Shown here: positions 1 through 64,000 of the stretch, piece after piece | How the letters are laid out: the number at the start of each line of letters is the position of its first letter | How positions within the stretch are numbered: position 1 is the first letter of the stretch | Source: a virus | Length of the DNA: 64,000 nt | Virus record (IMG/VR): IMGVR_UViG_3300044609_000595 | Coordinates: 1-64,000 of that record | Strand: one strand, 5' to 3' | The notes under the pieces: model-generated | Told to the model about the DNA's origin: nothing | The model's database searches: none | What the model saw: the letters and a program-made list of their open reading frames with translations, nothing else | Translations under genes and position numbers: made by a program

Positions 1-1493
1 ATCAATCTGGTGGCAATAGTACTGCCCAAGATGCTCCTATTGGTTCTGGTGGCGGTGGTCCTAATGACCAGCAAAAGAATGAAGAAGTTTCTAAAACTCA
101 GCAAGCATTTGATCAGCAAACAGAAAAGCTTACCAATCAGTATGCTAGTGAAACTACTTACATCGAACGTCCTGAAATTAAAATCGATGAGACGATTGCT
201 GACTACAAAATGCTGAACGATCACATCAACAATTGTTTTGATGAAGTTCTTACCTGTGGTCGTTATTCTATGAATGCTTTCGATCAAGTTGATAAAGATT
301 ATCGGAAGTATCGTGCAGAAGCACAAAAGGAAGTAAACTATCTGGTTAAAGAGTTTGAAATGAAGAAGTCGGCAGATGCTTATCAGCGTATGTCTACTGC
401 TCGTACTGGCACTCTCGACACCACCAAACTTCACACGTACAAGTACAACGAAGATATCTTCCGTAAGGTTTCTGTGATTCCTGACGGCAAGAATCATGGT
501 CTAGTATTTGTGCTGGACTGGTCTGGTTCGATGAATGATTATCTGCTTGACACTGTGAAGCAACTGTTGAACCTTGTGTGGTTCTGTAAGAAAGTTCAGA
601 TTCCTTTTGAGGTGTATGCCTTCACTTACGAGTGGAGCAACTCTTATGTTGATGCTAACTACAGTGCTCCTAAGTCTCTGTATAAAAAACAGGATGGTAC
701 TATTGAAGTTCATCGTCGTTTCCGAATGTTGAATTTCCTGAGTTCCCGTGCCAACAATAAGGTGCTTGACAATTGTATTTTGAATCTGTGGCGTCTTGCT
801 GCCCGAGAAGATTCTAATTACGCTGGTGCTACTTATCATCACTATAGTGTTCCTAGTGGTCTGGATCTGAGTGGAACTCCTCTTAACGAATCTATCATTG
901 CTCTCCATCAAATCATTCCTCAGTTCAAGACTCGGAACAAACTTCAGAAAGTTAACGTTGTCATTCTGACTGACGGCGAAGCAAATCATCTGAACTTTGA
1001 TATCAATATTCAGCGTCCTAATGGTTCTTACAATTATCTTGGGCAGAATTACATTAACAATGGAAATGCTCTCCGTGATCGTAAAATTGGTTACGTGTAT
1101 CGTAACTTCGAAATGGATAACGTGAATAGCAACCTCACTGCTATTCTGCTTGAGAATCTGAAAGACAACTTCCCTGAAGTCAATCTAATTGGATTCCGAA
1201 TTGCTAGTGGCAATAGTTTCTCTTATCTTTATCGTTCTCTTTACAAATCTACTGGTGGAGTTGAACCTGATGAAGCTATGAAAGTGTGGCGTAAAGAAAA
1301 GACCTACGAAATCAATGGCATGGGATACGATGCTCTGTACATGATTTCTTCCAGTGATCTGTCAGTAGACACCACGCTGACAGTTGAGGAAGAGGCCACT
1401 GCTGCTGACATCGGACGGGCATTCCGTACTATGCTCAAGAAGAAGACGACGAACAAAAAGCTTCTGTCGTCCTTCGCCACTCTGGTGGCTTGA
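1..1493 (+). CDS. CobT-like von Willebrand factor A domain protein (5' end outside window)
   Basis: The reading frame is open from the first bases of the window, so the true start lies upstream. The N-terminal visible part is Gly/Gln-rich and low in complexity. A VWA domain follows, with a MIDAS motif LDWSGS near position 510-530, a Thr-containing segment around 860-900 (LSGTPLNES) and a VVILTDGEAN strand near 955-985. This matches the CobT-like partner of the CobS-like AAA+ ATPase encoded at 2095. In bacteria such MoxR/CobS plus VWA pairs remodel proteins or help insert metals; in cyanophages the substrate is unknown. Family call is solid, function inferred. Confidence 0.75.
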   Translation, partial: QSGGNSTAQDAPIGSGGGGPNDQQKNEEVSKTQQAFDQQTEKLTNQYASETTYIERPEIKIDETIADYKMLNDHINNCFDEVLTCGRYSMNAFDQVDKDYRKYRAEAQKEVNYLVKEFEMKKSADAYQRMSTARTGTLDTTKLHTYKYNEDIFRKVSVIPDGKNHGLVFVLDWSGSMNDYLLDTVKQLLNLVWFCKKVQIPFEVYAFTYEWSNSYVDANYSAPKSLYKKQDGTIEVHRRFRMLNFLSSRANNKVLDNCILNLWRLAAREDSNYAGATYHHYSVPSGLDLSGTPLNESIIALHQIIPQFKTRNKLQKVNVVILTDGEANHLNFDINIQRPNGSYNYLGQNYINNGNALRDRKIGYVYRNFEMDNVNSNLTAILLENLKDNFPEVNLIGFRIASGNSFSYLYRSLYKSTGGVEPDEAMKVWRKEKTYEINGMGYDALYMISSSDLSVDTTLTVEEEATAADIGRAFRTMLKKKTTNKKLLSSFATLVA

Positions 1494-1543
1494 ATTTTTT
1501 CTTCTGACATGATAAAATTTGAAAAACATTATTCACTGAAACA

Positions 1544-2020
1544 ATGATCTCCATTCAATCTGCTATAGAATCAAATAACATTCCAGTCCTTCTTGAATAT
1601 CTTTCGGACTATGCAGAATCAAATCGAATTTATTATAAAGGAAATCTAGTAAATCCTAAAAATTCAGTTTGCTTTCGTGGTATTCAACAATTTTTGGAAG
1701 AACATAATGTATACACTAAACAATTAGCAAAAGAAATGTCGGATTTTGCTCATAAAAATCTTGAAGATATTGAACAAATTTGTCCAAAATTTTCTAAAAC
1801 TTATAAAAAAGCTATTCAAAGAAAAAGAAAAATTAAAAAACAAAAAGATAAAGTAGTAGAAAATAATTTAATTACATATTTTGAAGAAAATCCTTCGGAA
1901 AATTATGTCAAAAAAGAATCAGTAGATTCAATTGATTCTGAAGTAGAAAAAATTCTAAAGCTTGCCGCCAAACTAAATGCCAAGACATTCAAGTTTGGTG
2001 ATTGTGAAGTCACTTTTTAA
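1544..2020 (+). CDS. hypothetical protein, 158 aa
   Basis: Product not recognised. The middle and C-terminal parts are rich in Lys, Glu and Asn, with a strongly basic patch (RKRKIKKQKDK, about residues 95-105) followed by an acidic segment, and it may be partly disordered or coiled-coil. It lies between the CobT-like and CobS-like genes on the same strand, so it is probably cotranscribed with them. Base composition is more AT-rich than in the two flanking genes. No catalytic motif is visible. Confidence 0.7.
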   Translation: MISIQSAIESNNIPVLLEYLSDYAESNRIYYKGNLVNPKNSVCFRGIQQFLEEHNVYTKQLAKEMSDFAHKNLEDIEQICPKFSKTYKKAIQRKRKIKKQKDKVVENNLITYFEENPSENYVKKESVDSIDSEVEKILKLAAKLNAKTFKFGDCEVTF

Positions 2021-2094
2021 ACCGTCCACCGAAGGCTCCACAACCACCAATCCACCTGCTACACTTATTTCATCCACAAAGGAGATTACTCATC

Positions 2095-3228
2095 ATGGCT
2101 CGTAAAGCAAACATTGAACAAGAAGCTCTCGTCGCTTACATTTCCACCCACTTCGGCGAAGACTTCGGCAGCAACGCTGTAATTGCTGCTGCCGATGAAT
2201 TCGGTAGTTCTTATCCCACCATTGCCAAGCGTCTTGAGCAATACAAGACTGGTCATGGTCGTTGGAACCTGACTGCCCAAGATATTGAAAACACTTACAA
2301 CGCTCCTGCTGCCGAACCTGTCGAGCAAGCAGTTGAGCATGTTGTGATCCACCGTGAAAACCTGATTCCTGATAAAGATGCTAACTTCGTCAGCTTTGGT
2401 AACTTTAGTGATGTTAAGAAAATTATTTCTTCTGGGATTTTCTATCCTGTGTTCATCACTGGTATGTCTGGCAACGGTAAAACTTTCGGTGTGGAGCAAG
2501 CTTGTGCTCAACTGAAGCGTGAACTGATTCGTGTCAACATCACCATCGAGACTGATGAAGACGATCTGATCGGTGGCTTCCGTCTGATCAATGGCGAAAC
2601 TGTGTGGCACAACGGTCCTGTGATCGAAGCACTTGAGCGTGGTGCTGTTCTGCTGCTTGACGAAATCGACCTTGCTTCTAACAAGATCCTGTGTCTCCAG
2701 TCCATCCTTGAAGGTAAGGGTGTGTTCCTGAAGAAGACTGGTCGTTATGTCAAACCCACCGCTGGTTTCACTATCGTTGCCACTGCTAACACCAAAGGTA
2801 AGGGCAGTGATGACGGTCGTTTCATCGGCACCAACGTTCTGAACGAAGCATTTCTTGAGCGATTTGCTCTCACCTTTGAGCAAGACTATCCTGCTCCTAA
2901 GACTGAGCAGAAGATTCTCCAGAAGCTTTCTGTCAAACTTGGTTGCCTGGATGAAGAGTTCTGTGAGAAGCTTGCTTCTTGGGCAGATATCATTCGCAAG
3001 ACTTTCAAGGAAGGTGGCGTTGATGAAGTGATCAGCACTCGTCGTCTGTCTCACATCATTCGTGCTTACAGCATTTTTGGCAAGCGTATGAAAGCGATTC
3101 AAGTTTGCGTGAATCGTTTCGATGACGAAACCAAGTCCAGCTTCATGGAACTGTACGACAAGATTGATGCTAGCATTGGTGCTGATGCTGATGCCCAAAC
3201 TGAAACTGAGGTAAATGAAGAAGCCTGA
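2095..3228 (+). CDS. cobS: CobS-like MoxR-family AAA+ ATPase
   Basis: A 377-aa AAA+ protein with a Walker A motif GMSGNGKT near residue 123 and Walker B LLLDEID near residue 187, followed by a sensor-1-like VATANT stretch. The start is supported by an AAGGAG box about 10 nt upstream. CobS is the ATPase subunit of aerobic cobaltochelatase, and CobS-like ATPases are a well-known feature of T4-type cyanophages. No CobN is present here, so actual cobaltochelation is unproven; pairing with the VWA protein at 1-1493 suggests a chaperone-like or chelatase complex. Confidence 0.85.
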   Translation: MARKANIEQEALVAYISTHFGEDFGSNAVIAAADEFGSSYPTIAKRLEQYKTGHGRWNLTAQDIENTYNAPAAEPVEQAVEHVVIHRENLIPDKDANFVSFGNFSDVKKIISSGIFYPVFITGMSGNGKTFGVEQACAQLKRELIRVNITIETDEDDLIGGFRLINGETVWHNGPVIEALERGAVLLLDEIDLASNKILCLQSILEGKGVFLKKTGRYVKPTAGFTIVATANTKGKGSDDGRFIGTNVLNEAFLERFALTFEQDYPAPKTEQKILQKLSVKLGCLDEEFCEKLASWADIIRKTFKEGGVDEVISTRRLSHIIRAYSIFGKRMKAIQVCVNRFDDETKSSFMELYDKIDASIGADADAQTETEVNEEA

Positions 3229-3382
3229 GTTTCACGGTTACATTGGTAACATTGCCGTCCTTCGGGACGGTAGTTCCGTCAGGATTCTTGGCGGACACAA
3301 TTCAAAACTTTTCGTGAAGACACTTGACGGAACAATCAAAGAGTGCTATCATGAAGATCTACAGTATGTAACGGAGGAATGA
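3215..3382 (+). CDS. small hypothetical protein, 55 aa
   Basis: An ATG at 3215 opens a 55-codon frame that begins inside the last codons of the CobS-like gene (14-nt overlap) and ends in an ATGA overlap with the gene at 3379. This tight packing is typical of real small phage genes. The product (starts MKKPEFHGYIGN, contains SVRILGGHNSKLFVKTLDG) looks like a small beta-rich domain. Function unknown. A good sigma70-type promoter lies inside it (3324-3352). Confidence 0.6.
   Translation: MKKPEFHGYIGNIAVLRDGSSVRILGGHNSKLFVKTLDGTIKECYHEDLQYVTEE
3324..3352 (+). promoter_or_regulatory. sigma70-type promoter for the clamp/clamp-loader operon
   Basis: TTGACG at 3324-3329 and TATCAT at 3347-3352 are separated by exactly 17 nt, and TG stands one base before the -10 box (extended -10). 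It lies within the coding sequence of the 55-aa gene, just upstream of the genes at 3379 and gp45, so it could give this operon independent early transcription. Confidence 0.55.
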
Positions 3383-3693
3383 AAATGCAATGGAAGTACA
3401 ATGAGGATAAGATCCTCAAGGATGTCGAGGATTATGTAGTCAGCACTTACCATGGACACTACTGTGGTGACGAAGATGGATACGCTGACATTCAAACAAT
3501 TGATTTGATGGCAGCAAAGAAACTTGCCGCTGGATTTTGTCAAGCAAATATCCTTAAGTATGGATCTCGCTACGGTGATAAGGATGGTCGTAACAAGCGG
3601 GATCTTATGAAAGTGATTCACTACGCTATGCTACTGCTTCACTTCGATAGTCACTACACCCGCACTCAAAACGGTCTCCAGGAGTTTAAATGA
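3379..3693 (+). CDS. DUF3310-like hypothetical protein
   Basis: A 104-aa protein with the segment FCQANILKYGSRYGDKDG followed by RDLMKVIHYAMLLL. This resembles the small phage DUF3310/SaV-like domain, in which FC.GNIVKY..R and DL.KA.WYL are conserved. Some relatives are loosely annotated as nucleotide kinases, but no P-loop is present here. It overlaps its neighbours by 4 nt on each side and precedes the sliding clamp, suggesting co-expression with replication genes. Family assignment is from memory. Confidence 0.65.
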   Translation: MKMQWKYNEDKILKDVEDYVVSTYHGHYCGDEDGYADIQTIDLMAAKKLAAGFCQANILKYGSRYGDKDGRNKRDLMKVIHYAMLLLHFDSHYTRTQNGLQEFK

Positions 3694-4358
3694 GTACAGT
3701 ATCTATTTCGCAACAAACAATGATGGTGCTTAAAAATTATTCCACCATCAATGGATCTATTCTTATTCGAGAAGGATCTCAATTGAAAACTATTAACATC
3801 GGTGAGAATCTTATTTCACAGTATGATTGCGAAGAAGTGTTCCCACAAACGTTTGCAATTTATGATCTCAATCAATTTCTTGCTGGCATTTCTTTGTTTC
3901 AAGATCCAGTTCTAGAGTTTGCTAACGCAGAATATCTTACGATTCGTGGAGATGGACGTAGTGCAAAATACTATTTTTCTGATCCCGAAATTACTTTGAA
4001 GACTGCCCCTGATCGCAAGGTCAATTTTCCAGGTGCTGATATTGAATTTTCTATTAGCAAAAGTCAGTTGGAAGCACTTGGTAAAGCAGCGAATGTCTAT
4101 GGCATTCCTGATCTGGTATTCAAATCATCTGCTGGTGGTACTGTATCACTGAACCTATGTGATCGAGAAAACGAAACTAGTAATGTTTATTCCCAGGAAA
4201 TTTTGGGAGACAATACTGGTGAGTATGAGTTGACAATGAAGATGGAAAATGTTAACCTTGTTCAGGGAGATTATGATGTAAAAATTTCCAGTAAACTAAT
4301 TACTGAATGGAAACATACCCGCCTCCCTCTCGTCTACTACATTGCTCTTGAACCTTGA
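3690..4358 (+). CDS. 45: sliding clamp DNA polymerase accessory protein (gp45)
   Basis: A 222-aa protein, close to the 228 aa of T4 gp45, lying directly before gp44 as in T4. It has the alternating beta-rich pattern of DNA clamps. Trimeric gp45 rings tether DNA polymerase gp43 to DNA and, in T4, also act as the mobile enhancer of late transcription with gp33 and gp55; a gp33 candidate is encoded at 50519. The start overlaps the preceding stop in ATGA. Identification rests on size, sequence character and gene order. Confidence 0.85.
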   Translation: MSTVSISQQTMMVLKNYSTINGSILIREGSQLKTINIGENLISQYDCEEVFPQTFAIYDLNQFLAGISLFQDPVLEFANAEYLTIRGDGRSAKYYFSDPEITLKTAPDRKVNFPGADIEFSISKSQLEALGKAANVYGIPDLVFKSSAGGTVSLNLCDRENETSNVYSQEILGDNTGEYELTMKMENVNLVQGDYDVKISSKLITEWKHTRLPLVYYIALEP

Positions 4359-5302
4359 TGAATAAGAAATTTTTGTGGGTGGAAGAATATCGTCCTCATA
4401 CTCTTGAGGATTGTATTCTTCCAGTGAATATTAAAAACTCCTTTAAAGGATTTATTGAGCAGAAAGAAATTCCAAATCTTCTGCTCTGTGGCTCTGCTGG
4501 TGTAGGCAAGACCACTGTTGCTAAAGCAATTTGTGATGAGATCGGCGCCTCCTACATCGTGATCAACGGATCTGATGAGGGGCGCTTTCTCGACACCGTT
4601 CGGAACAAGGTCAGGCAATTCGCCACAACTGTCTCACTGACCTCTGGAGCAGCCCACAAAGTCGTCATTATTGACGAGGCTGACAACACCACTCAGGATG
4701 TCCAGCTCTCGCTCAGGACGGCTGTGGAAGAGTTTCATGGCAACTGTCGATTCATCTTCACCTGCAACTTCCCAAATAAAATCATTCAACCATTGCACTC
4801 ACGATGCACTGTAATTGATTTTAAGATTAATAATACTGAGGTTGATAAACTTCAGGCGAAGTTCTTTGTTCGTTTGAAAAATATTCTTGACGAGAATACA
4901 ATTGAATATGACGACAAAGTTTTGATCAAACTGATTAGACGTTATTATCCAGATTGGAGGAGGTTGATTAATGAAGCACAGAGACACAGTGCCAACGGAC
5001 GGATTGATTCTTCTGTTCTTGTTGACATTGCCGACATTAATCTGGATGATTTGGTTCGGGCGTTAAAGAACAAAGAATTTACGACAGTTAAGAAATGGGT
5101 TGTTGATAACATTGACAACGATCCAGCTATCGTAATGAGAAAACTTTACGACTCTCTTTATGATACTCTTAAAGGTTCTTCTATTCCAGAAGCTGTTTTA
5201 ATTATTGCCAAATACATGCGAGATATTACAGTGGTTGCTGACCAAGAAATCAATCTTCTTGCTTGTCTAACTGAAATTATGATGGGGTGTGAATTTAAAT
5301 GA
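4358..5302 (+). CDS. 44: clamp loader large subunit (gp44), AAA+ ATPase
   Basis: A 314-aa RFC-like AAA+ ATPase with Walker A GSAGVGKT near residue 45, Walker B VVIIDEAD near residue 102 and the SRC motif (LHSRC, near residue 147) that carries the trans-acting arginine finger of clamp loaders. With gp62 it loads gp45 on primer-template junctions. ATG at 4358 is preferred over the upstream in-frame TTG at 4355; it abuts the gp45 stop. Confidence 0.93.
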   Translation: MNKKFLWVEEYRPHTLEDCILPVNIKNSFKGFIEQKEIPNLLLCGSAGVGKTTVAKAICDEIGASYIVINGSDEGRFLDTVRNKVRQFATTVSLTSGAAHKVVIIDEADNTTQDVQLSLRTAVEEFHGNCRFIFTCNFPNKIIQPLHSRCTVIDFKINNTEVDKLQAKFFVRLKNILDENTIEYDDKVLIKLIRRYYPDWRRLINEAQRHSANGRIDSSVLVDIADINLDDLVRALKNKEFTTVKKWVVDNIDNDPAIVMRKLYDSLYDTLKGSSIPEAVLIIAKYMRDITVVADQEINLLACLTEIMMGCEFK

Positions 5303-5691
5303 ATAATTTTCAATCTGAAAGCAAAAAATCTGGAGATGAATTTGAATTTCTTGTGGAACAAGATCTTGTTAATAGGGATGGAATCATAGTTGGCAAAGAT
5401 TATTGTGTAAAAGAACTTGGAATAGAGCTGGATTACATTGCTGATTTGCCAACTAGAACGGAATATGTTGAAGCAAAGGGTGGGAATCCTGGTGGCAAAA
5501 AACGTCCAGGAGCACAACGAACTGATAATGTTAAAAAAGCTGTGTGTAATGGTGCTCTACTGAAACATCTTTATAAGTCAGCATATTATGTAATCTATTT
5601 TTCTGCCCCCCCGAAACCAAATAGTTATTCTCACAACATGATATTGACTGCTCTGGAAGCTGGCTACGTTGATGAGGTTCGTTATCTATGA
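5299..5691 (+). CDS. putative PD-(D/E)XK nuclease, 130 aa
   Basis: Sequence shows a GIELDYIADL segment followed about 10 residues later by EYVEAKGG, matching the D...ExK catalytic signature of restriction-endonuclease-fold enzymes, then a conserved-looking KRPGAQRTDNVKKA helix. Start and stop overlap gp44 and the next gene by 4 nt, so it belongs to the clamp-loader operon. T4 has no equivalent between genes 44 and 62. A resolvase- or end-processing role is possible, but substrate and activity are unknown. Confidence 0.65.
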   Translation: MNNFQSESKKSGDEFEFLVEQDLVNRDGIIVGKDYCVKELGIELDYIADLPTRTEYVEAKGGNPGGKKRPGAQRTDNVKKAVCNGALLKHLYKSAYYVIYFSAPPKPNSYSHNMILTALEAGYVDEVRYL

Positions 5692-5927
5692 AAGTAAAAA
5701 CTACTCCAGAGAATGTTCGTGAGGCTAACGAGGGATTGTTTCGTTCTACAATGAATTTACCTGAGGCTGCCTATCATTGTGGTATGACTCAGAAAGAAAT
5801 GAAAATGACTTTCCGAGAATATTTAAAATATCATAAACCAGATTGGGACAGTGCAAAAACTGTCCCCGTCGCACCTTTATCAGAAAGTTGCTTTGCTACT
5901 ATTGATGAAACCCAAGGAGGATTTTGA
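5688..5927 (+). CDS. hypothetical protein, 79 aa
   Basis: A small protein whose N-terminal half (LPEAAYHCGMTQKEMKMTFREYL) reads like a helix-turn-helix with the usual A...G.s...v pattern, followed by a flexible tail. It overlaps the upstream nuclease-like gene by 4 nt and lies two bases before the next small gene, so it is part of the replication operon. DNA binding is only an inference from the helical pattern. Confidence 0.65.
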   Translation: MKVKTTPENVREANEGLFRSTMNLPEAAYHCGMTQKEMKMTFREYLKYHKPDWDSAKTVPVAPLSESCFATIDETQGGF

Positions 5928-5929
5928 TT

Positions 5930-6073
5930 ATGAAATGCCGTGTGAAACTTTATGTCGGTGGTCGTGTTTTCTATGAAGATGTGATTGCTACTAATTATCA
6001 AGATGCAAAAGAAGTTGCTCTTGCTCGCAATCCTAATGCAACTGTTATGGGTGTTACCGCTATTTTTGAATGA
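5930..6073 (+). CDS. small conserved-type hypothetical protein, 47 aa
   Basis: ATG at 5930 opens a 47-codon frame encoding a compact alpha/beta peptide (starts MKCRVKLYVGGRVFYED, ends VMGVTAIFE). AGGAGG lies about 7 nt upstream, and the stop overlaps the gp62 start in ATGA. Both features argue for a translated gene. Similar short proteins are familiar from the clamp-loader operons of other T4-type cyanophages, but function is unknown. Confidence 0.7.
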   Translation: MKCRVKLYVGGRVFYEDVIATNYQDAKEVALARNPNATVMGVTAIFE

Positions 6074-6456
6074 AGTACGAATTAAAAGATTATTTAAACT
6101 CTATTAACCAAACAAAACAGAAAATTCTTGATGATGATCAGGAAGCAGTGAAGAGTTATCCCCCATTTATTATTAATAAATGTCTTTCTTCATTTACAGA
6201 TGCAATTTTATATGCAAATGAAATGAATAAAAATGCTCATCTTCCCAAGAAGATGCAATTTGACTTTTTTATAAATAGTTTGAAGCCAAGGAAGAGGTTT
6301 TCTCCCTGGGTCAAAAAACAAACTTTAGAGCATCTTGAATTGGTGAAAGAGTATTATGGCTATAGTCATACTAAAGCTCTGGAAGCCTTAGAGATTCTCA
6401 CAACTGAACAACTTGTAGCAATTAAAAAGGCATTGAATAAGGGTGGAACAAAATGA
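6070..6456 (+). CDS. 62: clamp loader small subunit (gp62)
   Basis: A 128-aa helical protein with the segment FDFFINSLKPRKRFSPWVK, which recalls the MAAVPRGKRYGKWAK part of T4 gp62. It sits between gp44 and RegA as in T4. gp62 has no ATPase motif, consistent with its role as the non-catalytic clamp-loader subunit. It is shorter than T4 gp62 (187 aa), which is usual in cyanophages. Confidence 0.8.
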   Translation: MKYELKDYLNSINQTKQKILDDDQEAVKSYPPFIINKCLSSFTDAILYANEMNKNAHLPKKMQFDFFINSLKPRKRFSPWVKKQTLEHLELVKEYYGYSHTKALEALEILTTEQLVAIKKALNKGGTK

Positions 6457-6875
6457 CAGATGATATTGTAATTCAGTGGCAACAATCTGATATGGTGGAG
6501 GTTTCTCTGGCTGAGCCAGATGACTTTTTGAAAGTCCGTGAAACCCTTACGAGAATCGGTGTTGCTTCTAGGAAAGAAAAAAAGATTTATCAATCTTGCC
6601 ATATTCTTCATAAGCAAGGTAGATATTATATCGTTCATTTCAAAGAACTATTTGCTTTGGATGGCAAACATACTAATCTTTCGTTGAATGATGTTCAGCG
6701 TAGGAATCGTATCATTCAATTGCTTTCAGATTGGGGTCTGATTACTGTAACAACTCCTGAAAAAATTGAGGACGTTGCTCCACTCAATCAAATTAAAGTT
6801 CTTGCCTTTAAAGAAAAGGATGAATGGACTTTGGAAAGCAAGTATAATATCGGTCGGAAGAAAACCGAAGTCTGA
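6453..6875 (+). CDS. regA: RegA translational repressor
   Basis: The segments PDDFLKVRETLTRIGVAS and YQSCHILHKQGRYYIVHFKE are almost the same as in T4 RegA. Length is 140 aa versus 122 in T4, with a longer N-terminus. RegA binds AU-rich start regions of early phage mRNAs and blocks translation, including that of the clamp-loader genes and itself. It overlaps gp62 by 4 nt and is the penultimate gene before a strong terminator. Confidence 0.95.
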   Translation: MTDDIVIQWQQSDMVEVSLAEPDDFLKVRETLTRIGVASRKEKKIYQSCHILHKQGRYYIVHFKELFALDGKHTNLSLNDVQRRNRIIQLLSDWGLITVTTPEKIEDVAPLNQIKVLAFKEKDEWTLESKYNIGRKKTEV

Positions 6876-7003
6876 TGAGAACAGTCAAGGTTCAGTTTCT
6901 CACACCAGAAAAAACTATAGTGTGGGTAACAATACCTTGGGGCAAAAAACATCTTGATTGGTATCGCAACAGAGGGTATATTATACTAATGACCGAACAA
7001 TAA
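6875..7003 (+). CDS. small hypothetical protein, 42 aa
   Basis: The ATG shares a base with the regA stop (TGATG at 6873-6877) and the frame runs 42 codons to a TAA inside the foot of the terminator hairpin. The product starts MRTVKVQFLTPEKT and is aromatic-rich (WVTIPWGKKHLDWYRNRGY). The translational coupling is good evidence for expression. Function unknown. Confidence 0.55.
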   Translation: MRTVKVQFLTPEKTIVWVTIPWGKKHLDWYRNRGYIILMTEQ

Positions 7004-7034
7004 TAGTGGGGTTTACGACACCCCACTATTTTTG
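7002..7034 (+). terminator. Rho-independent terminator after regA operon
   Basis: A perfect 10-bp stem (AATAGTGGGG at 7002-7011 with CCCCACTATT at 7021-7030), 9-nt loop, followed by TTTG and further T-rich sequence. It closes the clamp/clamp-loader/RegA operon. Confidence 0.85.
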
Positions 7035-7102
7035 TTTGTGTGCTAAATTATATTAGACGCCTTCGGGGTCTTAAACACTCGCTTATTAAAGGAGAACTAC
7101 CA

Positions 7103-7540
7103 ATGACTAAATACACTTGGGATGCTTATTCCCCATTTTCTGTAGGGCTAGATGATATTTTTAATCGTCTGGATGCTATGTCTGGTCACACAACTAGCTA
7201 CCCTCCATATAACTTAATCAAGAATGACAATAGTAATTACGAGATTGAGATTGCTCTTGCAGGATTTAAACCACAGGAAATCGAAGTCTCAACAGAACAA
7301 AATATTCTCACAGTTACCAGCAAAGTTGAGAAACGAGATTCTGAACGAACATACCTACACAAAGGGCTCTCCAAACGTTCTTTCAGAAACACCTGGCAAT
7401 TGGCAGATGATGTAAAAATTTCTGATGTTCAATTTGCTGATGGTCTATTGATCATTTCTTTGGAAAAGATTATTCCAGAAGAAAAGAAAAAAACCACTTA
7501 CTCTATTAAGACAAGTGATCGTCAACTTCTCGTGGAATAA
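7103..7540 (+). CDS. hsp20: Hsp20 small heat-shock protein
   Basis: A 145-aa alpha-crystallin domain protein. The core strand segment YEIEIALAGFKPQEIEVSTEQNI and the later SKRSFRNTWQLADDVKISDVQFADGLLII match the IbpA/Hsp20 pattern. An upstream in-frame ATG at 7040 exists, but 7103 is chosen because AAAGGAGA stands just before it. Hsp20 genes are near-universal in T4-type cyanophages and presumably limit aggregation of phage or host proteins during infection. Terminators flank it on both sides, so it is a monocistronic unit. Confidence 0.93.
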   Translation: MTKYTWDAYSPFSVGLDDIFNRLDAMSGHTTSYPPYNLIKNDNSNYEIEIALAGFKPQEIEVSTEQNILTVTSKVEKRDSERTYLHKGLSKRSFRNTWQLADDVKISDVQFADGLLIISLEKIIPEEKKKTTYSIKTSDRQLLVE

Positions 7541-7560
7541 ATAAATCGTATCGTCGCCGC

Positions 7561-7600
7561 AGGGGCCGAGCTGGTCAGAATCAGCTCTTGCCCCTTTTTT
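7561..7600 (+). terminator. Rho-independent terminator after hsp20
   Basis: A GC-rich long hairpin with outer stem AGGGGC/GCCCCT and inner pairing GAGCTG/CAGCTC, followed by an uninterrupted T run from 7595. Confidence 0.85.
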
Positions 7601-7603
7601 CTT

Positions 7604-7616
7604 TTTGTGCTATAAT
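7604..7616 (+). promoter_or_regulatory. extended -10 promoter upstream of the polymerase gene cluster
   Basis: TATAAT at 7611-7616 is preceded by TGC, forming an extended -10 box. No convincing -35 is seen, as this position is the T-rich tail of the preceding terminator. It is well placed for the gene at 7640 and the downstream DNA polymerase. Confidence 0.5.
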
Positions 7617-7639
7617 GTTAGAATTCTGATTGGAGAATT

Positions 7640-8032
7640 ATGGAAAATTTAAATGCGTCTATTGTTATCATGAAAACAGGGACACAAATTATTTGTGATC
7701 TGAAAGAAGTTTTCGATGGAGAGGGTGATGCCCGAAAAGGTGTGTGTCTTCTAATGATTCACCCATACGAACTTTCTCTTATTTCGGTTGGTGGAGAAGA
7801 TAGCCAGCAAGATCTTCAAGTTAAGTTTAGTCGCTGGTGTCCATACTCTGTAGATTATCAATTCAAAATTCCTTATGATTCTGTAACTGCTATTGGAGTG
7901 CCTGATTCTGGTTTGGAACAAGCATATAGAGCAAAGATTGAACAAGTAAATCAAGCTATGAATGCTAATGCTCGTCTACAACAAGAAGAAATTGAAAAAG
8001 TTGTGAACCCCGAAGTTGTTACTGATGAATGA
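7640..8032 (+). CDS. hypothetical protein upstream of DNA polymerase, 130 aa
   Basis: Function not recognised. The N-terminus (SIVIMKTGTQIICDLKEVF) looks like a small beta-barrel of the Sm-like kind, and the C-terminus is helical and Gln/Glu-rich. It starts just after an extended -10 promoter and overlaps the next gene by 8 nt, so it leads the operon that contains gp43. Proteins of this type before gp43 are common in cyanomyoviruses. Confidence 0.7.
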   Translation: MENLNASIVIMKTGTQIICDLKEVFDGEGDARKGVCLLMIHPYELSLISVGGEDSQQDLQVKFSRWCPYSVDYQFKIPYDSVTAIGVPDSGLEQAYRAKIEQVNQAMNANARLQQEEIEKVVNPEVVTDE

Positions 8033-8315
8033 AACTATTAAATTAATTCGTTTTGATGGTGTGTGGATCATTTCGGAAGTTGAAGAAATTCCTGATGTGG
8101 AGTTCGGAGACCCAGATTGTGTGCTAAAATACCCGTATGAGGTGGATGGGTCCTGTGTGGGACCTTTCCCTCCATACTCCAGAGACCGTGAGTTTATTGT
8201 TAGATCTTCTGAGATCAGCCTAATTGCCGATCCATCTGATTTTCTTTACAATCAATATCGTGGTCTAGTTGAAATAGAAAAACCTGCTCCTATTGCCGAA
8301 GAATCTGAAGAATGA
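8025..8315 (+). CDS. hypothetical protein, 96 aa
   Basis: Starts at ATG 8025, overlapping the preceding gene by 8 nt, and its stop overlaps the gp43 start in ATGA. It is acidic, and its first half (TIKLIRFDGVWIISEVEEIPDVEFGDPDC) resembles the N-terminus of the preceding product. The pair may be diverged duplicates of a small beta-barrel. No enzymatic motif. Confidence 0.68.
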   Translation: MNETIKLIRFDGVWIISEVEEIPDVEFGDPDCVLKYPYEVDGSCVGPFPPYSRDREFIVRSSEISLIADPSDFLYNQYRGLVEIEKPAPIAEESEE

Positions 8316-10807
8316 AATTTTACACCAGTGTTGAACAATCGGGAAATTCTATTCTCGTTCGTGGTTATGAAAATGGTAAAAAATTTCAAGACAAAGTTCA
8401 ATTCAATCCGACGTTGTTTCTTCCTTCTGCTAAGCAGGAAGAATGGAAAACACTCGACGGTAAATATGTTCGACCTGTACAACAGGGAAGCATCCGTGAT
8501 GCTAAACAATTTATTCAAGATCATAAGGACATTGAGGATTTTCAAATCTACGGTCAGACTCGTTTTCTGAACCAATATATTTTTGAGGAGTATCCTGATG
8601 ATGAGATTCAATATGACACAAGTAAGATTCGTGTGTTTACTCTTGACATCGAAACTGGTGCAGAGAATGGTTTCCCAGATCTAGAATCTGCTGATCAAGA
8701 AATTCTTTTGATTAGTATTAAAGATAGTGAGATGGGCAGGATCACTGTGTTCGGATCTCGTCCTTATGATAATGATGATAAAGAAGTTAATTATCTCCAG
8801 TTCAATTCTGAAGTCGGATTACTTAAAGGGTTCCTTCACTGGTGGATGGAAAATTATCCAGATGTAATTACTGGTTGGAATGTCCAGTTGTTTGACATCC
8901 CATACATCTATCGTAGGATTGAGCGTATGGTAGGAGAAGCAGAAGCTCGTCTTCTTTCTCCTTGGAAAAATACCATGTCAAGAGAAATCTTTATCAAGGG
9001 TCGCAAGAACTTTGCTTATGACTTGATGGGTATTGCCACTCTGGATTATCTTGAACTGTATAAGAAATTTACTTATACTAACCAAGAATCATATCGTCTT
9101 GATCATATTGCTTTTGTAGAACTCGAAGAAAAGAAACTAGATCACTCCGAGCATGATACATTCAAGGAGTTCTACACGAAAGATTGGGACAAATTTGTAA
9201 AGTATAATATTCATGACGTTCGCCTTGTTGATCGTTTGGATGACAAGATGAAACTTCTTGAACTTGCTTTTACCATGGCATATGATGCTAAAGTAAATTT
9301 TGAGGATGTATATTCTCAGGTACGTATGTGGGATAACATCATTTATGTTTATCTCGCCAAACAAAATATAACTATTCCTCCTAAGAGGGAAAGCACAAAA
9401 GATAATAAGTATGCTGGTGCTTATGTAAAAGAACCTGTGCCTGGTATGTATGACTGGGTGGTGAGTTTTGACCTAAACTCTCTGTATCCTCACCTTATCA
9501 TGCAATACAATCTTTCGCCAGAAACACTTCTGAGTGAAAGACATTCACATGCCAGCGTGGATAGATTTTTGAATCAGGAGATTGATTTAAGTGACTTGTC
9601 TGGAAAAACTGTCTGTGCTAATGGCACTTTTTATACAACTGAGTATCAAGGATTCCTGCCAAAGCTCATGGAAAAAATCTATGAAGAACGTACTATCTAC
9701 AAAAAGAAAATGCTGGCAGCCAAACAGCAGTACGAAAATAATCCAACGGTTGAGTTGAAGAAAGAGATTGCTCGCTGCAATAACATTCAGATGGCACGTA
9801 AGATTCAACTCAACTCTGCTTATGGTGCCATTGGTAACGAGCACTTCCGTTATTACAAACTTGAGATTGCTGAAGCTATCACTCTATCTGGTCAATTGTC
9901 AATTCGTTGGATTGGCAATAAGATGAATGCTCATCTAAACAAAGTTCTCAAAACAAATAATGTAGATTATGTTATTGCTTCTGATACTGATTCTATGTAC
10001 TTGTGTCTGGATGGCTTGGTACAGAGTGTATACAAAGGCAGAGAGGTTCCTAATGAAAAAATTGTTGGGTTCCTTGATAAGGTCTGTCAGGTGGAACTTG
10101 AGCCTTTTATTGAAAGTTCTTACCAAGAATTGGCCGACTACGTAAATGCTTACGCTCAAATGATGAAGATGAAGCGGGAGAATATTGCTAACCGTGGATT
10201 CTGGACTGCCAAGAAACGTTATGTTCTTAACGTATGGGATAGTGAAGGTGTTCGATACAAAGAACCTAAGATGAAAATCTGTGGTATGGAAACCGCTAGA
10301 TCTTCCACGCCAGCATACTTCCGAGATAAGTTATACAAAGCTTACACAATCATTATTAATAAAACTAATGATGATGTGATTAATTTTATCGAGCAGATAA
10401 AAGAAGATACTCGGAAACAAAATTATCTTGACATTGCGTTTCCTCGGGGTTGTAATGGACTACAAAAATATGCAAGTCGTTCAAAAATTTATGGAGAGAG
10501 GACACCTATTCAGGTCAGAGGTGCATTACTGTATAATCACTATGTACGAAGTAATGATCTTACTCACAAGTACCCTCTTATCCAAGAAGGAGAGAAGATC
10601 AAGTTTCTCTACCTCAAGATGCCAAACCCCATCCAAGAAAATGTGATCTCATTTTTCAGCACATTACCAGTTGAGTTTAATCTTGATAAGTATGTGGACT
10701 ATCGAACACAATTTGAAAAGTCATTTTACGAACCGCTGAGAAATGTGCTAGAATGTATTGGCTGGGATGCTGAGCGAAAGATCTCGCTCATGAGTTTTTT
10801 TAGTTAG
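8312..10807 (+). CDS. 43: family B DNA polymerase (gp43)
   Basis: An 831-aa replicative polymerase. The 3'-5' exonuclease motifs are DIETGAENG (about residue 112), [12 protein letters not shown] (about 187) and [10 protein letters not shown] (about 297). The polymerase motifs are [11 protein letters not shown] (about 387), [12 protein letters not shown] (about 499) and C SDTDSMY (about 557). All catalytic acidic residues are present, so it should proofread and polymerise. The C-terminus is expected to bind gp45. Slightly shorter than T4 gp43 (898 aa), as is usual in cyanophages. Confidence 0.97.
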
Positions 10808-10814
10808 GAGAATT

Positions 10815-11846
10815 ATGGATTTTTTGCAACAAGTAATTAAGGATAGTAAAAATGAATTCGCTGCCCTTGCTGCTGATGGCATTGCTGCTGGCGACGTTGA
10901 ATCTTTTGTTGATACTGGGAGCTACATTTTTAATGCCCTGGTTTCTGGATCTTTGTATGGGGGTATTCCCTCAAATAAAATTACGGCTATTGCTGGAGAA
11001 TCGGGCACGGGAAAGACTTTTTTCTGTCTTAGTGTCGTTCGTAATTTCCTCAATATTGATCCTAACGCTGGAGTCATTTACTTTGAAACTGAGTCTGCCA
11101 TTAGTAAGCAGATGATTGAAAGCAGGGGAATTGATTCTAAGCGTATGGTTATTTTCCCTGTGGATACTATTGAGGAATTTAGAACCCAGGCCGTTAGAAT
11201 CATCGATAAATACATGGAGCAACCAAAAGAGGAGCGTAAGCCCCTCATGTTTGTTCTCGATTCCCTTGGAATGCTTGCCACAAATAAAGAAGTTGAGGAT
11301 GCTTCTAACGACAAGAATGTTCGTGACATGACCAAGGCACAGCTAACCAAATCAGTGTTTAGAATTCTCACACTGAAACTTGGCAAAGCAAACATTCCCA
11401 TGTTAGTTACTAATCATACCTATGACGTTGTTGGCGCTTACGTTCCTACGAAAGAGATGGGCGGTGGTAGTGGTCTTAAGTATTCTGCTAGCACAATCAT
11501 TTACCTCTCGAAGAAAAAAGAAAAAGATGGAACAGATCTCATCGGAAACATTATTAAATGTGAGGCGAAGAAGTCCCGTCTGACCCGTGAAGGATCCAAG
11601 GTCGAGACCCGTCTGTATTTTGATGAGCGTGGTCTCGAACGCCACTATGGTCTGCTAGAATTGGGAGAGCGAGCTGGCATCTGGAAAAACAGTGCTGGTC
11701 GCTATGAAGTCAACGGTAAGAAAGTTTATGGTAAAGAAATTCTACGAAATCCAGATGATTATTTCACCGATGATATAATGGCAAAGCTACAGGAACAAGC
11801 ATCAGTTGAATTTCTTTATGGGGTAAGTGATGACGGAGAAGATTGA
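10815..11846 (+). CDS. uvsX: UvsX RecA-like recombinase
   Basis: A 343-aa RecA-fold ATPase with Walker A GESGTGKT near residue 61 and a Walker-B-like LMFVLDSLG segment near residue 146. It starts 7 nt after gp43 with GGAG just before the ATG. UvsX catalyses strand exchange for recombination-dependent replication. Position right after gp43 and before gp41 is standard for T4-type cyanophages. A possible promoter (TTTACG...TAGAAT) lies in the gp43 3' end but is weak. Confidence 0.95.
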
Positions 11847-13218
11847 AGCAACTATTCTAAGAAACTTAATTTGTAATGAGGAATACTATCGGAAGGTAGT
11901 TCCTCATCTCAAAGCAGAATATTTTGAAGAACATTCTGAGAAAGTTATCTTTGAAGAGATTCACGATTTCTCCGTCAAGTACGATAAAGTTCCTACAAAG
12001 GAAATATTAATCTTAGCACTACAAGATAGAAATGATCTCACTGAAGACACTTATAAAGAAAGCCTTACGAAAATCAAAGAGTATAGTGATGAATCAATCG
12101 ACAAAGATTGGGTCGTCACAGCAACAGAAAAGTGGTGTAAAGATAGGGCCATTTACAACGCCCTACTCCAGTCAATCAAAATTGCTGACGGGGGAGATCC
12201 GAAGTTATCAAGAGATTCAATCCCATCGATACTTCAAGAAGCCTTGGCAGTTTCGTTTGATGAATACATAGGACACGACTACGTAGATAACGTACTGCAA
12301 CGTTATGAATATTATCATAAAGATGAATCAAAGATTCCATTTGATCTTGAGAAATTCAATCTTATCACCAAAGGGGGACTCCCGAATAAGACGCTTAACG
12401 TTGCTTTGGCTGGAACTGGTGTGGGCAAGTCTCTTTTTATGTGTCACTGTGCCGCTTCTAATCTTTCCCAGGGGAAGAATGTTCTTTACATTACCATGGA
12501 GATGGCAGAAGAGAAGATTGCTGAACGCATTGATGCAAACTTACTGAACGTAAACATCAAAGATATTGGATCTATTCCAGAATCAATCTTCACTTCTAGA
12601 GTTCATCAGATTGGACAGAAGACACAAGGTAAACTTATTATTAAAGAATACCCTACTGCTTCTGCTCACGTTGGTCACTTCAAAGCATTGCTCAGTGATC
12701 TACGATTGAAAAAGGATTTCGCTCCCGACATCATTTACATTGACTATCTTAATATCTGTGCTTCTGCTAGATATAAAGGTCATATCGTAAATTCATATAC
12801 GTATGTTAAAGCGATTGCTGAGGAGCTTCGTGGTCTTGCTGTTGAGCATAACGTACCAATTGTCACTGCTACTCAGACTACTCGTTCTGGTTTCGGCAAT
12901 TCTGACGTTGATCTTACCGACACTTCTGAATCCTTTGGTCTTCCTGCTACAGCAGATTTTATGTTTGCTCTTATTGCCACTGAGGAGCTTGAACAGTCTG
13001 GGCGTATCATGGTTAAACAACTTAAGAACCGATACAACGATCCGACTTACTACAAGAGGTTCACTGTGGGTATTGACAGAGCGAAGATGAAGTTGTATAA
13101 TGTAGATGACTCGGAAGGTTCTATCACGGACACCGACGAGGAAGAAACCTTCGAACGCTTTGAAGATACTTCCAACAAACAATCTCGCCTCAATAAATTT
13201 TCAACTTTTGTAATTTAA
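11830..13218 (+). CDS. 41: replicative DNA helicase (gp41), DnaB-like
   Basis: A 462-aa RecA-type hexameric helicase with Walker A AGTGVGKS near residue 194 and Walker B IIYIDYLN near residue 302. The N-terminal 150 residues are helical, as in DnaB/gp41. The ATG at 11830 lies within the last codons of uvsX (17-nt overlap); an adjacent GTG is less likely. Works with primase gp61, encoded at 17832. Confidence 0.94.
13073..13101 (+). promoter_or_regulatory. consensus sigma70 promoter inside gp41
   Basis: A perfect TTGACA (13073-13078) and perfect TATAAT (13096-13101) are separated by 17 nt. It lies in the 3' coding end of gp41, about 120 nt upstream of mazG, so it can drive mazG and the tRNA-Ser gene. 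Confidence 0.65.
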
Positions 13219-13221
13219 TTT

Positions 13222-13632
13222 ATGTCTGACACTATTGTATTTCAACGCTACGAAGAGTTTGTAGATGCCGTTACCAGCGATGCTTCTAAAGATTTTTGCT
13301 CCCTTGCTGATCGGCTTGTTGAGCTTGATGGTAAAGGTGCCAATATTGAACGATTGCTTACTGCTGGCGTTGGCATTAATGCTGAAGGCGGTGAGTTCCT
13401 GGAGATCGTTAAGAAAATGGTTTTCCAAGGCAAACCCTGGAACGATGACAATCGGGAGCATCTTATTATTGAACTCGGCGATATTATGTGGTATGTTGCT
13501 CAAGCAACTCAAGCACTCGGAATTTCTTTCAACGAAGTTATTGAGCGTAATGTAAAGAAACTTGAGAAGCGTTATCCTGGTGGAGCGTTTGACATCTACT
13601 ACTCGGAGCATCGAGCAGAAGATGACCGATAA
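13222..13632 (+). CDS. mazG: MazG nucleotide pyrophosphohydrolase
   Basis: A 136-aa all-alpha NTP-PPase with the MazG metal-binding signature: EGGEFLEIVKK (E-x-x-E) then about 20 residues later ELGDIMWY (E-x-x-D). Phage MazG is a single-domain form. It hydrolyses NTPs or dNTPs and may help recycle host nucleotides; a proposed effect on ppGpp is debated. Starts 3 nt after the gp41 stop, with a consensus promoter inside gp41. Confidence 0.9.
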   Translation: MSDTIVFQRYEEFVDAVTSDASKDFCSLADRLVELDGKGANIERLLTAGVGINAEGGEFLEIVKKMVFQGKPWNDDNREHLIIELGDIMWYVAQATQALGISFNEVIERNVKKLEKRYPGGAFDIYYSEHRAEDDR

Positions 13633-13702
13633 ATAAATGAGATAGAGTTCAAGTCCCTGTTATATCCTTGAGGTATATCACACTTGAACCATCAAAAATA
13701 TT

Positions 13703-13787
13703 GGAAGTGTGGCCGAGTGGTTGAAGGCACTTGTCTTGAAAACAAGCAACGTGAAAGCGTTCGTGGGTTCGAATCCTACCACTTCCG
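13703..13787 (+). tRNA. tRNA-Ser (anticodon TGA)
   Basis: A 7-bp acceptor stem (GGAAGTG with CACTTCC), discriminator G, anticodon loop CTTGAAA with TGA, a long variable arm typical of serine tRNAs and a GGTTCGAATCC T-arm. CCA is not encoded. It reads UCA and other UCN codons, which are common in this AT-rich genome. Confidence 0.95.
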
Positions 13788-13805
13788 TTCAACTTAAAAC
13801 CTTAA

Positions 13806-14084
13806 ATGAAAAGTTTCAAACAATTAAGACAAGAAGTAACGCAAGAATCGTATCTTCAAAAAGAAATTTTTCAAGAAGGTAATATCATAATGAATGTTAA
13901 CACTGGGGAAAAGGGTCGCATTATTCGATCTGGTGTTAACTATGTGATTGCTGTTACCGAATCACAGAAGATGTTTCGTGCTTGGGTTAAAGATATTCGT
14001 GCTATTAACATCGATGAAAACATAAATAAAGAAAGGAAAAATAGTAGTATCTTTACAAATGGAAAGACAGAAAGCCACGACTGA
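13806..14084 (+). CDS. hypothetical protein, 92 aa
   Basis: The N-terminus MKSFKQLRQEV is a leader often seen on cyanophage proteins. The middle has a KOW/Tudor-like strand pattern (GEKGRIIRSGVNYVIAVTE followed by MFRAWVKDI). The C-terminus is polar and overlaps the next gene by 26 nt. Function unknown; a virion-associated role is a guess based on the leader. Confidence 0.65.
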   Translation: MKSFKQLRQEVTQESYLQKEIFQEGNIIMNVNTGEKGRIIRSGVNYVIAVTESQKMFRAWVKDIRAINIDENINKERKNSSIFTNGKTESHD

Positions 14085-14946
14085 AGTTAAAAACATGGAT
14101 GCTTTTTCGCAAGCATTGATACAGTCTGTAGTGTATCATCTTGGTGAAGAAGGAATCCCTTCATTACAAAAGAAAGGTAATGAAGATGATTTCTCGAAGA
14201 AAGATCCTAAGGCAAAAGCTGCTCCTGCTGATCCAGCAATCAACATTGCTGCTGGTACTGGAACGAAGCAATCTCATGGTGCCGAAATCGAATACACAAC
14301 TGTAAAAACTAAAGATGTTCAGCGTGAAGAAGCTGAACTAGAAGAAGCTAAAAATAAAGAAGGTAAGGAACAAGGTGCTGATGGCAAAGCTTGCTGGAAA
14401 GGTTACAAGTATGCTGGCACTGAAAAAGGTAAAGACAAGTGTGTGAAGGAAGAAGACGAGAGCAAGGCAGAAGAAGAAAAAGAAAAGAAGATGAGTAAGT
14501 CTGCTAAGGAAAAGCACGAGAAGGCTGAGGATAAAGCAGAAAAGAAAGCAGGCATGAAGGAGCAAGTAACTCTCCAGGACATCGTTGAGAAGGCTGTGAG
14601 CAAGTCTCAGCAAAGATTTATGGGTATGGTTCACGCCAAGAAGAAGGGTGAAATGAAAGGTGGTTCAGAAGAAGTTAAGAAAGCTGCTGCTTCAATGACT
14701 GGCAAAGAAGCAGAGAAGTTTGCTTCCACTAAGCACAAAGGTCTTCCTGAGAAAAAGAAAACTAATGAAGCACTTGATCCAGTAGGCAAGGAAGATGCTG
14801 ATGTAAATAATGATGGTAAGACCGACAATCAAGACAAGTTCCTCAAAGGTCGTCGTTCAAAAGTTAGCAAGATTATTGCTGCCAAAAAGAAAGTTGATGA
14901 AATGATTGCTTTGGAACAGGAGATTATTGCTGAAAAAAAGCAGTGA
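14059..14946 (+). CDS. highly charged Lys/Glu-rich hypothetical protein
   Basis: Up to 295 aa, with long Lys/Glu/Ala-rich stretches that look helical or disordered. A DPVGKEDADVNNDGKTDNQ segment near residue 245 resembles a calcium-binding dockerin/EF-hand loop (D-x-N-x-D-G-x-x-D). The true start may be ATG 14095 (MDAFSQALIQ), which would remove most of the overlap with the preceding gene. Function unknown; such charged proteins often act in capsid scaffolding or DNA packaging. Confidence 0.7.
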   Translation: MERQKATTEVKNMDAFSQALIQSVVYHLGEEGIPSLQKKGNEDDFSKKDPKAKAAPADPAINIAAGTGTKQSHGAEIEYTTVKTKDVQREEAELEEAKNKEGKEQGADGKACWKGYKYAGTEKGKDKCVKEEDESKAEEEKEKKMSKSAKEKHEKAEDKAEKKAGMKEQVTLQDIVEKAVSKSQQRFMGMVHAKKKGEMKGGSEEVKKAAASMTGKEAEKFASTKHKGLPEKKKTNEALDPVGKEDADVNNDGKTDNQDKFLKGRRSKVSKIIAAKKKVDEMIALEQEIIAEKKQ

Positions 14947-15095
14947 AGGCAGAGCCTACTGTTGAGGTAATGCCAGAAATTCCTGACGCATCTACGCCAG
15001 AATTTAAACAAAATAAAAAAAAATATAATAAGTATATTGGTAAAGCTCTTAGGTCACAAGAGAAGGATAAAATAAATATTACGGGGAAACCCTAA
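14943..15095 (+). CDS. small hypothetical protein, 50 aa (GTG start)
   Basis: GTG at 14943 overlaps the preceding TGA and opens 50 codons to TAA at 15093. An internal ATG at 14970 is an alternative start. The product is basic in its second half (EFKQNKKKYNKYIGKALRS). Translational coupling supports it, but the evidence is moderate. Confidence 0.5.
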   Translation: MKAEPTVEVMPEIPDASTPEFKQNKKKYNKYIGKALRSQEKDKINITGKP

Positions 15096-15114
15096 ACTAA
15101 AGGAGGATAAAATC

Positions 15115-15285
15115 ATGGGAGCACTAGTAGAGTTAGTAAGACCAATAATTATGGCTGCAATTAATAGCTGCCACACCAAAAAACTTGTATGTGATCTATT
15201 AGATAGATACGTAGAGTCAACTGATAACGATGTTGATAATGTTATTGCTGGTGCAGTTAGAACAGCCCTAATGAAAGGATGCTGA
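15115..15285 (+). CDS. small hypothetical protein, 56 aa
   Basis: ATG at 15115 follows a strong AAAGGAGG ribosome-binding site at the expected distance. The peptide (MGALVELVRPIIMAA, then RYVESTDNDVDNVI) looks alpha-helical with a hydrophobic N-terminal helix. A terminator follows directly, so it ends this operon. Function unknown. Confidence 0.65.
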   Translation: MGALVELVRPIIMAAINSCHTKKLVCDLLDRYVESTDNDVDNVIAGAVRTALMKGC

Positions 15286-15306
15286 TTTAAATAAAATATC
15301 TTATCT

Positions 15307-15330
15307 AGGGGAGGCAACTCCCCTTTTTTT
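15307..15330 (+). terminator. Rho-independent terminator
   Basis: AGGGGAG (15307-15313), GCAA tetraloop, CTCCCCT (15318-15324), followed by a T run. Separates the small-gene operon from the structural-type gene at 15373. Confidence 0.85.
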
Positions 15331-15337
15331 ATAAATA
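15330..15337 (+). promoter_or_regulatory. T4-type late promoter element
   Basis: TATAAATA at 15330-15337 exactly matches the T4 late promoter consensus. It lies immediately after a terminator and 36 nt before the ATG of the Ig-domain virion-type gene. Confidence 0.6.
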
Positions 15338-15372
15338 TGTTTTAGATATAAAGTTCATGCTGGGGTAATTAA

Positions 15373-16335
15373 ATGACTCTTTACAGTCGTTCAGAAAATA
15401 ACGCACAAAGTTTAAAAGTATTAAACACTACAGAAAAAAATTCTGTAGATAAGTACGATTGGGATAACACTCTTATTGTAAATGGTCCTAGCACTGTTGA
15501 AGGATCCCAGGGATATAGCACTGCCGCTCGTCGTACAGTTTATATTGATGATGTAGAAGCAACACTTCCTGCAAACAGAGAGCGTGGTTTGACTGCTCCT
15601 GGTTGGTGGGAGTATATGACTTATACTGATGCCGCTGGTAATACTCGTCACAAGGCACAGCATCTCGTAGCATTCAAAGATGCTCCCGCAAATACTGCTG
15701 ACCTAGATGATAATGTTGCTGCTGACGTAGCAGCTACTATTACAATTTCTGCTCAACCTACTAATCAAACTGCTATTGCTCCATGGGGAGGAATTACTGG
15801 ATTAAGTTATCCAGCTGCTAATGCTCTTAGAGAAGAAGGAGCATATGAAATTGGACCATCTGACTACACAACTAATAATGATGGAACTGGAGCTAGTTTC
15901 ACTGTTTATGTTAGTGCAACTGGGGCAGTTACTGTAGATTTTGTAACTAGTGATACTTCTGGTGGCCAAGATTTCAGCGGTGGCGACACAATCACAATTC
16001 CTGATAGTCTTCTTGGTGGTGGCGGAGCACCTAATGTTGTTCTAACAGTCACTTCTGTTTCCGACGCATCTGCTACATTTGGAGTAACTGCTAGTGTTAC
16101 TGGTTCTGGATCACCTACACTTTCTTATCAGTGGCAAACTCAGGCACCATCTGGAACTAAGTGGACTAATCTTGCTGGCGAAACTGGCAACGAATACATT
16201 GGTATTGATCTAGTACTTGCTGATAATGGTAGAAAGTATAGAGTTAAGATTACTTCAAGCAATGGTGCTGATGAAGTAATTTCTAACGTAGCAACTCTAA
16301 CAACTCGCTCTGCTTCTTGGTTCTGGAACGATTGA
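15373..16335 (+). CDS. putative virion protein with C-terminal Ig-like domain, 320 aa
   Basis: The N-terminal part (SLKVLNTTEKNSVDKYDWDN, then RERGLTAPGWWEYMTYTDAAGN) is of a type seen in cyanophage structural proteins. The last 90 residues form a bacterial-Ig-like repeat with LSYQWQTQAPSG and ADNGRKYRVKITSSNG. Ig-like domains on phage particles commonly mediate weak surface binding. A late promoter and terminator upstream fit a virion role. Which particle component it is cannot be told. Confidence 0.7.
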   Translation: MTLYSRSENNAQSLKVLNTTEKNSVDKYDWDNTLIVNGPSTVEGSQGYSTAARRTVYIDDVEATLPANRERGLTAPGWWEYMTYTDAAGNTRHKAQHLVAFKDAPANTADLDDNVAADVAATITISAQPTNQTAIAPWGGITGLSYPAANALREEGAYEIGPSDYTTNNDGTGASFTVYVSATGAVTVDFVTSDTSGGQDFSGGDTITIPDSLLGGGGAPNVVLTVTSVSDASATFGVTASVTGSGSPTLSYQWQTQAPSGTKWTNLAGETGNEYIGIDLVLADNGRKYRVKITSSNGADEVISNVATLTTRSASWFWND

Positions 16336-16341
16336 TAACCC

Positions 16342-16698
16342 ATGATATTTGATGAATTGACAAAAGACAATTGGGTTTTATTTGCTATAAAACATTATGA
16401 AAATCCTTCATCAGTTACATATGAAGATTTTGAAGAAGATCTAAACAGATTTAAATACATTAAAAGATTACTTCGTCGTTATGAAACCACAGGTGAATTG
16501 AAAACCCATCTTATTTTAAATCATATTATTTTAATGTATAATGTATTTGGTGATGCCACAACACCATTGTTGTTCTTTAAAATAGAAGCAACATATTGGT
16601 CTGTATTAAAGGCATTTTTGCTTTTCCTAAATAGATTACCAGACAGTTTAAATAAAAACGTTGACCAAGAATGTCTAAAACAACTGAATCTACTATAA
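16342..16698 (+). CDS. conserved-type hypothetical protein, 118 aa
   Basis: The product starts MIFDELTKDNWVLFAIKHYENP, a sequence type recurrent in T4-type cyanophages, and is mostly alpha-helical with an aromatic-rich C-terminal half. It starts 6 nt after the Ig-domain gene and overlaps the next gene by 28 nt. Function unknown. Confidence 0.72.
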   Translation: MIFDELTKDNWVLFAIKHYENPSSVTYEDFEEDLNRFKYIKRLLRRYETTGELKTHLILNHIILMYNVFGDATTPLLFFKIEATYWSVLKAFLLFLNRLPDSLNKNVDQECLKQLNLL

Positions 16699-17390
16699 AC
16701 GAAATGATTAATTCTGCTGGCGATGGCAGTGGTCTTCAATTGCCACCTGCATTTGTTTTGGTTAATCCTAAACAACATCGTAAGTATAAAAAATCTAATC
16801 AAGATTATATTGACGGTAGATCTAAAGGAGCAAAAAATTTACTCTCTCGCATTAACCGACGCAAAAAAATGAAAGAAGAATTAGAAACAATTATTTCTGA
16901 AGCGGCACCCTCGGAAACCGAGAGAGCCCAGAAACAAATTGCCCAACAAAAAAAGCTTAATCGTCAAAAAGATCTTCAAAAGAAGCGTGACGAAGCTAAG
17001 GGCAAGATGATGACAAAAACAAAAGAGATGGACACATTGATGAAAGCCCGTCTCGCTGACTTTAAAAAGAAAGCTGCTGATCAACAGCAGAAGGTAATGA
17101 AAAACTCTTATCAACCTGAGAATGATACAATTATGGAAAATACTGCACTAGATGCTCTTGAAGTTGCAATGCAAGTAGCCACCTCGGAATTAACACACGG
17201 GGAAACTCAATTTGCTAAAATTCAATTTGAAGATGGATCTGTTCAAAACTTAGATAATTTTTCAGCTAAAAAAATTGCTGCTACTTATGCTTCTCTTTCT
17301 GCAGAGAATCAACAGCAATTTAGATACATGCTTAATAAAGATGCTGCATCATATCAAAGTGCTCTTGATTTCGCTGTAAGAAATATTTAA
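16671..17390 (+). CDS. hypothetical protein with basic coiled-coil, 239 aa
   Basis: Residues about 80-145 are strongly Lys/Gln/Glu-rich with heptad character, flanked by a Pro-containing N-terminal segment and a more globular C-terminal domain (FAKIQFEDGSVQNLDNFSA). It may be a virion scaffold or DNA-associated protein. No enzyme motifs. Its 28-nt overlap with the upstream gene suggests coupled translation. Confidence 0.7.
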   Translation: MSKTTESTINEMINSAGDGSGLQLPPAFVLVNPKQHRKYKKSNQDYIDGRSKGAKNLLSRINRRKKMKEELETIISEAAPSETERAQKQIAQQKKLNRQKDLQKKRDEAKGKMMTKTKEMDTLMKARLADFKKKAADQQQKVMKNSYQPENDTIMENTALDALEVAMQVATSELTHGETQFAKIQFEDGSVQNLDNFSAKKIAATYASLSAENQQQFRYMLNKDAASYQSALDFAVRNI

Positions 17391-17400
17391 GGGCAGGTAG

Positions 17401-17835
17401 ATGTTTAATAATACGATTAATAAAGAACTCGCTAAATTGGATGTATTGGAATCTAAATTAAACATCTACGAAACACTATCAAGGGAGATGCTGGATAAGT
17501 TGGAGAATGCAGTAGATAAGATTTCCGAATCTAATCAACGTATTGCTAATATCCTCGCTAAGCATGATGAACGTATTGACCAAAGTATTAAAACAGATGA
17601 ACTTATCGTTAAAATGATTGAGGATGTCAAGCACAGTAATTCGGAAGAACATAAAGCTGTTATCAAAAGATTAGAAACAGTTGAAAATAATGTAACCGAA
17701 TTATCAAAATTCAAATGGCAGGCGGCAGCCCTTGTAGGTGCCGCCATTTTGCTGGTTGGATTGGTGGTCCCGTTTGTTGACAACATGCTCGCCATGCGCT
17801 ATGATGGAGGGACCGAGCAAACCACTACACGATGA
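17401..17835 (+). CDS. coiled-coil protein with one membrane segment
   Basis: Residues 1-100 form a heptad-rich helix (LDVLESKLNIYETLSREMLDKLE...), then one transmembrane helix near 108-128 (AALVGAAILLVGLVVPFV) and a short polar tail. Its N-terminal half is clearly similar to the leftward gene at 40494-40916, so the two are paralogues. The architecture recalls phage XhlA-like membrane-associated proteins. AGGTAG lies just upstream of the ATG. A lysis or membrane-remodelling role is possible but unproven. Confidence 0.7.
   Translation: MFNNTINKELAKLDVLESKLNIYETLSREMLDKLENAVDKISESNQRIANILAKHDERIDQSIKTDELIVKMIEDVKHSNSEEHKAVIKRLETVENNVTELSKFKWQAAALVGAAILLVGLVVPFVDNMLAMRYDGGTEQTTTR
17777..17805 (+). 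promoter_or_regulatory. sigma70-type promoter inside the upstream gene, for primase/nrd operon
   Basis: Perfect TTGACA (17777-17782), 17-nt spacer and TATGAT (17800-17805), located about 27 nt before the primase ATG within the 3' end of the coiled-coil gene. Confidence 0.6.
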
Positions 17836-18824
17836 GTTACATTGATACCAAGTACATTGGTTTAGTTTCTCCCCAGCTTCAAAAATTCTCAAAGAAAAAA
17901 GATTCCCTCTACAACTTCCGATGCCCCTACTGTGGTGACAGTAAAAAGCATCAGAACAAAACTAGAGGGTATCTTTTTAAGGTCAAGAATGACTTTGTTT
18001 TTAAGTGCCACAACTGTGGCGTAGGAAGAACATTTACCAACTTTTTGAAAGATAATTGTGTTCATCTGTATAATCAATATGTGATGGAACGTTATCGTGA
18101 AGGTCTTACTGGGAAAAATACACAGACGAAAAATCCAGAGTTTAATTTTAAATCTCCTGAATTTAAAAAAAGAAAAACAGGCATTGATTTAGAAAAAATT
18201 TCAGAACTAAATATTTCACACCCAGCAAGGGTGTACTTAGAAGAAAGAAAAATTAAAGAACTAGACTACTTTTACTACTGTCCCAAATTTAAACAATGGA
18301 CAAATTCTCAGTTGGATGTATTTCCAAACTTGAAGCAAGATGGTCCTAGAATTATCATACCTCTCAGGGATAAAGAAGGAAACATGTTTGGATACCAAGG
18401 TCGCTCCTTGGCACCTAAAGCAAAACTTAGATACATCACAATTATGCTTGATGAGTCCAAGACGAAAATATTTGGACTAGACAGAGTAAACGAAGATAAA
18501 ACAATTTACGTTACCGAGGGACCATTTGATAGCATGTTCCTTTCAAATAGTGTTGCTATGTGTGGCAGTGATGTTAACATGAGCAATCTAAATTATGATC
18601 TGGTATATGTGTTTGATAATGAACCGAGGAATAAACAAATTGTCCAAAAACACATCAAAGCAATTGATGATGGGGAAAAGGTAGTCATTTGGCCTTCTGG
18701 GATTATTGAAAAAGATATCAATGACATGATTATGGCTGGACATAATGTTCAGAATGTGGTAGAATCTAATACCTACCAAGGACTAGAAGCAAAACTTAAA
18801 TTAACCGAATGGAAGAAAGTATGA
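17832..18824 (+). CDS. 61: DNA primase (gp61)
   Basis: A 330-aa DnaG-type primase. The N-terminal zinc ribbon has FRCPYCGDS and KCHNCGVG (CxxC...CxxC, residues about 33-62), followed by a TOPRIM-like region with YVTEGPFDSMFLS near residue 230 and a later DND-like segment. With gp41 helicase it makes pentaribonucleotide primers for lagging-strand synthesis. It overlaps its neighbours by 4 nt on each side. Confidence 0.93.
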   Translation: MSYIDTKYIGLVSPQLQKFSKKKDSLYNFRCPYCGDSKKHQNKTRGYLFKVKNDFVFKCHNCGVGRTFTNFLKDNCVHLYNQYVMERYREGLTGKNTQTKNPEFNFKSPEFKKRKTGIDLEKISELNISHPARVYLEERKIKELDYFYYCPKFKQWTNSQLDVFPNLKQDGPRIIIPLRDKEGNMFGYQGRSLAPKAKLRYITIMLDESKTKIFGLDRVNEDKTIYVTEGPFDSMFLSNSVAMCGSDVNMSNLNYDLVYVFDNEPRNKQIVQKHIKAIDDGEKVVIWPSGIIEKDINDMIMAGHNVQNVVESNTYQGLEAKLKLTEWKKV

Positions 18825-21133
18825 GCAACGGCATTCAAGTTAAAAAGCGTGACGGTTCGATTGAACCACTTAACCTAGATAAAATTCATCGTATGGTTGA
18901 GGAAGCTTGTGATAGTCTCGCTGGAGTTTCTGCCTCACAGGTAGAAATGAATTCGGGAATTCAATTTTATAATGGTATTACCACTGAAGAAATTCAAGAA
19001 ATTCTTATTCGTTCTGCTAGTGATCTTATCTCGTTAGATAATCCAAATTATCAATTTGTTGCAGCACGTTTACTTCTTTTTGCTCTGCGTAAGCAGGTAT
19101 TCAATAAAAATATTTGGAAAGAAGGAATGCCTAGCGTTTATGATGTAGCTCTTTATAATTCAACTATTCTTAAAGTATACGATGAAGAAATTCTAGATAA
19201 GTATAGCGATGAAGATTGGATTAAAATCAATGCTTGGGTAGACCATGATCGTGATTATCTGTTCTCATATGCTGGTCTTCGTCAAGTAGTAGATAAGTAT
19301 TTGGTACAGGATCGCAGTAATAGCGAGGTATTTGAAACACCTCAATACATGTACATGATGATTGCTGTTACTCTATTTGCTGATTATCCATTATCTTCTC
19401 GTTTAGATTACGTTCGCCGTTACTACAATGCCATCAGCAAGCACAAAATCAACATCCCCACGCCAATCATGGCGGGAGTCAGAACACCCCTTAGACAGTT
19501 TGCTAGTTGTGTTCTTATTGATAGCGATGACACCCTCAATAGCATCTTTAGCAGTGACATGGCTATTGGTCGCTACGTTGCTCAAAGGGCGGGCATCGGC
19601 ATCAACGCTGGCAGAATCCGTGGCGTCAACAGCAAGATCCGAGGGGGAGAAGTTGCTCATACAGGTGTTATCCCATTCCTCAAAAAGTTTGAATCAACTG
19701 TCAGATGCTGTACACAAAACGGGATTCGTGGTGGAAGTGCTACTGTCCACTTTCCAATCTGGCACCAAGAAATAGAAGACATTATTGTTCTTAAAAACAA
19801 CAAAGGAACGGAGGACAACCGTGTACGCAAACTCGATTATTCCATTCAGATCTCGAAAATCTTTTACGAAAGGTTCATTCAAAATGGAGAGATCAGTCTA
19901 TTTTCTCCCCATGATGTCCCTGGTCTTTATGATGCTTTCGGCACTGATGAGTTTGATAATTTGTATACCTCTTACGAATCAGATTCTTCAATCCCACAAA
20001 AGCGAATCGGTGCTCAAGAATTAATTCTTGATCTTCTTAAAGAACGTGCTGAGACTGGTCGTATTTACATCATGAATATTGACCATTGCAATACACACTC
20101 TTCTTTCAAAGACAAAGTTTACATGTCAAATCTGTGTCAAGAAATTACTCTTCCCACAGATCCGTTGGAACATATTGATGGCGATGGTGAGATTGCTTTG
20201 TGTATTCTTTCTGCTATCAATGTTGGTAAACTGAAGAACCTCGATGAACTAGAAGAACTATGTGACCTTGCTGTTCGTGGTTTGGAAGAATTGATTGATT
20301 ATCAAAACTATCCAATTAAAGCTGCTGAACTATCTACGAAGAATCGTCGTTCACTTGGCATTGGTTATATTGGTCTTGCTCATTATCTAGCTAAACATGG
20401 AGAACACTATGATGACCCAGGAGCATGGAAACTCGTCCACGACCTTACTGAAGCTTTCCAGTACTATCTGCTCAGAGCCTCAAATATCATTGCCCAGGAA
20501 AAAGGAGCATGTGGATATTTTGATAGAACAAAATATGCTGACGGCATTCTCCCAATCGACACTTATAAATCTGATGTAGATCAAATCGTACCTAATAACC
20601 TCAGCTATGATTGGGAAGAACTTAGAGCATCGATCTTGGCTCACGGTCTACGGCACTCAACACTGTCCGCACAGATGCCATCGGAGAGCAGTTCCGTTGT
20701 GTCAAACGAAACCAATGGAATTGAACCACCTAGAGATTACTTGTCCGTTAAGAAATCGAAGAAAGGACCACTCAAGCAGATTGTCCCATCTTACCAATCT
20801 CTTAAGAACAACTATACGCTTCTTTGGGATATGCCTAGCAACACTGGTTATATTAATATTGTTGCTGTTATGCAAAAGTTCTTCGATCAGGCAATCTCAG
20901 GTAACTGGTCGTATAATCCAGAAAATTATGCCGATAATGAAGTTCCTGTGTCAGTAATGGCCCAAGACTTCCTCAACACTTATAAGTATGGTTGGAAGAC
21001 TTCCTACTATCAGAATACTTATGATGCTAAGAAAGATGACATCAGTGATGAGAAATCAAAACAAGATGTTGAAGACATGCTCAATGATCTATTAAATCTA
21101 CAGGAGGATGATTGTGACAGTTGTAAAATTTAG
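18821..21133 (+). CDS. nrdA: ribonucleotide reductase class Ia, large subunit
   Basis: A 770-aa NrdA. It has an N-terminal ATP-cone (VKKRDGSIEPLNLDKIHRMV), the active-site cysteine motif SNLCQEI near residue 437, the FASCVL segment corresponding to the N-terminal redox cysteine, the Tyr-Tyr-type radical-transfer region near GYINIVAVMQKFF, and a C-terminal DCDSC redox pair. It reduces ribonucleoside diphosphates for phage DNA synthesis. ATG 18821 overlaps the primase stop; an in-frame ATG at 18809 is a less likely start. Confidence 0.95.
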   Translation: MSNGIQVKKRDGSIEPLNLDKIHRMVEEACDSLAGVSASQVEMNSGIQFYNGITTEEIQEILIRSASDLISLDNPNYQFVAARLLLFALRKQVFNKNIWKEGMPSVYDVALYNSTILKVYDEEILDKYSDEDWIKINAWVDHDRDYLFSYAGLRQVVDKYLVQDRSNSEVFETPQYMYMMIAVTLFADYPLSSRLDYVRRYYNAISKHKINIPTPIMAGVRTPLRQFASCVLIDSDDTLNSIFSSDMAIGRYVAQRAGIGINAGRIRGVNSKIRGGEVAHTGVIPFLKKFESTVRCCTQNGIRGGSATVHFPIWHQEIEDIIVLKNNKGTEDNRVRKLDYSIQISKIFYERFIQNGEISLFSPHDVPGLYDAFGTDEFDNLYTSYESDSSIPQKRIGAQELILDLLKERAETGRIYIMNIDHCNTHSSFKDKVYMSNLCQEITLPTDPLEHIDGDGEIALCILSAINVGKLKNLDELEELCDLAVRGLEELIDYQNYPIKAAELSTKNRRSLGIGYIGLAHYLAKHGEHYDDPGAWKLVHDLTEAFQYYLLRASNIIAQEKGACGYFDRTKYADGILPIDTYKSDVDQIVPNNLSYDWEELRASILAHGLRHSTLSAQMPSESSSVVSNETNGIEPPRDYLSVKKSKKGPLKQIVPSYQSLKNNYTLLWDMPSNTGYINIVAVMQKFFDQAISGNWSYNPENYADNEVPVSVMAQDFLNTYKYGWKTSYYQNTYDAKKDDISDEKSKQDVEDMLNDLLNLQEDDCDSCKI

Positions 21134-21149
21134 AACCGAAGGTAACGAA

Positions 21150-22301
21150 ATGTCTAAGCACATTGATGGCATGACAGTTTTCAATACAGAAAAAGTTAAC
21201 ACACTCAAACAACCGATGTTCTTTGGTGCCCCCTTGGGGGTCCAAAGATACGATCAGTTTAAGTATCCTGTATTTGATAAACTAACTCAGCAGCAACTTG
21301 GATATTTCTGGAGACCAGAAGAAGTTTCACTTCAGAAAGATCGAGCTGATTTTCAATCACTTCGTCCTGAACAAAAGCATATCTTTACAGCTAATCTGAA
21401 GTATCAGATTCTTCTTGATTCTGTACAGGGGCGTGGTCCTAGCATGGCATTCGCCCCATACTGTTCTCTACCTGAACTGGAAGCATGTATGAAGTCCTGG
21501 GAGTTCATGGAAATGATTCACTCTCGTTCATACACTTACATTATTAAAAATGTATATGCTGATCCTACTGAAGTATTTGATACCATTATTAATGACGATC
21601 AAATTCTTCAGCGAGCCCAAAGTGTAACAAAAGCATATGATGAATTCATTCAAGCTGCACAGGAATATTCTTCTGGCAATCAATGGCAACATCAATTAGA
21701 AGGTGTTGATGCTGCTAAGGATACTCTCTACGAACTTAAGCGTAAACTATACAGAGCGATTGCTAATGTAAATATTCTTGAGGGAGTTCGTTTTTATGTT
21801 TCGTTTGCTTGCTCGTTTGCTTTTGGTGAACTCAAACTCATGGAAGGCAATGCTAAAATTATTGGTTTGATTGCTAGAGATGAATCACAGCATCTTGTCA
21901 TCACTCAGAATATTCTAAAAAACTGGACAAATGGTGATGATCCAGATATGCAACAGATCGCTAAGGAAGAGGAGCAGACCATTTATCAAATGTTCCGTGA
22001 TTGTGTAGAGGAAGAAAAACTTTGGGCTGAGTATTTGTTCAAAGATGGTTCTATGATTGGCTTGAATGCTAAACTACTTCAGAAGTATGTTGAGTGGATT
22101 GCTAATCGTAGGCTAAAAGCAATTGGATTAAATGCAATCTTTGAAGCTCCTTTGAATAATAATCCGTTGCCCTGGACAGAGCATTGGTTAAATTCGAAGG
22201 GTATGCAAGTTGCTCCACAAGAAACAGAAGTTGAATCTTATGTGATTGGTAGTCTTAAACAAGATGTTAAAAAAGATACCTTTGCTGGATTCCAGCTTTA
22301 A
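21150..22301 (+). CDS. nrdB: ribonucleotide reductase class Ia, small subunit
   Basis: A 383-aa NrdB with strong similarity to E. coli R2: LKQPMFFGAPLGVQRYDQFKYP, EMIHSRSYTYI (radical tyrosine region), RFYVSFACSFAFGELKLMEG and the C-terminal QL tail that docks on NrdA. Di-iron ligands sit in the E..H motifs. The start at 21150 has AAGG upstream and matches the family N-terminus; an earlier ATG at 21108 overlaps nrdA by 26 nt and would add 14 residues. Confidence 0.95.
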   Translation: MSKHIDGMTVFNTEKVNTLKQPMFFGAPLGVQRYDQFKYPVFDKLTQQQLGYFWRPEEVSLQKDRADFQSLRPEQKHIFTANLKYQILLDSVQGRGPSMAFAPYCSLPELEACMKSWEFMEMIHSRSYTYIIKNVYADPTEVFDTIINDDQILQRAQSVTKAYDEFIQAAQEYSSGNQWQHQLEGVDAAKDTLYELKRKLYRAIANVNILEGVRFYVSFACSFAFGELKLMEGNAKIIGLIARDESQHLVITQNILKNWTNGDDPDMQQIAKEEEQTIYQMFRDCVEEEKLWAEYLFKDGSMIGLNAKLLQKYVEWIANRRLKAIGLNAIFEAPLNNNPLPWTEHWLNSKGMQVAPQETEVESYVIGSLKQDVKKDTFAGFQL

Positions 22302-22310
22302 AATATAATA

Positions 22311-22343
22311 GATAAATACCTCCAGTGATGGGGGTATTTTTTT
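22311..22343 (+). terminator. terminator hairpin with overlapping late-promoter-like element
   Basis: AAATACCTCC (22314-22323) pairs with GGGGGTATTT (22330-22339; one G-U pair), followed by T residues ending at the base before the next ATG. GATAAATA at 22311-22318 resembles a late promoter. The downstream gene begins right at the T tract, so it would be read from transcripts that pass the hairpin or start upstream of it. Confidence 0.7.
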
Positions 22344-22691
22344 ATGCGTGTACAATCAGCTAAAGCAAAAGGACGTAGATTACAGCAGTGGGTGAGAGAT
22401 AAACTCATTGAAATGCTTGATGTTCATCCAGAAGATATTGAAAGCAGATCTATGGGTGCTGGCGGCGAGGATCTTATTATGGCAAGAGCTGCCAGACAAA
22501 AGTTTCCCCATAGTATTGAATGTAAGAACGTTGAAAAACTAAATATTTGGGATGCCTATGAGCAAGCATCTGCCAACTGTGGTGACTACGAACCGCTTGT
22601 TGTCATCAAAAAGAATGGTAAGAAACCATTAGTTGTTATAGATGCAGAGTATTACATTCAATTATTCGGAGACAAAGATGACAAGAATTGA
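22344..22691 (+). CDS. putative PD-(D/E)XK endonuclease, 115 aa
   Basis: Small protein with MGAGGEDLIM followed by FPHSIECKNVEKLN, giving the D...(E)xK signature (the IECKN strand) of the restriction-endonuclease fold, plus a helix with DAYEQA (Q-motif position). Similar small nucleases near nrd genes are often annotated as endonucleases in cyanophages. A role in degrading host DNA or resolving branched DNA is inferred. It overlaps the next gene by 14 nt. Confidence 0.7.
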   Translation: MRVQSAKAKGRRLQQWVRDKLIEMLDVHPEDIESRSMGAGGEDLIMARAARQKFPHSIECKNVEKLNIWDAYEQASANCGDYEPLVVIKKNGKKPLVVIDAEYYIQLFGDKDDKN

Positions 22692-23373
22692 TTTACATAA
22701 CTTCTTCAAACATTTTGATGAGAACAATCCAAAGCATGTTGCTGCAGTAGAGCAACTTGAGATTGATATGAAAGATTCTCCTCTACTTGAGGATACATCT
22801 AATTGGGTCAGAATTTATAGAACACAACCAGACAAACCAAAATCATCAATTCTTGTTGTGCCTTTCTATCCACAGACAGACAATTACAGAGATGCTGACC
22901 GCACTTGTAACAGTTCTTCTTGTGCGATGTGTCTCGAATATTTTAAACCAGGCACATTAAAAGGATCTAAGGGCGATGATGCTTATGTTCAAAAAGTATT
23001 TTCAATTGGAGATACCACAGATCACTTAGTTCAAACCCGTGCTCTTGCGTCGTATGGTATTAAATCCGATTTCTCTTATAGCCTTTCTTTTACTGATCTT
23101 GATAGAGAGCTTGCCGCTGGCAGACCTATTGTTATTGGTATTCTTCATAGAGGTTCTTTATCTGCTCCCACAGGCGGGCACATGGTAGTAGTTATTGGAA
23201 AGACTGCTTCTGGTGATTACGTCGTGAACGACCCCTACGGCAGCCTTAACGACGGCTATACTGGTTCGGTAGGGAATGGCAAGGGAGCTGTCTACAAACG
23301 CTCTGAGCTGGCTCGTAGGTGGTGCCCAGGAGGTAATGATGGATGGGGTAGAATCTTCGACGCAAAAAAGTAG
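22678..23373 (+). CDS. C39/papain-like cysteine peptidase domain protein (zero-frame product)
   Basis: Reads as a 231-aa peptidase_C39_2-type domain: VPFYPQTDNYRDADRTCNSSSC contains the likely nucleophile Cys, TGGHMVVVIG the catalytic His and VVNDPYGS the Asn/Asp. ATG 22678 is preferred over an upstream ATG at 22642 because it overlaps the preceding stop as other genes here do. It ends in AAA AAG TAG, where a -1 slip would extend it into a lysozyme domain (23370-23858). Likely cleaves peptide crosslinks in peptidoglycan or a bacteriocin-like substrate; the lysis context favours the former. Confidence 0.75.
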   Translation: MTRIDLHNFFKHFDENNPKHVAAVEQLEIDMKDSPLLEDTSNWVRIYRTQPDKPKSSILVVPFYPQTDNYRDADRTCNSSSCAMCLEYFKPGTLKGSKGDDAYVQKVFSIGDTTDHLVQTRALASYGIKSDFSYSLSFTDLDRELAAGRPIVIGILHRGSLSAPTGGHMVVVIGKTASGDYVVNDPYGSLNDGYTGSVGNGKGAVYKRSELARRWCPGGNDGWGRIFDAKK

Positions 23374-23419
23374 ATTCAACACCACAACACAATCAAAAAA
23401 TTCCTCAAAGTGGTGTTGA
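23364..23419 (+). promoter_or_regulatory. programmed -1 ribosomal frameshift signal
   Basis: The heptamer A_AAA_AAG (23364-23370, zero-frame codons GCA AAA AAG) is followed at once by TAG. After a 5-nt spacer there is a perfect 10-bp stem, TCAACACCAC (23376-23385) with GTGGTGTTGA (23410-23419), 24-nt loop. This is the slippery sequence used in E. coli dnaX. The -1 frame is open only from 23352, so the slip site falls inside the 22-nt window where a shift can work. Confidence 0.75.
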
Positions 23420-23858
23420 TTTAATTAAAGAATTCGAGGGATGTCATTTACATTCATACCCAGATCCTAAAACTGGGGGAGACCCCATTACAATTGGGTG
23501 GGGAAGTACCAGAGATTTTAATGGAACTTCATTTAAACTTGGTAAAAAGATCACTCAAGAATATGCTGATAGACTTTTAATATTTGATATTGAAAATAGA
23601 TTTTTACCTACGTTAGAAAAAATTCCGTACTGGGGAGAGATGAATGACAATCAAAGGGGGACTTTACTTTGCTTTGCTTACAATCTTGGTGCAGATTTCT
23701 ATGGTTCTTCTGACTTCAATACTATTACACGGACATTAAAAAATAAAGAATGGTCTAAAGTACCTGATGCTCTTTATTTTTATAGAAATCCTGGTAGTAA
23801 TGTGGAAGCAGGATTAGCAAGAAGAAGAAAAGCTGAAGGAAAACTTTGGATAAGTTAG
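23370..23858 (+). CDS. GH24 phage lysozyme domain, reached by -1 frameshift from the peptidase gene
   Basis: In the -1 frame the sequence reads VDLIKEFEGCHLHSYPDP, then PITIGWGS, then a C-terminal NLGADFYGSSDFNTI and GLARRRKAEGKLW. This is a full phage-type lysozyme, with catalytic Glu in KEFEG and Asp and Thr in the following turn. No ATG, GTG or TTG occurs in this frame between its opening at 23352 and the conserved domain; the first ATG (23640) would remove the active site. Frameshifting would give a 393-aa peptidase-lysozyme fusion. A one-base sequencing error in the A run would also explain it. Confidence 0.8.
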   Translation, partial: VDSTPQHNQKIPQSGVDLIKEFEGCHLHSYPDPKTGGDPITIGWGSTRDFNGTSFKLGKKITQEYADRLLIFDIENRFLPTLEKIPYWGEMNDNQRGTLLCFAYNLGADFYGSSDFNTITRTLKNKEWSKVPDALYFYRNPGSNVEAGLARRRKAEGKLWIS

Positions 23859-24100
23859 TCTTCCATCTTTGCTTTTAATCCAAGTAATGCTGTAAAGATA
23901 GTAAACAAAGCACTATACCCTTTATCTATAGAGTTCTCGCACTTTATAGATGGGGGGTTTTTTAATTTGCCTTTGGCATTGGCGCTTTCGATAGATCCAG
24001 GGACCATAAAATTACAATTAACAAAAGTAATTCCGACATATCCTACGGTACAAACTACAACGATGAGGATTAACTTGTCTAAAAGTTTAATGTTTTTCAT
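23855..24100 (-). CDS. small membrane protein, candidate holin
   Basis: An 81-aa leftward product with two hydrophobic helices (LILIVVVCTVGYVGITFV near the N-terminus and ALFTIFTALLGL near the C-terminus) and a charged tail. Start ATG 24100 overlaps the upstream stop in ATGA and has AGGA before it; an in-frame ATG at 24124 is also possible. It converges with the lysozyme gene (4-nt overlap). Size, topology and position fit a holin, but that is inference only. Confidence 0.6.
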   Translation of the reverse strand: MKNIKLLDKLILIVVVCTVGYVGITFVNCNFMVPGSIESANAKGKLKNPPSIKCENSIDKGYSALFTIFTALLGLKAKMED

Positions 24101-24288
24101 CTTCCTTCTTGTTTGTGAATCCAAGTTTTCAACTCGTGTAAATATTGCCTAAGTTGATCTGCTTTTTGTAGATGCCAAATCTCACCACTCTTGAAATATT
24201 CTTGAGTGTGATTATCGATTGCTTTTAATGTGTTATGTATAGGAGCATTCCATGGCTCTCTAATCGGAGTATTCCACTCTCTTGGCAT
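24097..24288 (-). CDS. small hypothetical protein, 63 aa
   Basis: Leftward gene with sequence MPREWNTPIREPWNAPIHNTL then helical LHELKTWIHKQEGR. This type of short protein, with the NAPIHNTLKAID segment, recurs in T4-type cyanophages as far as memory allows. It is coupled to the candidate holin gene by an ATGA overlap. Function unknown. Confidence 0.65.
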   Translation of the reverse strand: MPREWNTPIREPWNAPIHNTLKAIDNHTQEYFKSGEIWHLQKADQLRQYLHELKTWIHKQEGR

Positions 24289-24312
24289 ATATTCGGTTTG
24301 CCGCCATCAATG

Positions 24313-24357
24313 ATATTTAGGAGGGGGGTTGACAAAACCCTAAATACGTGTTATATT
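24313..24357. promoter_or_regulatory. divergent promoter region: sigma70 promoter plus opposed CTAAATA late-like elements
   Basis: On the + strand, perfect TTGACA (24329-24334), 17-nt spacer, TATATT (24352-24357). CTAAATA occurs on the + strand at 24340-24346 and, as TATTTAG, on the - strand at 24315-24321. The - element points to the genes at 24288-23855 and the + elements to the RlpA-like gene. The G-rich and C-rich flanks can pair around the -35 box. Confidence 0.6.
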
Positions 24358-24359
24358 AT

Positions 24360-24483
24360 GAATTCCTCACATGTGGGGATCACATCATGACAACGTGAGT
24401 GACAAATTTGTGCCCAGGAAGGTGCCCCCCGAGAGGGGCGGTGTACCCCCCTTCTATTGGGATGTAGAGTTCTATTCAATTAA
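24360..24483 (+). other. structured 5' leader of the RlpA-like gene
   Basis: About 120 nt lie between the -10 box and the ATG. No ORF of note is present. It contains a CCTCACATGTGGGG near-palindrome and a GC-rich stem GCCCC/GGGGC (24424-24439) followed by a second C run. This is GC-rich for the genome and could be a regulatory leader or a small RNA. No known riboswitch class was recognised. Confidence 0.4.
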
Positions 24484-24846
24484 ATGCTTTTTAAAACTTT
24501 TTCGATTATCGCCATTGCCGCTGCAGGACTAGCACCCCTTCAAGCAAAGGCAGCGAGCGGATGTTCCCTCGCCTCTCATTATGGAATCGGTGATGGATAT
24601 CACGGGCAGACAACTGCCAATGGCGAAAGATACAATGCTTATGGAAAATCGGTAGCACATAAGTGGTTGCCATTCGGAACAAAGTTGAGAGTGACTAATC
24701 AACGAAATGGCAAATCTGTAATTGTGCGTGTGAATGATCGTGGTCCCTATGTAGGTGGTAGAGATCTAGATTTGTCTTATGGAGCATTTTCCACCATTGC
24801 AAATCCTGGACAAGGTGTAGCCAGCATCTGCTATTCACGGGTCTGA
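24484..24846 (+). CDS. RlpA-like double-psi beta-barrel protein with signal peptide
   Basis: A 120-aa exported protein. The signal peptide is residues 1-23 (FSIIAIAAAGLAPLQAKA). The mature part has ASHYGIGDGYHGQTTANGERYNAYG, then LPFGTKLRVTNQRNGKSVIVRVNDRGPYVGGRDLDLSYGAF. This is the RlpA/expansin-type DPBB core with catalytic-type Asp in NDRGP. RlpA proteins are lytic transglycosylases acting on denuded glycan. In a phage it could aid lysis from the periplasm or alter the wall. A strong promoter lies upstream and a terminator after. Confidence 0.88.
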   Translation: MLFKTFSIIAIAAAGLAPLQAKAASGCSLASHYGIGDGYHGQTTANGERYNAYGKSVAHKWLPFGTKLRVTNQRNGKSVIVRVNDRGPYVGGRDLDLSYGAFSTIANPGQGVASICYSRV

Positions 24847-24852
24847 TAACAC

Positions 24853-24890
24853 CATAAATAATGGGGAGTGCTGCAGACCTCCCCTTCTTT
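24853..24890 (+). terminator. terminator hairpin after RlpA-like gene, preceded by CATAAATA
   Basis: GGGGAG (24863-24868) pairs with CTCCCC (24879-24884), then TTCTTT directly before ATG 24891. CATAAATA at 24853-24860 matches the late-promoter pattern and could serve the next gene. Hairpin is short (6 bp). Confidence 0.55.
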
Positions 24891-25289
24891 ATGAACCTCA
24901 AACAAAAAACAATTAGGTTTGCCATCATCGGCATTACATTAACAACAATCGTAGCATCTCTTTCAAAATGTACAGGTATTGATGAGAAACATCTTTATGA
25001 CCTGTTTGATGAACTTCAAAGAAAGTATTTTCCAAATACTGAATTGAATGAATACATTATCAAAGATCCTAAACTTTTAGACAACAGAGTTAAGCGTGAC
25101 GTTGACAAAGCAATTGCTGAGTATGAACGCTTGACAGGAGACGATGGACGTGTTAGAATGCCATCGCCACGTTACTCAGAGAAACCAATCGACCTAGAAC
25201 TTCAAACTGGAGAATCTAGATTGCTTGGTGGAGAAATGAGACTATGTGCCCCATGGGTTGACAACTGCCCTAAGGGTGTGGTAAACTAA
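24891..25289 (+). CDS. membrane-anchored or secreted hypothetical protein, 132 aa
   Basis: One N-terminal hydrophobic helix (IRFAIIGITLTTIVASLSKC, ends with a Cys but lacks a good lipobox because Lys precedes it). A polar domain follows and ends with CAPWVDNCP, a likely disulphide pair if exported. ATG 24891 chosen; an upstream in-frame ATG at 24861 would lie inside the terminator stem. Position in the cell-wall region suggests a periplasmic role (for example spanin-like), not demonstrated. Confidence 0.6.
   Translation: MNLKQKTIRFAIIGITLTTIVASLSKCTGIDEKHLYDLFDELQRKYFPNTELNEYIIKDPKLLDNRVKRDVDKAIAEYERLTGDDGRVRMPSPRYSEKPIDLELQTGESRLLGGEMRLCAPWVDNCPKGVVN
25131..25159 (+). promoter_or_regulatory. 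sigma70-type promoter for tRNA-Arg/tRNA-Val
   Basis: Perfect TTGACA (25131-25136), 17-nt spacer, TAGAAT (25154-25159), inside the 3' part of the preceding gene and 138 nt upstream of tRNA-Arg. Confidence 0.55.
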
Positions 25290-25296
25290 ACAAGTT

Positions 25297-25370
25297 GTCT
25301 CGGTAGCTCAGTTGGATAGAGCATCTGCCTTCTAAGCAGTTGGTCACAGGTTCAAGTCCTGTCCGAGACG
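25297..25370 (+). tRNA. tRNA-Arg (anticodon TCT)
   Basis: A 7-bp acceptor stem GTCTCGG/CCGAGAC, discriminator G, D-arm with AGCTCAGTTGGATAGAGC, anticodon loop CTTCTAA, T-arm GGTTCAAGTCC. Reads AGA codons, frequent in AT-rich phage genes and rarer in marine Synechococcus. CCA not encoded. Confidence 0.95.
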
Positions 25371-25374
25371 CCTT

Positions 25375-25446
25375 GGGCGATTAACTCAGCGGTAGAGTGC
25401 CTCCTTTACACGGAGATGGTCACTGGTTCGAATCCAGTATCGCCCA
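25375..25446 (+). tRNA. tRNA-Val (anticodon TAC)
   Basis: Acceptor stem GGGCGAT/ATCGCCC, discriminator A, anticodon loop TTTACAC, T-arm GGTTCGAATCC. Only 4 nt after tRNA-Arg, so the two are cotranscribed. Confidence 0.95.
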
Positions 25447-25465
25447 TTACATTAATAAATAAACC

Positions 25466-25738
25466 ATGGAAGAAATTCAAAATGAATTGAAAGATATCAA
25501 AAGGATGTTGAACGATGTTAATAGTCAGATGCAAGAATTGCGGGAAGCAATTAGAGGAGCACCCTTCCCAACTCAGATGCTGCCAATGCCCCAACCTTAC
25601 GAGCATCCGTGGTGGCAATATCAGCGGAGTGGACCTGTCATTGGTAGAAATTATCAGTGGAGCCAAGTCCAAGCGTCAGGATCAATCAATCTTGACGAAA
25701 CAGGATCTACAGTTTCAGGAGCAGCGAAAGCAGCGTAA
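25466..25738 (+). CDS. hypothetical protein with N-terminal coiled coil, 90 aa
   Basis: Residues 1-30 form a heptad helix (MEEIQNELKDIKRMLNDVNS), followed by a Pro/Trp/Tyr-rich stretch (PTQMLPMPQPYEHPWWQYQ) and a Gly/Ser-rich tail. An alternative frame over 25515-25769 is open too, but this frame has the coherent helix. AATAAATA precedes the ATG by only a few bases. Function unknown. Confidence 0.5.
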   Translation: MEEIQNELKDIKRMLNDVNSQMQELREAIRGAPFPTQMLPMPQPYEHPWWQYQRSGPVIGRNYQWSQVQASGSINLDETGSTVSGAAKAA

Positions 25739-25792
25739 AGTTCGTAAATTGGATTTTGAAATAAGATGAGACATTTGATTGTCACCATGATG

Positions 25793-25857
25793 GAGAACCC
25801 ACTATTAGTATCGCTAATGGGTTCTCTATTGATCATTCCCCCGATCTGTGGTATCAT
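25793..25857 (+). promoter_or_regulatory. hairpin followed by promoter for tRNA-Pro
   Basis: GAGAACCC (25793-25800) pairs with GGGTTCTC (25819-25826), with an inner ATTAG/CTAAT pairing, but no T run follows. Just after it come TTGATC (25829-25834), a 17-nt spacer and TATCAT (25852-25857), 22 nt before tRNA-Pro. Confidence 0.5.
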
Positions 25858-25878
25858 GATCATACATCGGAAACCTAA

Positions 25879-25952
25879 CGGAATGTAGCTCAGTTTGGTA
25901 GAGCACTCGCTTTGGGAGCGAGATGTCGCAGGTTCGAATCCTGTCATTCCGA
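25879..25952 (+). tRNA. tRNA-Pro (anticodon TGG)
   Basis: Acceptor stem CGGAATG/CATTCCG with the C1-G72 pair typical of bacterial tRNA-Pro, discriminator A, anticodon loop TTTGGGA, T-arm GGTTCGAATCC. Confidence 0.95.
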
Positions 25953-25970
25953 TTGTCATTATGACATACC

Positions 25971-26165
25971 ATGATTGAAATCACACAAAAAGAATTTGAA
26001 GACAACTTCGATGCTTATATGGATCGAGTTGAAAAAGATAAAGAATTATTTTTAATTCGAATGCCCGATGGTCGTGGGGTTGTAATGACTCCAGTTGAAG
26101 ACGATCTAAAAGATTTATTTGACAATGTTATTGAGGAAAATTATGTCCCTGAAATCACAGATTGA
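25971..26165 (+). CDS. Phd/YefM antitoxin-like small protein, 64 aa
   Basis: The N-terminus MIEITQKEFEDNFDAYMDRVEKDKELFLIRMPDGRGVVMTP follows the Phd/YefM pattern: short strand, helix with ..F...L..V, strand, and a G-containing turn before V.M. The C-terminus is acidic, as in toxin-binding tails. No doc, YoeB or other toxin gene is adjacent. It could be an anti-toxin decoy or a repressor. Assignment by pattern only. Confidence 0.5.
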   Translation: MIEITQKEFEDNFDAYMDRVEKDKELFLIRMPDGRGVVMTPVEDDLKDLFDNVIEENYVPEITD

Positions 26166-26385
26166 AACAGCAAAAGATTCTGTAAGTAAAGCACTTATTA
26201 CAGCACTTCAAGATAAAAACGAAACTGCCGTCAGTGATTTGTTTGATGCTTATAATAAACTTGTAAGTATTCAAATTACCGAAACAAATAAAACTGTATT
26301 TTCTATTGGTGATTATACTATTCCCACCAATTATTATGGCAGTTCTATGAGTGATGATGTAATTTCATTCACTGGTCTGGGCTAG
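26143..26385 (+). CDS. hypothetical protein, 80 aa
   Basis: ATG 26143 follows GAGG at a good distance and lies 23 nt inside the previous gene. The N-terminal half is a helix (SLKSQIETAKDSVSKALITAL), and the second half is polar with a DYTIPTNYYGSSMSDDVISF tail. It may be co-regulated with the antitoxin-like gene. Function unknown. Confidence 0.6.
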   Translation: MSLKSQIETAKDSVSKALITALQDKNETAVSDLFDAYNKLVSIQITETNKTVFSIGDYTIPTNYYGSSMSDDVISFTGLG

Positions 26386-26429
26386 ACTTTAAACTTGCTC
26401 TGGTGGAGTCAACTTACCCTCTGTAGATT

Positions 26430-26630
26430 ATGCTGGCAGTTAATATGAGATTTGTCGAAGAACTCGACAATGAAGATAAAGTGATTACTTATTACAGCGT
26501 GAAAGAGATTGACAAAAAATTCTACTACGTGTATAATGATGTCAATCACGGTCCTTACGAGGACTTTGATGCTGCTGTTGAAGCAGCTTATGAAGATTTA
26601 ATTCTTCATTTAGACATGGAGAGTCTCTAA
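26430..26630 (+). CDS. hypothetical protein, up to 66 aa
   Basis: Acidic small protein with an alternating strand pattern (KVITYYSVKEIDKKFYYVYND) and a C-terminal helix (DAAVEAAYEDLILHL). ATG 26445 is an alternative start; neither start has a strong ribosome-binding site. A perfect promoter overlaps its middle. Function unknown. Confidence 0.55.
   Translation: MLAVNMRFVEELDNEDKVITYYSVKEIDKKFYYVYNDVNHGPYEDFDAAVEAAYEDLILHLDMESL
26509..26537 (+). promoter_or_regulatory. perfect consensus sigma70 promoter inside a small gene
   Basis: TTGACA (26509-26514), exactly 17 nt, TATAAT (26532-26537). Every hexamer base matches consensus. It points to tRNA-Gly (26780) and the SLH outer-membrane gene (26900). 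Confidence 0.65.
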
Positions 26631-26779
26631 AAACCCTGGTCGGGAAACCCCCTCGATGAGTTTCCAATTTCTCTAAAAAATTGGTGGTGCGGATGGGGAA
26701 TTCTTTCTCCGCCTGGTTTCTTGCTTCCAGTCAAAAAGCAAGTGGCGAGCCTGCTCACGGGGACTGACCTCCCCACCCT

Positions 26780-26851
26780 GCGGTTGTAGTTCAGTGGTAG
26801 AACGCTATCCTTCCAAGTTAGATGTCGCCCGTTCGAATCGGGTCAGCCGCT
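26780..26851 (+). tRNA. tRNA-Gly (anticodon TCC)
   Basis: Acceptor stem GCGGTTG/CAGCCGC (one mismatch-type pair), anticodon loop CTTCCAA, T-arm CCGTTCGAATCGG. Reads GGA. The 149 nt before it hold no gene but several C- and G-rich runs that may fold. The downstream SLH-protein mRNA would include this tRNA, implying processing. Confidence 0.93.
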
Positions 26852-26899
26852 TGCCCATTTTTTGGGCAGATTAAACTTATAGTTAATGTTAAGAATACT

Positions 26900-27778
26900 A
26901 TGATGATTCGTTCGTTTATTGCTGCCGCTGCAGTTGCTGCTACTGCTGCTCCTGCTATGGCACAAGTGACCAGTGTAAAGCAACTGAGTGATGTTCAACC
27001 GACTCAGTGGTCGTATCAAGCAATCACCAATCTGGTTGAGCGTTATGGTTGTGTTGCTGGTTATCCCAATGGCACCTTTCAGCCTGGTCAACCTGCTACC
27101 CGTGCTGAGCTTGCTGCTCTGACTAATGCTTGTCTGGATCGCATTACTGAGTTCCAAAGTGCTGCTGATGCTGCTCTTGCTGCTGCTCTCCGTGCTGAGT
27201 TTGCTAAAGAAATTGGTGCTACTAATGCTCGTGTGACTGCTCTGGAAGTTGCTGCTGCTCAAAAAGCACAAGGCGTGGGCAACTATCTGGGTGCTGGTGT
27301 GCTACTGAACCAACAAGGTGTTGACGGCAACGGTTATGATGCTGAACGTACTATCGCTGGTGGTACTGTTCAAGGTCGTTATGCTGTGAAGACTTTCAGT
27401 AATCAGAATGCTGTTGCTGTTCGTCCTTATGCTAATTTCGTTGGCACTCCTGCTGGCGAAATCGGTGCTGCTGGTGGTGCTCTGCTGTCTTATGACTGGA
27501 GTATCGCTCGTGCCGCTTCTGGTGTGAGTCGTGCTAACATCTACACTGGTGTTGGTTATCAGATTCCTTTCGTGAATAACACCGACGCTAACTTCCAGTC
27601 CGCTGTGGGTGATCGTGGTCAAGTTGTTCTCGCTCTGGGTATCGAAGGTCGTCTGACCAACTCTCTGGTTGGTTTTGCTGATCTGAAGTTCCCCACCACC
27701 AATGCTGCTAATAGCTATGGTGCTACCAACGGAACTTATTCTCCTGTGTTCACCACTGGTCTCGGATTCAAGTTCTGA
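26900..27778 (+). CDS. SLH-domain outer-membrane beta-barrel protein with signal peptide
   Basis: A 292-aa exported protein. Signal peptide residues 1-22 (FIAAAAVAATAAPAMA then QV). SLH domain residues about 30-85 (LSDVQPTQWSYQAI, GYPNGTFQPGQPATRAE), then an Ala-rich coiled coil (about 90-125). The rest is an alternating-strand barrel of about 165 residues ending in GLGFKF; a terminal Phe is the classic outer-membrane insertion signal. This is the layout of cyanobacterial SLH porins, but shortened. It is less AT-rich than its neighbours. Likely inserted in the host outer membrane late in infection; role unknown. Confidence 0.85.
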   Translation: MMIRSFIAAAAVAATAAPAMAQVTSVKQLSDVQPTQWSYQAITNLVERYGCVAGYPNGTFQPGQPATRAELAALTNACLDRITEFQSAADAALAAALRAEFAKEIGATNARVTALEVAAAQKAQGVGNYLGAGVLLNQQGVDGNGYDAERTIAGGTVQGRYAVKTFSNQNAVAVRPYANFVGTPAGEIGAAGGALLSYDWSIARAASGVSRANIYTGVGYQIPFVNNTDANFQSAVGDRGQVVLALGIEGRLTNSLVGFADLKFPTTNAANSYGATNGTYSPVFTTGLGFKF

Positions 27779-27784
27779 TAACTC

Positions 27785-28825
27785 ATGGACTTGATGATGG
27801 GTATCTGGGAGAAACTTCTTTTTCTCCCTTACATCATCGGCATTATGATTGTCGGTGGTCTCGTAAAACAATATGGAGTGCTCAACGAAGTATTCGTAGC
27901 ACTTCGGAAAATCTTCAAGTCAAATAGACTTGTTGTTGCTGCTACTGCTTTAGCTGGTGGTGTTCTACCCATTGAAGGGCGAGTCGTTATGTCGGCTCCC
28001 CTTCTGGACTCCATCGCTTCAGATAAAGCACAATCTCGTTCCAAGTTTGGTATTGTAGATTATCTTTCTACTCACCACTATTACTGGTGGTCGCCACTTG
28101 AGAAAACAGTTGTGCTTCCTATGGCAGCATTGGGTCTATCCTATACACAATTTTTAGGATACACTCTTGTTCCTCTATTGATTACTCTGGGTTTCGCTGG
28201 AGTATTCATTTTCAAATATGTCAAAGAAACTGACGTAGAAATTATTCAGGAAACTCGTTCCTTTAGTTGGAACCGTCTGCTGAAAGGTTGGGCTCCTATC
28301 GTTGCTACGATGTGGTTCTTAGTTTGCTATGGCGATCCTGATATGCCTTACCTGTTCTCTGTTTGGTTTGGTGGTCTTGCTGCTTACTACTCATTCATCT
28401 GTAATGATTGGAAGTGGGGTCGTTATATCAACTGGAAGTTTACTGGTCTGGCAGCATTAGTTCTTACTCTTGCTGCTGTGATGAGTGAAATTAAAGAACC
28501 AGTAATGGAATACCTGAAACTGACTGCTGCTCAGGGATCTGCTGCCCTTGTGACGGTCTCTGTGGTAGGATTCTTAGCATCCTTCGCCATGGGTTCCTCT
28601 GGTAAGTATGCTGGTATTGTCTCGCTGCTCGCCAAGGCATTTGGTCCTGGCTACTTGACATGGTTCCTCTGTGTGGAGTATGCTGGGTACATCATCTCAC
28701 CAATGCACAAGTGCCTGCTGATCGGTCAGCAATACTTTGGCACTCCTATCAAGACCTATTACAAAGTATTAGGATTCTTGATTGCTGCTTTGCTTGGATG
28801 GGGCGCTTTGACGTTAGCGTTCTAA
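27785..28825 (+). CDS. polytopic membrane protein, DUF401/ion-transporter superfamily-like
   Basis: A 346-aa integral membrane protein with about 9-10 hydrophobic helices. The segments GGVLPIEGRVVMSAPLLDSI and YIISPMHKCLLIGQQYF resemble the LPMPG..SAP and SPVH.CL motifs of DUF401 permeases, relatives of GntP/Dcu-type transporters. Both helical-hairpin halves seem present. It starts 6 nt after the SLH outer-membrane gene and ends at a terminator, so the two form one envelope operon. Substrate unknown; family assignment from memory. Confidence 0.7.
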   Translation: MDLMMGIWEKLLFLPYIIGIMIVGGLVKQYGVLNEVFVALRKIFKSNRLVVAATALAGGVLPIEGRVVMSAPLLDSIASDKAQSRSKFGIVDYLSTHHYYWWSPLEKTVVLPMAALGLSYTQFLGYTLVPLLITLGFAGVFIFKYVKETDVEIIQETRSFSWNRLLKGWAPIVATMWFLVCYGDPDMPYLFSVWFGGLAAYYSFICNDWKWGRYINWKFTGLAALVLTLAAVMSEIKEPVMEYLKLTAAQGSAALVTVSVVGFLASFAMGSSGKYAGIVSLLAKAFGPGYLTWFLCVEYAGYIISPMHKCLLIGQQYFGTPIKTYYKVLGFLIAALLGWGALTLAF

Positions 28826-28831
28826 AACAAC

Positions 28832-28865
28832 GGGGGTTGACAAACCCCCTTTTTTAATATATACT
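28832..28865 (+). promoter_or_regulatory. composite terminator-promoter upstream of hli/petF
   Basis: GGGGGTT (28832-28838), a 4-nt loop and AACCCCC (28843-28849) followed by six Ts form a terminator. The loop is part of TTGACA (28837-28842), which with 17-nt spacing meets TATACT (28860-28865). One 34-nt element thus ends the transporter operon and starts the hli-petF operon. Confidence 0.75.
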
Positions 28866-28891
28866 ATTGTAACAATTCGTAATACAACAAG

Positions 28892-29101
28892 ATGACCGTA
28901 ACGACTAATGAACATGGGCAACAAAATCTATTTGCTCGTGAACCAAAAATGTATATTTCTGATGAAGATGCCATCAAGTATGGTATGATGACTCACAACG
29001 AACGTGCAGAGCTTGTCAACGGACGCTGGGCTATGCTAGGATTCGTAGCGGGCATCGTGTCCTACGTCGCCACTGGCAAACTGTTTTTTGGTATTCTCTG
29101 A
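28892..29101 (+). CDS. hli: high-light-inducible protein (HLIP)
   Basis: A 69-aa HLIP with one transmembrane helix. The chlorophyll-binding signature is AELVNGRWAMLGFVAGI (ExxNGRxAMxG). HLIPs dissipate excess energy and help photosystem II assembly and repair; phage copies are thought to protect D1 during infection. First gene of an operon with petF and a second hli. Confidence 0.95.
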   Translation: MTVTTNEHGQQNLFAREPKMYISDEDAIKYGMMTHNERAELVNGRWAMLGFVAGIVSYVATGKLFFGIL

Positions 29102-29114
29102 CATTTGATTGACA

Positions 29115-29648
<534 letters not shown>

Positions 29649-29652
<4 letters not shown>

Positions 29653-29768
29653 AATTTGGATGGACCCCTGAGGCTGAGATCCTCAACGCTCGTCTGGCAA
29701 TGCTTGGGTTTGTAATTGCTGTAGGAACTTACTTCACTACTGGACAAATTATTCCAGGTATCTGGTGA
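29649..29768 (+). CDS. hli: short high-light-inducible protein, 39 aa
   Basis: ATG 29649, 39 codons. AEILNARLAMLGFVIAVGTYF carries the ExxNARxAMxG chlorophyll-binding motif; the N-terminus is only about 8 residues. GAGG lies 8 nt before the ATG. Short HLIPs of this size are frequent in cyanophages. Last gene of the hli-petF operon; it converges with the sulfotransferase-like gene. Confidence 0.88.
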
Positions 29769-29772
29769 TAAT

Positions 29773-30504
29773 TTAATACAAATAATCTTTGAGTTGGGGA
29801 AACGTCTTTTCGATTTCCTCAACTCTTTTTTGTATGTCTGGGTCATACAAAGCCATACTAGTTTCTATCAATCCATATGAAGGAAAAGTATATTTTATAT
29901 GTTCTGTTTGATTGAACGTATCAATAACAGTATCATCTCTTCCATTTAATCTTGTTTTTTTCACATCAATATCACAGAAAGAAAAGTCAGTTACTTCTGG
30001 TAAATTAAAGTGATTACATACCCGATTTAAAGTTTCTTTTTTATCTTGTAAGAAATCGTTGGTAGTTATCCACAAAACATCTGAATTATCCAACATACGG
30101 AATACGCTACACAACCAAACGTATATTACTTTGTTTAAATCATCTTCTGGATTCCAATTGATTGCTGGGTGATTTTGATTGTTTAAAATATAATCTGTCT
30201 TGGGTAATCTTTGTTTAACCCATATAGGATCTACAGATTTAATTTTACACAGATGTTGTGCTAAAGGTCTGTATAGAAATACTTTATTTCCAGGAAAGTT
30301 TGTTTCAAAGCAAGTAGTCATACTTGGAAACTTAACAACAGACCCATAGAAATTTTCTATGTTTTTATATGGATCTGTTCCAATCAATAAAGACTTTGCC
30401 CAGGATGGTTCAGCATATGCTTTACATACTGTAGATAGCAATGAGGTCATTAGTGTAGAACCACACCTTGCTACGTGATAGATTTGATGTATTTGTTCAG
30501 ACAT
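29773..30504 (-). CDS. sulfotransferase-like protein
   Basis: A 243-aa protein starting near HQIYHVARCGSTLMTSLLS, a P-loop-like 5'-PSB motif (RxGST) of PAPS-dependent sulfotransferases. Later SDVLWITTNDFL and the KKETLNRVCNHFNLP helix match the second half of the fold. Last gene of the leftward fibre operon, next to an oxygenase. It may sulfate a glycan or a tyrosine on phage fibres or host surface; this is inference. Start 30504 is preferred to 30513. Confidence 0.65.
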   Translation of the reverse strand: MSEQIHQIYHVARCGSTLMTSLLSTVCKAYAEPSWAKSLLIGTDPYKNIENFYGSVVKFPSMTTCFETNFPGNKVFLYRPLAQHLCKIKSVDPIWVKQRLPKTDYILNNQNHPAINWNPEDDLNKVIYVWLCSVFRMLDNSDVLWITTNDFLQDKKETLNRVCNHFNLPEVTDFSFCDIDVKKTRLNGRDDTVIDTFNQTEHIKYTFPSYGLIETSMALYDPDIQKRVEEIEKTFPQLKDYLY

Positions 30505-31114
30505 AATTATCACTATTTTTTACACTCATAAACTGAGATATGCAGTATCTCCCATCACCATTCCAATAAGCATCATCATTTATAGATACTTTCTTTACGC
30601 CGTGCCCTACATATCCAGGTAACAAAATGAAAGTATTATGTGAACACTCAATTTCGTAATTGTATTGTGGAAAATACAATTCCCCGCCACTAAACTTCTT
30701 TGGTGTGGTGTGGAAATATGAGAAGGTTAAAAACTCATGCCCAATATCTGTATGAGGTTGGTATCCCTCTCCATTGTGGTAGTATCTTAACTTTGTGATA
30801 ACCATATTCACATATCTGAGGCGTAATAAATGAGGCCATTTATTTACGATTGTTGATATGAATGGAGTATCTAATGTTTTCTTTGTAACTTGTAGAATAT
30901 TAGATAACTCTGGCATAGCATATGCTTTTTCCAGGTGTAGTGCTCTGCTTTCAGTAAGTTCTGAATTACTAGCGTGATGAACTCCTGGTTTGTATATTTT
31001 GTTTGGATGGGATAAAAATTTAATTTCTTCTAGTATTAATGCTAACTCTTTTTCACTATAAAAGTTTTCAATTAATACATGAGGGAATGGATCATCAAGT
31101 AATTTTATATTCAT
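30497..31114 (-). CDS. 2OG-Fe(II) oxygenase
   Basis: A 205-aa double-stranded beta-helix dioxygenase. The iron ligands are the HxD of YQPHTDIG and the distal His of GYVGHGVKKV, with the 2-oxoglutarate-binding Arg in DGRYCISQF. Resembles prolyl-4-hydroxylase-type enzymes common in cyanophages. It lies between tail-fibre genes and the sulfotransferase-like gene, so modification of fibre residues is a reasonable idea. Confidence 0.85.
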   Translation of the reverse strand: MNIKLLDDPFPHVLIENFYSEKELALILEEIKFLSHPNKIYKPGVHHASNSELTESRALHLEKAYAMPELSNILQVTKKTLDTPFISTIVNKWPHLLRLRYVNMVITKLRYYHNGEGYQPHTDIGHEFLTFSYFHTTPKKFSGGELYFPQYNYEIECSHNTFILLPGYVGHGVKKVSINDDAYWNGDGRYCISQFMSVKNSDNYV

Positions 31115-31365
31115 TCATCTCCAGCAAGAATAACAAACTCATCAATTGTTTCGTCATAATACATTCCAATACCAGCATACCTTCCTCTAGTGTTTCCATT
31201 ATATGAGGTTTGCTTCCAGTTAGTATTTTCTCCTTGAAGGTTTCTGCAGAATTGAATACCAATCTCTTCGTTTTCTTCTCCATTTTCGTCAACGATATCA
31301 TCGTTAGATACAACAATAACTTCGATTACTTTATTATTCTCGTCTAATTTAGCAAAGTGTGCCAT
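31111..31365 (-). CDS. conserved-type small tail-associated protein, 84 aa
   Basis: Product starts MAHFAKLDENNKVIEVIVVSND and contains NWKQTSYNGNTRGRYAGIGMYYD. This is a very common module in phages, often next to or fused to tail-fibre genes. It overlaps the oxygenase gene by 4 nt and follows the Gly-rich fibre protein by 2 nt. Function unknown. Confidence 0.8.
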   Translation of the reverse strand: MAHFAKLDENNKVIEVIVVSNDDIVDENGEENEEIGIQFCRNLQGENTNWKQTSYNGNTRGRYAGIGMYYDETIDEFVILAGDE

Positions 31366-31367
31366 GA

Positions 31368-32294
31368 TTATAAAACAGTAAATGTATTAGAACCTGTAAA
31401 AGTATGTATAACGTAAGCAGTTCCGCCCACTGTAACATATGTAATGGTTCCTCCAGTTGCTTTAGCAACAGTGCCAGGATATCGAATTACAACTACCCCA
31501 GAACCACCACTAGATGAAAAAGCTGAAGAAGTAGTAGTTTGACCATGAGCACCACCGCCACTATTTGCTGGGGCATTTGTTGTGAATGCATTATTTGGAT
31601 CTCCATTAGTTCCAGTAGTACCTTCACCTGCTCCACCACCTCCCCACCCAACATAACTATCAGAAGTAGTAGAAAATGATGTTAAATTATATGCGGCACC
31701 ACCATTGCCTCCAGTACCACCAAAAGGTCCCACGCTAGTAGTAGTGCCAGCACCTCCATATCCACCACCGCCGCCGCCGCCATAATCCAAGATATTTGCG
31801 CCACCTCCATTATTACCTTGACCAGCAGTTCCTGTTCCCGCAGTAAGTCTTACTGTTGGAAAACTAGTTGACCTAGAAGAAGTACCACCGCCACCAGAAC
31901 TACCATTTTTATCTGTGCCAGAACTTCCGCCAGAACCACCGCCTAATGATGTAAAAACAGCAGCCCCACCAGCAGATAAAGCATAATATGTAGAACTTCC
32001 TTTACCAGTAGAGTTGTCGGCACCAGCACCACCAGCACCAATAGTAAGATATAAAGAACTTCCGTTTGTTGTAGTTCCGCTAGTGGTTCTTACGCCACCA
32101 CCGCCACCACCTCCAGAATAAGTTGCCGAAATAAAATCATCATCAGCTCTTCCTGTATTATACCCTACAGCATAAGAACCTCCGCCGCCGCCAACTAACA
32201 ACATTTCCCAATTCAACGGAACTGCTGGTGGTATTGTTGATTTTGCTATACCAAATGCTTTACTGCTACCTATACCAAATGCTATTGGACTCAT
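31368..32294 (-). CDS. glycine-rich putative tail fibre/adhesin protein, 308 aa
   Basis: After the N-terminal 35 residues the protein is dominated by Gly/Ser/Thr runs (LLVGGGGGSYAVGYN, GGGGGGVRTTSG, GGGGGGYGGAG). It ends with SGVVVIRYPG and an AYVIHTFTGSNTF tail. Such Gly-rich domains occur in phage fibre tips, where they form polyglycine bundles for receptor binding. It is downstream of the 1259-aa fibre gene in the same operon. Confidence 0.75.
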   Translation of the reverse strand: MSPIAFGIGSSKAFGIAKSTIPPAVPLNWEMLLVGGGGGSYAVGYNTGRADDDFISATYSGGGGGGGVRTTSGTTTNGSSLYLTIGAGGAGADNSTGKGSSTYYALSAGGAAVFTSLGGGSGGSSGTDKNGSSGGGGTSSRSTSFPTVRLTAGTGTAGQGNNGGGANILDYGGGGGGGYGGAGTTTSVGPFGGTGGNGGAAYNLTSFSTTSDSYVGWGGGGAGEGTTGTNGDPNNAFTTNAPANSGGGAHGQTTTSSAFSSSGGSGVVVIRYPGTVAKATGGTITYVTVGGTAYVIHTFTGSNTFTVL

Positions 32295-32302
32295 ATTACA
32301 CC

Positions 32303-35300
32303 TCAGCTAAAGTTTGTATTGCCTGAACCAAACACGTTAATCGTGCCAGCACTATCTCTTACGATAGTGAATGTGATTACATCGAAGTTATTTGTTGCTG
32401 TTGGAGCAGAACCACCAGACCACTTAACTCCACCAGAAACAGCATTACCATTTACACTACAAGCATCACCATAGGTTTGTGCTGTATCACCATCAATGAT
32501 TAAAGTTACTGTTGTTGCCTTACTGTTTGCTGTTGGAACGTTAGTGAATGCCCAAGTAGTTACAGAAGCGTTAAGGTCTCCAAGAACAACAGTTGCTGCT
32601 GATGTATCTACAGTAAGTGTTCCAGTTGAAGGAGAAAGTGTAGTGTTGAAATTATTTACAGAAGTTTCTGTGATCTGTTTGAGGTTCGTTGTAGTGGTAA
32701 CAGTAAGACCACCAAACATAGTTACGTCACCAGTAGAAGCAGAAATAGTTAATCGTTCAGTAAATACAGTATTAGCATCATTAACTGTTCTGAATGTAAA
32801 ATAACCGCCACTATTATTGTAAGCACGAAGATCCCATTTACTTTGATTTGCTGTTCCTCCACTTACAGTATATCTGATGAATGGATCTGTAGATGTTAAG
32901 TTTACTGAACCAGAAGAAGCACTACCAGCAAAATTAAAAGTAGATGTTCCACTTACAGTTAGACTTGTTAGAGAACCAACAGAAGTTAAACTAGAACTTG
33001 TGACACCACCCCCCAAAGCAAATGAACCAGACGAAGGACCAATCTGAGAATTACTAGCAATTAAAACGTTACCAATTCTGTATTGTTTGCCAGATGCTAA
33101 GTCGAAATGCTCTGTGGATGTCCAAGCATCTGTAGTATCAGACCACAGAATTGATTTATCTGTAGTTCCTTTGAGAACGATACCGCCATTGTTTGCTGAT
33201 AGGTCTGAAGGTCCAACAGCATTAAATGTAGCAGCACCAGATGAACCAGTAACATTGTTTGATAGGGTTGCTGAATTACCACTGATTGAAACAATTGTAG
33301 TGCCAGCAGGAACGCTAATACCAGCAGTTGTAATGCTAACTTCGATGCCAGGAATTAATCCTGCAGTTGGCGTGATACCAGAAATAGTGGCACTATTGTT
33401 TGTAACTGTTGCAACAAAGGTTGAGTTTACAACAGCACCAATTTCAATAGTCTTATCGTCCACCGAAAGAACAGAAGAATTGATTGTCGTAGTGGTTCCA
33501 TTTACTGTTAAATTACCACTCAATACAAAATTACCACCAACGTTAAAGTTTCTTGGCACAGTAACGTCGAAGTTACTATCTCCACGAACCCACGTTTCTG
33601 TACCAGAACCAATTACTAGTTGTCTATCACCAGAAATTGATGGTGGTTGATATGTAGCATTGGTACTATTCTCATCATCAGCAGGACCGATTAAAACGTT
33701 ACCTGTTCCTAGGCAGTTATAACCAGCAAAGTGTCCAATACAAACGTTAGCATTACCACTTTGGCTTTCTCCCAAAGTATTTGAGCCAACAGCAGTATTT
33801 TTGCCACCAACCAGAAGGTTGAGCATTGAATCTCTACCAACTGCTGTGTTGGCAGAACCAGTGTTGGCGTTTCTAAGTGCTCTGTAACCATATGATGTGT
33901 TTGAAGCACCAGAACTTAGAGCTGATGATGCTTCAAAACCTACGGCAGTGTTTTGACTACCAGTTGAGTTGGTTTGTAGAGCATTAAAACCAACTCTGGT
34001 GTTGGAAGCAATAGCGTTTCCGCCTCTACCAATACGGAATGGGTTGGCGCTGGTGCCTCTAATAGTAACATCAGCATTTACGAAATCAACTGTACCGTTA
34101 ACTGTTAGTGTGTCGCCAACAATTGTGTTTAAAGTGACGTTCTTTGCTACACTTAGACCGTGGCGAATTGTTGTTGTGCCAGTACCATTGGCACCTAAAG
34201 TAATTGCTGTGGCAACACCAAAAGCACTAATTGAAGTTGCTGTAGAATTTAATAGAGCAAATGATGTACTAGAGGTTCCGATGCTATCAACAAAGTTTGG
34301 GTTCTGGTTGAATAGTAAAACTCCCGTTCCACTACTATCAGAAATAATACCTCTCAACTGAGTTGAAGTTGTGGTAGCAAACGCCGCTAACGTATCCGCT
34401 GTATAAGCAACACTACCACCAGTTCTAAAAGCAACAGTAGAACCATCAGTACCAGAGAATGTTACTGTATTGCTAGCAGTTAAAGTTTTTGAGTTGGCAA
34501 TTGTGAGTGTGCCAGATGCCGTGGTTGTAATTGTTAATCCATTGATGCTAGTTGCTGTAGCAATACCAAGAGTTGGACTAGTAAGAGTTGGGGAAGTTAG
34601 AGTTTTGTTAGTTAAAGTTTGTGTTTCGGCTTCAGTTACTAATCTACGACGAACAGATCCGTCATAAACACTCCAGTATGAACCAGATTCAAACCACTGG
34701 AGTGATGTATATGTTTGTGCTACTCCAGAAGAATTAGTAGTTCTGTTTAAACGAATACCACCATCAGAACCAACGAGATTATTTCCTCTTCTTAATTCAA
34801 TTTCGTTATCAGTGACGGTTAGAGTTTGTGTATTTAAAGTAGTAGTTGTTCCACTAACAACAAAGTCACCGCCAATAGTTACTGTTGATCCATCATCGGT
34901 AATAATGCTATTAGTAAATTGTTTGTTTGAGTTATCCCATTTAATAACTTTAGAATCAGTAAAGTTGTTTGAGTTTTTAATTGAAAATTCTGTGGTTGAT
35001 AATGTAAGACCACCGTTAGCAGAAGCTGTGTAAGTAGTATTTGTATCTACTGCAGAAATATTGATTGTGCTGCCAGTCTGTGATACGGTAGCAGCTCCAG
35101 AAGAAGTGAAAGTAACATCTCCAGAAACATATGATCCTGTTGCTGTTCCTCTTAACCTAGTTACAGTATTTGTGTCAGTTGACGATATAGTAATTGTTGA
35201 ATTTGTTTGTGATACTACAGATGCACCAGAAGCAACAATAGTAATATCGCCAGTATTATAAGATGCTGTAGTACCACCTCTCACACGGGTGATAGTATCT

Positions 35301-36082
35301 TGAGAAGAAATTGTGATGTCACCACCGTTTTGTGTGACGGTTGATGCTCCTGCTTGAAGGAAAGTAAAATCACCTGAAGCTAAAGTTTGTCCAGTTCCAG
35401 CTCTCAATCGGGTGATAGTATCTGTGAATGTGGAGGAAATTGTGATAATATTTCCTGACTGAGAAACTGATGAGGATCCACTAGCAGCAATTGTGACATC
35501 ACCAGATACTAATGAACCACCAGAAGCAGATTGAATACGTGTTACTGTATCTGTATCAATGTAACTAGAATTAATAGTAATAGCATCGTCAGTTCTAGAT
35601 AGAGTTACATTACTGCCAGCTACCAATGATACGTCATCAGTGACACCAGAACCAGCATTGCCACCTGATGTTAATCTGATAATTTTTTGTGATGATGATA
35701 AACCATCGACAGCAGAAATGCTATACGTTGTGTTATTGTCTGGTGTTGATACCGAACCGCCGAGTGGAATAGAAACCCCGTTTATGTTAATTGCAGAATT
35801 AACTAATGCTGTATTCGGGATATTTGAAAAAATGTTAGCACTACCAGAAATAGTACAATTAGTTAAAGTCTTGTTAGTTAATGTTTGGGTGGCATTTAAA
35901 TATACATCTCCAGGACTGTCCCAAACTAATCCAGTACCAGTGCTTTTTAGATACTCGCCACTAACACCAGTGTCACCATTTATTGATAAGCCATTACCAG
36001 TTAAATCTAGGTTATCTCCAGATACCAGTTCTTCAATCTTTTTTGAAACTGGGTTAACAATTAACGGAAAACGATTTGCCAT
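32303..36082 (-). CDS. large repetitive tail-fibre protein, 1259 aa
   Basis: Long fibrous protein, first in the leftward operon. The N-terminal region has repeated units around TRLRAGTGQTLASGDFTF and NTVTRLRG with DT(I/V)TR spacing and repeats LTNKTLT. The middle holds YadA-head-like motifs (NTAVGFEA, NTSYGYRALRNANTGSANTAVGRDS, KNTAVGSNTLGESQSGNANV). These are trimeric left-handed parallel beta-roll features. The last 300 residues are more globular. It should form a trimeric side fibre used in host recognition. Confidence 0.85.
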   Translation of the reverse strand: MANRFPLIVNPVSKKIEELVSGDNLDLTGNGLSINGDTGVSGEYLKSTGTGLVWDSPGDVYLNATQTLTNKTLTNCTISGSANIFSNIPNTALVNSAININGVSIPLGGSVSTPDNNTTYSISAVDGLSSSQKIIRLTSGGNAGSGVTDDVSLVAGSNVTLSRTDDAITINSSYIDTDTVTRIQSASGGSLVSGDVTIAASGSSSVSQSGNIITISSTFTDTITRLRAGTGQTLASGDFTFLQAGASTVTQNGGDITISSQDTITRVRGGTTASYNTGDITIVASGASVVSQTNSTITISSTDTNTVTRLRGTATGSYVSGDVTFTSSGAATVSQTGSTINISAVDTNTTYTASANGGLTLSTTEFSIKNSNNFTDSKVIKWDNSNKQFTNSIITDDGSTVTIGGDFVVSGTTTTLNTQTLTVTDNEIELRRGNNLVGSDGGIRLNRTTNSSGVAQTYTSLQWFESGSYWSVYDGSVRRRLVTEAETQTLTNKTLTSPTLTSPTLGIATATSINGLTITTTASGTLTIANSKTLTASNTVTFSGTDGSTVAFRTGGSVAYTADTLAAFATTTSTQLRGIISDSSGTGVLLFNQNPNFVDSIGTSSTSFALLNSTATSISAFGVATAITLGANGTGTTTIRHGLSVAKNVTLNTIVGDTLTVNGTVDFVNADVTIRGTSANPFRIGRGGNAIASNTRVGFNALQTNSTGSQNTAVGFEASSALSSGASNTSYGYRALRNANTGSANTAVGRDSMLNLLVGGKNTAVGSNTLGESQSGNANVCIGHFAGYNCLGTGNVLIGPADDENSTNATYQPPSISGDRQLVIGSGTETWVRGDSNFDVTVPRNFNVGGNFVLSGNLTVNGTTTTINSSVLSVDDKTIEIGAVVNSTFVATVTNNSATISGITPTAGLIPGIEVSITTAGISVPAGTTIVSISGNSATLSNNVTGSSGAATFNAVGPSDLSANNGGIVLKGTTDKSILWSDTTDAWTSTEHFDLASGKQYRIGNVLIASNSQIGPSSGSFALGGGVTSSSLTSVGSLTSLTVSGTSTFNFAGSASSGSVNLTSTDPFIRYTVSGGTANQSKWDLRAYNNSGGYFTFRTVNDANTVFTERLTISASTGDVTMFGGLTVTTTTNLKQITETSVNNFNTTLSPSTGTLTVDTSAATVVLGDLNASVTTWAFTNVPTANSKATTVTLIIDGDTAQTYGDACSVNGNAVSGGVKWSGGSAPTATNNFDVITFTIVRDSAGTINVFGSGNTNFS

Positions 36083-36102
36083 TACACTATCTAAGGGAGG
36101 CG

Positions 36103-36110
36103 TATTTATT
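36103..36110 (-). promoter_or_regulatory. late-promoter-like element for the leftward fibre operon
   Basis: TATTTATT on the + strand reads AATAAATA on the - strand, 21 nt upstream of the fibre ATG (36082). Matches the NATAAATA late pattern of cyanomyoviruses. Confidence 0.5.
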
Positions 36111-36196
36111 CTTAAAGTTATTTATGCCCGAGGGAACTGTTCACATAAGATGTCTTAATGTCAGCACCCCCTGACCATTGTAGGTACTAATACCCA

Positions 36197-36230
36197 TTGA
36201 CTTCCTAAATAAAAGGTTGTATTATAAATA
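36197..36230 (+). promoter_or_regulatory. psbA promoter: overlapping sigma70-type and T4-late elements
   Basis: TTGACT (36197-36202), 17-nt spacer, TATTAT (36220-36225). The same site contains TATAAATA (36223-36230), the exact T4 late consensus. The leader to the psbA ATG is about 65 nt. The overlap would allow both early and late expression of psbA. Confidence 0.65.
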
Positions 36231-36296
36231 AGTCGGTGAGGGAGCTTAACATTCCTTCACATACTTTTTAATAAACCTTTACGTTCTTTTAAAACT

Positions 36297-37376
36297 ATGA
36301 CTGCTACTCTCGCTCAACAGCGTGGAAGCAACACTTGGGAACAATTCTGTGAGTGGGTGACTTCTACCAACAATCGTCTTTACGTTGGTTGGTTTGGAAC
36401 TCTAATGATTCCAACACTTCTCGCTGCTACTATTTGTTTCATTGTTGCTTTTATTGCTGCACCTCCTGTCGATATCGACGGCATCCGTGAACCAGTTGCT
36501 GGTTCTCTAATGTATGGAAACAATATCATCTCTGGTGCTGTTGTTCCTTCTAGCAACGCTATCGGACTTCACTTCTACCCCATCTGGGAAGCTGCTTCTC
36601 TTGATGAGTGGCTATATAATGGTGGACCATTTCAACTGGTCGTCTTCCACTTTCTGATTGGTATCTATGCCTACATGGGTCGTGAATGGGAACTATCTTA
36701 CCGACTGGGTATGCGTCCTTGGATTTGTGTTGCCTACTCTGCACCCGTTGCTGCTGCTTCTGCAGTGTTCCTGGTCTATCCCTTTGGTCAAGGATCCTTC
36801 AGTGACGCAATGCCTCTTGGGATTTCGGGAACTTTCAACTACATGCTTGTTTTCCAGGCAGAACACAACATTCTTATGCATCCTTTCCACATGTTGGGAG
36901 TTGCTGGTGTCTTCGGTGGTTCTCTTTTCTCTGCTATGCACGGATCTCTTGTCACCTCTAGTCTTGTACGTGAGACGACAGAAACTGAATCACAAAACTA
37001 CGGTTACAAGTTCGGACAAGAAGAAGAAACCTACAACATTGTAGCTGCTCATGGTTATTTCGGTCGTCTTATCTTCCAATATGCTTCCTTCAATAACTCA
37101 CGTTCACTGCACTTCTTCCTTGCTGCTTGGCCTGTAGTTGGCATCTGGTTCACTGCTCTCGGTGTTAGCACCATGGCATTCAACCTGAACGGTTTCAACT
37201 TCAACCAGTCCATTGTTGATAGTCAGAACCGTGTGATTCCTACTTGGGCAGACATTCTGAACCGTGGTGGACTCGGGATGGAGGTGATGCACGAAAGGAA
37301 CGCACACAACTTCCCTCTCGATCTTGCTGCTGCTGATATGACTCCTGTAGCACTCACAGCACCTGCCATCGGTTGA
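36297..37376 (+). CDS. psbA: photosystem II D1 protein
   Basis: A full-length 359-aa D1 with five transmembrane helices and the conserved [35 protein letters not shown] and NFPLDLAA segments. The carboxy-terminal extension after Ala344 is present for processing. Residue 130 is Glu, the high-light-type D1 form. Phage D1 replaces photodamaged host D1 so that photosynthesis continues during infection. No intron or truncation. Terminator follows. Confidence 0.98.
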
Positions 37377-37401
37377 TAAAAATTAAATAACTGATATAAC
37401 T

Positions 37402-37428
37402 AAGAGGGTATAACAACCCTCTTTTTTT
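37402..37428 (+). terminator. Rho-independent terminator after psbA
   Basis: AAGAGGGT (37402-37409) pairs with ACCCTCTT (37416-37423), 6-nt loop, T run to 37428. The next ATG begins at 37429, right after the T tract. Confidence 0.85.
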
Positions 37429-37548
37429 ATGTCTCATAATACTCAAAACGAACCTATGCCCGAGTGGGTAATCTGGGCAGGAATAGGACTTATGGTATTC
37501 ACTATACTTTGCTTTGTCTTACTGACTGTTGGAATGATTTATGAATGA
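37429..37548 (+). CDS. 39-aa single-span membrane protein downstream of psbA
   Basis: MSHNTQNEPMPEWVIWAG, then one transmembrane helix (IGLMVFTILCFVLLTVGMIY), then Glu. The shape is that of small photosystem subunits, but no named subunit was recognised. The ATG directly abuts the psbA terminator T run, so expression would depend on read-through or a late transcript. No strong ribosome-binding site is seen. Confidence 0.5.
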   Translation: MSHNTQNEPMPEWVIWAGIGLMVFTILCFVLLTVGMIYE

Positions 37549-37608
37549 GTAAACCACTAGCTTTGTCTTCAATTCATAACAAATTTTATAATTACAACAA
37601 AAATAGGT

Positions 37609-37614
37609 TATAAT
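37609..37614 (+). promoter_or_regulatory. -10 element upstream of talC
   Basis: A perfect TATAAT in an AT-rich stretch; a good -35 is lacking. Transcription from here would begin near 37621, favouring translation of talC from ATG 37638. Confidence 0.4.
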
Positions 37615-37619
37615 TATAC

Positions 37620-38294
37620 ATGAGTTCTCACCTTTATATGAAGATCTTTTTAGATACAGCAGATGTTTCAATGATTAGTCCAGCATACGAGACTGGATTA
37701 TTAGATGGAGTCACCACAAATCCTACTTTAATTCTTAGAAGTGGTAGGCAACTCTTAGAAGTTATTGATGAAATTTCAAATATATTTCCAGATTTACAAA
37801 GCATTTCTGCAGAGGTTGTTGCAGATACTGCCGAAGAAATGCTTTCACAAGCACAACAATATTATTCAATCGCACCCGCAGTTACAATTAAAGTTCCTTG
37901 TACCGTAGAAGGACTTAAGACTTGTAAGTTTCTCACTGACAAAGGAATTCAAGTTAATGTAACTCTTGTGTTCTCAGTATCTCAGGCAATCCTTGCATCT
38001 AAGGCAGGAGCAACATTCATCTCACCATTCGTTGGTCGTTGGATGGACAATTCTGTAGATGGAATTGAACTTATCAAGAACATTCGTAAGGCATTTGATT
38101 ACTCTGGAACATCTACACAAATTCTTGCAGCATCTCTTCGTGATATAAGACAGGTAGAACAATCTGCCCTCTGTGGTGCTGATGTAGTCACAATTCCTCC
38201 AGTTGTCTTCTGGGCAATGTATAAGAACATTATGACTGATAAGGGTCTGGAACTCTTTCAGAAAGATTGGAATTCAGTTTTAGATAACAAATAA
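37620..38294 (+). CDS. talC: transaldolase-like protein TalC
   Basis: A 224-aa (or 218-aa from ATG 37638) short transaldolase of the FSA/TalC subfamily: KIFLDTADVSMI, DGVTTNPTLI, then the Schiff-base Lys in VTIKVPCT. Phage TalC interconverts pentose phosphate intermediates and helps direct carbon to NADPH and ribose for nucleotide synthesis. Next to gnd, so the two steps of the pathway are encoded together. Confidence 0.93.
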   Translation: MSSHLYMKIFLDTADVSMISPAYETGLLDGVTTNPTLILRSGRQLLEVIDEISNIFPDLQSISAEVVADTAEEMLSQAQQYYSIAPAVTIKVPCTVEGLKTCKFLTDKGIQVNVTLVFSVSQAILASKAGATFISPFVGRWMDNSVDGIELIKNIRKAFDYSGTSTQILAASLRDIRQVEQSALCGADVVTIPPVVFWAMYKNIMTDKGLELFQKDWNSVLDNK

Positions 38295-38500
38295 TGAAAT
38301 CTCAAGATCAGTGTTGGCATTTTGTGATGTCATCATTCTCCAGATTGTATGGTGTTAAGAGAGTTATGAGTGAACAAAAGTTTCATGAAATTGCTCTACA
38401 ATGGTGTGATGATCACAATTATGTTTGTGACATTCACTTAGATAGTTTGGCAAAAGTGGATACCTATTTTAGAAAAATTTACGAGGATTGGGAAAAATGA
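38294..38500 (+). CDS. hypothetical protein between talC and gnd, 68 aa
   Basis: TAATG coupling with talC at the start and ATGA coupling with gnd at the stop. Trp/His/Asp-rich (QCWHFVMSSFSRLYG, WCDDHNYVCDIHLD), with four Cys overall. It may be an accessory to the carbon-metabolism cassette, but no family is recognised. Confidence 0.7.
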   Translation: MKSQDQCWHFVMSSFSRLYGVKRVMSEQKFHEIALQWCDDHNYVCDIHLDSLAKVDTYFRKIYEDWEK

Positions 38501-39531
38501 AAGTTGGATTGATTGGACTAGGACGAATGGGCGAAGGAATGTCTCGTCGTATGATGAAGGCAGGAATAGAAGTCTGGGGTTATCGTAGGAATTATGAGAA
38601 GGCAAGTGAAGCATATGAGAAAGGATATGTCGATGGAGTTGCAACTACTATCGAAAATCTTGTGAAAATAGTTAAACAAAAAATAAATGGTGGTGATCAA
38701 CCAGGAATTTTTCAGATGGTTGTACCTGCTGAAACTGTAGAGGAGACGATTAATGAACTACTACGATATTGTAGTGAAGGAGATATTATTATTGATCATG
38801 GCAATAGCAATTTTAAGGACAGTCGGAAGAGAGCAGAACGTCTGGCAAAACTGGGTATCCAATATATTGATTGTGGCACTAGCGGTGGTGTTTATGGTTT
38901 GGATCGTGGATACTGTCTTATGGTTGGAGGTGGAGATACTGCAGTCGCCACTTGTTCGAGCATTTTTAATGCCCTCTCCCCAGGAATTGACGCTGCCCCC
39001 AGGACTCAATTTGACTCAGACATAACTTCTGCCGAATATGGATGGTTGCATTGTGGTGGTCCAGGTGCAGGACACTTTGTGAAGATGGTTCACAATGGCA
39101 TTGAATATGGCATGATGCAAGCATACGCAGAAGGATTTAACATCATCAAGAACGCTAACGCAGGGGCTCAATATGTCAGAGAAGGTGATGCTGAAGTTGC
39201 TCCAATGGCAGACCCAGAATCCTATTGCTATGATATTGACGTTGCTGAGGTTGCTGAGTTATGGCGTCGTGGTAGCGTGGTTGGGTCTTGGTTACTCGAT
39301 CTTACTGCTGATGTGTTACGCAGGGATGGTCAGCTTAAACAGTTCTCTGGAGGCGTATCCGATAGCGGTGAGGGTCGTTGGACTGTTTCTGCCGCTGTGG
39401 ATCTGGGGGTTCCCGCTCCTGTCATTACTACTGCCTTATTTGAAAGATTTAATTCACGCAATCTCGGATCGTTCGGAGCAAAAATCCTGAACGGAATGCG
39501 TTACATGTTTGGGGGACACCACGTAAGATAA
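38497..39531 (+). CDS. gnd: 6-phosphogluconate dehydrogenase
   Basis: A 344-aa short-form (GndA-like) enzyme. It has an N-terminal NADP-binding GLIGLGRMGEGMSRR, then DCGTSGGVYG, the catalytic KMVHNGIEYGMMQ and a C-terminal helical domain with SGEGRW. Oxidises 6-phosphogluconate to ribulose 5-phosphate, giving NADPH and CO2. With TalC it boosts the pentose phosphate pathway for phage dNTP supply. The start shares bases with the previous stop. Confidence 0.93.
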   Translation: MKVGLIGLGRMGEGMSRRMMKAGIEVWGYRRNYEKASEAYEKGYVDGVATTIENLVKIVKQKINGGDQPGIFQMVVPAETVEETINELLRYCSEGDIIIDHGNSNFKDSRKRAERLAKLGIQYIDCGTSGGVYGLDRGYCLMVGGGDTAVATCSSIFNALSPGIDAAPRTQFDSDITSAEYGWLHCGGPGAGHFVKMVHNGIEYGMMQAYAEGFNIIKNANAGAQYVREGDAEVAPMADPESYCYDIDVAEVAELWRRGSVVGSWLLDLTADVLRRDGQLKQFSGGVSDSGEGRWTVSAAVDLGVPAPVITTALFERFNSRNLGSFGAKILNGMRYMFGGHHVR

Positions 39532-39539
39532 TTTAACAA

Positions 39540-39638
39540 TGTCTGTCATGGATCCCTGACAGGCATATGCCAATACTACATATAGGTGCTGCAGAGTGCC
39601 GTAGAAACCTTGTCGTATATACAGATACCTGCTATACT
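39540..39638 (+). promoter_or_regulatory. hairpin after gnd and sigma70-type promoter
   Basis: TGTCTGTCA/TGACAGGCA (39540-39548, 39557-39565) form a 9-bp stem with one wobble pair but no T run. Further on, TTGTCG (39610-39615), a 17-nt spacer and TATACT (39633-39638), preceded by TGC, form an extended -10 promoter for the genes at 39702 and 40178. Confidence 0.5.
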
Positions 39639-39701
39639 ATATTGAAGACAAGGGCAGCAGCTTAGCACCCAGCGTCTTTATGCTGTACACATTAAAAAAC
39701 T

Positions 39702-40169
39702 ATGAAACCCTTTTCATATTATCAAACGACATCGGTATCAATTCCGAACAAAGATAATTACATGACAATATACTATTACAAAAAAGGAGTAATGGTAGGA
39801 ATGAAAAGACAATTTGATGTTGATTTTGAACCACCAAAAGGATGCGTTGAAGAAAAGGTTTTAGATGAACTTTCTTATAATGCTCATCTGAAACATTATC
39901 ATGAAGAAAATGTTAGATTGCAGAATGAGTTTCGTAGAGATCTCATTTCAAAATATGGTATAGCAAATCATCCAAAAGCAGATAAGATTTTTGAAAAAGC
40001 ATGGGAACTTTCAAGTGGAACTAACTTGAGAGAAGTTGAAGATTATTTTATTAGTCTTGTAGAACTTATCACAACCAACAATGATTTAATTATTGGGGAA
40101 GATACTATTAGTTTCGAAACCAATAGTATCTCCTTTGACAATGTAACTGGAATGCCAATTTTTAACTGA
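39702..40169 (+). CDS. hypothetical protein, 155 aa
   Basis: Not recognised. Aromatic-rich N-terminus (FSYYQTTSV, MTIYYYKKG), helical middle (NAHLKHYHEENVRLQNEFRRDL) and acidic C-terminus. It follows its own promoter and is 8 nt from the next gene. Accessory gene of unknown role. Confidence 0.65.
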   Translation: MKPFSYYQTTSVSIPNKDNYMTIYYYKKGVMVGMKRQFDVDFEPPKGCVEEKVLDELSYNAHLKHYHEENVRLQNEFRRDLISKYGIANHPKADKIFEKAWELSSGTNLREVEDYFISLVELITTNNDLIIGEDTISFETNSISFDNVTGMPIFN

Positions 40170-40177
40170 TTGAAATT

Positions 40178-40465
40178 ATGTCACTAACTATTGAACAAAT
40201 TGAAGAACAGATTGCTAATCTACAGCAAACTTTAGAACAACTAAAGAATCCTAAACTAGAAGTTGCTCGCCACTTTTCTGGGCAATACTTTGCTCCTTAT
40301 CAAGGTAGACTTTATAGGCGAATGGAATCTGAAGGTATACCCATCTGGGAAACGTACCTTGATATTAAAAAGGAATGGGTTCTTGCCGAGACAAAAGAAT
40401 CCAAAAATCTTGAGAAGACTTATCAACAAGATTGTATTGTAGCTGAAGAAATTATAGAAGAATAA
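40178..40465 (+). CDS. hypothetical coiled-coil protein, 95 aa
   Basis: N-terminal heptad helix (IEQIEEQIANLQQTLEQLKNP), then a small globular part (GQYFAPYQGRLYRRM) and an acidic tail. Ends just before a bidirectional terminator. Function unknown. Confidence 0.65.
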   Translation: MSLTIEQIEEQIANLQQTLEQLKNPKLEVARHFSGQYFAPYQGRLYRRMESEGIPIWETYLDIKKEWVLAETKESKNLEKTYQQDCIVAEEIIEE

Positions 40466-40471
40466 AAAAAT

Positions 40472-40490
40472 AGGGGGCTTTATGCCCCCT
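40472..40490. terminator. bidirectional Rho-independent terminator
   Basis: AGGGGGC (40472-40478), 5-nt loop, GCCCCCT (40484-40490), with A-rich sequence before and T-rich after. It lies between convergent genes ending at 40465 (+) and 40494 (-). Confidence 0.85.
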
Positions 40491-40493
40491 TTA

Positions 40494-40916
40494 TTATTTG
40501 GGTTCCTCTGCAGGAACATACTTATGTTGTATTTTATATCCCATTTCACTTGGCGTCCACCATCCAGATGCTAGAGTAGATATTGAAGTTGCTAAAATTG
40601 CTGATGCTATACCAACACCAACAATCATCCATTTAATTCTGGAAACATCTTCAATTTTTTTCTCTACCAATTCCATTTTTTTATTGACAGAATCTCTCAC
40701 TTCATCAATCATTTTAATAATCAATTCATTAGCTTGTGCGGCATGGTCTAATCTATTTTCATGTCGTTCAAGAATGATAGAAACTGTGTGATTACTTTCG
40801 GTAATCCTATCCACAGCTTTCTCCAACTTGTACAACATTTCTTTAGTTAGATTTTCATAAAATTGAAATTTAGATTCAAGAACTGCAATTTGTCTATTGG
40901 TTATACCAAACCCCAT
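40494..40916 (-). CDS. coiled-coil protein with one membrane segment (paralogue of 17401-17835)
   Basis: A 140-aa protein: LESKFQFYENLTKEMLYKLEKAVDRITESN, then a helix, one transmembrane segment (WMIVGVGIASAILATSISTLA) and a polar tail. The first half aligns directly with the rightward gene at 17401. AGGGAGA stands before the ATG. Last gene of the leftward fibre/protease group. Role unknown; membrane-linked coiled coil. Confidence 0.72.
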   Translation of the reverse strand: MGFGITNRQIAVLESKFQFYENLTKEMLYKLEKAVDRITESNHTVSIILERHENRLDHAAQANELIIKMIDEVRDSVNKKMELVEKKIEDVSRIKWMIVGVGIASAILATSISTLASGWWTPSEMGYKIQHKYVPAEEPK

Positions 40917-40933
40917 AGTAGTTATCTCCCTGG

Positions 40934-41221
40934 TTAATTGGAAATAATAACTTGGGATGATACATTTAACATATTTTGTTCAATAATTTTTGGCTCAGAT
41001 GAATTATCTGGTGCGGGAGACATTGATTGATAAATGTCAGAATCCTGAATTACATCACTCATATCTCCGTAGTTAATAATGCTTTGATCAACTTCTGCAA
41101 GTTGACTATCAACTATATTTTGTTGGTAATTATAATAGGGATTATAATATCTTCTATAATAATAGGGATCTAGATTGTAATATCTCCTATAGTAGGGATA
41201 TGGTTGGTATCTGTAATACAT
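40934..41221 (-). CDS. tyrosine-rich protein, 95 aa
   Basis: The first 35 residues are dominated by Tyr, Arg and Pro (MYYRYQPYPYYRRYYN, DPYYYRRYYNPYYNY); the rest is polar and acidic. AGGAGATTC precedes the ATG. The composition resembles cross-linking or adhesive proteins more than any enzyme. Sits after a second, even more Tyr-rich frame and a papain-like protease. Function unknown. Confidence 0.7.
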   Translation of the reverse strand: MYYRYQPYPYYRRYYNLDPYYYRRYYNPYYNYQQNIVDSQLAEVDQSIINYGDMSDVIQDSDIYQSMSPAPDNSSEPKIIEQNMLNVSSQVIISN

Positions 41222-41235
41222 TCTGAATCTCCTAC

Positions 41236-41370
41236 TTAGTAACGATAGTAAGGATAATACGAGTCATAAGGGCAATATCTATCATAATAAGGGTAACACC
41301 CATAGCCGTAAGGGCTGTAGTAGTCATAATATCTCCTGTGGTAATAGGGGTAGTATCGTGGATAGTACAT
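41236..41370 (-). CDS. tyrosine-rich mini-protein, 44 aa (50% Tyr)
   Basis: On the - strand, ATG at 41370 with a strong GGAGAACCAA ribosome-binding site opens 44 codons: 22 Tyr, plus Pro, Arg, Asp, two Cys and one His (starts MYYPRYYPYYHRRYYD). It overlaps the 3' end of the protease gene by 47 nt in another frame. Its N-terminus closely resembles that of the 95-aa Tyr-rich protein, so they look like duplicates. Function unknown. Confidence 0.6.
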   Translation of the reverse strand: MYYPRYYPYYHRRYYDYYSPYGYGCYPYYDRYCPYDSYYPYYRY

Positions 41371-42115
41371 TTGGTTCTCCTGTTTGGTTTGCTATATCAA
41401 AAGTCCAAATGTCGTATCCTTCCTGTCTAATATAATCGAAAGGAATCCAACAGTATCCGTTGTTTCCCCAAGTAGTTCCAAAACTATTCTTTGCTAAGAA
41501 TAATCTTTTTTCTAAATCATAACCAACCATGCACATAGCATGACCACCAAGACTTTTTTCTTTCCTTCCTGGAAAGTTTACAGTAGAAATACGCTCATTC
41601 AGATCCATAAAACTATCATAAATTTCCATTCCGAATACAACTGGTTTGTTATTATTCAGCACTTGAGTAATATAATAAATGCTAATAAGTTTTTGATACT
41701 TGAGTATTTTTCTTTTTTTAGCATTCGCATAACATTCGTCAGTTGGACGATCATCAAATTTTTCTAAATCATATGGCCATAATGATTCCTCACACACCCC
41801 AAATTTTGCTAACGATTTCAGACCATCTCGTAAAAAGATACCGTTATCTATTTGAATATCTCCATATTCAGCACGGGTGTTGTAATAAATAAACAACCTA
41901 CTGAGGTGGGTGAAGTATTCTGGATACAAACGATTAACACATAATTCATATGCATTTGTAATAGCGTTAGCAGAACAACTGCCTAATGAATCTTGCGATT
42001 CAACATCAGAATCCCACTCACGGAGGTCTACAGATTCTCTGAGAACTTTAGTGCTATCGTTTCTATAAATGTAATCTCTATTATCTTGACGAGATGGTTT
42101 GATATTAAAGTTCAT
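41324..42115 (-). CDS. papain-like (C1 family) cysteine protease
   Basis: A 263-aa protein with catalytic Cys in SLGSCSANAITNAYE, His in SLGGHAMCMVGYD and Asn in AKNSFGTTWGNNGY, all in papain order. There is no signal peptide, and only a short N-terminal part (NIKPSRQDNRDYIYRND) that may act as a propeptide. In a late leftward operon with fibre-like genes, it may process virion or surface proteins. Similar proteases occur in large phages and viruses. Confidence 0.85.
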   Translation of the reverse strand: MNFNIKPSRQDNRDYIYRNDSTKVLRESVDLREWDSDVESQDSLGSCSANAITNAYELCVNRLYPEYFTHLSRLFIYYNTRAEYGDIQIDNGIFLRDGLKSLAKFGVCEESLWPYDLEKFDDRPTDECYANAKKRKILKYQKLISIYYITQVLNNNKPVVFGMEIYDSFMDLNERISTVNFPGRKEKSLGGHAMCMVGYDLEKRLFLAKNSFGTTWGNNGYCWIPFDYIRQEGYDIWTFDIANQTGEPNVLSTILPLLPQEIL

Positions 42116-42124
42116 GATTCTAAA

Positions 42125-42736
42125 TTAGATAATTCTCCATTGACCGCCACGAAATACGACGGATACTGATTGATTAGGTACAGAAATAATGTAAGTGTTT
42201 GCGTTGTCAATCTTTTCAGTTCCAGATGGTTTGATAGTAATCTTTCCAGATCCCTGACCATACTCATCTTTGATTGTATAGACACGACCAGTAACGCCAA
42301 TTGGTAGTGTGATCGTGACTGCTGCTCCACTATAGACACCGATGTATTCATCATCGGCAGTAGCTGTATAAGAACCAGTAACTCCAATGGTAGCAATTAA
42401 ATCTGCACCAGAAGATGATACAGTAATGTTACCAGTAGAACCAGAAAGACTAATACCACTGCCAGCAGTTAAAGAAAGAACACCAGTGTTGGAAATGGTG
42501 AATGATGTATCATTACCTGTAGTAACAACATCAGTCAACTGAATACCATCACCAGAAGAAGGTGTTACTGAGGTGACAGCAACTTCTCCGTTGACGGTAA
42601 CTTGACTGAAAGATACAGAAGCATCTGGAGATACATCTTGTCCTAATGAAATAAATCCATCAAAAACATTAATGAAATCTCCAATTCCAACCACTCCATA
42701 ATCTGTTTTTGATGTAGGTTGTGCTAAGTATGCCAT
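42125..42736 (-). CDS. fibre-like structural protein, 203 aa
   Basis: Ser/Thr/Gly-rich beta-structured protein. The N-terminus has LGQDVSPDASVSFSQVTVNG and the middle SGISLSGSTGNITVSSSG. The C-terminal 85 residues (SYTATADDEYIGVYSG ... QSVSVVFRGGQWRII) form a domain also found at the end of the collagen-like protein at 42748. Probably a trimeric fibre or appendage with a knob domain. Confidence 0.75.
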   Translation of the reverse strand: MAYLAQPTSKTDYGVVGIGDFINVFDGFISLGQDVSPDASVSFSQVTVNGEVAVTSVTPSSGDGIQLTDVVTTGNDTSFTISNTGVLSLTAGSGISLSGSTGNITVSSSGADLIATIGVTGSYTATADDEYIGVYSGAAVTITLPIGVTGRVYTIKDEYGQGSGKITIKPSGTEKIDNANTYIISVPNQSVSVVFRGGQWRII

Positions 42737-42747
42737 TGTTTACTCCG

Positions 42748-43353
42748 TTAGATGATGTACCAATCTCCACCACGACAAAATAAATTTACCGATTGATAAG
42801 GTACTGTCATTACGTATTTGTCTGTGCCATCGATATAACTACCATCAGAAGTAGTTACAGTTACTTTACGATTTCCTAGTGGCGGACCCATCTCTGCCTT
42901 TACAATGATCTCACAACAGTCGGTACATTCTGAAGGTAACGTAATAGTAACAGGTCCGTCGCTATTGACACCGATGTAGTAATCATCACAAGTAGCAGTA
43001 TAATCAGATGAAACCAAGATGCTTTTGCATTTGCATGAGCACTCTCCTGGTGGTCCCTGCGGTCCTGGTGGACCTTGCTCCCCTGGGGGTCCTGGTATCC
43101 CCTCTCCTGGTGGCCCTGGTGGTCCTGGTGGACCTTGCTCGCCTGGTGGCCCTGGGGGTCCTGGGGGGCATTCATCGGGACAATCATCACCATCAATATT
43201 GATGTTGATATTATCATTACCACCATTGTTAAGTAATTCTGTTATTTCAGAACGAATTGCCTGAATATTACTGAGGAGATTGTTATTACCGCCTCTTTCA
43301 TAATCAGACAACATATTATAAAGATCAATAAGTTTTCTTTCTGCTGAGTCCAT
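42748..43353 (-). CDS. collagen-like repeat protein, 201 aa
   Basis: Helical N-terminus (about 45 aa), then Cys-containing DDCPDECPP, a Gly-X-Y collagen-like stretch of about 40 residues ([16 protein letters not shown]), a second Cys cluster (GECSCKCKS) and a C-terminal knob. The knob ([16 protein letters not shown] ... [15 protein letters not shown]) is homologous to the end of the preceding fibre-like protein but has extra Cys. It should form a trimeric stalk with a cross-linked knob. AAAGGAGA precedes the ATG. Confidence 0.88.
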
Positions 43354-43365
43354 AGTTATTCTCCT

Positions 43366-43395
43366 TTAAAAAAAGGGGGGAGATAACTCCCCCTT
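43366..43395 (-). terminator. Rho-independent terminator on the minus strand
   Basis: Read leftward: AAGGGGGAG, TTAT loop, CTCCCCC, then a run of seven Ts. It follows the gene 44141-43413 and precedes the collagen-like gene, whose expression would need read-through or another promoter. Confidence 0.75.
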
Positions 43396-43412
43396 ATAAC
43401 TACTGAACTAAA

Positions 43413-44141
43413 TCAGCGAACGTTGTTGCTGGTTGAAGATTGACCAACACCAGCCATGGTTCCAAAGTTAACCATTCCCTGACGGGTTTCTTGTAATTGG
43501 CTTTGGAAAGCATTCAATTGGGAAGCAACTGAAGCAAATTGTGCATTGTTAGCACTACCTACAGCATCCCAGTAACCGTGGCGAAAGTGATTAACATCGG
43601 TATTGCGCTCAATCAGAAGACGATTAAGCTCGTCATTCTTTAGTGATTGAATAAGAGCACGGGTGGCATCACCTTCGTTGGCGATTTCTCTTGCTAGGTC
43701 ATACTTGCTTTCAGCAACTTCCTTGCTGAGTTGTGATTGACCTAAAGCAATTGCGGTGCCAAGTCTTGCTGACTCAAGAGCAGTAGCAGTAGCAGCCTTC
43801 TCAGTAGAGAGAAGAATCTCTGTGCTGAGTTTTTGAGAAGCGAGGTCAGTCTGTGCTCTGAGAGCAGCAAGGTCACGGGAGTTATCAAAATCTCTTGCTT
43901 GCCCAGCAATAAAAAAGTCAGCAGCTCTTTGCTGAATCTTGTCAGCAGCTTCGTCTACCTTGGTTGATACATTAGCACCAGTAACCAAAACTTCACGATT
44001 AATTGCATCGTTGCCAACAGCAACAGCATACTTGGTCTCACCGAAACCGATTGCTTGTTCTCTACGAATATCGGAATGGTCTACAGTATATTCTCTACGT
44101 AAATCTGACCATGGATCAGAATACATTACTTGATCTGCCAT
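43413..44141 (-). CDS. helical/coiled-coil putative structural protein, 242 aa
   Basis: Starts at ATG 44141 after an AAGGAGAAAAC ribosome-binding site; a longer frame to 44291 has no such site. The N-terminal part (WSDLRREYTVDHSDIRREQAIGFGETK) leads into a long Ala/Leu-rich helix with repeats like LSTEILLSTEKAATATALE, and ends in a Ser/Asn tail. Looks like an elongated helical bundle; similar proteins occur in cyanophage virion gene sets. First gene of the leftward operon, behind a late promoter. Confidence 0.7.
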   Translation of the reverse strand: MADQVMYSDPWSDLRREYTVDHSDIRREQAIGFGETKYAVAVGNDAINREVLVTGANVSTKVDEAADKIQQRAADFFIAGQARDFDNSRDLAALRAQTDLASQKLSTEILLSTEKAATATALESARLGTAIALGQSQLSKEVAESKYDLAREIANEGDATRALIQSLKNDELNRLLIERNTDVNHFRHGYWDAVGSANNAQFASVASQLNAFQSQLQETRQGMVNFGTMAGVGQSSTSNNVR

Positions 44142-44425
44142 TTGTTTTCTCCTTAAGGAAAAGAATGTGTTTGAATAGAGGAGAAAACGATTCAATCCGT
44201 CCATGACATAATGCCAGACGAATCTATCCAACAGACGACTGTAGGTGAATCGTCTGGGATTACTTCTATTTAAAATTGAATCGTAATTCAATTAGAGGTG
44301 AAGGATTAATGAAAGAGCCATTGCTGGAATCTTTTAGTAATACATCTGGTCTCTAACCGAAGGATCTCTCCCCCACGTTTATTTATAAAAAATGTTTTGT
44401 CGCCAATCGAACAGTTGATGCCCCC
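44142..44425. other. intergenic control region between divergent operons
   Basis: No convincing gene. It contains an 8-bp inverted repeat CCAGACGA (44214-44221) / TCGTCTGG (44250-44257), a third CAGACGA copy between them, and an AATTGAAT-CGTA-ATTCAATT palindrome (44274-44293). A late promoter lies on the minus strand at 44387-44380. These repeats could be protein-binding sites or RNA structure. Confidence 0.45.
44380..44387 (-). promoter_or_regulatory. T4-type late promoter for the leftward operon
   Basis: TATTTATA on the + strand, i.e. TATAAATA on the - strand, an exact T4 late consensus. It is about 240 nt upstream of ATG 44141, giving a long leader that carries the repeats described at 44142-44425. 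Confidence 0.55.
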
Positions 44426-44454
44426 TTGACAAACCCGAGAAAGCGGCGTACAAT
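44426..44454 (+). promoter_or_regulatory. sigma70-type promoter for the 44.5-47.9 kb operon
   Basis: Perfect TTGACA (44426-44431), 17-nt spacer, TACAAT (44449-44454), 22 nt before the ATG at 44477. Confidence 0.65.
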
Positions 44455-44476
44455 GTCAGAGTAATTTTTGAAACCT

Positions 44477-45145
44477 ATGGCAACCTACAAAATCTGGGTC
44501 AGCTCTGGCGAAGATTCTTTTGCCAGAACATATTTTAATGAGCTTGGGGCAGTCCAATTAACTCAAGAACAAGTCGATAAGTATTTTACTTTTGACGAAG
44601 ATGGTGGAATTGAATTCGACCAAGACCTTCTCTCGGAAGCAACTGAAAAAGAGTACGATGATCCTGAACGTGATATGCCATCATGGGATACCATTACTGA
44701 TGGGTGTCTCTGTTGGGGTCCTGATGTAGATGACCAGAATATTGGTGTCTGTCTGGAAGAAGATGAGGACACTCAAATCTGGGTCAAACCACTTTCTGCT
44801 TTGACTTATTATACAGCAGAAGATATTGAAAATAATGTTCATGCCGAAGAAGATCCTGGCAATGCTATTGCTTGTATTCGATATGAATTAGAAGATTCGG
44901 ATGGCGTGTGGATTGTTTACAATTCATATGAGCGTGGTAGTTACATTGGTGATTTTGAATTGCCTGATGGGGAAGAATTTGATCCGTCCAAATTAGTTGT
45001 TAATCTCACAGAAGTTGCTGAGTCTTGGACTGTGGTGAGTGGCATTGAATACAACGGGGAAGATATCTATTGCGATGGCGATACCATGGGAAAGGGTATT
45101 GATTGGTATGTTTATTACAAAGGAAACCTTTATAACTTTAAATAA
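44477..45145 (+). CDS. acidic hypothetical protein, 222 aa
   Basis: Highly acidic protein (many Asp/Glu throughout) with Trp-rich segments (TYKIWVSSGEDSF, CLCWGPDVDDQ, GIDWYVYYKGNLYNF). ATG 44477 chosen over an upstream TTG. First gene after a strong promoter, so it is probably early. The negative charge could suggest DNA mimicry, but this is speculative; no family recognised. Confidence 0.68.
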   Translation: MATYKIWVSSGEDSFARTYFNELGAVQLTQEQVDKYFTFDEDGGIEFDQDLLSEATEKEYDDPERDMPSWDTITDGCLCWGPDVDDQNIGVCLEEDEDTQIWVKPLSALTYYTAEDIENNVHAEEDPGNAIACIRYELEDSDGVWIVYNSYERGSYIGDFELPDGEEFDPSKLVVNLTEVAESWTVVSGIEYNGEDIYCDGDTMGKGIDWYVYYKGNLYNFK

Positions 45146-45146
45146 T

Positions 45147-45398
45147 ATGAACATTCACATTTACAAAACAATTGGTTGTGGTTACTGCACCAAGGTTATT
45201 GAACTTATGGAACGAGCAGGTATTCCTTATGACTCGACTCTAGTTGGAACTGACATCACCAGAGAAGAATTCAAAGAACTTTATCCAAGAGCATCTGGAT
45301 TTCCTTATGTGATTGTCGATGATGAACCCATTGGTGGTCTTACTGAAACTGTAAAATTATTTGTTGAAAAAGGCTTAGTAAGTTCGAAAAAGAAATGA
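45147..45398 (+). CDS. glutaredoxin
   Basis: An 83-aa thioredoxin-fold protein with the CGYC active site in IYKTIGCGYCTKVIEL, cis-Pro in GFPYVIVDDEPIGGL and the GG after it that binds glutathione. It can serve as electron donor for the phage NrdA/NrdB, like T4 NrdC. ATG 45147 fits the fold; the longer upstream frame does not. Overlaps the next gene by 4 nt. Confidence 0.92.
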   Translation: MNIHIYKTIGCGYCTKVIELMERAGIPYDSTLVGTDITREEFKELYPRASGFPYVIVDDEPIGGLTETVKLFVEKGLVSSKKK

Positions 45399-45559
45399 GT
45401 AACGATAAAGAAATTGCGATAAATAAAGGTGTGGAGCTAATGCTCAGGAGGGTTAATACTGAACCAAAAACAAATGGTTTTAAGATTAACAAATCTTTTA
45501 CCCTCCACAAAAAACAATTCTTTTTTAATATTGAATTTAGTTGGGGGGACTTAACCTAA
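45395..45559 (+). CDS. small hypothetical protein, 54 aa
   Basis: ATGA overlap with the glutaredoxin stop, 54 codons to TAA at 45557. Basic, with a strand-rich C-terminal half (FKINKSFTLHKKQFFFNIEFSWGD). Coupling to glutaredoxin supports it. Function unknown. Confidence 0.6.
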   Translation: MSNDKEIAINKGVELMLRRVNTEPKTNGFKINKSFTLHKKQFFFNIEFSWGDLT

Positions 45560-45577
45560 GTCACTCGGAGAATTAAA

Positions 45578-45814
45578 ATGGGATCATCAACAATACTATT
45601 TTTTTCAGCTTGTTTTATGGTTCTATTCATGGTGGTAGGAATTATTGCTGGATGGTTTATTAACGACATTGTATATAATTTCTACAATAAGAATAATTCT
45701 CTTCAACTTCATCCTGAAATGTATGATGATGATGGAATTGTTATTAATGAAGAATTATTATCTGTAAGATTCATTGACGAAGAAGAGGAAGAAGAAGAGG
45801 ATGATTATTATTGA
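45578..45814 (+). CDS. small single-span membrane protein with acidic tail, 78 aa
   Basis: N-terminal transmembrane helix (ILFFSACFMVLFMVVGIIAGWF), then a polar region that ends in an Asp/Glu run (DEEEEEEEDDYY). The tail region overlaps the start of the RNase H gene by 14 nt. AGAATTAAAATG offers only a weak ribosome-binding site, with GGAG slightly further upstream. Found in similar positions in other cyanophages, as memory suggests. Function unknown. Confidence 0.7.
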   Translation: MGSSTILFFSACFMVLFMVVGIIAGWFINDIVYNFYNKNNSLQLHPEMYDDDGIVINEELLSVRFIDEEEEEEEDDYY

Positions 45815-46664
45815 CATGAACCAAGTTATGATTAGTAACTTGATGGCTCAAATAAAAAAAGATGAACTGAATGAAAATCTAGTTCGTCATATGGTGTTAA
45901 CAAGTTTGATATCATATGAAAAACAATACAAAAAAGAATACGGGGAAGTAGTTTTAGCATACGACAGTAAACATTACTGGAGGAAAGACTTCTTTCCCTA
46001 TTACAAATACAATAGAAAAAAAGATCGAAAGAGTTCTGGATTAGATTGGCATTCTATCTTTGATGTCTTGAATAAAATTCGTGATGAAATTAAAGAATAC
46101 TTTCCATACAAAGTGTTGGAAGTATTGGGGGCAGAAGCAGATGATGTTATCTCCGTATTGTGCAGACACAAGAAAGCAAAGGAAAAAATATTAATCCTTT
46201 CTGGAGACAAAGATTTTATTCAATTGCATAAGTATCCTGGGATAGTTCAATACAATCCTATTATGAAAAGTTATATATCATCAGATAATCCCTATACTTT
46301 TATTAAAGAACATATTATTAAGGGGGATAAATCGGATGGTATTCCAAATTTTCTTTCGGATGATGATACTTTTGTAACTGAAAAAAGACAAAAACCAATC
46401 AGTCAAAAGAAACTTAATATTTGGGTTGACCAAGATCCGTCTATGTTCTGTAAAACTAAATCAGAAATAGATAACTATCATCGCAATAGAACATTAATTG
46501 ATTTAGATTATATTCCAGAAGAGTTAGAACAAAAAATTCTAGATGAATTTGATGGTCTAAATAGCAATGTTAAACAAGTACCATTAGATTATTTTCGTAA
46601 AAATCAATTGAATGATTTAATGGAAAATTTTTATTTTCGTAGTTCGTCACCATTTAAAAAATGA
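45801..46664 (+). CDS. rnh: RNase H / 5'-3' exonuclease (T4 Rnh-like)
   Basis: A 287-aa FEN-type nuclease: IIIDMNQVMISN (first Asp), VVLAYDSKHYWRKDFFPYYKYNRK, LEVLGAEADDVI and ILSGDKDFIQL for metal binding, and the H3TH segment KGDKSDGIPNFLSDDD. In T4 it removes RNA primers from Okazaki fragments. ATG 45801 follows AAGAGG and matches the family N-terminus. Confidence 0.92.
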   Translation: MIIIDMNQVMISNLMAQIKKDELNENLVRHMVLTSLISYEKQYKKEYGEVVLAYDSKHYWRKDFFPYYKYNRKKDRKSSGLDWHSIFDVLNKIRDEIKEYFPYKVLEVLGAEADDVISVLCRHKKAKEKILILSGDKDFIQLHKYPGIVQYNPIMKSYISSDNPYTFIKEHIIKGDKSDGIPNFLSDDDTFVTEKRQKPISQKKLNIWVDQDPSMFCKTKSEIDNYHRNRTLIDLDYIPEELEQKILDEFDGLNSNVKQVPLDYFRKNQLNDLMENFYFRSSSPFKK

Positions 46665-47092
46665 AACTGTTAATTTCAGAAGTGCTCCAAAAAGTGAGCA
46701 ACGCAAAAACTAAAGCTGAAAAAATTAAAATTCTTCAGCAACATAATACGAATGCTCTTCGTGCTATTCTAATTGCAAACTATGATGAAAGTGTAGTTTC
46801 TATGCTGCCTGAAGGTGAAGTTCCTTTTACTCCAAACGATGCTCCTAAAGGTACAGAGCATACTGTATTAGAACAAGAATACCGTAAGCTATATCTTTTC
46901 TTTAAGGGTGGTTCTAGTATTAATCAAACCACTCGTGAGAATCTATTCATTCAAATGCTTGAAGGTCTGCAGGAAGAAGAAGCAGAGCTACTTGTTCTTG
47001 TGAAAGATAAAGGTCTCCAGAAAAAATATAAACTCACTAAAGCTTGTGTAGAGGAAGCTTTCCCACAAATTCAGTGGGGAGGAAGGGCTTAA
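46661..47092 (+). CDS. conserved-type hypothetical protein, 143 aa
   Basis: Helical N-terminus (LLISEVLQKVSNAKTKAEKIKILQQ) and a second half with RKLYLFFKGGSSINQTTRENLFIQMLEGL and LVKDKGLQKKYKLT. This sequence type is common to many T4-like phages, where it is unnamed. It overlaps both neighbours (ATGA, TAATG), so it belongs to the rnh operon. Possibly linked to DNA replication. Confidence 0.75.
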   Translation: MKLLISEVLQKVSNAKTKAEKIKILQQHNTNALRAILIANYDESVVSMLPEGEVPFTPNDAPKGTEHTVLEQEYRKLYLFFKGGSSINQTTRENLFIQMLEGLQEEEAELLVLVKDKGLQKKYKLTKACVEEAFPQIQWGGRA

Positions 47093-47346
47093 TGCGGATT
47101 CTTCATCAAAATTGTGATCCTGAATTAGCAAAAGATAGAGGTTTACCTTACACTGCTTATCTTGTAGAGTATGAAATTGATGGAGCGATTGCATACGATA
47201 TAGTTATCCCAGAAAAACAATTAGAAATTTTTGATTTTTATTGGGATAGATATAGAGAAGGTCTTAAAGGTTGGAAACAATCCGAAGGCAGAGTCAATCC
47301 AAAACTTTGGGGAAATAAACCTAAGGAAGAAAAGAAGAGGCGCTAA
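47092..47346 (+). CDS. conserved-type hypothetical protein, 84 aa
   Basis: Starts MRILHQNCDPELAKDRGLPYTAYLVEYE and has GRVNPKLWGNKPKEEKKRR at the end. TAATG coupling upstream and TAATG downstream. Frequently found in this neighbourhood in cyanomyoviruses. Function unknown. Confidence 0.72.
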   Translation: MRILHQNCDPELAKDRGLPYTAYLVEYEIDGAIAYDIVIPEKQLEIFDFYWDRYREGLKGWKQSEGRVNPKLWGNKPKEEKKRR

Positions 47347-47594
47347 TGGAAAGTAGTACTAAGAATACATTTTGTATTCAATATTGGAAAGTATTGGAAC
47401 CAAAAGATGTAAGAGTCCTGAAAAGGATTACTAAAAATGGTAAACCAATATCCACAAAAAAATATTCTGAAGTATTCTTTTATAGTAATTTAAAAGATGC
47501 TATCCCAGATGCCAGACATTTAATGGAAAATGGGTATGATATTAAAATCAGAAAATGTTGCCTAGGCACTAACGATAATTTTTGGCTGATGTAA
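47346..47594 (+). CDS. hypothetical protein, 82 aa
   Basis: Basic small alpha/beta protein (FCIQYWKVLEPKDVRVLKRITKNG, then NGYDIKIRKCCLGTNDNFW). It directly abuts speD with no gap. Function unknown. Confidence 0.68.
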   Translation: MESSTKNTFCIQYWKVLEPKDVRVLKRITKNGKPISTKKYSEVFFYSNLKDAIPDARHLMENGYDIKIRKCCLGTNDNFWLM

Positions 47595-47921
47595 ATGGGA
47601 AAGCATTACTTATTAAACTTATACGGATGCTCGTTGTCTTTACTTGACAACGAGTTTTTTCTCTGTGATCTACTAGAGAACGCTGCTGAAGCATGTGGCG
47701 CTCATGTATTACAAACAATGTCACATCAATTTAAACCGCAGGGTGTAACAGCAATTTGTTTGTTATCTGAAAGTCATATTAGTATTCATACGTGGCCAGA
47801 GAAAGGGGAAGCAGCAGTCGATGTATTTACTTGCGGTGAATCAGAACCAAAGATTGCTTGTGACATTATCATTGAACAACTCAAAGCAATGGATTATACC
47901 TTAGAATATATTGATCGATAG
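47595..47921 (+). CDS. speD: S-adenosylmethionine decarboxylase proenzyme
   Basis: A 108-aa bacterial class 1B SpeD. The self-cleavage and pyruvoyl-forming Ser lies in LLSESHISIHTWPE near residue 61, with the catalytic His in the same motif and Cys in DVFTCG. It supplies decarboxylated SAM for spermidine synthesis. An intrinsic-terminator hairpin lies inside the first 22 codons, and a composite terminator-promoter follows the gene. Confidence 0.93.
   Translation: MGKHYLLNLYGCSLSLLDNEFFLCDLLENAAEACGAHVLQTMSHQFKPQGVTAICLLSESHISIHTWPEKGEAAVDVFTCGESEPKIACDIIIEQLKAMDYTLEYIDR
47629..47660 (+). terminator. terminator-like hairpin inside the speD coding sequence
   Basis: CTCGTTGTC (47630-47638) pairs perfectly with GACAACGAG (47646-47654), 7-nt loop, closed by one extra G-U pair, followed by six Ts (47655-47660). 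It lies at codons 12-22 of speD. Ribosomes covering it would prevent folding, so it could act as a translation-sensitive attenuator. Confidence 0.55.
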
Positions 47922-47928
47922 CTACATG

Positions 47929-47962
47929 GGGGTTGACACCCCCCTTTTTTTGTGTTATGATA
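47929..47962 (+). promoter_or_regulatory. composite terminator-promoter after speD
   Basis: GGGGGT (47929-47934), TGAC loop, ACCCCC (47939-47944) and seven Ts form a terminator. TTGACA (47934-47939) spans the loop and, with 17-nt spacing, is followed by TATGAT (47957-47962). Confidence 0.75.
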
Positions 47963-47984
47963 TGGACAAATCTGCTGAGATTCT

Positions 47985-48287
47985 ATGGCATCTTTAAAGC
48001 GGGCTACTAAAATGCTTACTAAAGCATTAGATAACCCAGTATACACACATGATCAACACGTTGAAATTCTCAAGCGTCGTCATGAAATTAAGAAACTACG
48101 TCAAAACCTACAAAACTATGAGCGAGCAACCCGTGGATTTGGATACAACATCGACCCAACTATCTTTGAACAATCAGTCAGTGAAGTTAGTGACAGTGAC
48201 TCCGAAAGCGGAGGAAGCGATGGCGTATATTGCGAGGGTGAGCAACCCGAACAACCAGGAGAACCCGAAGATTTCGGGGCTGCTTAA
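47985..48287 (+). CDS. hypothetical protein overlapping thyX, up to 100 aa
   Basis: Basic helical N-terminal part (SLKRATKMLTKALDNPVYT, VEILKRRHEIKKLRQNLQNYERATRGFGYN) right after a strong promoter, which argues for a true gene. The last 35 codons overlap the start of thyX in another frame and give a Ser/Asp/Glu/Gly-rich tail (SEVSDSDSESGG). Function unknown. Confidence 0.6.
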   Translation: MASLKRATKMLTKALDNPVYTHDQHVEILKRRHEIKKLRQNLQNYERATRGFGYNIDPTIFEQSVSEVSDSDSESGGSDGVYCEGEQPEQPGEPEDFGAA

Positions 48288-48810
48288 GTATTGTATTGAA
48301 CATGGTCACTGGAGTGTCTTTGAACAGGCACACATGACCCTAGAGATTAATACTACTCGTGGTCTGGCAGCTCAAATTTTGCGCCACCGTTCGTTCACAT
48401 ATCAGGAATTTTCACAACGATATGCTGACACTAATCTTCTGACTGAAGAGATTCCTTTGCCAGAACTTCGTCGTCAAGATACCAAGAATCGTCAGAACTC
48501 TATTGATGATCTTGATCCTGAACTTGTGATTGCTTTCCAGCGACGAATGAAAATGTTGTTTGCTGAAGCCCAAGAACTATATGATGATATGCTTGGTGCT
48601 GGTGTTGCTAAAGAGTGTGCTAGATTTGTACTGCCACTCGCTGTTCCCACAAGAATTTACATGACAGGATCTGTAAGGTCGTGGGTACACTACATAGAAT
48701 TACGCTCAGCAAATGGTACTCAAAAAGAGCACATGGAAATTGCTGAGATGTGTAAAGAAATTTTCTCTACACAATTCCCGACTGTCGCCCAAGCTTTGGA
48801 GTGGAACTGA
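48181..48810 (+). CDS. thyX: flavin-dependent thymidylate synthase ThyX
   Basis: A 209-aa ThyX if started at GTG 48181 (VKLVTVTPKAEEAMAYIARVSNP, the expected family N-terminus); ATG 48118 would add 21 atypical residues. The ThyX signature RHRSFTYQEFSQRY (RHR..S) is present, with SVRSWVHYIELR near the end. Makes dTMP from dUMP with FAD and methylene-folate. It overlaps the previous gene by 107 nt in a different frame. Confidence 0.92.
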   Translation: MKLVTVTPKAEEAMAYIARVSNPNNQENPKISGLLKYCIEHGHWSVFEQAHMTLEINTTRGLAAQILRHRSFTYQEFSQRYADTNLLTEEIPLPELRRQDTKNRQNSIDDLDPELVIAFQRRMKMLFAEAQELYDDMLGAGVAKECARFVLPLAVPTRIYMTGSVRSWVHYIELRSANGTQKEHMEIAEMCKEIFSTQFPTVAQALEWN

Positions 48811-49052
48811 TGCCTACTTACCCCGTAATTCATAAAGAAACTGGAGAAACCCAGGAACTCTACCTGTCAATGAAAGAGTATGACCAATGGAAAAAAGACA
48901 ATCCCGATTGGGATAAAGACTGGTCTAAAGGTTGTGCTGGAGTAGGTGAAGTTGGAGACTGGAAAGATAAGATGAATAAAACTCACCCTGGCTGGGCTGA
49001 TATTATGAAGAACAAGGTAGCGAAAGCTCCTGGTTCCCGTGTCAACTGGTAA
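48810..49052 (+). CDS. FmdB-like small conserved protein, 80 aa
   Basis: Starts MPTYPVIHKETGETQELYLSM and ends KMNKTHPGWADIMKNKVAKAPGSR. This resembles phage proteins of the FmdB/zinc-ribbon type, but the zinc-binding Cys pairs are missing (only one Cys). ATG 48810 overlaps the thyX stop by one base. Function unknown. Confidence 0.75.
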   Translation: MPTYPVIHKETGETQELYLSMKEYDQWKKDNPDWDKDWSKGCAGVGEVGDWKDKMNKTHPGWADIMKNKVAKAPGSRVNW

Positions 49053-49069
49053 TTTTACAATAAACAATT

Positions 49070-49822
49070 ATGCCACGAGCAAGAAAAAGAAACACCCCCG
49101 ACATTGCTGGTATGAGCACCAAGCAAATGAAAAGGAAGAAGCCAATTAGTTCTGATTATCTTCTGAATATTGAACCGCTTACAGATAATCAGCGTATTAT
49201 GTTTGAGGAGTATGGGCGAGGTCAAAACATCTTTGCCTATGGTGCTGCTGGAACTGGTAAAACATTCTTAGCTTTGTTCCTCGCTCTTCGTGATGTTCTA
49301 GATGAAAACACCCCATACGAAAAAGTATATGTGGTACGTTCTCTAGTCGCCACCAGAGAAATTGGCTTCCTTCCTGGTACACATGAAGACAAAGCATCAC
49401 TTTATCAAATTCCATATAAGAATATGGTAAAGTATATGTTTGAAATGCCGAATGATGGAGCATTTGATATGCTTTATGAAAATTTAAAAGCACAGGAAAC
49501 TGTCAGCTTTTGGTCTACTTCATTCCTTCGTGGTACTACACTTGATAAAGCTATTGTTATTGTAGATGAATGCCAAAACTTAAACTTCCACGAACTTGAT
49601 TCTATCATCACTCGTGTTGGTGAAGATACTAAGATTATGTTCTGTGGTGATGCTAGTCAGTCTGACCTTCAGCGTAGCAATGAACGTTCGGGTATCATTG
49701 ATTTCCAACGTATTCTTCAACAGATGAAAGAGTTCTCGTTAGTAGAATATGGTGTTGATGATATTGTTCGATCTGGTCTTATCAAATCATATCTAATTGC
49801 AAAAATTAATCTAGGTCTCTAA
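49070..49822 (+). CDS. phoH: PhoH-like ATPase
   Basis: A 250-aa PhoH-family protein: Walker A GAAGTGKT near residue 58, RSLVATREIGFLPGT, Walker B IVIVDECQNL near residue 163 and MFCGDASQSDL. PhoH-like genes are a marker of marine phages; despite the name, a phosphate-starvation role is unproven and an RNA-related ATPase/helicase role is likely. One-base overlap with the next gene. Confidence 0.93.
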   Translation: MPRARKRNTPDIAGMSTKQMKRKKPISSDYLLNIEPLTDNQRIMFEEYGRGQNIFAYGAAGTGKTFLALFLALRDVLDENTPYEKVYVVRSLVATREIGFLPGTHEDKASLYQIPYKNMVKYMFEMPNDGAFDMLYENLKAQETVSFWSTSFLRGTTLDKAIVIVDECQNLNFHELDSIITRVGEDTKIMFCGDASQSDLQRSNERSGIIDFQRILQQMKEFSLVEYGVDDIVRSGLIKSYLIAKINLGL

Positions 49823-50514
49823 TGAAAATTTTTAATCATGTTGGTCTGATTGACCCAATCGAAATGAATACGGTGACTATTGATGGTAAGAGATACTATG
49901 TAACTCCCACCAACAAAAAACATAAATCAGTTACCACTGTGATTAGTAATAACCCAGCAAAGAAAAAATCTTTGATGGAATGGAGAAAGCGGGTCGGTGA
50001 AGATAAGGCAAACCGAATCTCCACACGATCCGCTACCAGAGGCACACGGTATCATAAACTTACTGAGAATTATATTAACAATGAACATGATGATACTTTA
50101 TATCAAGATGTTCCTTTGGTTTGGTTGATGTTCAATTCCTCACGTAAAATTCTTGATAACATAAATAACGTGTATCTACAAGAGGCCGCTTTATATTCTG
50201 ATTATCTAAGAATCGCTGGACGAGTTGATTGCATAGCAGAATATAATGGTAAACTTTCTATCATTGATTTCAAAACATCCGCTGAGGAAAAGAAAGAAGC
50301 ATACCTTTATGATTATTACGTTCAAGAAACAGCATACGCTTGTATGCTGCAAGAACTATATGGTCTGAAAGTTGAACAACTTGTTACAATCGTTGCTTGT
50401 GAAACTGGCGACGTTCAAGTTAGTATCGTGCCTCCTAAAAAAGAATACTTTGTTAAATTACAACAGTACATTAGGGAGTACGAAGAAACATATGAAAGAA
50501 ACATTGGAGGATAA
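49822..50514 (+). CDS. PD-(D/E)XK exonuclease, MGME1/RecB-like
   Basis: A 230-aa nuclease with RGTRYHKLTENY (His helix), AGRVDCIAEY, SIIDFKTS (D-x-K) and a QETAYACML helix (Q-x-x-x-Y motif), in the order used by Cas4/RecB/MGME1 exonucleases. Probably processes DNA ends in recombination or degrades host DNA. Adjacent to phoH in one operon. Confidence 0.85.
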   Translation: MKIFNHVGLIDPIEMNTVTIDGKRYYVTPTNKKHKSVTTVISNNPAKKKSLMEWRKRVGEDKANRISTRSATRGTRYHKLTENYINNEHDDTLYQDVPLVWLMFNSSRKILDNINNVYLQEAALYSDYLRIAGRVDCIAEYNGKLSIIDFKTSAEEKKEAYLYDYYVQETAYACMLQELYGLKVEQLVTIVACETGDVQVSIVPPKKEYFVKLQQYIREYEETYERNIGG

Positions 50515-50518
50515 ATTT

Positions 50519-50737
50519 ATGACAGCTGCGAGATTTTCGCAGGATGTGGAGAAGATAGCTCACGAAAACTCAATGAATTATATTGATGCTATTGTCCACT
50601 ACTGCGAAACAAATGAAATTGAAATTGAATCAGTTCCCAAACTGATCTCTAAACCACTAAAAGAAAAACTGAAGTATGATGCTCAGAAGCTAAACTTCAT
50701 GAAGAAAACATCTAGAGCAAAACTTATGCTTGTCTAA
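50519..50737 (+). CDS. 33: late promoter transcription accessory protein (gp33)
   Basis: A 72-aa protein whose VEKIAHENSMNYIDAIVHYCETNEIE followed by PKLISKPLKEKLKYDA aligns in pattern with T4 gp33 (IEKMVEEFGMSYLEATTAFLEENSI). The hydrophobic C-terminus (AKLMLV) parallels the T4 clamp-binding tail. gp33 links RNA polymerase to the gp45 clamp and, with gp55, allows late transcription. ATG 50519 follows GGAGG. Shorter than T4 gp33 (112 aa). Confidence 0.75.
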   Translation: MTAARFSQDVEKIAHENSMNYIDAIVHYCETNEIEIESVPKLISKPLKEKLKYDAQKLNFMKKTSRAKLMLV

Positions 50738-50739
50738 TC

Positions 50740-51081
50740 ATGTCCGACTTTTTTAAATCAGAATTAGTGAGGGGAGACATCCAAGAAATGGCAGAACTAC
50801 AAAGGTTCTGCTTTCAATCTATGGTTGCCTTCCCTGTTCTTTCTTCAGAAAAGAAGATGGAATACTTTCAAATTATGGAAACACTTATAGAAAAACAAAA
50901 GATTTTCTATACTAGATTGTGTTTAAGTGACGACCCAGAAGCCGTTGAAATGGCTGAAAATATGAAGCAAGCTGCAGTAATGATGGGTGCCACACCAGAT
51001 GATAACATGAATGTTATGTTCGATGATCTGCTGGTGAAGGTAAGCAAAATGAAAGAGCAGCTAGAGGCTCAGGGGGGTTGA
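50740..51081 (+). CDS. DUF1825-like protein, 113 aa
   Basis: SDFFKSELVRGDIQEMAELQ, EKKMEYFQIMETLIEKQKIFYTRLCLSDD and KQAAVMMGATPDD follow the pattern of the cyanobacterial DUF1825 family (small helical proteins, FF.S.IV...E). A host-derived or shared protein between cyanobacteria and their phages is likely. The stop codon lies inside the -35 box of the gp32 promoter. Function unknown. Confidence 0.7.
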   Translation: MSDFFKSELVRGDIQEMAELQRFCFQSMVAFPVLSSEKKMEYFQIMETLIEKQKIFYTRLCLSDDPEAVEMAENMKQAAVMMGATPDDNMNVMFDDLLVKVSKMKEQLEAQGG

Positions 51082-51106
51082 CGCAGCCCTGAGCCCGTGT
51101 TATGAT
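51066..51106 (+). promoter_or_regulatory. hairpin-embedded promoter of gp32
   Basis: GGCTCAGGG (51066-51074) pairs with CCCTGAGCC (51087-51095). The loop holds TTGACG (51078-51083), which with a 17-nt spacer precedes TATGAT (51101-51106). There is no T run, so termination is doubtful. The transcript leader to the gp32 ATG is about 50 nt. Confidence 0.65.
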
Positions 51107-51161
51107 GATTAGGTGATCCAGCGTCACACAAGCCAAATCCAATTATCCAAGGAATATCCGT

Positions 51162-52043
51162 ATGTCATTTGCAGATCTTAAGCGCAAGTCTCAGAGCAGC
51201 TTTGAGTTTCTCCAGAAGGAACTTGAAAAGTCCAGCACCCAATCAGGTGCCGACGATAGGCTCTGGAAGCCCGAACTTGACGCTTCTGGTAACGGTTATG
51301 CTGTAATCCGTTTCCTGCCCGCTCCCGAAGGAGAGAGCGTACCCTGGGCAAAGATTTATAACCACGCATTTAAAGGTCCTGGTGGCTGGCTGATTGATAA
51401 TTGTCCCACCACTAATGGTGACAAGTGCCCAGTCTGTGCTGCCAATACCAAGCTTTGGAATAGTGGTATTGAATCTGATAAAGAAGTTGCTCGTCAACGT
51501 AAGCGTAAGCTTTCTTATTACAGCAACATCTATGTTGTCAACGATCCCAAGAATCCTGACAACAATGGAAAGGTAATGCTTTTCAAGTATGGCAAAAAGA
51601 TTCACGATAAGATTCTTGCTGCTATGCAACCTGAGTTCCAAGATGAAACTCCTATCAACGTGTTTGATCTCTGGGAAGGTGCTAACTTTAAGATCAAGAT
51701 CCGTACCATTGGTGGTTATTGGAACTATGATGCTTCTGAGTTTGCTTCTCCCGCAGCTCTTAGTTCTGACGATGATGAGCTGGAACTGATTTGGAAGCAA
51801 GAGCATTCTCTGGAAGCATTTACTTCTACTGATGAGTTTAAATCTTACGAGGAACTGGAAACTCGTATGTCTTCTGTACTTGGCACTGCTCCTGCAACCC
51901 GTCAGGCTCAGTATGATGAAGATGAAGAACCGACTCCTGTAGCTACAGCAACTGTGGCTCGTGATGTTGATCTTCCTTCTTTCAAGTCTGAAGATGATGA
52001 TGATGCTCTCAGTTACTTTGCCCGACTGGCAGAGGAAGACTGA
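51162..52043 (+). CDS. 32: single-stranded DNA-binding protein (gp32)
   Basis: A 293-aa gp32 with an N-terminal basic segment (FADLKRKSQSSFEFLQKEL), an OB-fold core with a zinc-binding segment (NCPTTNGDKCPVCAAN) and a very acidic C-terminus (SEDDDDALSY) that binds replication proteins. Coats ssDNA in replication and recombination. Own promoter and terminator, so it can be expressed in large amounts. Confidence 0.95.
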   Translation: MSFADLKRKSQSSFEFLQKELEKSSTQSGADDRLWKPELDASGNGYAVIRFLPAPEGESVPWAKIYNHAFKGPGGWLIDNCPTTNGDKCPVCAANTKLWNSGIESDKEVARQRKRKLSYYSNIYVVNDPKNPDNNGKVMLFKYGKKIHDKILAAMQPEFQDETPINVFDLWEGANFKIKIRTIGGYWNYDASEFASPAALSSDDDELELIWKQEHSLEAFTSTDEFKSYEELETRMSSVLGTAPATRQAQYDEDEEPTPVATATVARDVDLPSFKSEDDDDALSYFARLAEED

Positions 52044-52050
52044 TAAAACT

Positions 52051-52078
52051 AAAGGGGGTCGTAAGACCCCCTTTTTTA
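52051..52078. terminator. bidirectional terminator between gp32 and gp53
   Basis: AAAGGGGGTC (52051-52060), GTAA loop, GACCCCCTTT (52065-52074), followed by Ts; A-rich upstream side allows use in the reverse direction as well. Confidence 0.88.
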
Positions 52079-52726
52079 TACTCCAGTTTTTTTCAAGTCA
52101 TTTGATATGTAATCAGATGACTTACTATACAGATTAGTTTTTTTGAAATCAGCAATGAATGGTTCTATGTACTGTGGTTTCAGTAAATAAATTTCTCTCT
52201 TCTTTTCATTTTCATTTGATTCATATTCAAATACAGTAACTGGATATGATATTTCACTACCAAGAACTTCTGCAACACCATTACCATTCCAGTATTTAAA
52301 TGTTGATTCATGGAATGTTTCATCAACAATCAGACCACTCTTTAATACAATAGTTCCTTGACTATTCTTTACTTCTGTTGTTTCATAATGATGAATCTCT
52401 CCATATGGATTTTCGTAATTTGATTCGATGTGTTTTCTTAAATCATATTCTGACAGAGGCATATCAAATAAAGGATTAATCATATTATTTGTTAATACAA
52501 TTACCCAGTCCATGAAAGGATCATTGTACATTTTTTCAGCAATGCTATCTAATCTTTCTCCATTTTTTACAGCATACTTTTTAAAGTATACAGAGTAAGA
52601 GAATACATCTGGATTAATTTGGTATCTTCTAAAGAAATTTTTTGCTCGTACAAAATCAGATTCCGAAAAAGGATAACGGATTGGTTTCGTATCGTATTCA
52701 ATATCTGGTATGTTTCTGAAGTACAT
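52076..52726 (-). CDS. 53: baseplate wedge subunit (gp53)
   Basis: A 216-aa protein with a LysM-like segment GERLDSIAEKMYNDPFMDWVIVLTNNMINPLFDMPLS, characteristic of T4 gp53 (YGNPQLYWVLLMCNDNYDP). gp53 is an inner wedge component that joins wedges to the hub. Last gene of the leftward head/baseplate operon. Confidence 0.9.
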   Translation of the reverse strand: MYFRNIPDIEYDTKPIRYPFSESDFVRAKNFFRRYQINPDVFSYSVYFKKYAVKNGERLDSIAEKMYNDPFMDWVIVLTNNMINPLFDMPLSEYDLRKHIESNYENPYGEIHHYETTEVKNSQGTIVLKSGLIVDETFHESTFKYWNGNGVAEVLGSEISYPVTVFEYESNENEKKREIYLLKPQYIEPFIADFKKTNLYSKSSDYISNDLKKTGV

Positions 52727-52727
52727 G

Positions 52728-53807
52728 TTAGTAACTATTGCCCTCTAGATTTACGTCGTTTGCAAATAGCAGTTTGGTTTCTTTAAAACTTACTGTCAAT
52801 TGTGTTGATACTGGAGATCCACCTTGGTATGTAGCATAAGCACCATCAGGTGTATAGTTAACATCAACACCAGCAATAGCACATAACTTATACATTGGTA
52901 GATACTCGTGTATTTTTCCAGCTCTCATATAAGTTACTTGACACAACTTAGGAACTGTCAATAGAGCTACGGATTCTCCGCCAAATGATTGACCACCCAA
53001 TTCAGGTAGCATTGCTTTTTTAAATGTGTTACAGATTGTTTTGATATTGATTGCTTCTCCTGCAGATTTGGGTGTCATTTTAAATGTCAATCCAAACGTC
53101 CTTAGATCAGCTCCTTGGTATAGCATTTCAGTATTGGGATTTAAAATTGTTCCTGATACAGAACCCATAAATTGATCCAAACCAATGTTGGAACCAGTCA
53201 TGCTATTGATTCCTTTCAGTGCAAGATCATAGAATTTAGATTTTGTCATCCCCTCTAATGCATCAATAGCAACTTCTGGCTCTGGTAATTTTCCACCAAG
53301 ACCTCTCATCATTCCTACTGCTGCAGTACCAAAGTCTGCTCCACCCCATCTAGCACCATACTGAGATTGAATATCCTCTGGCATGTAAAGTACAATTGAT
53401 GCAAAACCAGATGCTTTTTTTGCCTTCTCACTTGAACCAGATGCGTTATAAAAATTGTATGCATTAGATGCACTAAATTCATCGAGACCTCCCTGACCTT
53501 TACCTTTGCCGAAGGGAGGATTATAATCAAAGAACTCAAACACTACATAATCAGTTTCTGATGCAGTTATATTACTAGGGTATCTTAAACTGCCAGTAGA
53601 AGTATTGTTTATTGATGGTTTTAATCTAATGGTGCCATCTGTTTTTGAATCAGCAGCAAATTCTGATAATGATGTAGTAGATTCTGCGTTTGCTCTGGCT
53701 GCAGCTTCAGTTACAGGAATAATAGGTCTGCCCTCAGTATCTCGTACTCCAGTTGTACCTGGGGTTGTTGTTGGTAAACCAAATTCTCCTGGTGTGTAAT
53801 CTGACAT
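52728..53807 (-). CDS. 48: baseplate tail tube cap (gp48)
   Basis: A 359-aa protein, near the T4 gp48 length (364 aa). It has DYVVFEFFDYNPPFG, a Gly-rich part, then NPNTEMLYQGADLRTFGLTFKMTPKSAGEA and KTICNTFKKAMLPE, typical of tail-tube-related baseplate proteins. It caps the hub and starts tube growth with gp54. Overlaps the upstream gene by one base. Confidence 0.83.
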   Translation of the reverse strand: MSDYTPGEFGLPTTTPGTTGVRDTEGRPIIPVTEAAARANAESTTSLSEFAADSKTDGTIRLKPSINNTSTGSLRYPSNITASETDYVVFEFFDYNPPFGKGKGQGGLDEFSASNAYNFYNASGSSEKAKKASGFASIVLYMPEDIQSQYGARWGGADFGTAAVGMMRGLGGKLPEPEVAIDALEGMTKSKFYDLALKGINSMTGSNIGLDQFMGSVSGTILNPNTEMLYQGADLRTFGLTFKMTPKSAGEAINIKTICNTFKKAMLPELGGQSFGGESVALLTVPKLCQVTYMRAGKIHEYLPMYKLCAIAGVDVNYTPDGAYATYQGGSPVSTQLTVSFKETKLLFANDVNLEGNSY

Positions 53808-54670
53808 TACTTGATTCTCTCTATATCTTTCCTGTTGGTTCCTTTAACGATTCTTGTGCCTTTGATACGATCATTCCAGTATTGATTTGTTTCTTCCCAA
53901 ACATATTCTTTTGGGTATTCAATTTTACCACCGCCTTTCATCAACACAAAATCTTCTACAGGAAGAGCAGAAGCAGTCACCCATTCTTGTTTTGCTAAAT
54001 CTAAGAACAAACTTTTACATCTTTTATAAAGATATTTATGAATGATTACCTTAGGAATGTCAATCATTCCCTTTTCTAGTTTATCAATAACTATTAATCT
54101 TTTCTTTGGTGCTAGATAATGTAAATTGGCACCCCAAAATTCTCCTCCAGATACTTTCATCACATATAATAAAGGATACTTATCATAGTATGGAAGGTCT
54201 GGTGTCTCTGCTTTGTATTCAAAAAAGCATAGGTGTCCAGGAAATATTACACGACGATTTACATTTTGATCTTGATTAACTAACGCTCCAATCGAATCAA
54301 ATTTCTCTTGCTCATTCATGCGAGAGGGTTCTGTTTTGATTGAAGCACTTAAAGACTTTAGAGTTGTTTTATACCACGTTAAGCTTTTACTTTCTCCCTC
54401 AGTTTTATCTTTAATCTTTTCGAATATTGTTTGACTTGTTTGTTGTTTGCCTGCTTGGATAAACCCCTCGGTTTTACTAACAGCATCGGCTAACTCATTC
54501 ATATCTTTGTATGAAGAGTAACGTTTTATGCCATACTTAGAAGCAAGAGCACGTATTTGATCACGAGTGTAATTACTTAAGGATGGTAACTCATGACCGC
54601 TCAAATAAGACCATCTATCAATAGCATCTTTAGCATATGATTTTGGTTTTAAATTATTCTTAGCTGCCAT
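53807..54670 (-). CDS. virion morphogenesis protein, 287 aa (possibly gp2-like)
   Basis: N-terminal HeH/SAP-like helix pair (LSNYTRDQIRALASKYGIKRY), then SLTWYKTTLKSL and a beta-rich domain with FPGHLCFFEYKAETPDLPYYDKYP and GGEFWGANLHYLAPKKR. The last segment type is found in several phage virion or DNA-end proteins. Being just after gp4 and near the 274 aa of T4 gp2, it might be the DNA end protector, but order differs from T4 and I cannot confirm it. Confidence 0.6.
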   Translation of the reverse strand: MAAKNNLKPKSYAKDAIDRWSYLSGHELPSLSNYTRDQIRALASKYGIKRYSSYKDMNELADAVSKTEGFIQAGKQQTSQTIFEKIKDKTEGESKSLTWYKTTLKSLSASIKTEPSRMNEQEKFDSIGALVNQDQNVNRRVIFPGHLCFFEYKAETPDLPYYDKYPLLYVMKVSGGEFWGANLHYLAPKKRLIVIDKLEKGMIDIPKVIIHKYLYKRCKSLFLDLAKQEWVTASALPVEDFVLMKGGGKIEYPKEYVWEETNQYWNDRIKGTRIVKGTNRKDIERIK

Positions 54671-54671
54671 G

Positions 54672-55109
54672 TTATACTCCTAGATGATCTTCTGTGAGGA
54701 TTAAAAACTTCATCTGCCTATCTTCACAGAAGTCTTCTGCTGCTGCCCACTTGGCACGATTCTTCATGTAGGTTAGGACTTCTCTTTTCCAAGCAGCAGT
54801 TTTTCTTTTTGGTTTTTCAACTGGACCAGCAACTTGTTTCTTTGGTTTAACTTCTATCAAATACTTATTAATATTTCCTTCTTTACTTTTAACTTTGATG
54901 TAGAAGTCTGGAAAGTATCTATGAACTCTACCATCAGTAGGACAACGATAGGGAATAATTACTTCTTCACTTCCCCACTCTACAATACTATCGTTGCCAT
55001 CACAAAACACCATAAATTTCCGCTCCCACATAGAACGGTAGATAATTCTCGTAGGGTTTCCTCTATATTTTTTTGGGTTCTTTGGTTTGTAAATACCAGA
55101 ATACGCCAT
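54672..55109 (-). CDS. 4: head completion protein (gp4)
   Basis: A 145-aa protein very similar to T4 gp4/gp50: MAYSGIYKPKNPKKYRGNP, IIYRSMWERKFM, EWGSEEVIIPY, RYFPDFYIKVK, KYLIEVKPKKQ. The fold is TnsA-like, with PD-(D/E)XK-type residues (PDF..., IEVKPK). Needed to finish DNA-filled heads. First gene of the leftward operon. Confidence 0.93.
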   Translation of the reverse strand: MAYSGIYKPKNPKKYRGNPTRIIYRSMWERKFMVFCDGNDSIVEWGSEEVIIPYRCPTDGRVHRYFPDFYIKVKSKEGNINKYLIEVKPKKQVAGPVEKPKRKTAAWKREVLTYMKNRAKWAAAEDFCEDRQMKFLILTEDHLGV

Positions 55110-55138
55110 AAATACATATACCCTCCATGTATATTTAG
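55107..55138. promoter_or_regulatory. interlocked divergent late-promoter elements
   Basis: On the + strand CATAAATA (55107-55114), 26 nt before GTG 55140. On the - strand CTAAATA (55138-55132), 23 nt before ATG 55109. The two elements point at each other's genes across a 30-nt gap, serving gp4 leftward and the tail-tube-fold gene rightward. Confidence 0.55.
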
Positions 55139-55139
55139 A

Positions 55140-55844
55140 GTGGCAAAGAACGATTCAATAGCTCAATTTATCAGCGTCATATCTCGTGGCGGTGGTATGT
55201 CCATGACAAATGGTTATGACGTTGAGTTTGAACTGCCTTCTGAATTAGCACAAACAATTAGCAGCACGGTTAAAATTAATCCAAACACAAAAAATACTAC
55301 TGAGCTTGGGTATTTAATTAGTTTACTGTGCGACGAAGCACAGCTTCCAAATATTCAAGCAGCAACTGCACAAATAACTGGAGTGCATATGGGAGAAGGC
55401 CAAGTTAGTTATCCCCACACAAAACTATACAGTGACTTTAGTTTGAGCTGGATGTGCGATGCTAACATGACTCCATTAAAGTTTATTACCACTTGGCATA
55501 ATTTCATTTTCAATGGATTATCTACAGAGGAAATAAAAACTTTATCAAAAAATAAATTGAGCACTGTCAAAACTGTTAACCCAAATTTAATTAATAGAGC
55601 AGTTCGTTTACAATATCCAGAAAAATATTTGGCTACAGTTAGAGTAACCAAAACTGAAAAGGGAGCTAATGCTCCAAATAGTAGAGCACCAATTTCATAT
55701 ATCATGGAAGAATGTTATCCATATGCTATTGATGCAGTTCCTTTATCGTATGGCACTTCACAGATAACTAAAGTGACTGCTAATTTTTATTATAGAAAGC
55801 ATACTGTGGCTTATAATGATATCACCAATGGATATAAGGGATAA
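55140..55844 (+). CDS. tail-tube-fold baseplate protein (gp54-like), GTG start
   Basis: A 234-aa product from GTG 55140 (VAKNDSIAQFISVISRGGGMSMTNGYDVEFEL). SYPHTKLYSDFSLSWMCDANMTPLKFITTWHNFIF and the strand-rich C-terminus match gp19/gp54-type tail tube folds. Upstream codons in the same frame belong to the antisense side of gp4 and are excluded. A junction or tube role is likely; gp54 versus another tube-like protein is not settled. Confidence 0.7.
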   Translation: MAKNDSIAQFISVISRGGGMSMTNGYDVEFELPSELAQTISSTVKINPNTKNTTELGYLISLLCDEAQLPNIQAATAQITGVHMGEGQVSYPHTKLYSDFSLSWMCDANMTPLKFITTWHNFIFNGLSTEEIKTLSKNKLSTVKTVNPNLINRAVRLQYPEKYLATVRVTKTEKGANAPNSRAPISYIMEECYPYAIDAVPLSYGTSQITKVTANFYYRKHTVAYNDITNGYKG

Positions 55845-55848
55845 ATAA
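55841..55848 (+). promoter_or_regulatory. late-promoter-like element upstream of gp26
   Basis: GATAAATA at 55841-55848, 25 nt before the gp26 ATG, overlapping the stop of the previous gene. Confidence 0.45.
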
Positions 55849-55872
55849 TTACACGAATTGATTTAAAGATAC

Positions 55873-56586
55873 ATGGCATTACCTAAGCTTGGTGTACCTA
55901 CATTTGAATTAGAATTACCCTCAACTAAAAAAGTTATTAAGTATAGACCTTTCATTGTTAAGGAAGAAAAGGTTTTATTGATTGCACTAGAATCGGAAGA
56001 CGAAGATCAAATTTTTGCAGCGGTAAAAGATTTGATTAAAAATTGTGTGATTAGTAGAATCAAAGTAGATGATCTTCCTGCATTTGATTTGGAATATATT
56101 TTCTTGAGAATTCGTGCAGCAGCAGTAGGCGAAATTATTGATATGAATGTGACATGCACAGATGACAATGCCACTAGAGTTCAAACTCAAATTAATATTA
56201 ATGATGTAGAAGTATACTTCCCAGAAGGTCATACCAATAAGGTCATGCTTACTGACAACTTGGGTATTGTTATGAAGTATCCTGGTATGCAACGTTTTAT
56301 TGAAGCAGAATTTTTAGAAAAAGATATCAAGACAGAAGAAGTATTTAATTTCATTGCTGATTCTATTGAACAAATTTTTGATGCTGAAGAAGTTTATGAT
56401 TCTTCTACCACATCCAAGAAAGAATTTCGAGAGTTTGTTGAAGGGTTAACAACAAAACAGTTTGAAGAAATTCAAAAATTTTATGAGACTATGCCCAAAC
56501 TTCAACATAAATTTAAAGTAGTTAATCCAAATACTGGTGTCGAATCTGAGTACACTATTGAGGGTCTACAGAATTTTTTCGCATAG
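55873..56586 (+). CDS. 26: baseplate hub subunit (gp26-like)
   Basis: A 237-aa protein starting MALPKLGVPTFELELPSTKKVIKYRPFIVKEEKVLLIALE. The RPFLVKEEK pattern and size are those of phage baseplate hub gp26 (208 aa in T4). The C-terminal part is helical. Followed by gp51, as in T4-like gene orders. Confidence 0.85.
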   Translation: MALPKLGVPTFELELPSTKKVIKYRPFIVKEEKVLLIALESEDEDQIFAAVKDLIKNCVISRIKVDDLPAFDLEYIFLRIRAAAVGEIIDMNVTCTDDNATRVQTQININDVEVYFPEGHTNKVMLTDNLGIVMKYPGMQRFIEAEFLEKDIKTEEVFNFIADSIEQIFDAEEVYDSSTTSKKEFREFVEGLTTKQFEEIQKFYETMPKLQHKFKVVNPNTGVESEYTIEGLQNFFA

Positions 56587-56603
56587 CACTCTTCCAAAAT
56601 AGT

Positions 56604-56765
56604 ATGGAAGGGTACTATAAAACAAATTTTGCTTTGATGCAGTATCATAAATACTCTTTGACTGAGATTGAAAATTTGATGCCGTGGGAAAGAGAAGTAT
56701 ATACTTCTTTATTGATGCAGTATATTCAGGAAGAAAAAGCAAAACAAGAAGCAGCTAATCGATGA
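56604..56765 (+). CDS. 51: baseplate hub assembly protein (gp51-like), 53 aa
   Basis: ATG 56604; the product starts MEGYYKTNFALMQYHKYSLTEIE and contains MPWEREVYTSLLMQYIQ. This is the compact gp51/chaperone-type protein that follows gp26 in many myoviruses, with a shape like tail-assembly chaperones (HKYSL.EIE.M.PWER..Y). The stop overlaps the next ATG (ATGA). T4 gp51 is much longer, so homology is partial. Confidence 0.7.
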   Translation: MEGYYKTNFALMQYHKYSLTEIENLMPWEREVYTSLLMQYIQEEKAKQEAANR

Positions 56766-59700
56766 TACCCGAAAAGGCGATAAAACCAATAAGAAAAAAC
56801 GGCAGAGATAATACAGAAATTGCTGTTGGAACTCTTATTGCTTATAGAGTTTTTCCACACACACAAGAAGGTATTCAAAAAGCAAAGGATACTATTGCTG
56901 CCAATGATAATTGGCTAGTTCCTTCATTGCTACCAGAATATTATGATGGTATTGATAGTGACTTGATGGTTGGCAAAGAGAATGATGCTATACGAGCGAT
57001 CACTAGACAGTTAAAAGAATTTTATGGTATATCTTCTGCTGGAACTGAAACTGCTGAAGATACTAAAACTCCAATAGAACCAGAACCAGTTGAGGAAATT
57101 AAAAAACCGCAGCAACGAAATGTAAATCATCCTAAATTATATCCAGAACTACAAAAGTTTATTAAACCTCGCTATATGTGGGGTCAGAGAGGATTATATG
57201 ATTTAAATTTTAAATCTGATATTGATAAAGCAATTTATTATGCTGGGGCATCAAGTAAAAATAAACAGGGGGATATGATTTCCCCAAATGAAAAAAAATT
57301 AGCTATTAGAGAATGGATATTTGCCGTTACTGGTTTAAATTATCGTGATGATTATGATGAATTAAAAGAATACAGAAAGAGAATTCTTGAGTATATTGTT
57401 ACTGGTCTAAGAACAGATACAATAGAAGATGATGGTGGGGAATTGATTATTCCACCAATCTATGATGGTCCATTTGATGAACCAAATCAAGAAGAAGACT
57501 ATGATGAAGAGGAAGAAGATGAAGAAGAACCAGAAGGTTTAGATGATCTACTTGATTTTGTTAAAGTAGAAGAAGAGCTACCTGAAGAAAAAGAAGTAGC
57601 AGAAAATATTGAAGAACAAATTGTTGATGCTATAGAAGCGGATGATGATGAAGAAGGTGATATAGGATCGGAAGATGACATCCCAGATGAACTATTGCAG
57701 GATGAATTAGATCCAGAATTTGTAGAGCAACTTGTTGTTACGGTAAACAAAAGAAAAAATAAACCAAGAAAACCAAGAACAGGAAGTTATGTAACTAACA
57801 CTAAAATTTTTAAATTTTTAACCACAAATCTTTATAAAATTCAAGGTCAACTTGATAGTATTGATAAGTCATTACAGGAGCAAACACAATTAGTTCAAGC
57901 TAATTTACAAGTTACTTCTGGAATATATGAAAATTTAGATATACAAAATGAAATCATTGGTCAGAAACTAGATGCTATACTACAAGTTTTTAACAAGCAA
58001 ACTGAAATATCTAAACAATTTGCGGAGGATGAAGAGCGTCGATTAGCAGAACAAAGATTAGAAAATCAAGTTGATATTGCTGGAACAGAAACACCAGCAG
58101 ATCTCAGAGGAAAGGGAGCAACTGGTAAAAAAAGACAGTCGAAAATTTCACAATACTATAGAAGAAAATTACTTAGACAAGCATATAGAAAATTACCAAA
58201 AAAACTTAGATCATTAAGAACTGAAACAAGAAGACTACAAAAAATTCCTGGTAAAATTTCTGCAGGAATTAAATCTTCTGCTGCCAATAGAATTACTCGT
58301 ATACTCCCTAAAAAAGTATCAAACTTTACTAATAATTTGAGAGCATCTAGAGCAGCAGCTCAGGGGATGGGTGGTGTGTCGAAGTTAAAAGGTGTTGGTA
58401 GAAACATTCCTGGAATAAGACAAGCACTTTCTGCGTTAGAATATTCTGAAAGGAAATCGGCTGGACAATCTGAGGTTCAGGCAATTGCAGGAGTGGGTGG
58501 ATCACTCGCTGGGGCAGCCGCAGGAGCCGCTCTAGGCACGATGTTATTCCCTGGGGTGGGGACGGTAGCTGGTCTGTTGATCGGGGCTGCATTCAGCGCC
58601 GCAGGCAGTATGGCGGGGTCTAAAATTGCAGACATATCAACTGGAGCAGATAAAATAAATGGGGAGCATGAAGTTGGCGGACTAACCAAACCAGGAACAG
58701 CTATACTTCATGGCACAGAAGCAATCGTGGATCAAAATATTGCTAATATGCAACCAGTAGATCCAGTTGGTGGAACTATTCTTGCTGCAACAACTCAATA
58801 CATTAATAAACTTGGACCAATTGGTGCTCCTATTGCTCCTATGTTTGAGCAAGTAGCTGCTCCATTAGCAAAAGTATATGATGTACCAAGTACTTTGGTG
58901 CAAGCTAATGTGGGTGGTTCTTTACCATCACTTCAGTCTACTATAAAAAAAGTTAGAGATAAAAAAAAGAAAACTCCCGAAGAAAAGTTGGGAGCAATCG
59001 AAAAAGATCTTTTAGAAACTAAAGATCCAGAGTCTTTTGCTGATAAACTTTTGAAGATGCTTGATCCAGAAGGAAAGTTCCAACAATTACTTAAAAATAT
59101 AAATGCTACTACCACACCAACAATAGATGGCGATTCTCTTATGGCTGAAGGTGGTTACGCAGTGGAAGCATCCGATGTAGGAGATAAATTTGGTGACAGA
59201 GGAGGAAAACATAGAGGTATTGATATTGCAAGCAGTAGATTTACAATGGGTACACCTATCTCAATTATCAAACCAGGAACTGTAGTTGATGTTGGGAGAC
59301 TTTCACAAGGATCTGGTGATCCAGGTGGATGGGGAAATTTTGTAGTTGTTAAACATGATGATGGATTATATTCTTTGTATGGTCACTTAAGTGAAATTAA
59401 TGCCGCAAAAGGACAAAGATTGGAACCATCATCTGCTGGAGTCTTTCCAGTAATTGGTAAAATAGGAAGCACTGGAAGATCTACTGGAGCACATTTGCAT
59501 TTGGAAGTTGGTACAGGATGGTCTGGAGGAGTTTTAACTGGGCATATGAATCCTTTACCTATTGTTAATCAATTATTACGTGGTGGAGGAAATGTTAAAA
59601 AAATTGATAGACCAACGGGAACTCCAGTAAAAGTAGAAGGTCTTGGTCAACAAGGAATTATGGGAAATAAAAATCTTGGACAGGTTTCTGGTGTTGGTAA

Positions 59701-60472
59701 TAAAGGATATTTGATTGTCCCTGGACATGGAGCAGGTGGTGGTGCTCCAGAAGAAAAACGTTTAGTGCAAATGTTAGCACAAAATGCGTACACAAATTTA
59801 AAAGCAAAGCATCCAAATGCAAATATTCAATATGTAAATCCAGATACTATGTTTGGTGATGATGATGCTGGCTGGAACAAGCAAAAAGAATGGTATAAAC
59901 AAAAAGAAAAAGAAGGTTGGGAAATTTTAGAAGTGCATATGGATGCTTCAATGGAATCCAAACAAGGTAAAGGAAGAGGTGTAATTACTTCTAAAGCAGA
60001 ATTAAACCCAGTTGAAAAATATTTTGGTGAAAATTATGGAGCATTTGATAGAGGATTTAGAGATCTTGCTCTTCCTAATAGAGGAGGAAGTATTTTTGAA
60101 TTGGGTAATATGTCTCCTGAATTACAACAATTAGTTAAATCTGGGAAAGTATCTAAAGAACAATTGAATGCTTTAACTGCGCCATTTGAAAGTTCTATTG
60201 CTGCTGGATTAAACTTACAACAATCAATAGCTCCACCAACTCAAAGGCAGCCAGCTCAATCTAAGTATTACTTGAGACAAGGTGCAGATAAAAAAACAGA
60301 TACTCAAATTATTATGATACCCGCTAGTAGTAATGCAGGCAAGGCACTTGAAAAGAATGCAACTACAGAAGGTGTTAGGTTTAGTTATAATAAAAATTAT
60401 AATACGTTCGACACTTCGGAAATACCTTCTTCCACAAGGGCACTTGTGCTGCGTCGTTTAGGTCTTAACTAA
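56762..60472 (+). CDS. tape-measure-like tail protein with M23 peptidase and amidase domains, 1236 aa
   Basis: Order of parts: N-terminal globular region; acidic run (about residues 240-320); coiled coil (about 350-450); basic region; Gly-zipper hydrophobic segment (about 573-626); GGLTKPGTAILHGTEAIV tape-measure-type motif. Then an M23 endopeptidase domain (about 795-935: KHRGIDIAS, LYSLYGHL, GAHLHLEVG) and an amidase_3-like domain (about 980-1115: YLIVPGHGAGGG, ILEVHMDAS, GRGVI, GGSIFELGNM). Should span the tail and cut peptidoglycan during DNA entry. Confidence 0.83.
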   Translation: MIPEKAIKPIRKNGRDNTEIAVGTLIAYRVFPHTQEGIQKAKDTIAANDNWLVPSLLPEYYDGIDSDLMVGKENDAIRAITRQLKEFYGISSAGTETAEDTKTPIEPEPVEEIKKPQQRNVNHPKLYPELQKFIKPRYMWGQRGLYDLNFKSDIDKAIYYAGASSKNKQGDMISPNEKKLAIREWIFAVTGLNYRDDYDELKEYRKRILEYIVTGLRTDTIEDDGGELIIPPIYDGPFDEPNQEEDYDEEEEDEEEPEGLDDLLDFVKVEEELPEEKEVAENIEEQIVDAIEADDDEEGDIGSEDDIPDELLQDELDPEFVEQLVVTVNKRKNKPRKPRTGSYVTNTKIFKFLTTNLYKIQGQLDSIDKSLQEQTQLVQANLQVTSGIYENLDIQNEIIGQKLDAILQVFNKQTEISKQFAEDEERRLAEQRLENQVDIAGTETPADLRGKGATGKKRQSKISQYYRRKLLRQAYRKLPKKLRSLRTETRRLQKIPGKISAGIKSSAANRITRILPKKVSNFTNNLRASRAAAQGMGGVSKLKGVGRNIPGIRQALSALEYSERKSAGQSEVQAIAGVGGSLAGAAAGAALGTMLFPGVGTVAGLLIGAAFSAAGSMAGSKIADISTGADKINGEHEVGGLTKPGTAILHGTEAIVDQNIANMQPVDPVGGTILAATTQYINKLGPIGAPIAPMFEQVAAPLAKVYDVPSTLVQANVGGSLPSLQSTIKKVRDKKKKTPEEKLGAIEKDLLETKDPESFADKLLKMLDPEGKFQQLLKNINATTTPTIDGDSLMAEGGYAVEASDVGDKFGDRGGKHRGIDIASSRFTMGTPISIIKPGTVVDVGRLSQGSGDPGGWGNFVVVKHDDGLYSLYGHLSEINAAKGQRLEPSSAGVFPVIGKIGSTGRSTGAHLHLEVGTGWSGGVLTGHMNPLPIVNQLLRGGGNVKKIDRPTGTPVKVEGLGQQGIMGNKNLGQVSGVGNKGYLIVPGHGAGGGAPEEKRLVQMLAQNAYTNLKAKHPNANIQYVNPDTMFGDDDAGWNKQKEWYKQKEKEGWEILEVHMDASMESKQGKGRGVITSKAELNPVEKYFGENYGAFDRGFRDLALPNRGGSIFELGNMSPELQQLVKSGKVSKEQLNALTAPFESSIAAGLNLQQSIAPPTQRQPAQSKYYLRQGADKKTDTQIIMIPASSNAGKALEKNATTEGVRFSYNKNYNTFDTSEIPSSTRALVLRRLGLN

Positions 60473-60475
60473 ATA
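60469..60475 (+). promoter_or_regulatory. late-promoter-like CTAAATA
   Basis: CTAAATA at the stop codon of the 1236-aa gene, 21 nt before the next ATG. The same heptamer occurs in the other late regions of the window. Confidence 0.35.
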
Positions 60476-60496
60476 TCAACATAGGAAAGTAATCTA

Positions 60497-63076
60497 ATGG
60501 CAGCAGGAACAGAAACAGCTATAGATACTAGGCAATATAATGGAACCAATTATGTTGGTAACATTGTAGAGAAAATTTTATTAGCTAGACAGTTAGCTAA
60601 AAACGAAAGACAATTTGCTGCTAAACAAGCAGAGCAAGCGGGCACATCATTAGAAGAAGCTGGTATTAAAAGGGGGCACTTTTTCAGAAGAGCTTTAGCA
60701 GGACAATTTGGTGGTAATTATATTGATAAGAAGAAAGAACAACTTAAAAATGTAAATAAAAAATATAAAATAGCAAAACGTATAGGTAAAAATCCAAGAT
60801 CAACTTTAAAATTTATTAAACCTTTACTAGGAAGGAAGGTATCGTCAGCTCAAACAAAAATGTTTAGAGCAAAATTTGATTATGGTTATCAGGATAATAT
60901 TAATAGACCTACACCCCAGAGTCCAATCGTTGGATCTAGAGTAAAGAAGATACAAAAAGCGACTGGTGGCAGAAGTAAAAGAGTTAGTAAAGAAGAGATA
61001 CTATCTACTCTAACTGATATTGTAGATTCTCTAAACAAGACAGCAGAATCTATTGGGAAAACTACAGCGGGAATTTCTGCTGGAATTGTTAGTGCTGCTA
61101 AAGCGCAAGTAGAATTAGTAGAACAATTAAAATTAAGAAATACAACGTTAGAAGATAAGCTTGATCAAATTGCTACTGCTATTTCAAATCAAACACAATC
61201 ACAAAAACGTACAGTAGCAAAGATTACTGCTAAAAAACAAGAAGATAAATTAGAAGCAATTAAAGATATTGCTAAGACAGAAGTTCCTGATGACACTCAA
61301 ACGGAGATTAATGAAACAATATTATCTCAATTATCAGAAAATGTTGAGCCAACTACTAATATTATCAATGCTCCAACAATAGAAAGACCTGCTGGTGGGT
61401 ATCCTTCTTTCTCTAGCATAGCAAAGCCAGGAATGGATATACCACAAGCAGAAACTGGTGGTATTATTTCTGGTCCCGACAGTGGCTATCTTGCCAAGCT
61501 TCATGGCAATGAAATGGTAATCCCCCTTGACAATAATTATACACAGGGAGAACCTAGTGCTATGGATGGCAAGGTAAGACCTAAGCCAAAGAAATTACCT
61601 ACTTACGAAAAAGGTACACCGAAGTCTTCTGTTGGAGGACGATTTGGATTTGGTATTACTAATATGACAGGAATTGCTTCTGGTGGAACAACGCAATCAT
61701 CAGCAATGGCACAACCATTAGTAGATGCTATGTCACTACCAATGATGGCTGCTGGCGGTTCTATTTTAGCTGCTGTTTCTAGACTCACTAGTAGCCTAGG
61801 AAGCGAAGGAGAAAATATTGCTCCAGAGATAGAAAAAATATCAAGACCAATAGCAGATGTATTTGGACTGCCTCAATCAATTGTAAACAAAACTAAACCA
61901 AGTGTCACTGGTAAGCCAGGTGAAGGAAAAGATACTGAAGAAGATGGAGAATCTAAAAAAGATTTGCTAGCTAAAATGATGGATGGTTTTGGTTCATTCC
62001 TTAATAAACTTGGCGAAAGTATTAATACCACACCACCTCCACCACCAGGAGGAACAGCACAACCAGCAGATATTACTGGAAATGAAAAAGAATTATTAAA
62101 AAGATTGATGATTGCCGAAGCTGGTGGTGAAGGAATAGAAGGTATGGCTATGGTTGGTCAATCCGTTTTAAATAGAGCTTCTCTTATTCAATCTGGAACT
62201 GTTGGTGCAGGACAATTTAATGCCGCCAGTGGTAGTGTAACTGATGTTATTCAAGGTAAAAATCAGTATCAACCATATGCAGAAGGAAAACTTAATAGAG
62301 CTTTGTCTGCTGAAGAAAATGCTAGAGCAGAAGAAGCTTATAATTTATTGATGAATATGCCAGAATTTAAAAAAAGAATTAAACAGGCATTTAATTTATC
62401 TGACAGACAAGTTCAATTAGGTGCTGCCTCTACTGGATTTAGAAATTATGATGCTGGTGCTGGTACTGATACATCTCAGCAAGTAAATGAATTTAGAGCA
62501 GGAAGACATACATTTAATACTGCAGGAAACGTTGGATTGAGAACAGCATCTTCTGATGTTAAAGTTGCTCAACCAACTACTACTCAACAAACTTCGCCTG
62601 GAACTGCAACACAATTGGGTCAAGCAATCACAAATAATTATGGATTGCAAGTGGGAGAAGAAAGACAATTTACTCACCCACAATATGGCGTAATTAAAGC
62701 ACATAAAACTACAAAAGGTTTTGATTTTTATAGGGGTGCTGAAAAACTTAACATGGCTCCTTCAAAACCACAAGCAAAAAGTATTGTGGAGTATTTTGAA
62801 TCAACCAATGGAGGTAGAGTTACTACTGGAATCGGTCCTCAAGCATCCATTGCTCCTCCACCAGGAGCAAACAAACAAGTGCAAACAGAAGCTATCGCTC
62901 AAGAGATAGATAGTAAAGCAGGTAGTGCAAATTTTGTTGCCATGATGATGCCAGGACAAACACCTAAGATGGCATCAACTTCACTACCTTCAACTGCAGA
63001 ATCTACTGCTGCATCTCCAGGCACTAATCCTATTTTAAATTCTGGTTTATTCAATTCAGATATAATGGCTACCTAA
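60497..63076 (+). CDS. tape-measure-like tail protein with SleB-type cell-wall hydrolase domain, 859 aa
   Basis: Basic N-terminus, coiled coil (about residues 165-290), then ETGGIISGPDSGYLAKLHGNEMVIPL (a tape-measure/phage tail motif, about 320-350), Gly/Ser-rich linkers and a Pro run. It has a Hydrolase_2/SleB domain (about 528-660): LLKRLMIAEAGGEGIEGMAMVGQSVLNRA with the catalytic-type Glu. The C-terminal 200 residues are low in complexity. Shares the hydrophobic and LHG features with the preceding gene, so the two may be ancient duplicates. Confidence 0.8.
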   Translation: MAAGTETAIDTRQYNGTNYVGNIVEKILLARQLAKNERQFAAKQAEQAGTSLEEAGIKRGHFFRRALAGQFGGNYIDKKKEQLKNVNKKYKIAKRIGKNPRSTLKFIKPLLGRKVSSAQTKMFRAKFDYGYQDNINRPTPQSPIVGSRVKKIQKATGGRSKRVSKEEILSTLTDIVDSLNKTAESIGKTTAGISAGIVSAAKAQVELVEQLKLRNTTLEDKLDQIATAISNQTQSQKRTVAKITAKKQEDKLEAIKDIAKTEVPDDTQTEINETILSQLSENVEPTTNIINAPTIERPAGGYPSFSSIAKPGMDIPQAETGGIISGPDSGYLAKLHGNEMVIPLDNNYTQGEPSAMDGKVRPKPKKLPTYEKGTPKSSVGGRFGFGITNMTGIASGGTTQSSAMAQPLVDAMSLPMMAAGGSILAAVSRLTSSLGSEGENIAPEIEKISRPIADVFGLPQSIVNKTKPSVTGKPGEGKDTEEDGESKKDLLAKMMDGFGSFLNKLGESINTTPPPPPGGTAQPADITGNEKELLKRLMIAEAGGEGIEGMAMVGQSVLNRASLIQSGTVGAGQFNAASGSVTDVIQGKNQYQPYAEGKLNRALSAEENARAEEAYNLLMNMPEFKKRIKQAFNLSDRQVQLGAASTGFRNYDAGAGTDTSQQVNEFRAGRHTFNTAGNVGLRTASSDVKVAQPTTTQQTSPGTATQLGQAITNNYGLQVGEERQFTHPQYGVIKAHKTTKGFDFYRGAEKLNMAPSKPQAKSIVEYFESTNGGRVTTGIGPQASIAPPPGANKQVQTEAIAQEIDSKAGSANFVAMMMPGQTPKMASTSLPSTAESTAASPGTNPILNSGLFNSDIMAT

Positions 63077-63077
63077 T

Positions 63078-64000
63078 ATGTCAGAAAAAACACCATACGC
63101 TTCTAGTTTTATATTAAAAAAAGCAAATATAACTGATGTAAAAGGATCTAAAACAGTTGATATCACTGATTTAGTTGTCAGATTTGATTACTTCGAAAAT
63201 ATTTCACTGCCTACTGTGTCCGCTAAGCTAACTTTGGTTGATGCTGGAGCAAACTTGATTGCAAATTTACCTATACAAGGATTTGAAAAGGTAGATCTTG
63301 TCATCGAAGCATCAGATGAGCAGACATATCAATATAAAATGAGAGTATATAAAATTGGAAGTAGATTTACTGGCGATAGATTTCAAACTTATTCGCTAGG
63401 TTTGATTTCTGAAGAAGCATTATTGAATGAAGGTGTTCGTGTAGCAAAAACATTAAAAGGAAAGCCAGATAAAATTGTATCAGATTTACTTAAGCAGTAT
63501 TTAAAAACCAATAAAGATGTCATAGTTGATCCATCTGTCTATAATATTATCTTTAACCCAGGAAAAAAATCTCCATTTAGTATTATTGATAGCATCAAAT
63601 TAAAATCTGTACCTCGTGGAGGAAATGTAGAACCAAAAACTAATAAAAATAAATCTAAATTTAATACAGGTGGCAATAAAACAGATGTAACTTCTTCTGT
63701 TCCACCAATATCAAATTCAGATTACACGAAAACAAAAGGCACTAGTGGCTATATGTTTTTCGAAAATCGTAGAGGATTTATTTTTAAATCAATTGATACA
63801 TTATGTTCCGCAGACAAATACAATGGATCCCCTGCAGTAGCTACGTACATACAGGAAAATAATGACATTGGTGGTCCACCAAATAGAAAAATTATTGACA
63901 TTGATTTTGTTGAAGAAATTGACATTATGACAAAGTTAAGAATGGGAGCATTCTCATCGTTAATTTGTTTTTATAATTACAGCACAGGAAGATACGAAGA
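63078..64000 (+). CDS. baseplate hub protein, gp27-like (3' end outside window)
   Basis: ATG 63078, open to the window end (about 307 codons). Starts MSEKTPYASSFILKKANITDV, then DITDLVVRFDYFENISLPTVSAKLTLVDAGANLI, typical of phage hub/gpD-like proteins. The next part has RVYKIGSRFTGDRFQTYSLGLISEEALLNE and KIVSDLLKQYL. Similar to the T4 gp27-type hub that sits on the needle. Partial gene. Confidence 0.75.
   Translation, partial: MSEKTPYASSFILKKANITDVKGSKTVDITDLVVRFDYFENISLPTVSAKLTLVDAGANLIANLPIQGFEKVDLVIEASDEQTYQYKMRVYKIGSRFTGDRFQTYSLGLISEEALLNEGVRVAKTLKGKPDKIVSDLLKQYLKTNKDVIVDPSVYNIIFNPGKKSPFSIIDSIKLKSVPRGGNVEPKTNKNKSKFNTGGNKTDVTSSVPPISNSDYTKTKGTSGYMFFENRRGFIFKSIDTLCSADKYNGSPAVATYIQENNDIGGPPNRKIIDIDFVEEIDIMTKLRMGAFSSLICFYNYSTGRYE

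Follow-up and report, generated by a model that had tools for sequence, protein, structure and literature searches.

The window, a stretch of 64,000 nucleotides taken from positions 1 to 64,000 of the 110-kb virus record IMGVR_UViG_3300044609_000595, carries a gene for a C39-like cysteine peptidase that ends in ...TTC GAC GCA AAA AAG TAG and is followed by ATTCAACACCAC. Upstream lie genes for ribonucleotide reductase subunits, followed by a small gene whose end overlaps with the start of the peptidase gene, an arrangement that is identical in Synechococcus phage S-PM2. The last base of GCA and the two lysine codons form the heptamer A_AAA_AAG, in the X_XXY_YYZ phase that is correct for -1 slippage. 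A perfect stem of 10 bp follows, with a spacer of 5 nt and a loop of 24 nt (Table 1). A GH24 lysozyme is encoded in the -1 frame, which is open from 23352 to a TAG at 23856-23858 and whose first ATG, GTG or TTG is an ATG at 23640, downstream of the catalytic Glu, Asp and Thr. The stop context of the peptidase gene, GTAG, holds no overlapping start codon of the type found in translationally coupled pairs. An original prediction, made from the letters of the window, had described the heptamer, spacer, stem, loop and the lysozyme without a start before its active site, and had proposed two products of 231 aa and 393 aa formed through a -1 frameshift. The coordinates were reproduced here, the lengths agree (231 aa and 231+162=393 aa), and the two products are supported by homologues.

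Table 1. Elements of the peptidase-lysozyme locus, in window positions
Element	Position	Strand	Basis
Peptidase gene, zero frame, C39-like cysteine peptidase, 231 aa	22678..23373	+	sequence, Pfam, invariant residues, fold
Slippery heptamer A_AAA_AAG	23364..23370	+	read directly; xxA AAA AAG in 95/96 Lys-Lys-ending relatives
Zero-frame stop TAG abutting the heptamer, counted in the 5-nt spacer	23371..23373	+	read directly; TAG preference in relatives
Putative stimulatory stem, 5′ arm TCAACACCAC	23376..23385	+	sequence, folding, comparison
Stem 3′ arm GTGGTGTTGA, also coding for the lysozyme N-terminal S-G-V-D region	23410..23419	+	sequence, folding, comparison
GH24 lysozyme part, -1 frame, VDSTPQ...LWIS, 162 aa and stop	23370..23858	+	Pfam; conserved catalytic E, D, T
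Complete recoded gene, predicted 393-aa peptidase-lysozyme fusion	22678..23858	+	same domain order in in-frame fusion relatives

The protein identities first proposed, a C39-like peptidase and a GH24 lysozyme, agree with matches to the Pfam families Peptidase_C39_2 (E=1.1e-12) and Phage_lysozyme (E=7e-20), and the gene products also match PHROG lysis families. In the peptidase, Cys77, His168 and Asp185 are invariant among 28 relatives, and AlphaFold together with Foldseek gives a papain-like/C39 fold, while no solved structure was matched by sequence. In the lysozyme, the catalytic E, D and T are 99-100% conserved over 162 sequences, and conservation is 97-100% when most core residues are included. 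Thus, with a Cys-His-Asp set in a C39/papain-like fold and intact lysozyme catalytic residues, the products are likely to form an endolysin with two activities, which would degrade the peptidoglycan of the host.

Taken by itself, the window makes a case for frameshifting that is only suggestive. The motif AAAAAAG occurs 47 times in the 64 kb, against 32 expected; the fold has a z of -2.7, a value matched by 3/200 shuffles; and a search of the region against Rfam returned no known frameshift element. Sites of the dnaX type have a Shine-Dalgarno-like stimulator about 10 nt ahead of the heptamer; the window has a GGGG 15 nt upstream, but this codes for a conserved Trp-Gly. Because the window alone is only suggestive, relatives were gathered, and conservation among them takes the site far beyond chance.

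Approximately 560 related loci from viral contigs and isolates were grouped into 170 clusters at 95% identity. The loci L159-L272 came from a scan for the heptamer pattern, which selects for the heptamer, and were therefore excluded from every proportion, leaving 146 clusters. The peptidase and lysozyme adjoin each other in a -1 relation in 411/517 loci, a count that still includes duplicates. Most clusters (84/146, of which 81 plus 3 with GTG at the stop) have the frameshift layout with an in-phase A_AAA_AAG; in 13 the heptamer coexists with a stop that a start codon overlaps (ATGA, GTGA or TTGA), another 18 either are overlap-coupled and lack the heptamer or are unclear, 23 have an in-frame fusion, mostly from a single clade around the marine ACG-2014f phages, 2 have T_TTT_TTT as in phage S-CAM7, and 6 have separate genes. 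Within the frameshift layout, the two frames overlap by just 13 nt in 54/84 clusters, which leaves space for scarcely more than the heptamer and a stop. The lysozyme frame of 41/84 clusters, namely the window and 40 others, has no ATG, GTG or TTG ahead of the catalytic Glu; a start codon is present with no Shine-Dalgarno-like word in 39/84, and both occur in only 4/84. As judged from these sequences, a large group of cyanobacterial viruses apparently makes its lysozyme solely when ribosomes slip one letter back where the upstream peptidase gene ends.

The codons of the heptamer are under synonymous constraint. Where the peptidase has a Lys-Lys end, as it does in 96 clusters, an xxA codon is always followed by AAA, and the next codon is AAG in 95 and AAA in 1, whereas Lys-Lys elsewhere in the same genes is written AAA AAG in 14/99 cases. 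Other conserved lysine columns of the alignment include several that vary between AAA and AAG, and GCA and GTA represent 38% of the Ala codons and 29% of the Val codons of these genes, respectively. As the Lys-Lys-ending clusters have common ancestry, no simple probability is stated for this pattern. The stop codon is constrained as well: after the heptamer region, TAG is preferred over TAA and TGA in 70/84 frameshift-layout clusters, against 8/81 lysozyme stops (Fisher p about 6e-23, uncorrected for ancestry). A stop codon that is served by a single release factor might favor slippage.

Conservation of the heptamer under synonymous constraint, and of the stem, is what the original prediction had asked of homologues, and both are found. 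A helix lies 3′ of the heptamer in 101/101 clusters in which the stop comes directly after it, with 6-17 bp (median 11); the search could settle on whichever helix was best within a range of offsets, which makes the spacer lengths approximate. The score of these helices is 25.2, against 12.9 for shuffled sequences, and falls to 14.3 (sd 0.65) when the 5′ arms are swapped between loci. There are 73 distinct 5′ arms, and wholly different stem families, such as TCAACACCAC/GTGGTGTTGA, GCCAACTAAC/GTTAGTTGGC and AGTTCTACTCC/GGAGTAGAACT, along with single cases (L216, L422, L559), base-pair with differing codons of the lysozyme N-terminus, which suggests that stems probably arose more than once. In the family of the window, 5/13 pairs have changed on both sides, a number reached by 0/500 shuffles, and pairing drops from 97% to 30-38% if the partner is shifted by one column. 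By contrast, helices are at chance level in the in-frame fusions (median 5.5 bp) and in the start-overlap relatives (7 bp), so the stem is gone where other solutions are used. A 3′ structure is therefore found a few nucleotides past the heptamer and conserved with compensatory change, as in -1 frameshift sites.

The same signals are present in a model phage. The orthologous gene of S-PM2 (p153/p154) has GCA AAA AAG TAA and an 11-bp stem (fold z -3.1), like the window, and the site is found in two genome sequences. The S-PM2 record lists instead a hypothetical protein and a 72-aa lysin that starts at an internal ATG, with no frameshift annotated. The database lysin genes of S-PM2 (L002, 1557-1775) and S-CAM7 (L007, L591, L592) begin too far in, at an internal ATG, and so miss the catalytic residues; the true lysozyme starts upstream, in the frame that is reached by the shift.

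The site and its phase, the constraint on its codons, the covarying stem and the absence of any other lysozyme start, all of them established by sequence and comparison, argue that a two-domain phage endolysin gene is decoded through programmed -1 ribosomal frameshifting, a reading to which we give a probability of roughly 0.93. Ribosomes would read the peptidase up to GCA AAA AAG, where each of the two sites over A_AAA_AAG would be occupied by tRNA-Lys. With the stem-loop a few bases ahead, some of them would slip one base back, to AAA AAA, bypass the adjacent TAG and translate the lysozyme, giving the 393-aa peptidase-lysozyme, while those that do not slip would terminate and release the 231-aa peptidase. 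We infer that it is the ribosome that slips, often enough in the cyanobacterial host to be useful, and, less surely, that the two products act in lysis, free peptidase being the more abundant and the fusion combining both cutting activities. In E. coli, the heptamer works because a single tRNA-Lys(UUU) reads both AAA and AAG (PMC5009743). With approximate patterns, tRNA-Lys(UUU) was detected in 93/96 cyanobacterial genomes and the CUU form in 17/96, the latter in 0 genomes smaller than 2.7 Mb, a range into which most picocyanobacteria fall. The phage record has 12 tRNA genes (window 13702-13788, 25297-25952 and 26780-26851; L578 4878-7835), none of which is a tRNA-Lys.

Other explanations for this arrangement were considered. 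The original prediction had feared that the A run was misread and that the true gene, with seven As, is a continuous fusion. The window does come from a metagenome-derived record, and two relatives (L306, L131) have seven As, an open fusion and a stem that is retained. Nevertheless, six As are found in the same phase in over 80 distinct clusters, which come from many metagenomes, and in S-PM2, which was sequenced twice, and neither the conservation of xxA AAA AAG nor a covarying stem is expected from error. The sequences compared rule out error as a general explanation, and for the window it is extremely unlikely. An RNA polymerase that stutters on the A run, producing a mixed pool of mRNAs of which part encodes an in-frame fusion, would also profit from a homopolymer, and in S-CAM7 the length of the run, eight Ts, makes it worth considering. 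Polymerase slippage normally requires longer runs, however, and needs neither phase nor spacing. The six As of the window stand in one codon phase, closed by a G and beside a stop, with a stem at ribosomal spacing; transcriptional slippage is thus very improbable at this site.

The lysozyme could instead be a separate protein, produced without frameshifting by ribosomes that re-initiate at the stop of the peptidase or close to it. Start-stop overlaps do exist in relatives, of which 13 clusters have the heptamer as well and about 18 lack it, yet the window and the 40 other clusters described above offer no start ahead of the catalytic Glu, and the stem is absent from the coupled relatives, so that stem and start codon look mutually alternative. 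This makes such coupling a very unlikely account of the window. Relatives with a normal start and no slippery site are also what the original prediction had named as evidence against itself. They exist (about 18/146 clusters), but they occupy separate branches and have lost the stem too, which is consistent with the frameshift reading and does not refute it. Finally, a lysozyme with no start codon of its own might be a decaying remnant next to a peptidase that is used alone; given the conservation of its catalytic and core residues, and of the linking signal itself, the probability of this is close to negligible.

The frameshift layout is not the only one that this gene family has adopted. On the tree, at least 18 swaps are counted among frameshift, start-overlap coupling, fusion and separate genes. 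Three in-frame members with a retained stem (L306, L131 and L297) lie within or beside the frameshift clade. At the junction of L297, A_AAA_AAG and the stem are kept and the stop is lost; there, the fusion comes from the zero frame, and slipping by -1 would lead to a short product. These three members may be recent conversions or, in the seven-A cases, homopolymer errors in the direction opposite to that feared for the window. The S-CAM7-like phages (L007, L273, L274, L591, L592) have an eight-T run and a bipartite hairpin instead of A_AAA_AAG. In S-CAM7, a 13-bp hairpin (z -3.0) stands 3′ of T_TTT_TTT and is the same in three isolates and one contig, while a change in another contig preserves a G-U pair; the eight-T run of this group might permit polymerase slippage. 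The fusion protein of cyanophage ACG-2014f has the identical two domains in identical order but, unlike the window, in a single continuous frame without stop or stem. Among the coupled relatives, L130, L145, L404, L418, L519 and their kin have about 50 extra N-terminal residues before the lysozyme domain (MTIKFxDAV...), which frameshift members do not have.

At the window locus, the ratio of the two products would be set by the shift rate. It is conceivable, though rather unlikely, that shifting keeps free peptidase in a defined excess relative to peptidase-lysozyme, that both assemble as a mixed endolysin, and that the rate follows the state of the infected cell and thereby helps to time cyanophage lysis. 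The in-frame members in or next to the frameshift clade indicate that the fusion by itself can suffice, and the 31 clusters that are overlap-coupled (13 with the heptamer) or unclear indicate that free lysozyme can suffice too. With relatives that have free lysozyme, only a fusion or, as in S-CREM1, the reversed order, an exact ratio seems dispensable in some lineages.

The mechanism itself is known: it is a standard -1 programmed frameshift of the dnaX/IS3 type. The window gene shares with E. coli dnaX the A_AAA_AAG heptamer, a 3′ stem at short spacing and the logic of a sole tRNA-Lys(UUU), but the dnaX shift shortens the product, whereas that of the window extends it beyond the stop. Transposases of the IS3 family (A_AAA_AAG group) likewise have a short terminated product, a long -1 fusion and a 3′ stem (PMC4066793), although in a gene, function and genome context unrelated to those of the window gene. 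The phage tail assembly chaperone (lambda G/GT type) is also a conserved phage frameshift gene with short and long products, and some T4-like phages have a fused equivalent of it (PMC10885494); it acts in structural assembly, while the window gene encodes a predicted lytic enzyme. The nearest precedent found is a Lactococcus phage lysin, which is cited among frameshift-containing genes (PMC10885494) and belongs to another host and another phage group. A literature search that joined cyanophage, endolysin and programmed frameshift found no paper, and the searched text of the GeneTack survey and of the Atkins review mentions neither lysozyme nor endolysin. Thus, an endolysin made by frameshifting and conserved across cyanophages, or a two-domain endolysin made in this manner, appears undescribed in the papers searched, in line with the original prediction, which knew of no such cyanophage enzyme. 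The frameshift reading explains the seemingly headless lysin of cyanophage genomes, including that of the model phage S-PM2, and places a lytic enzyme among the few frameshift genes that phages are known to conserve. Current annotations miss the fusion, and gene callers that choose an internal ATG report an inactive lysin fragment. Moreover, as layouts were swapped repeatedly and diverse stems recur within one gene family, it offers a natural comparison for direct study of how recoding signals are gained and lost.

Some further variants of the two domains were observed. In S-CREM1 (L004) and in L037, the domain order is reversed, with lysozyme and then peptidase in one frame. Peptidase relatives with 55-62% identity are found in Arthrospira and Roseofilum genomes (L570, L572, L574), cyanobacterial genomes, that of Arthrospira among them, hold relatives that lack the lysozyme, and the Arthrospira peptidase relative adjoins ordinary chromosomal genes. 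In S-CRM01 (L589, 1540-1620), the lysozyme frame is broken mid-domain near CTAAAAGAAAAAGATGG, a break that could be a sequencing indel, and the second part of the lysozyme is joined to an apparent L,D-transpeptidase domain.
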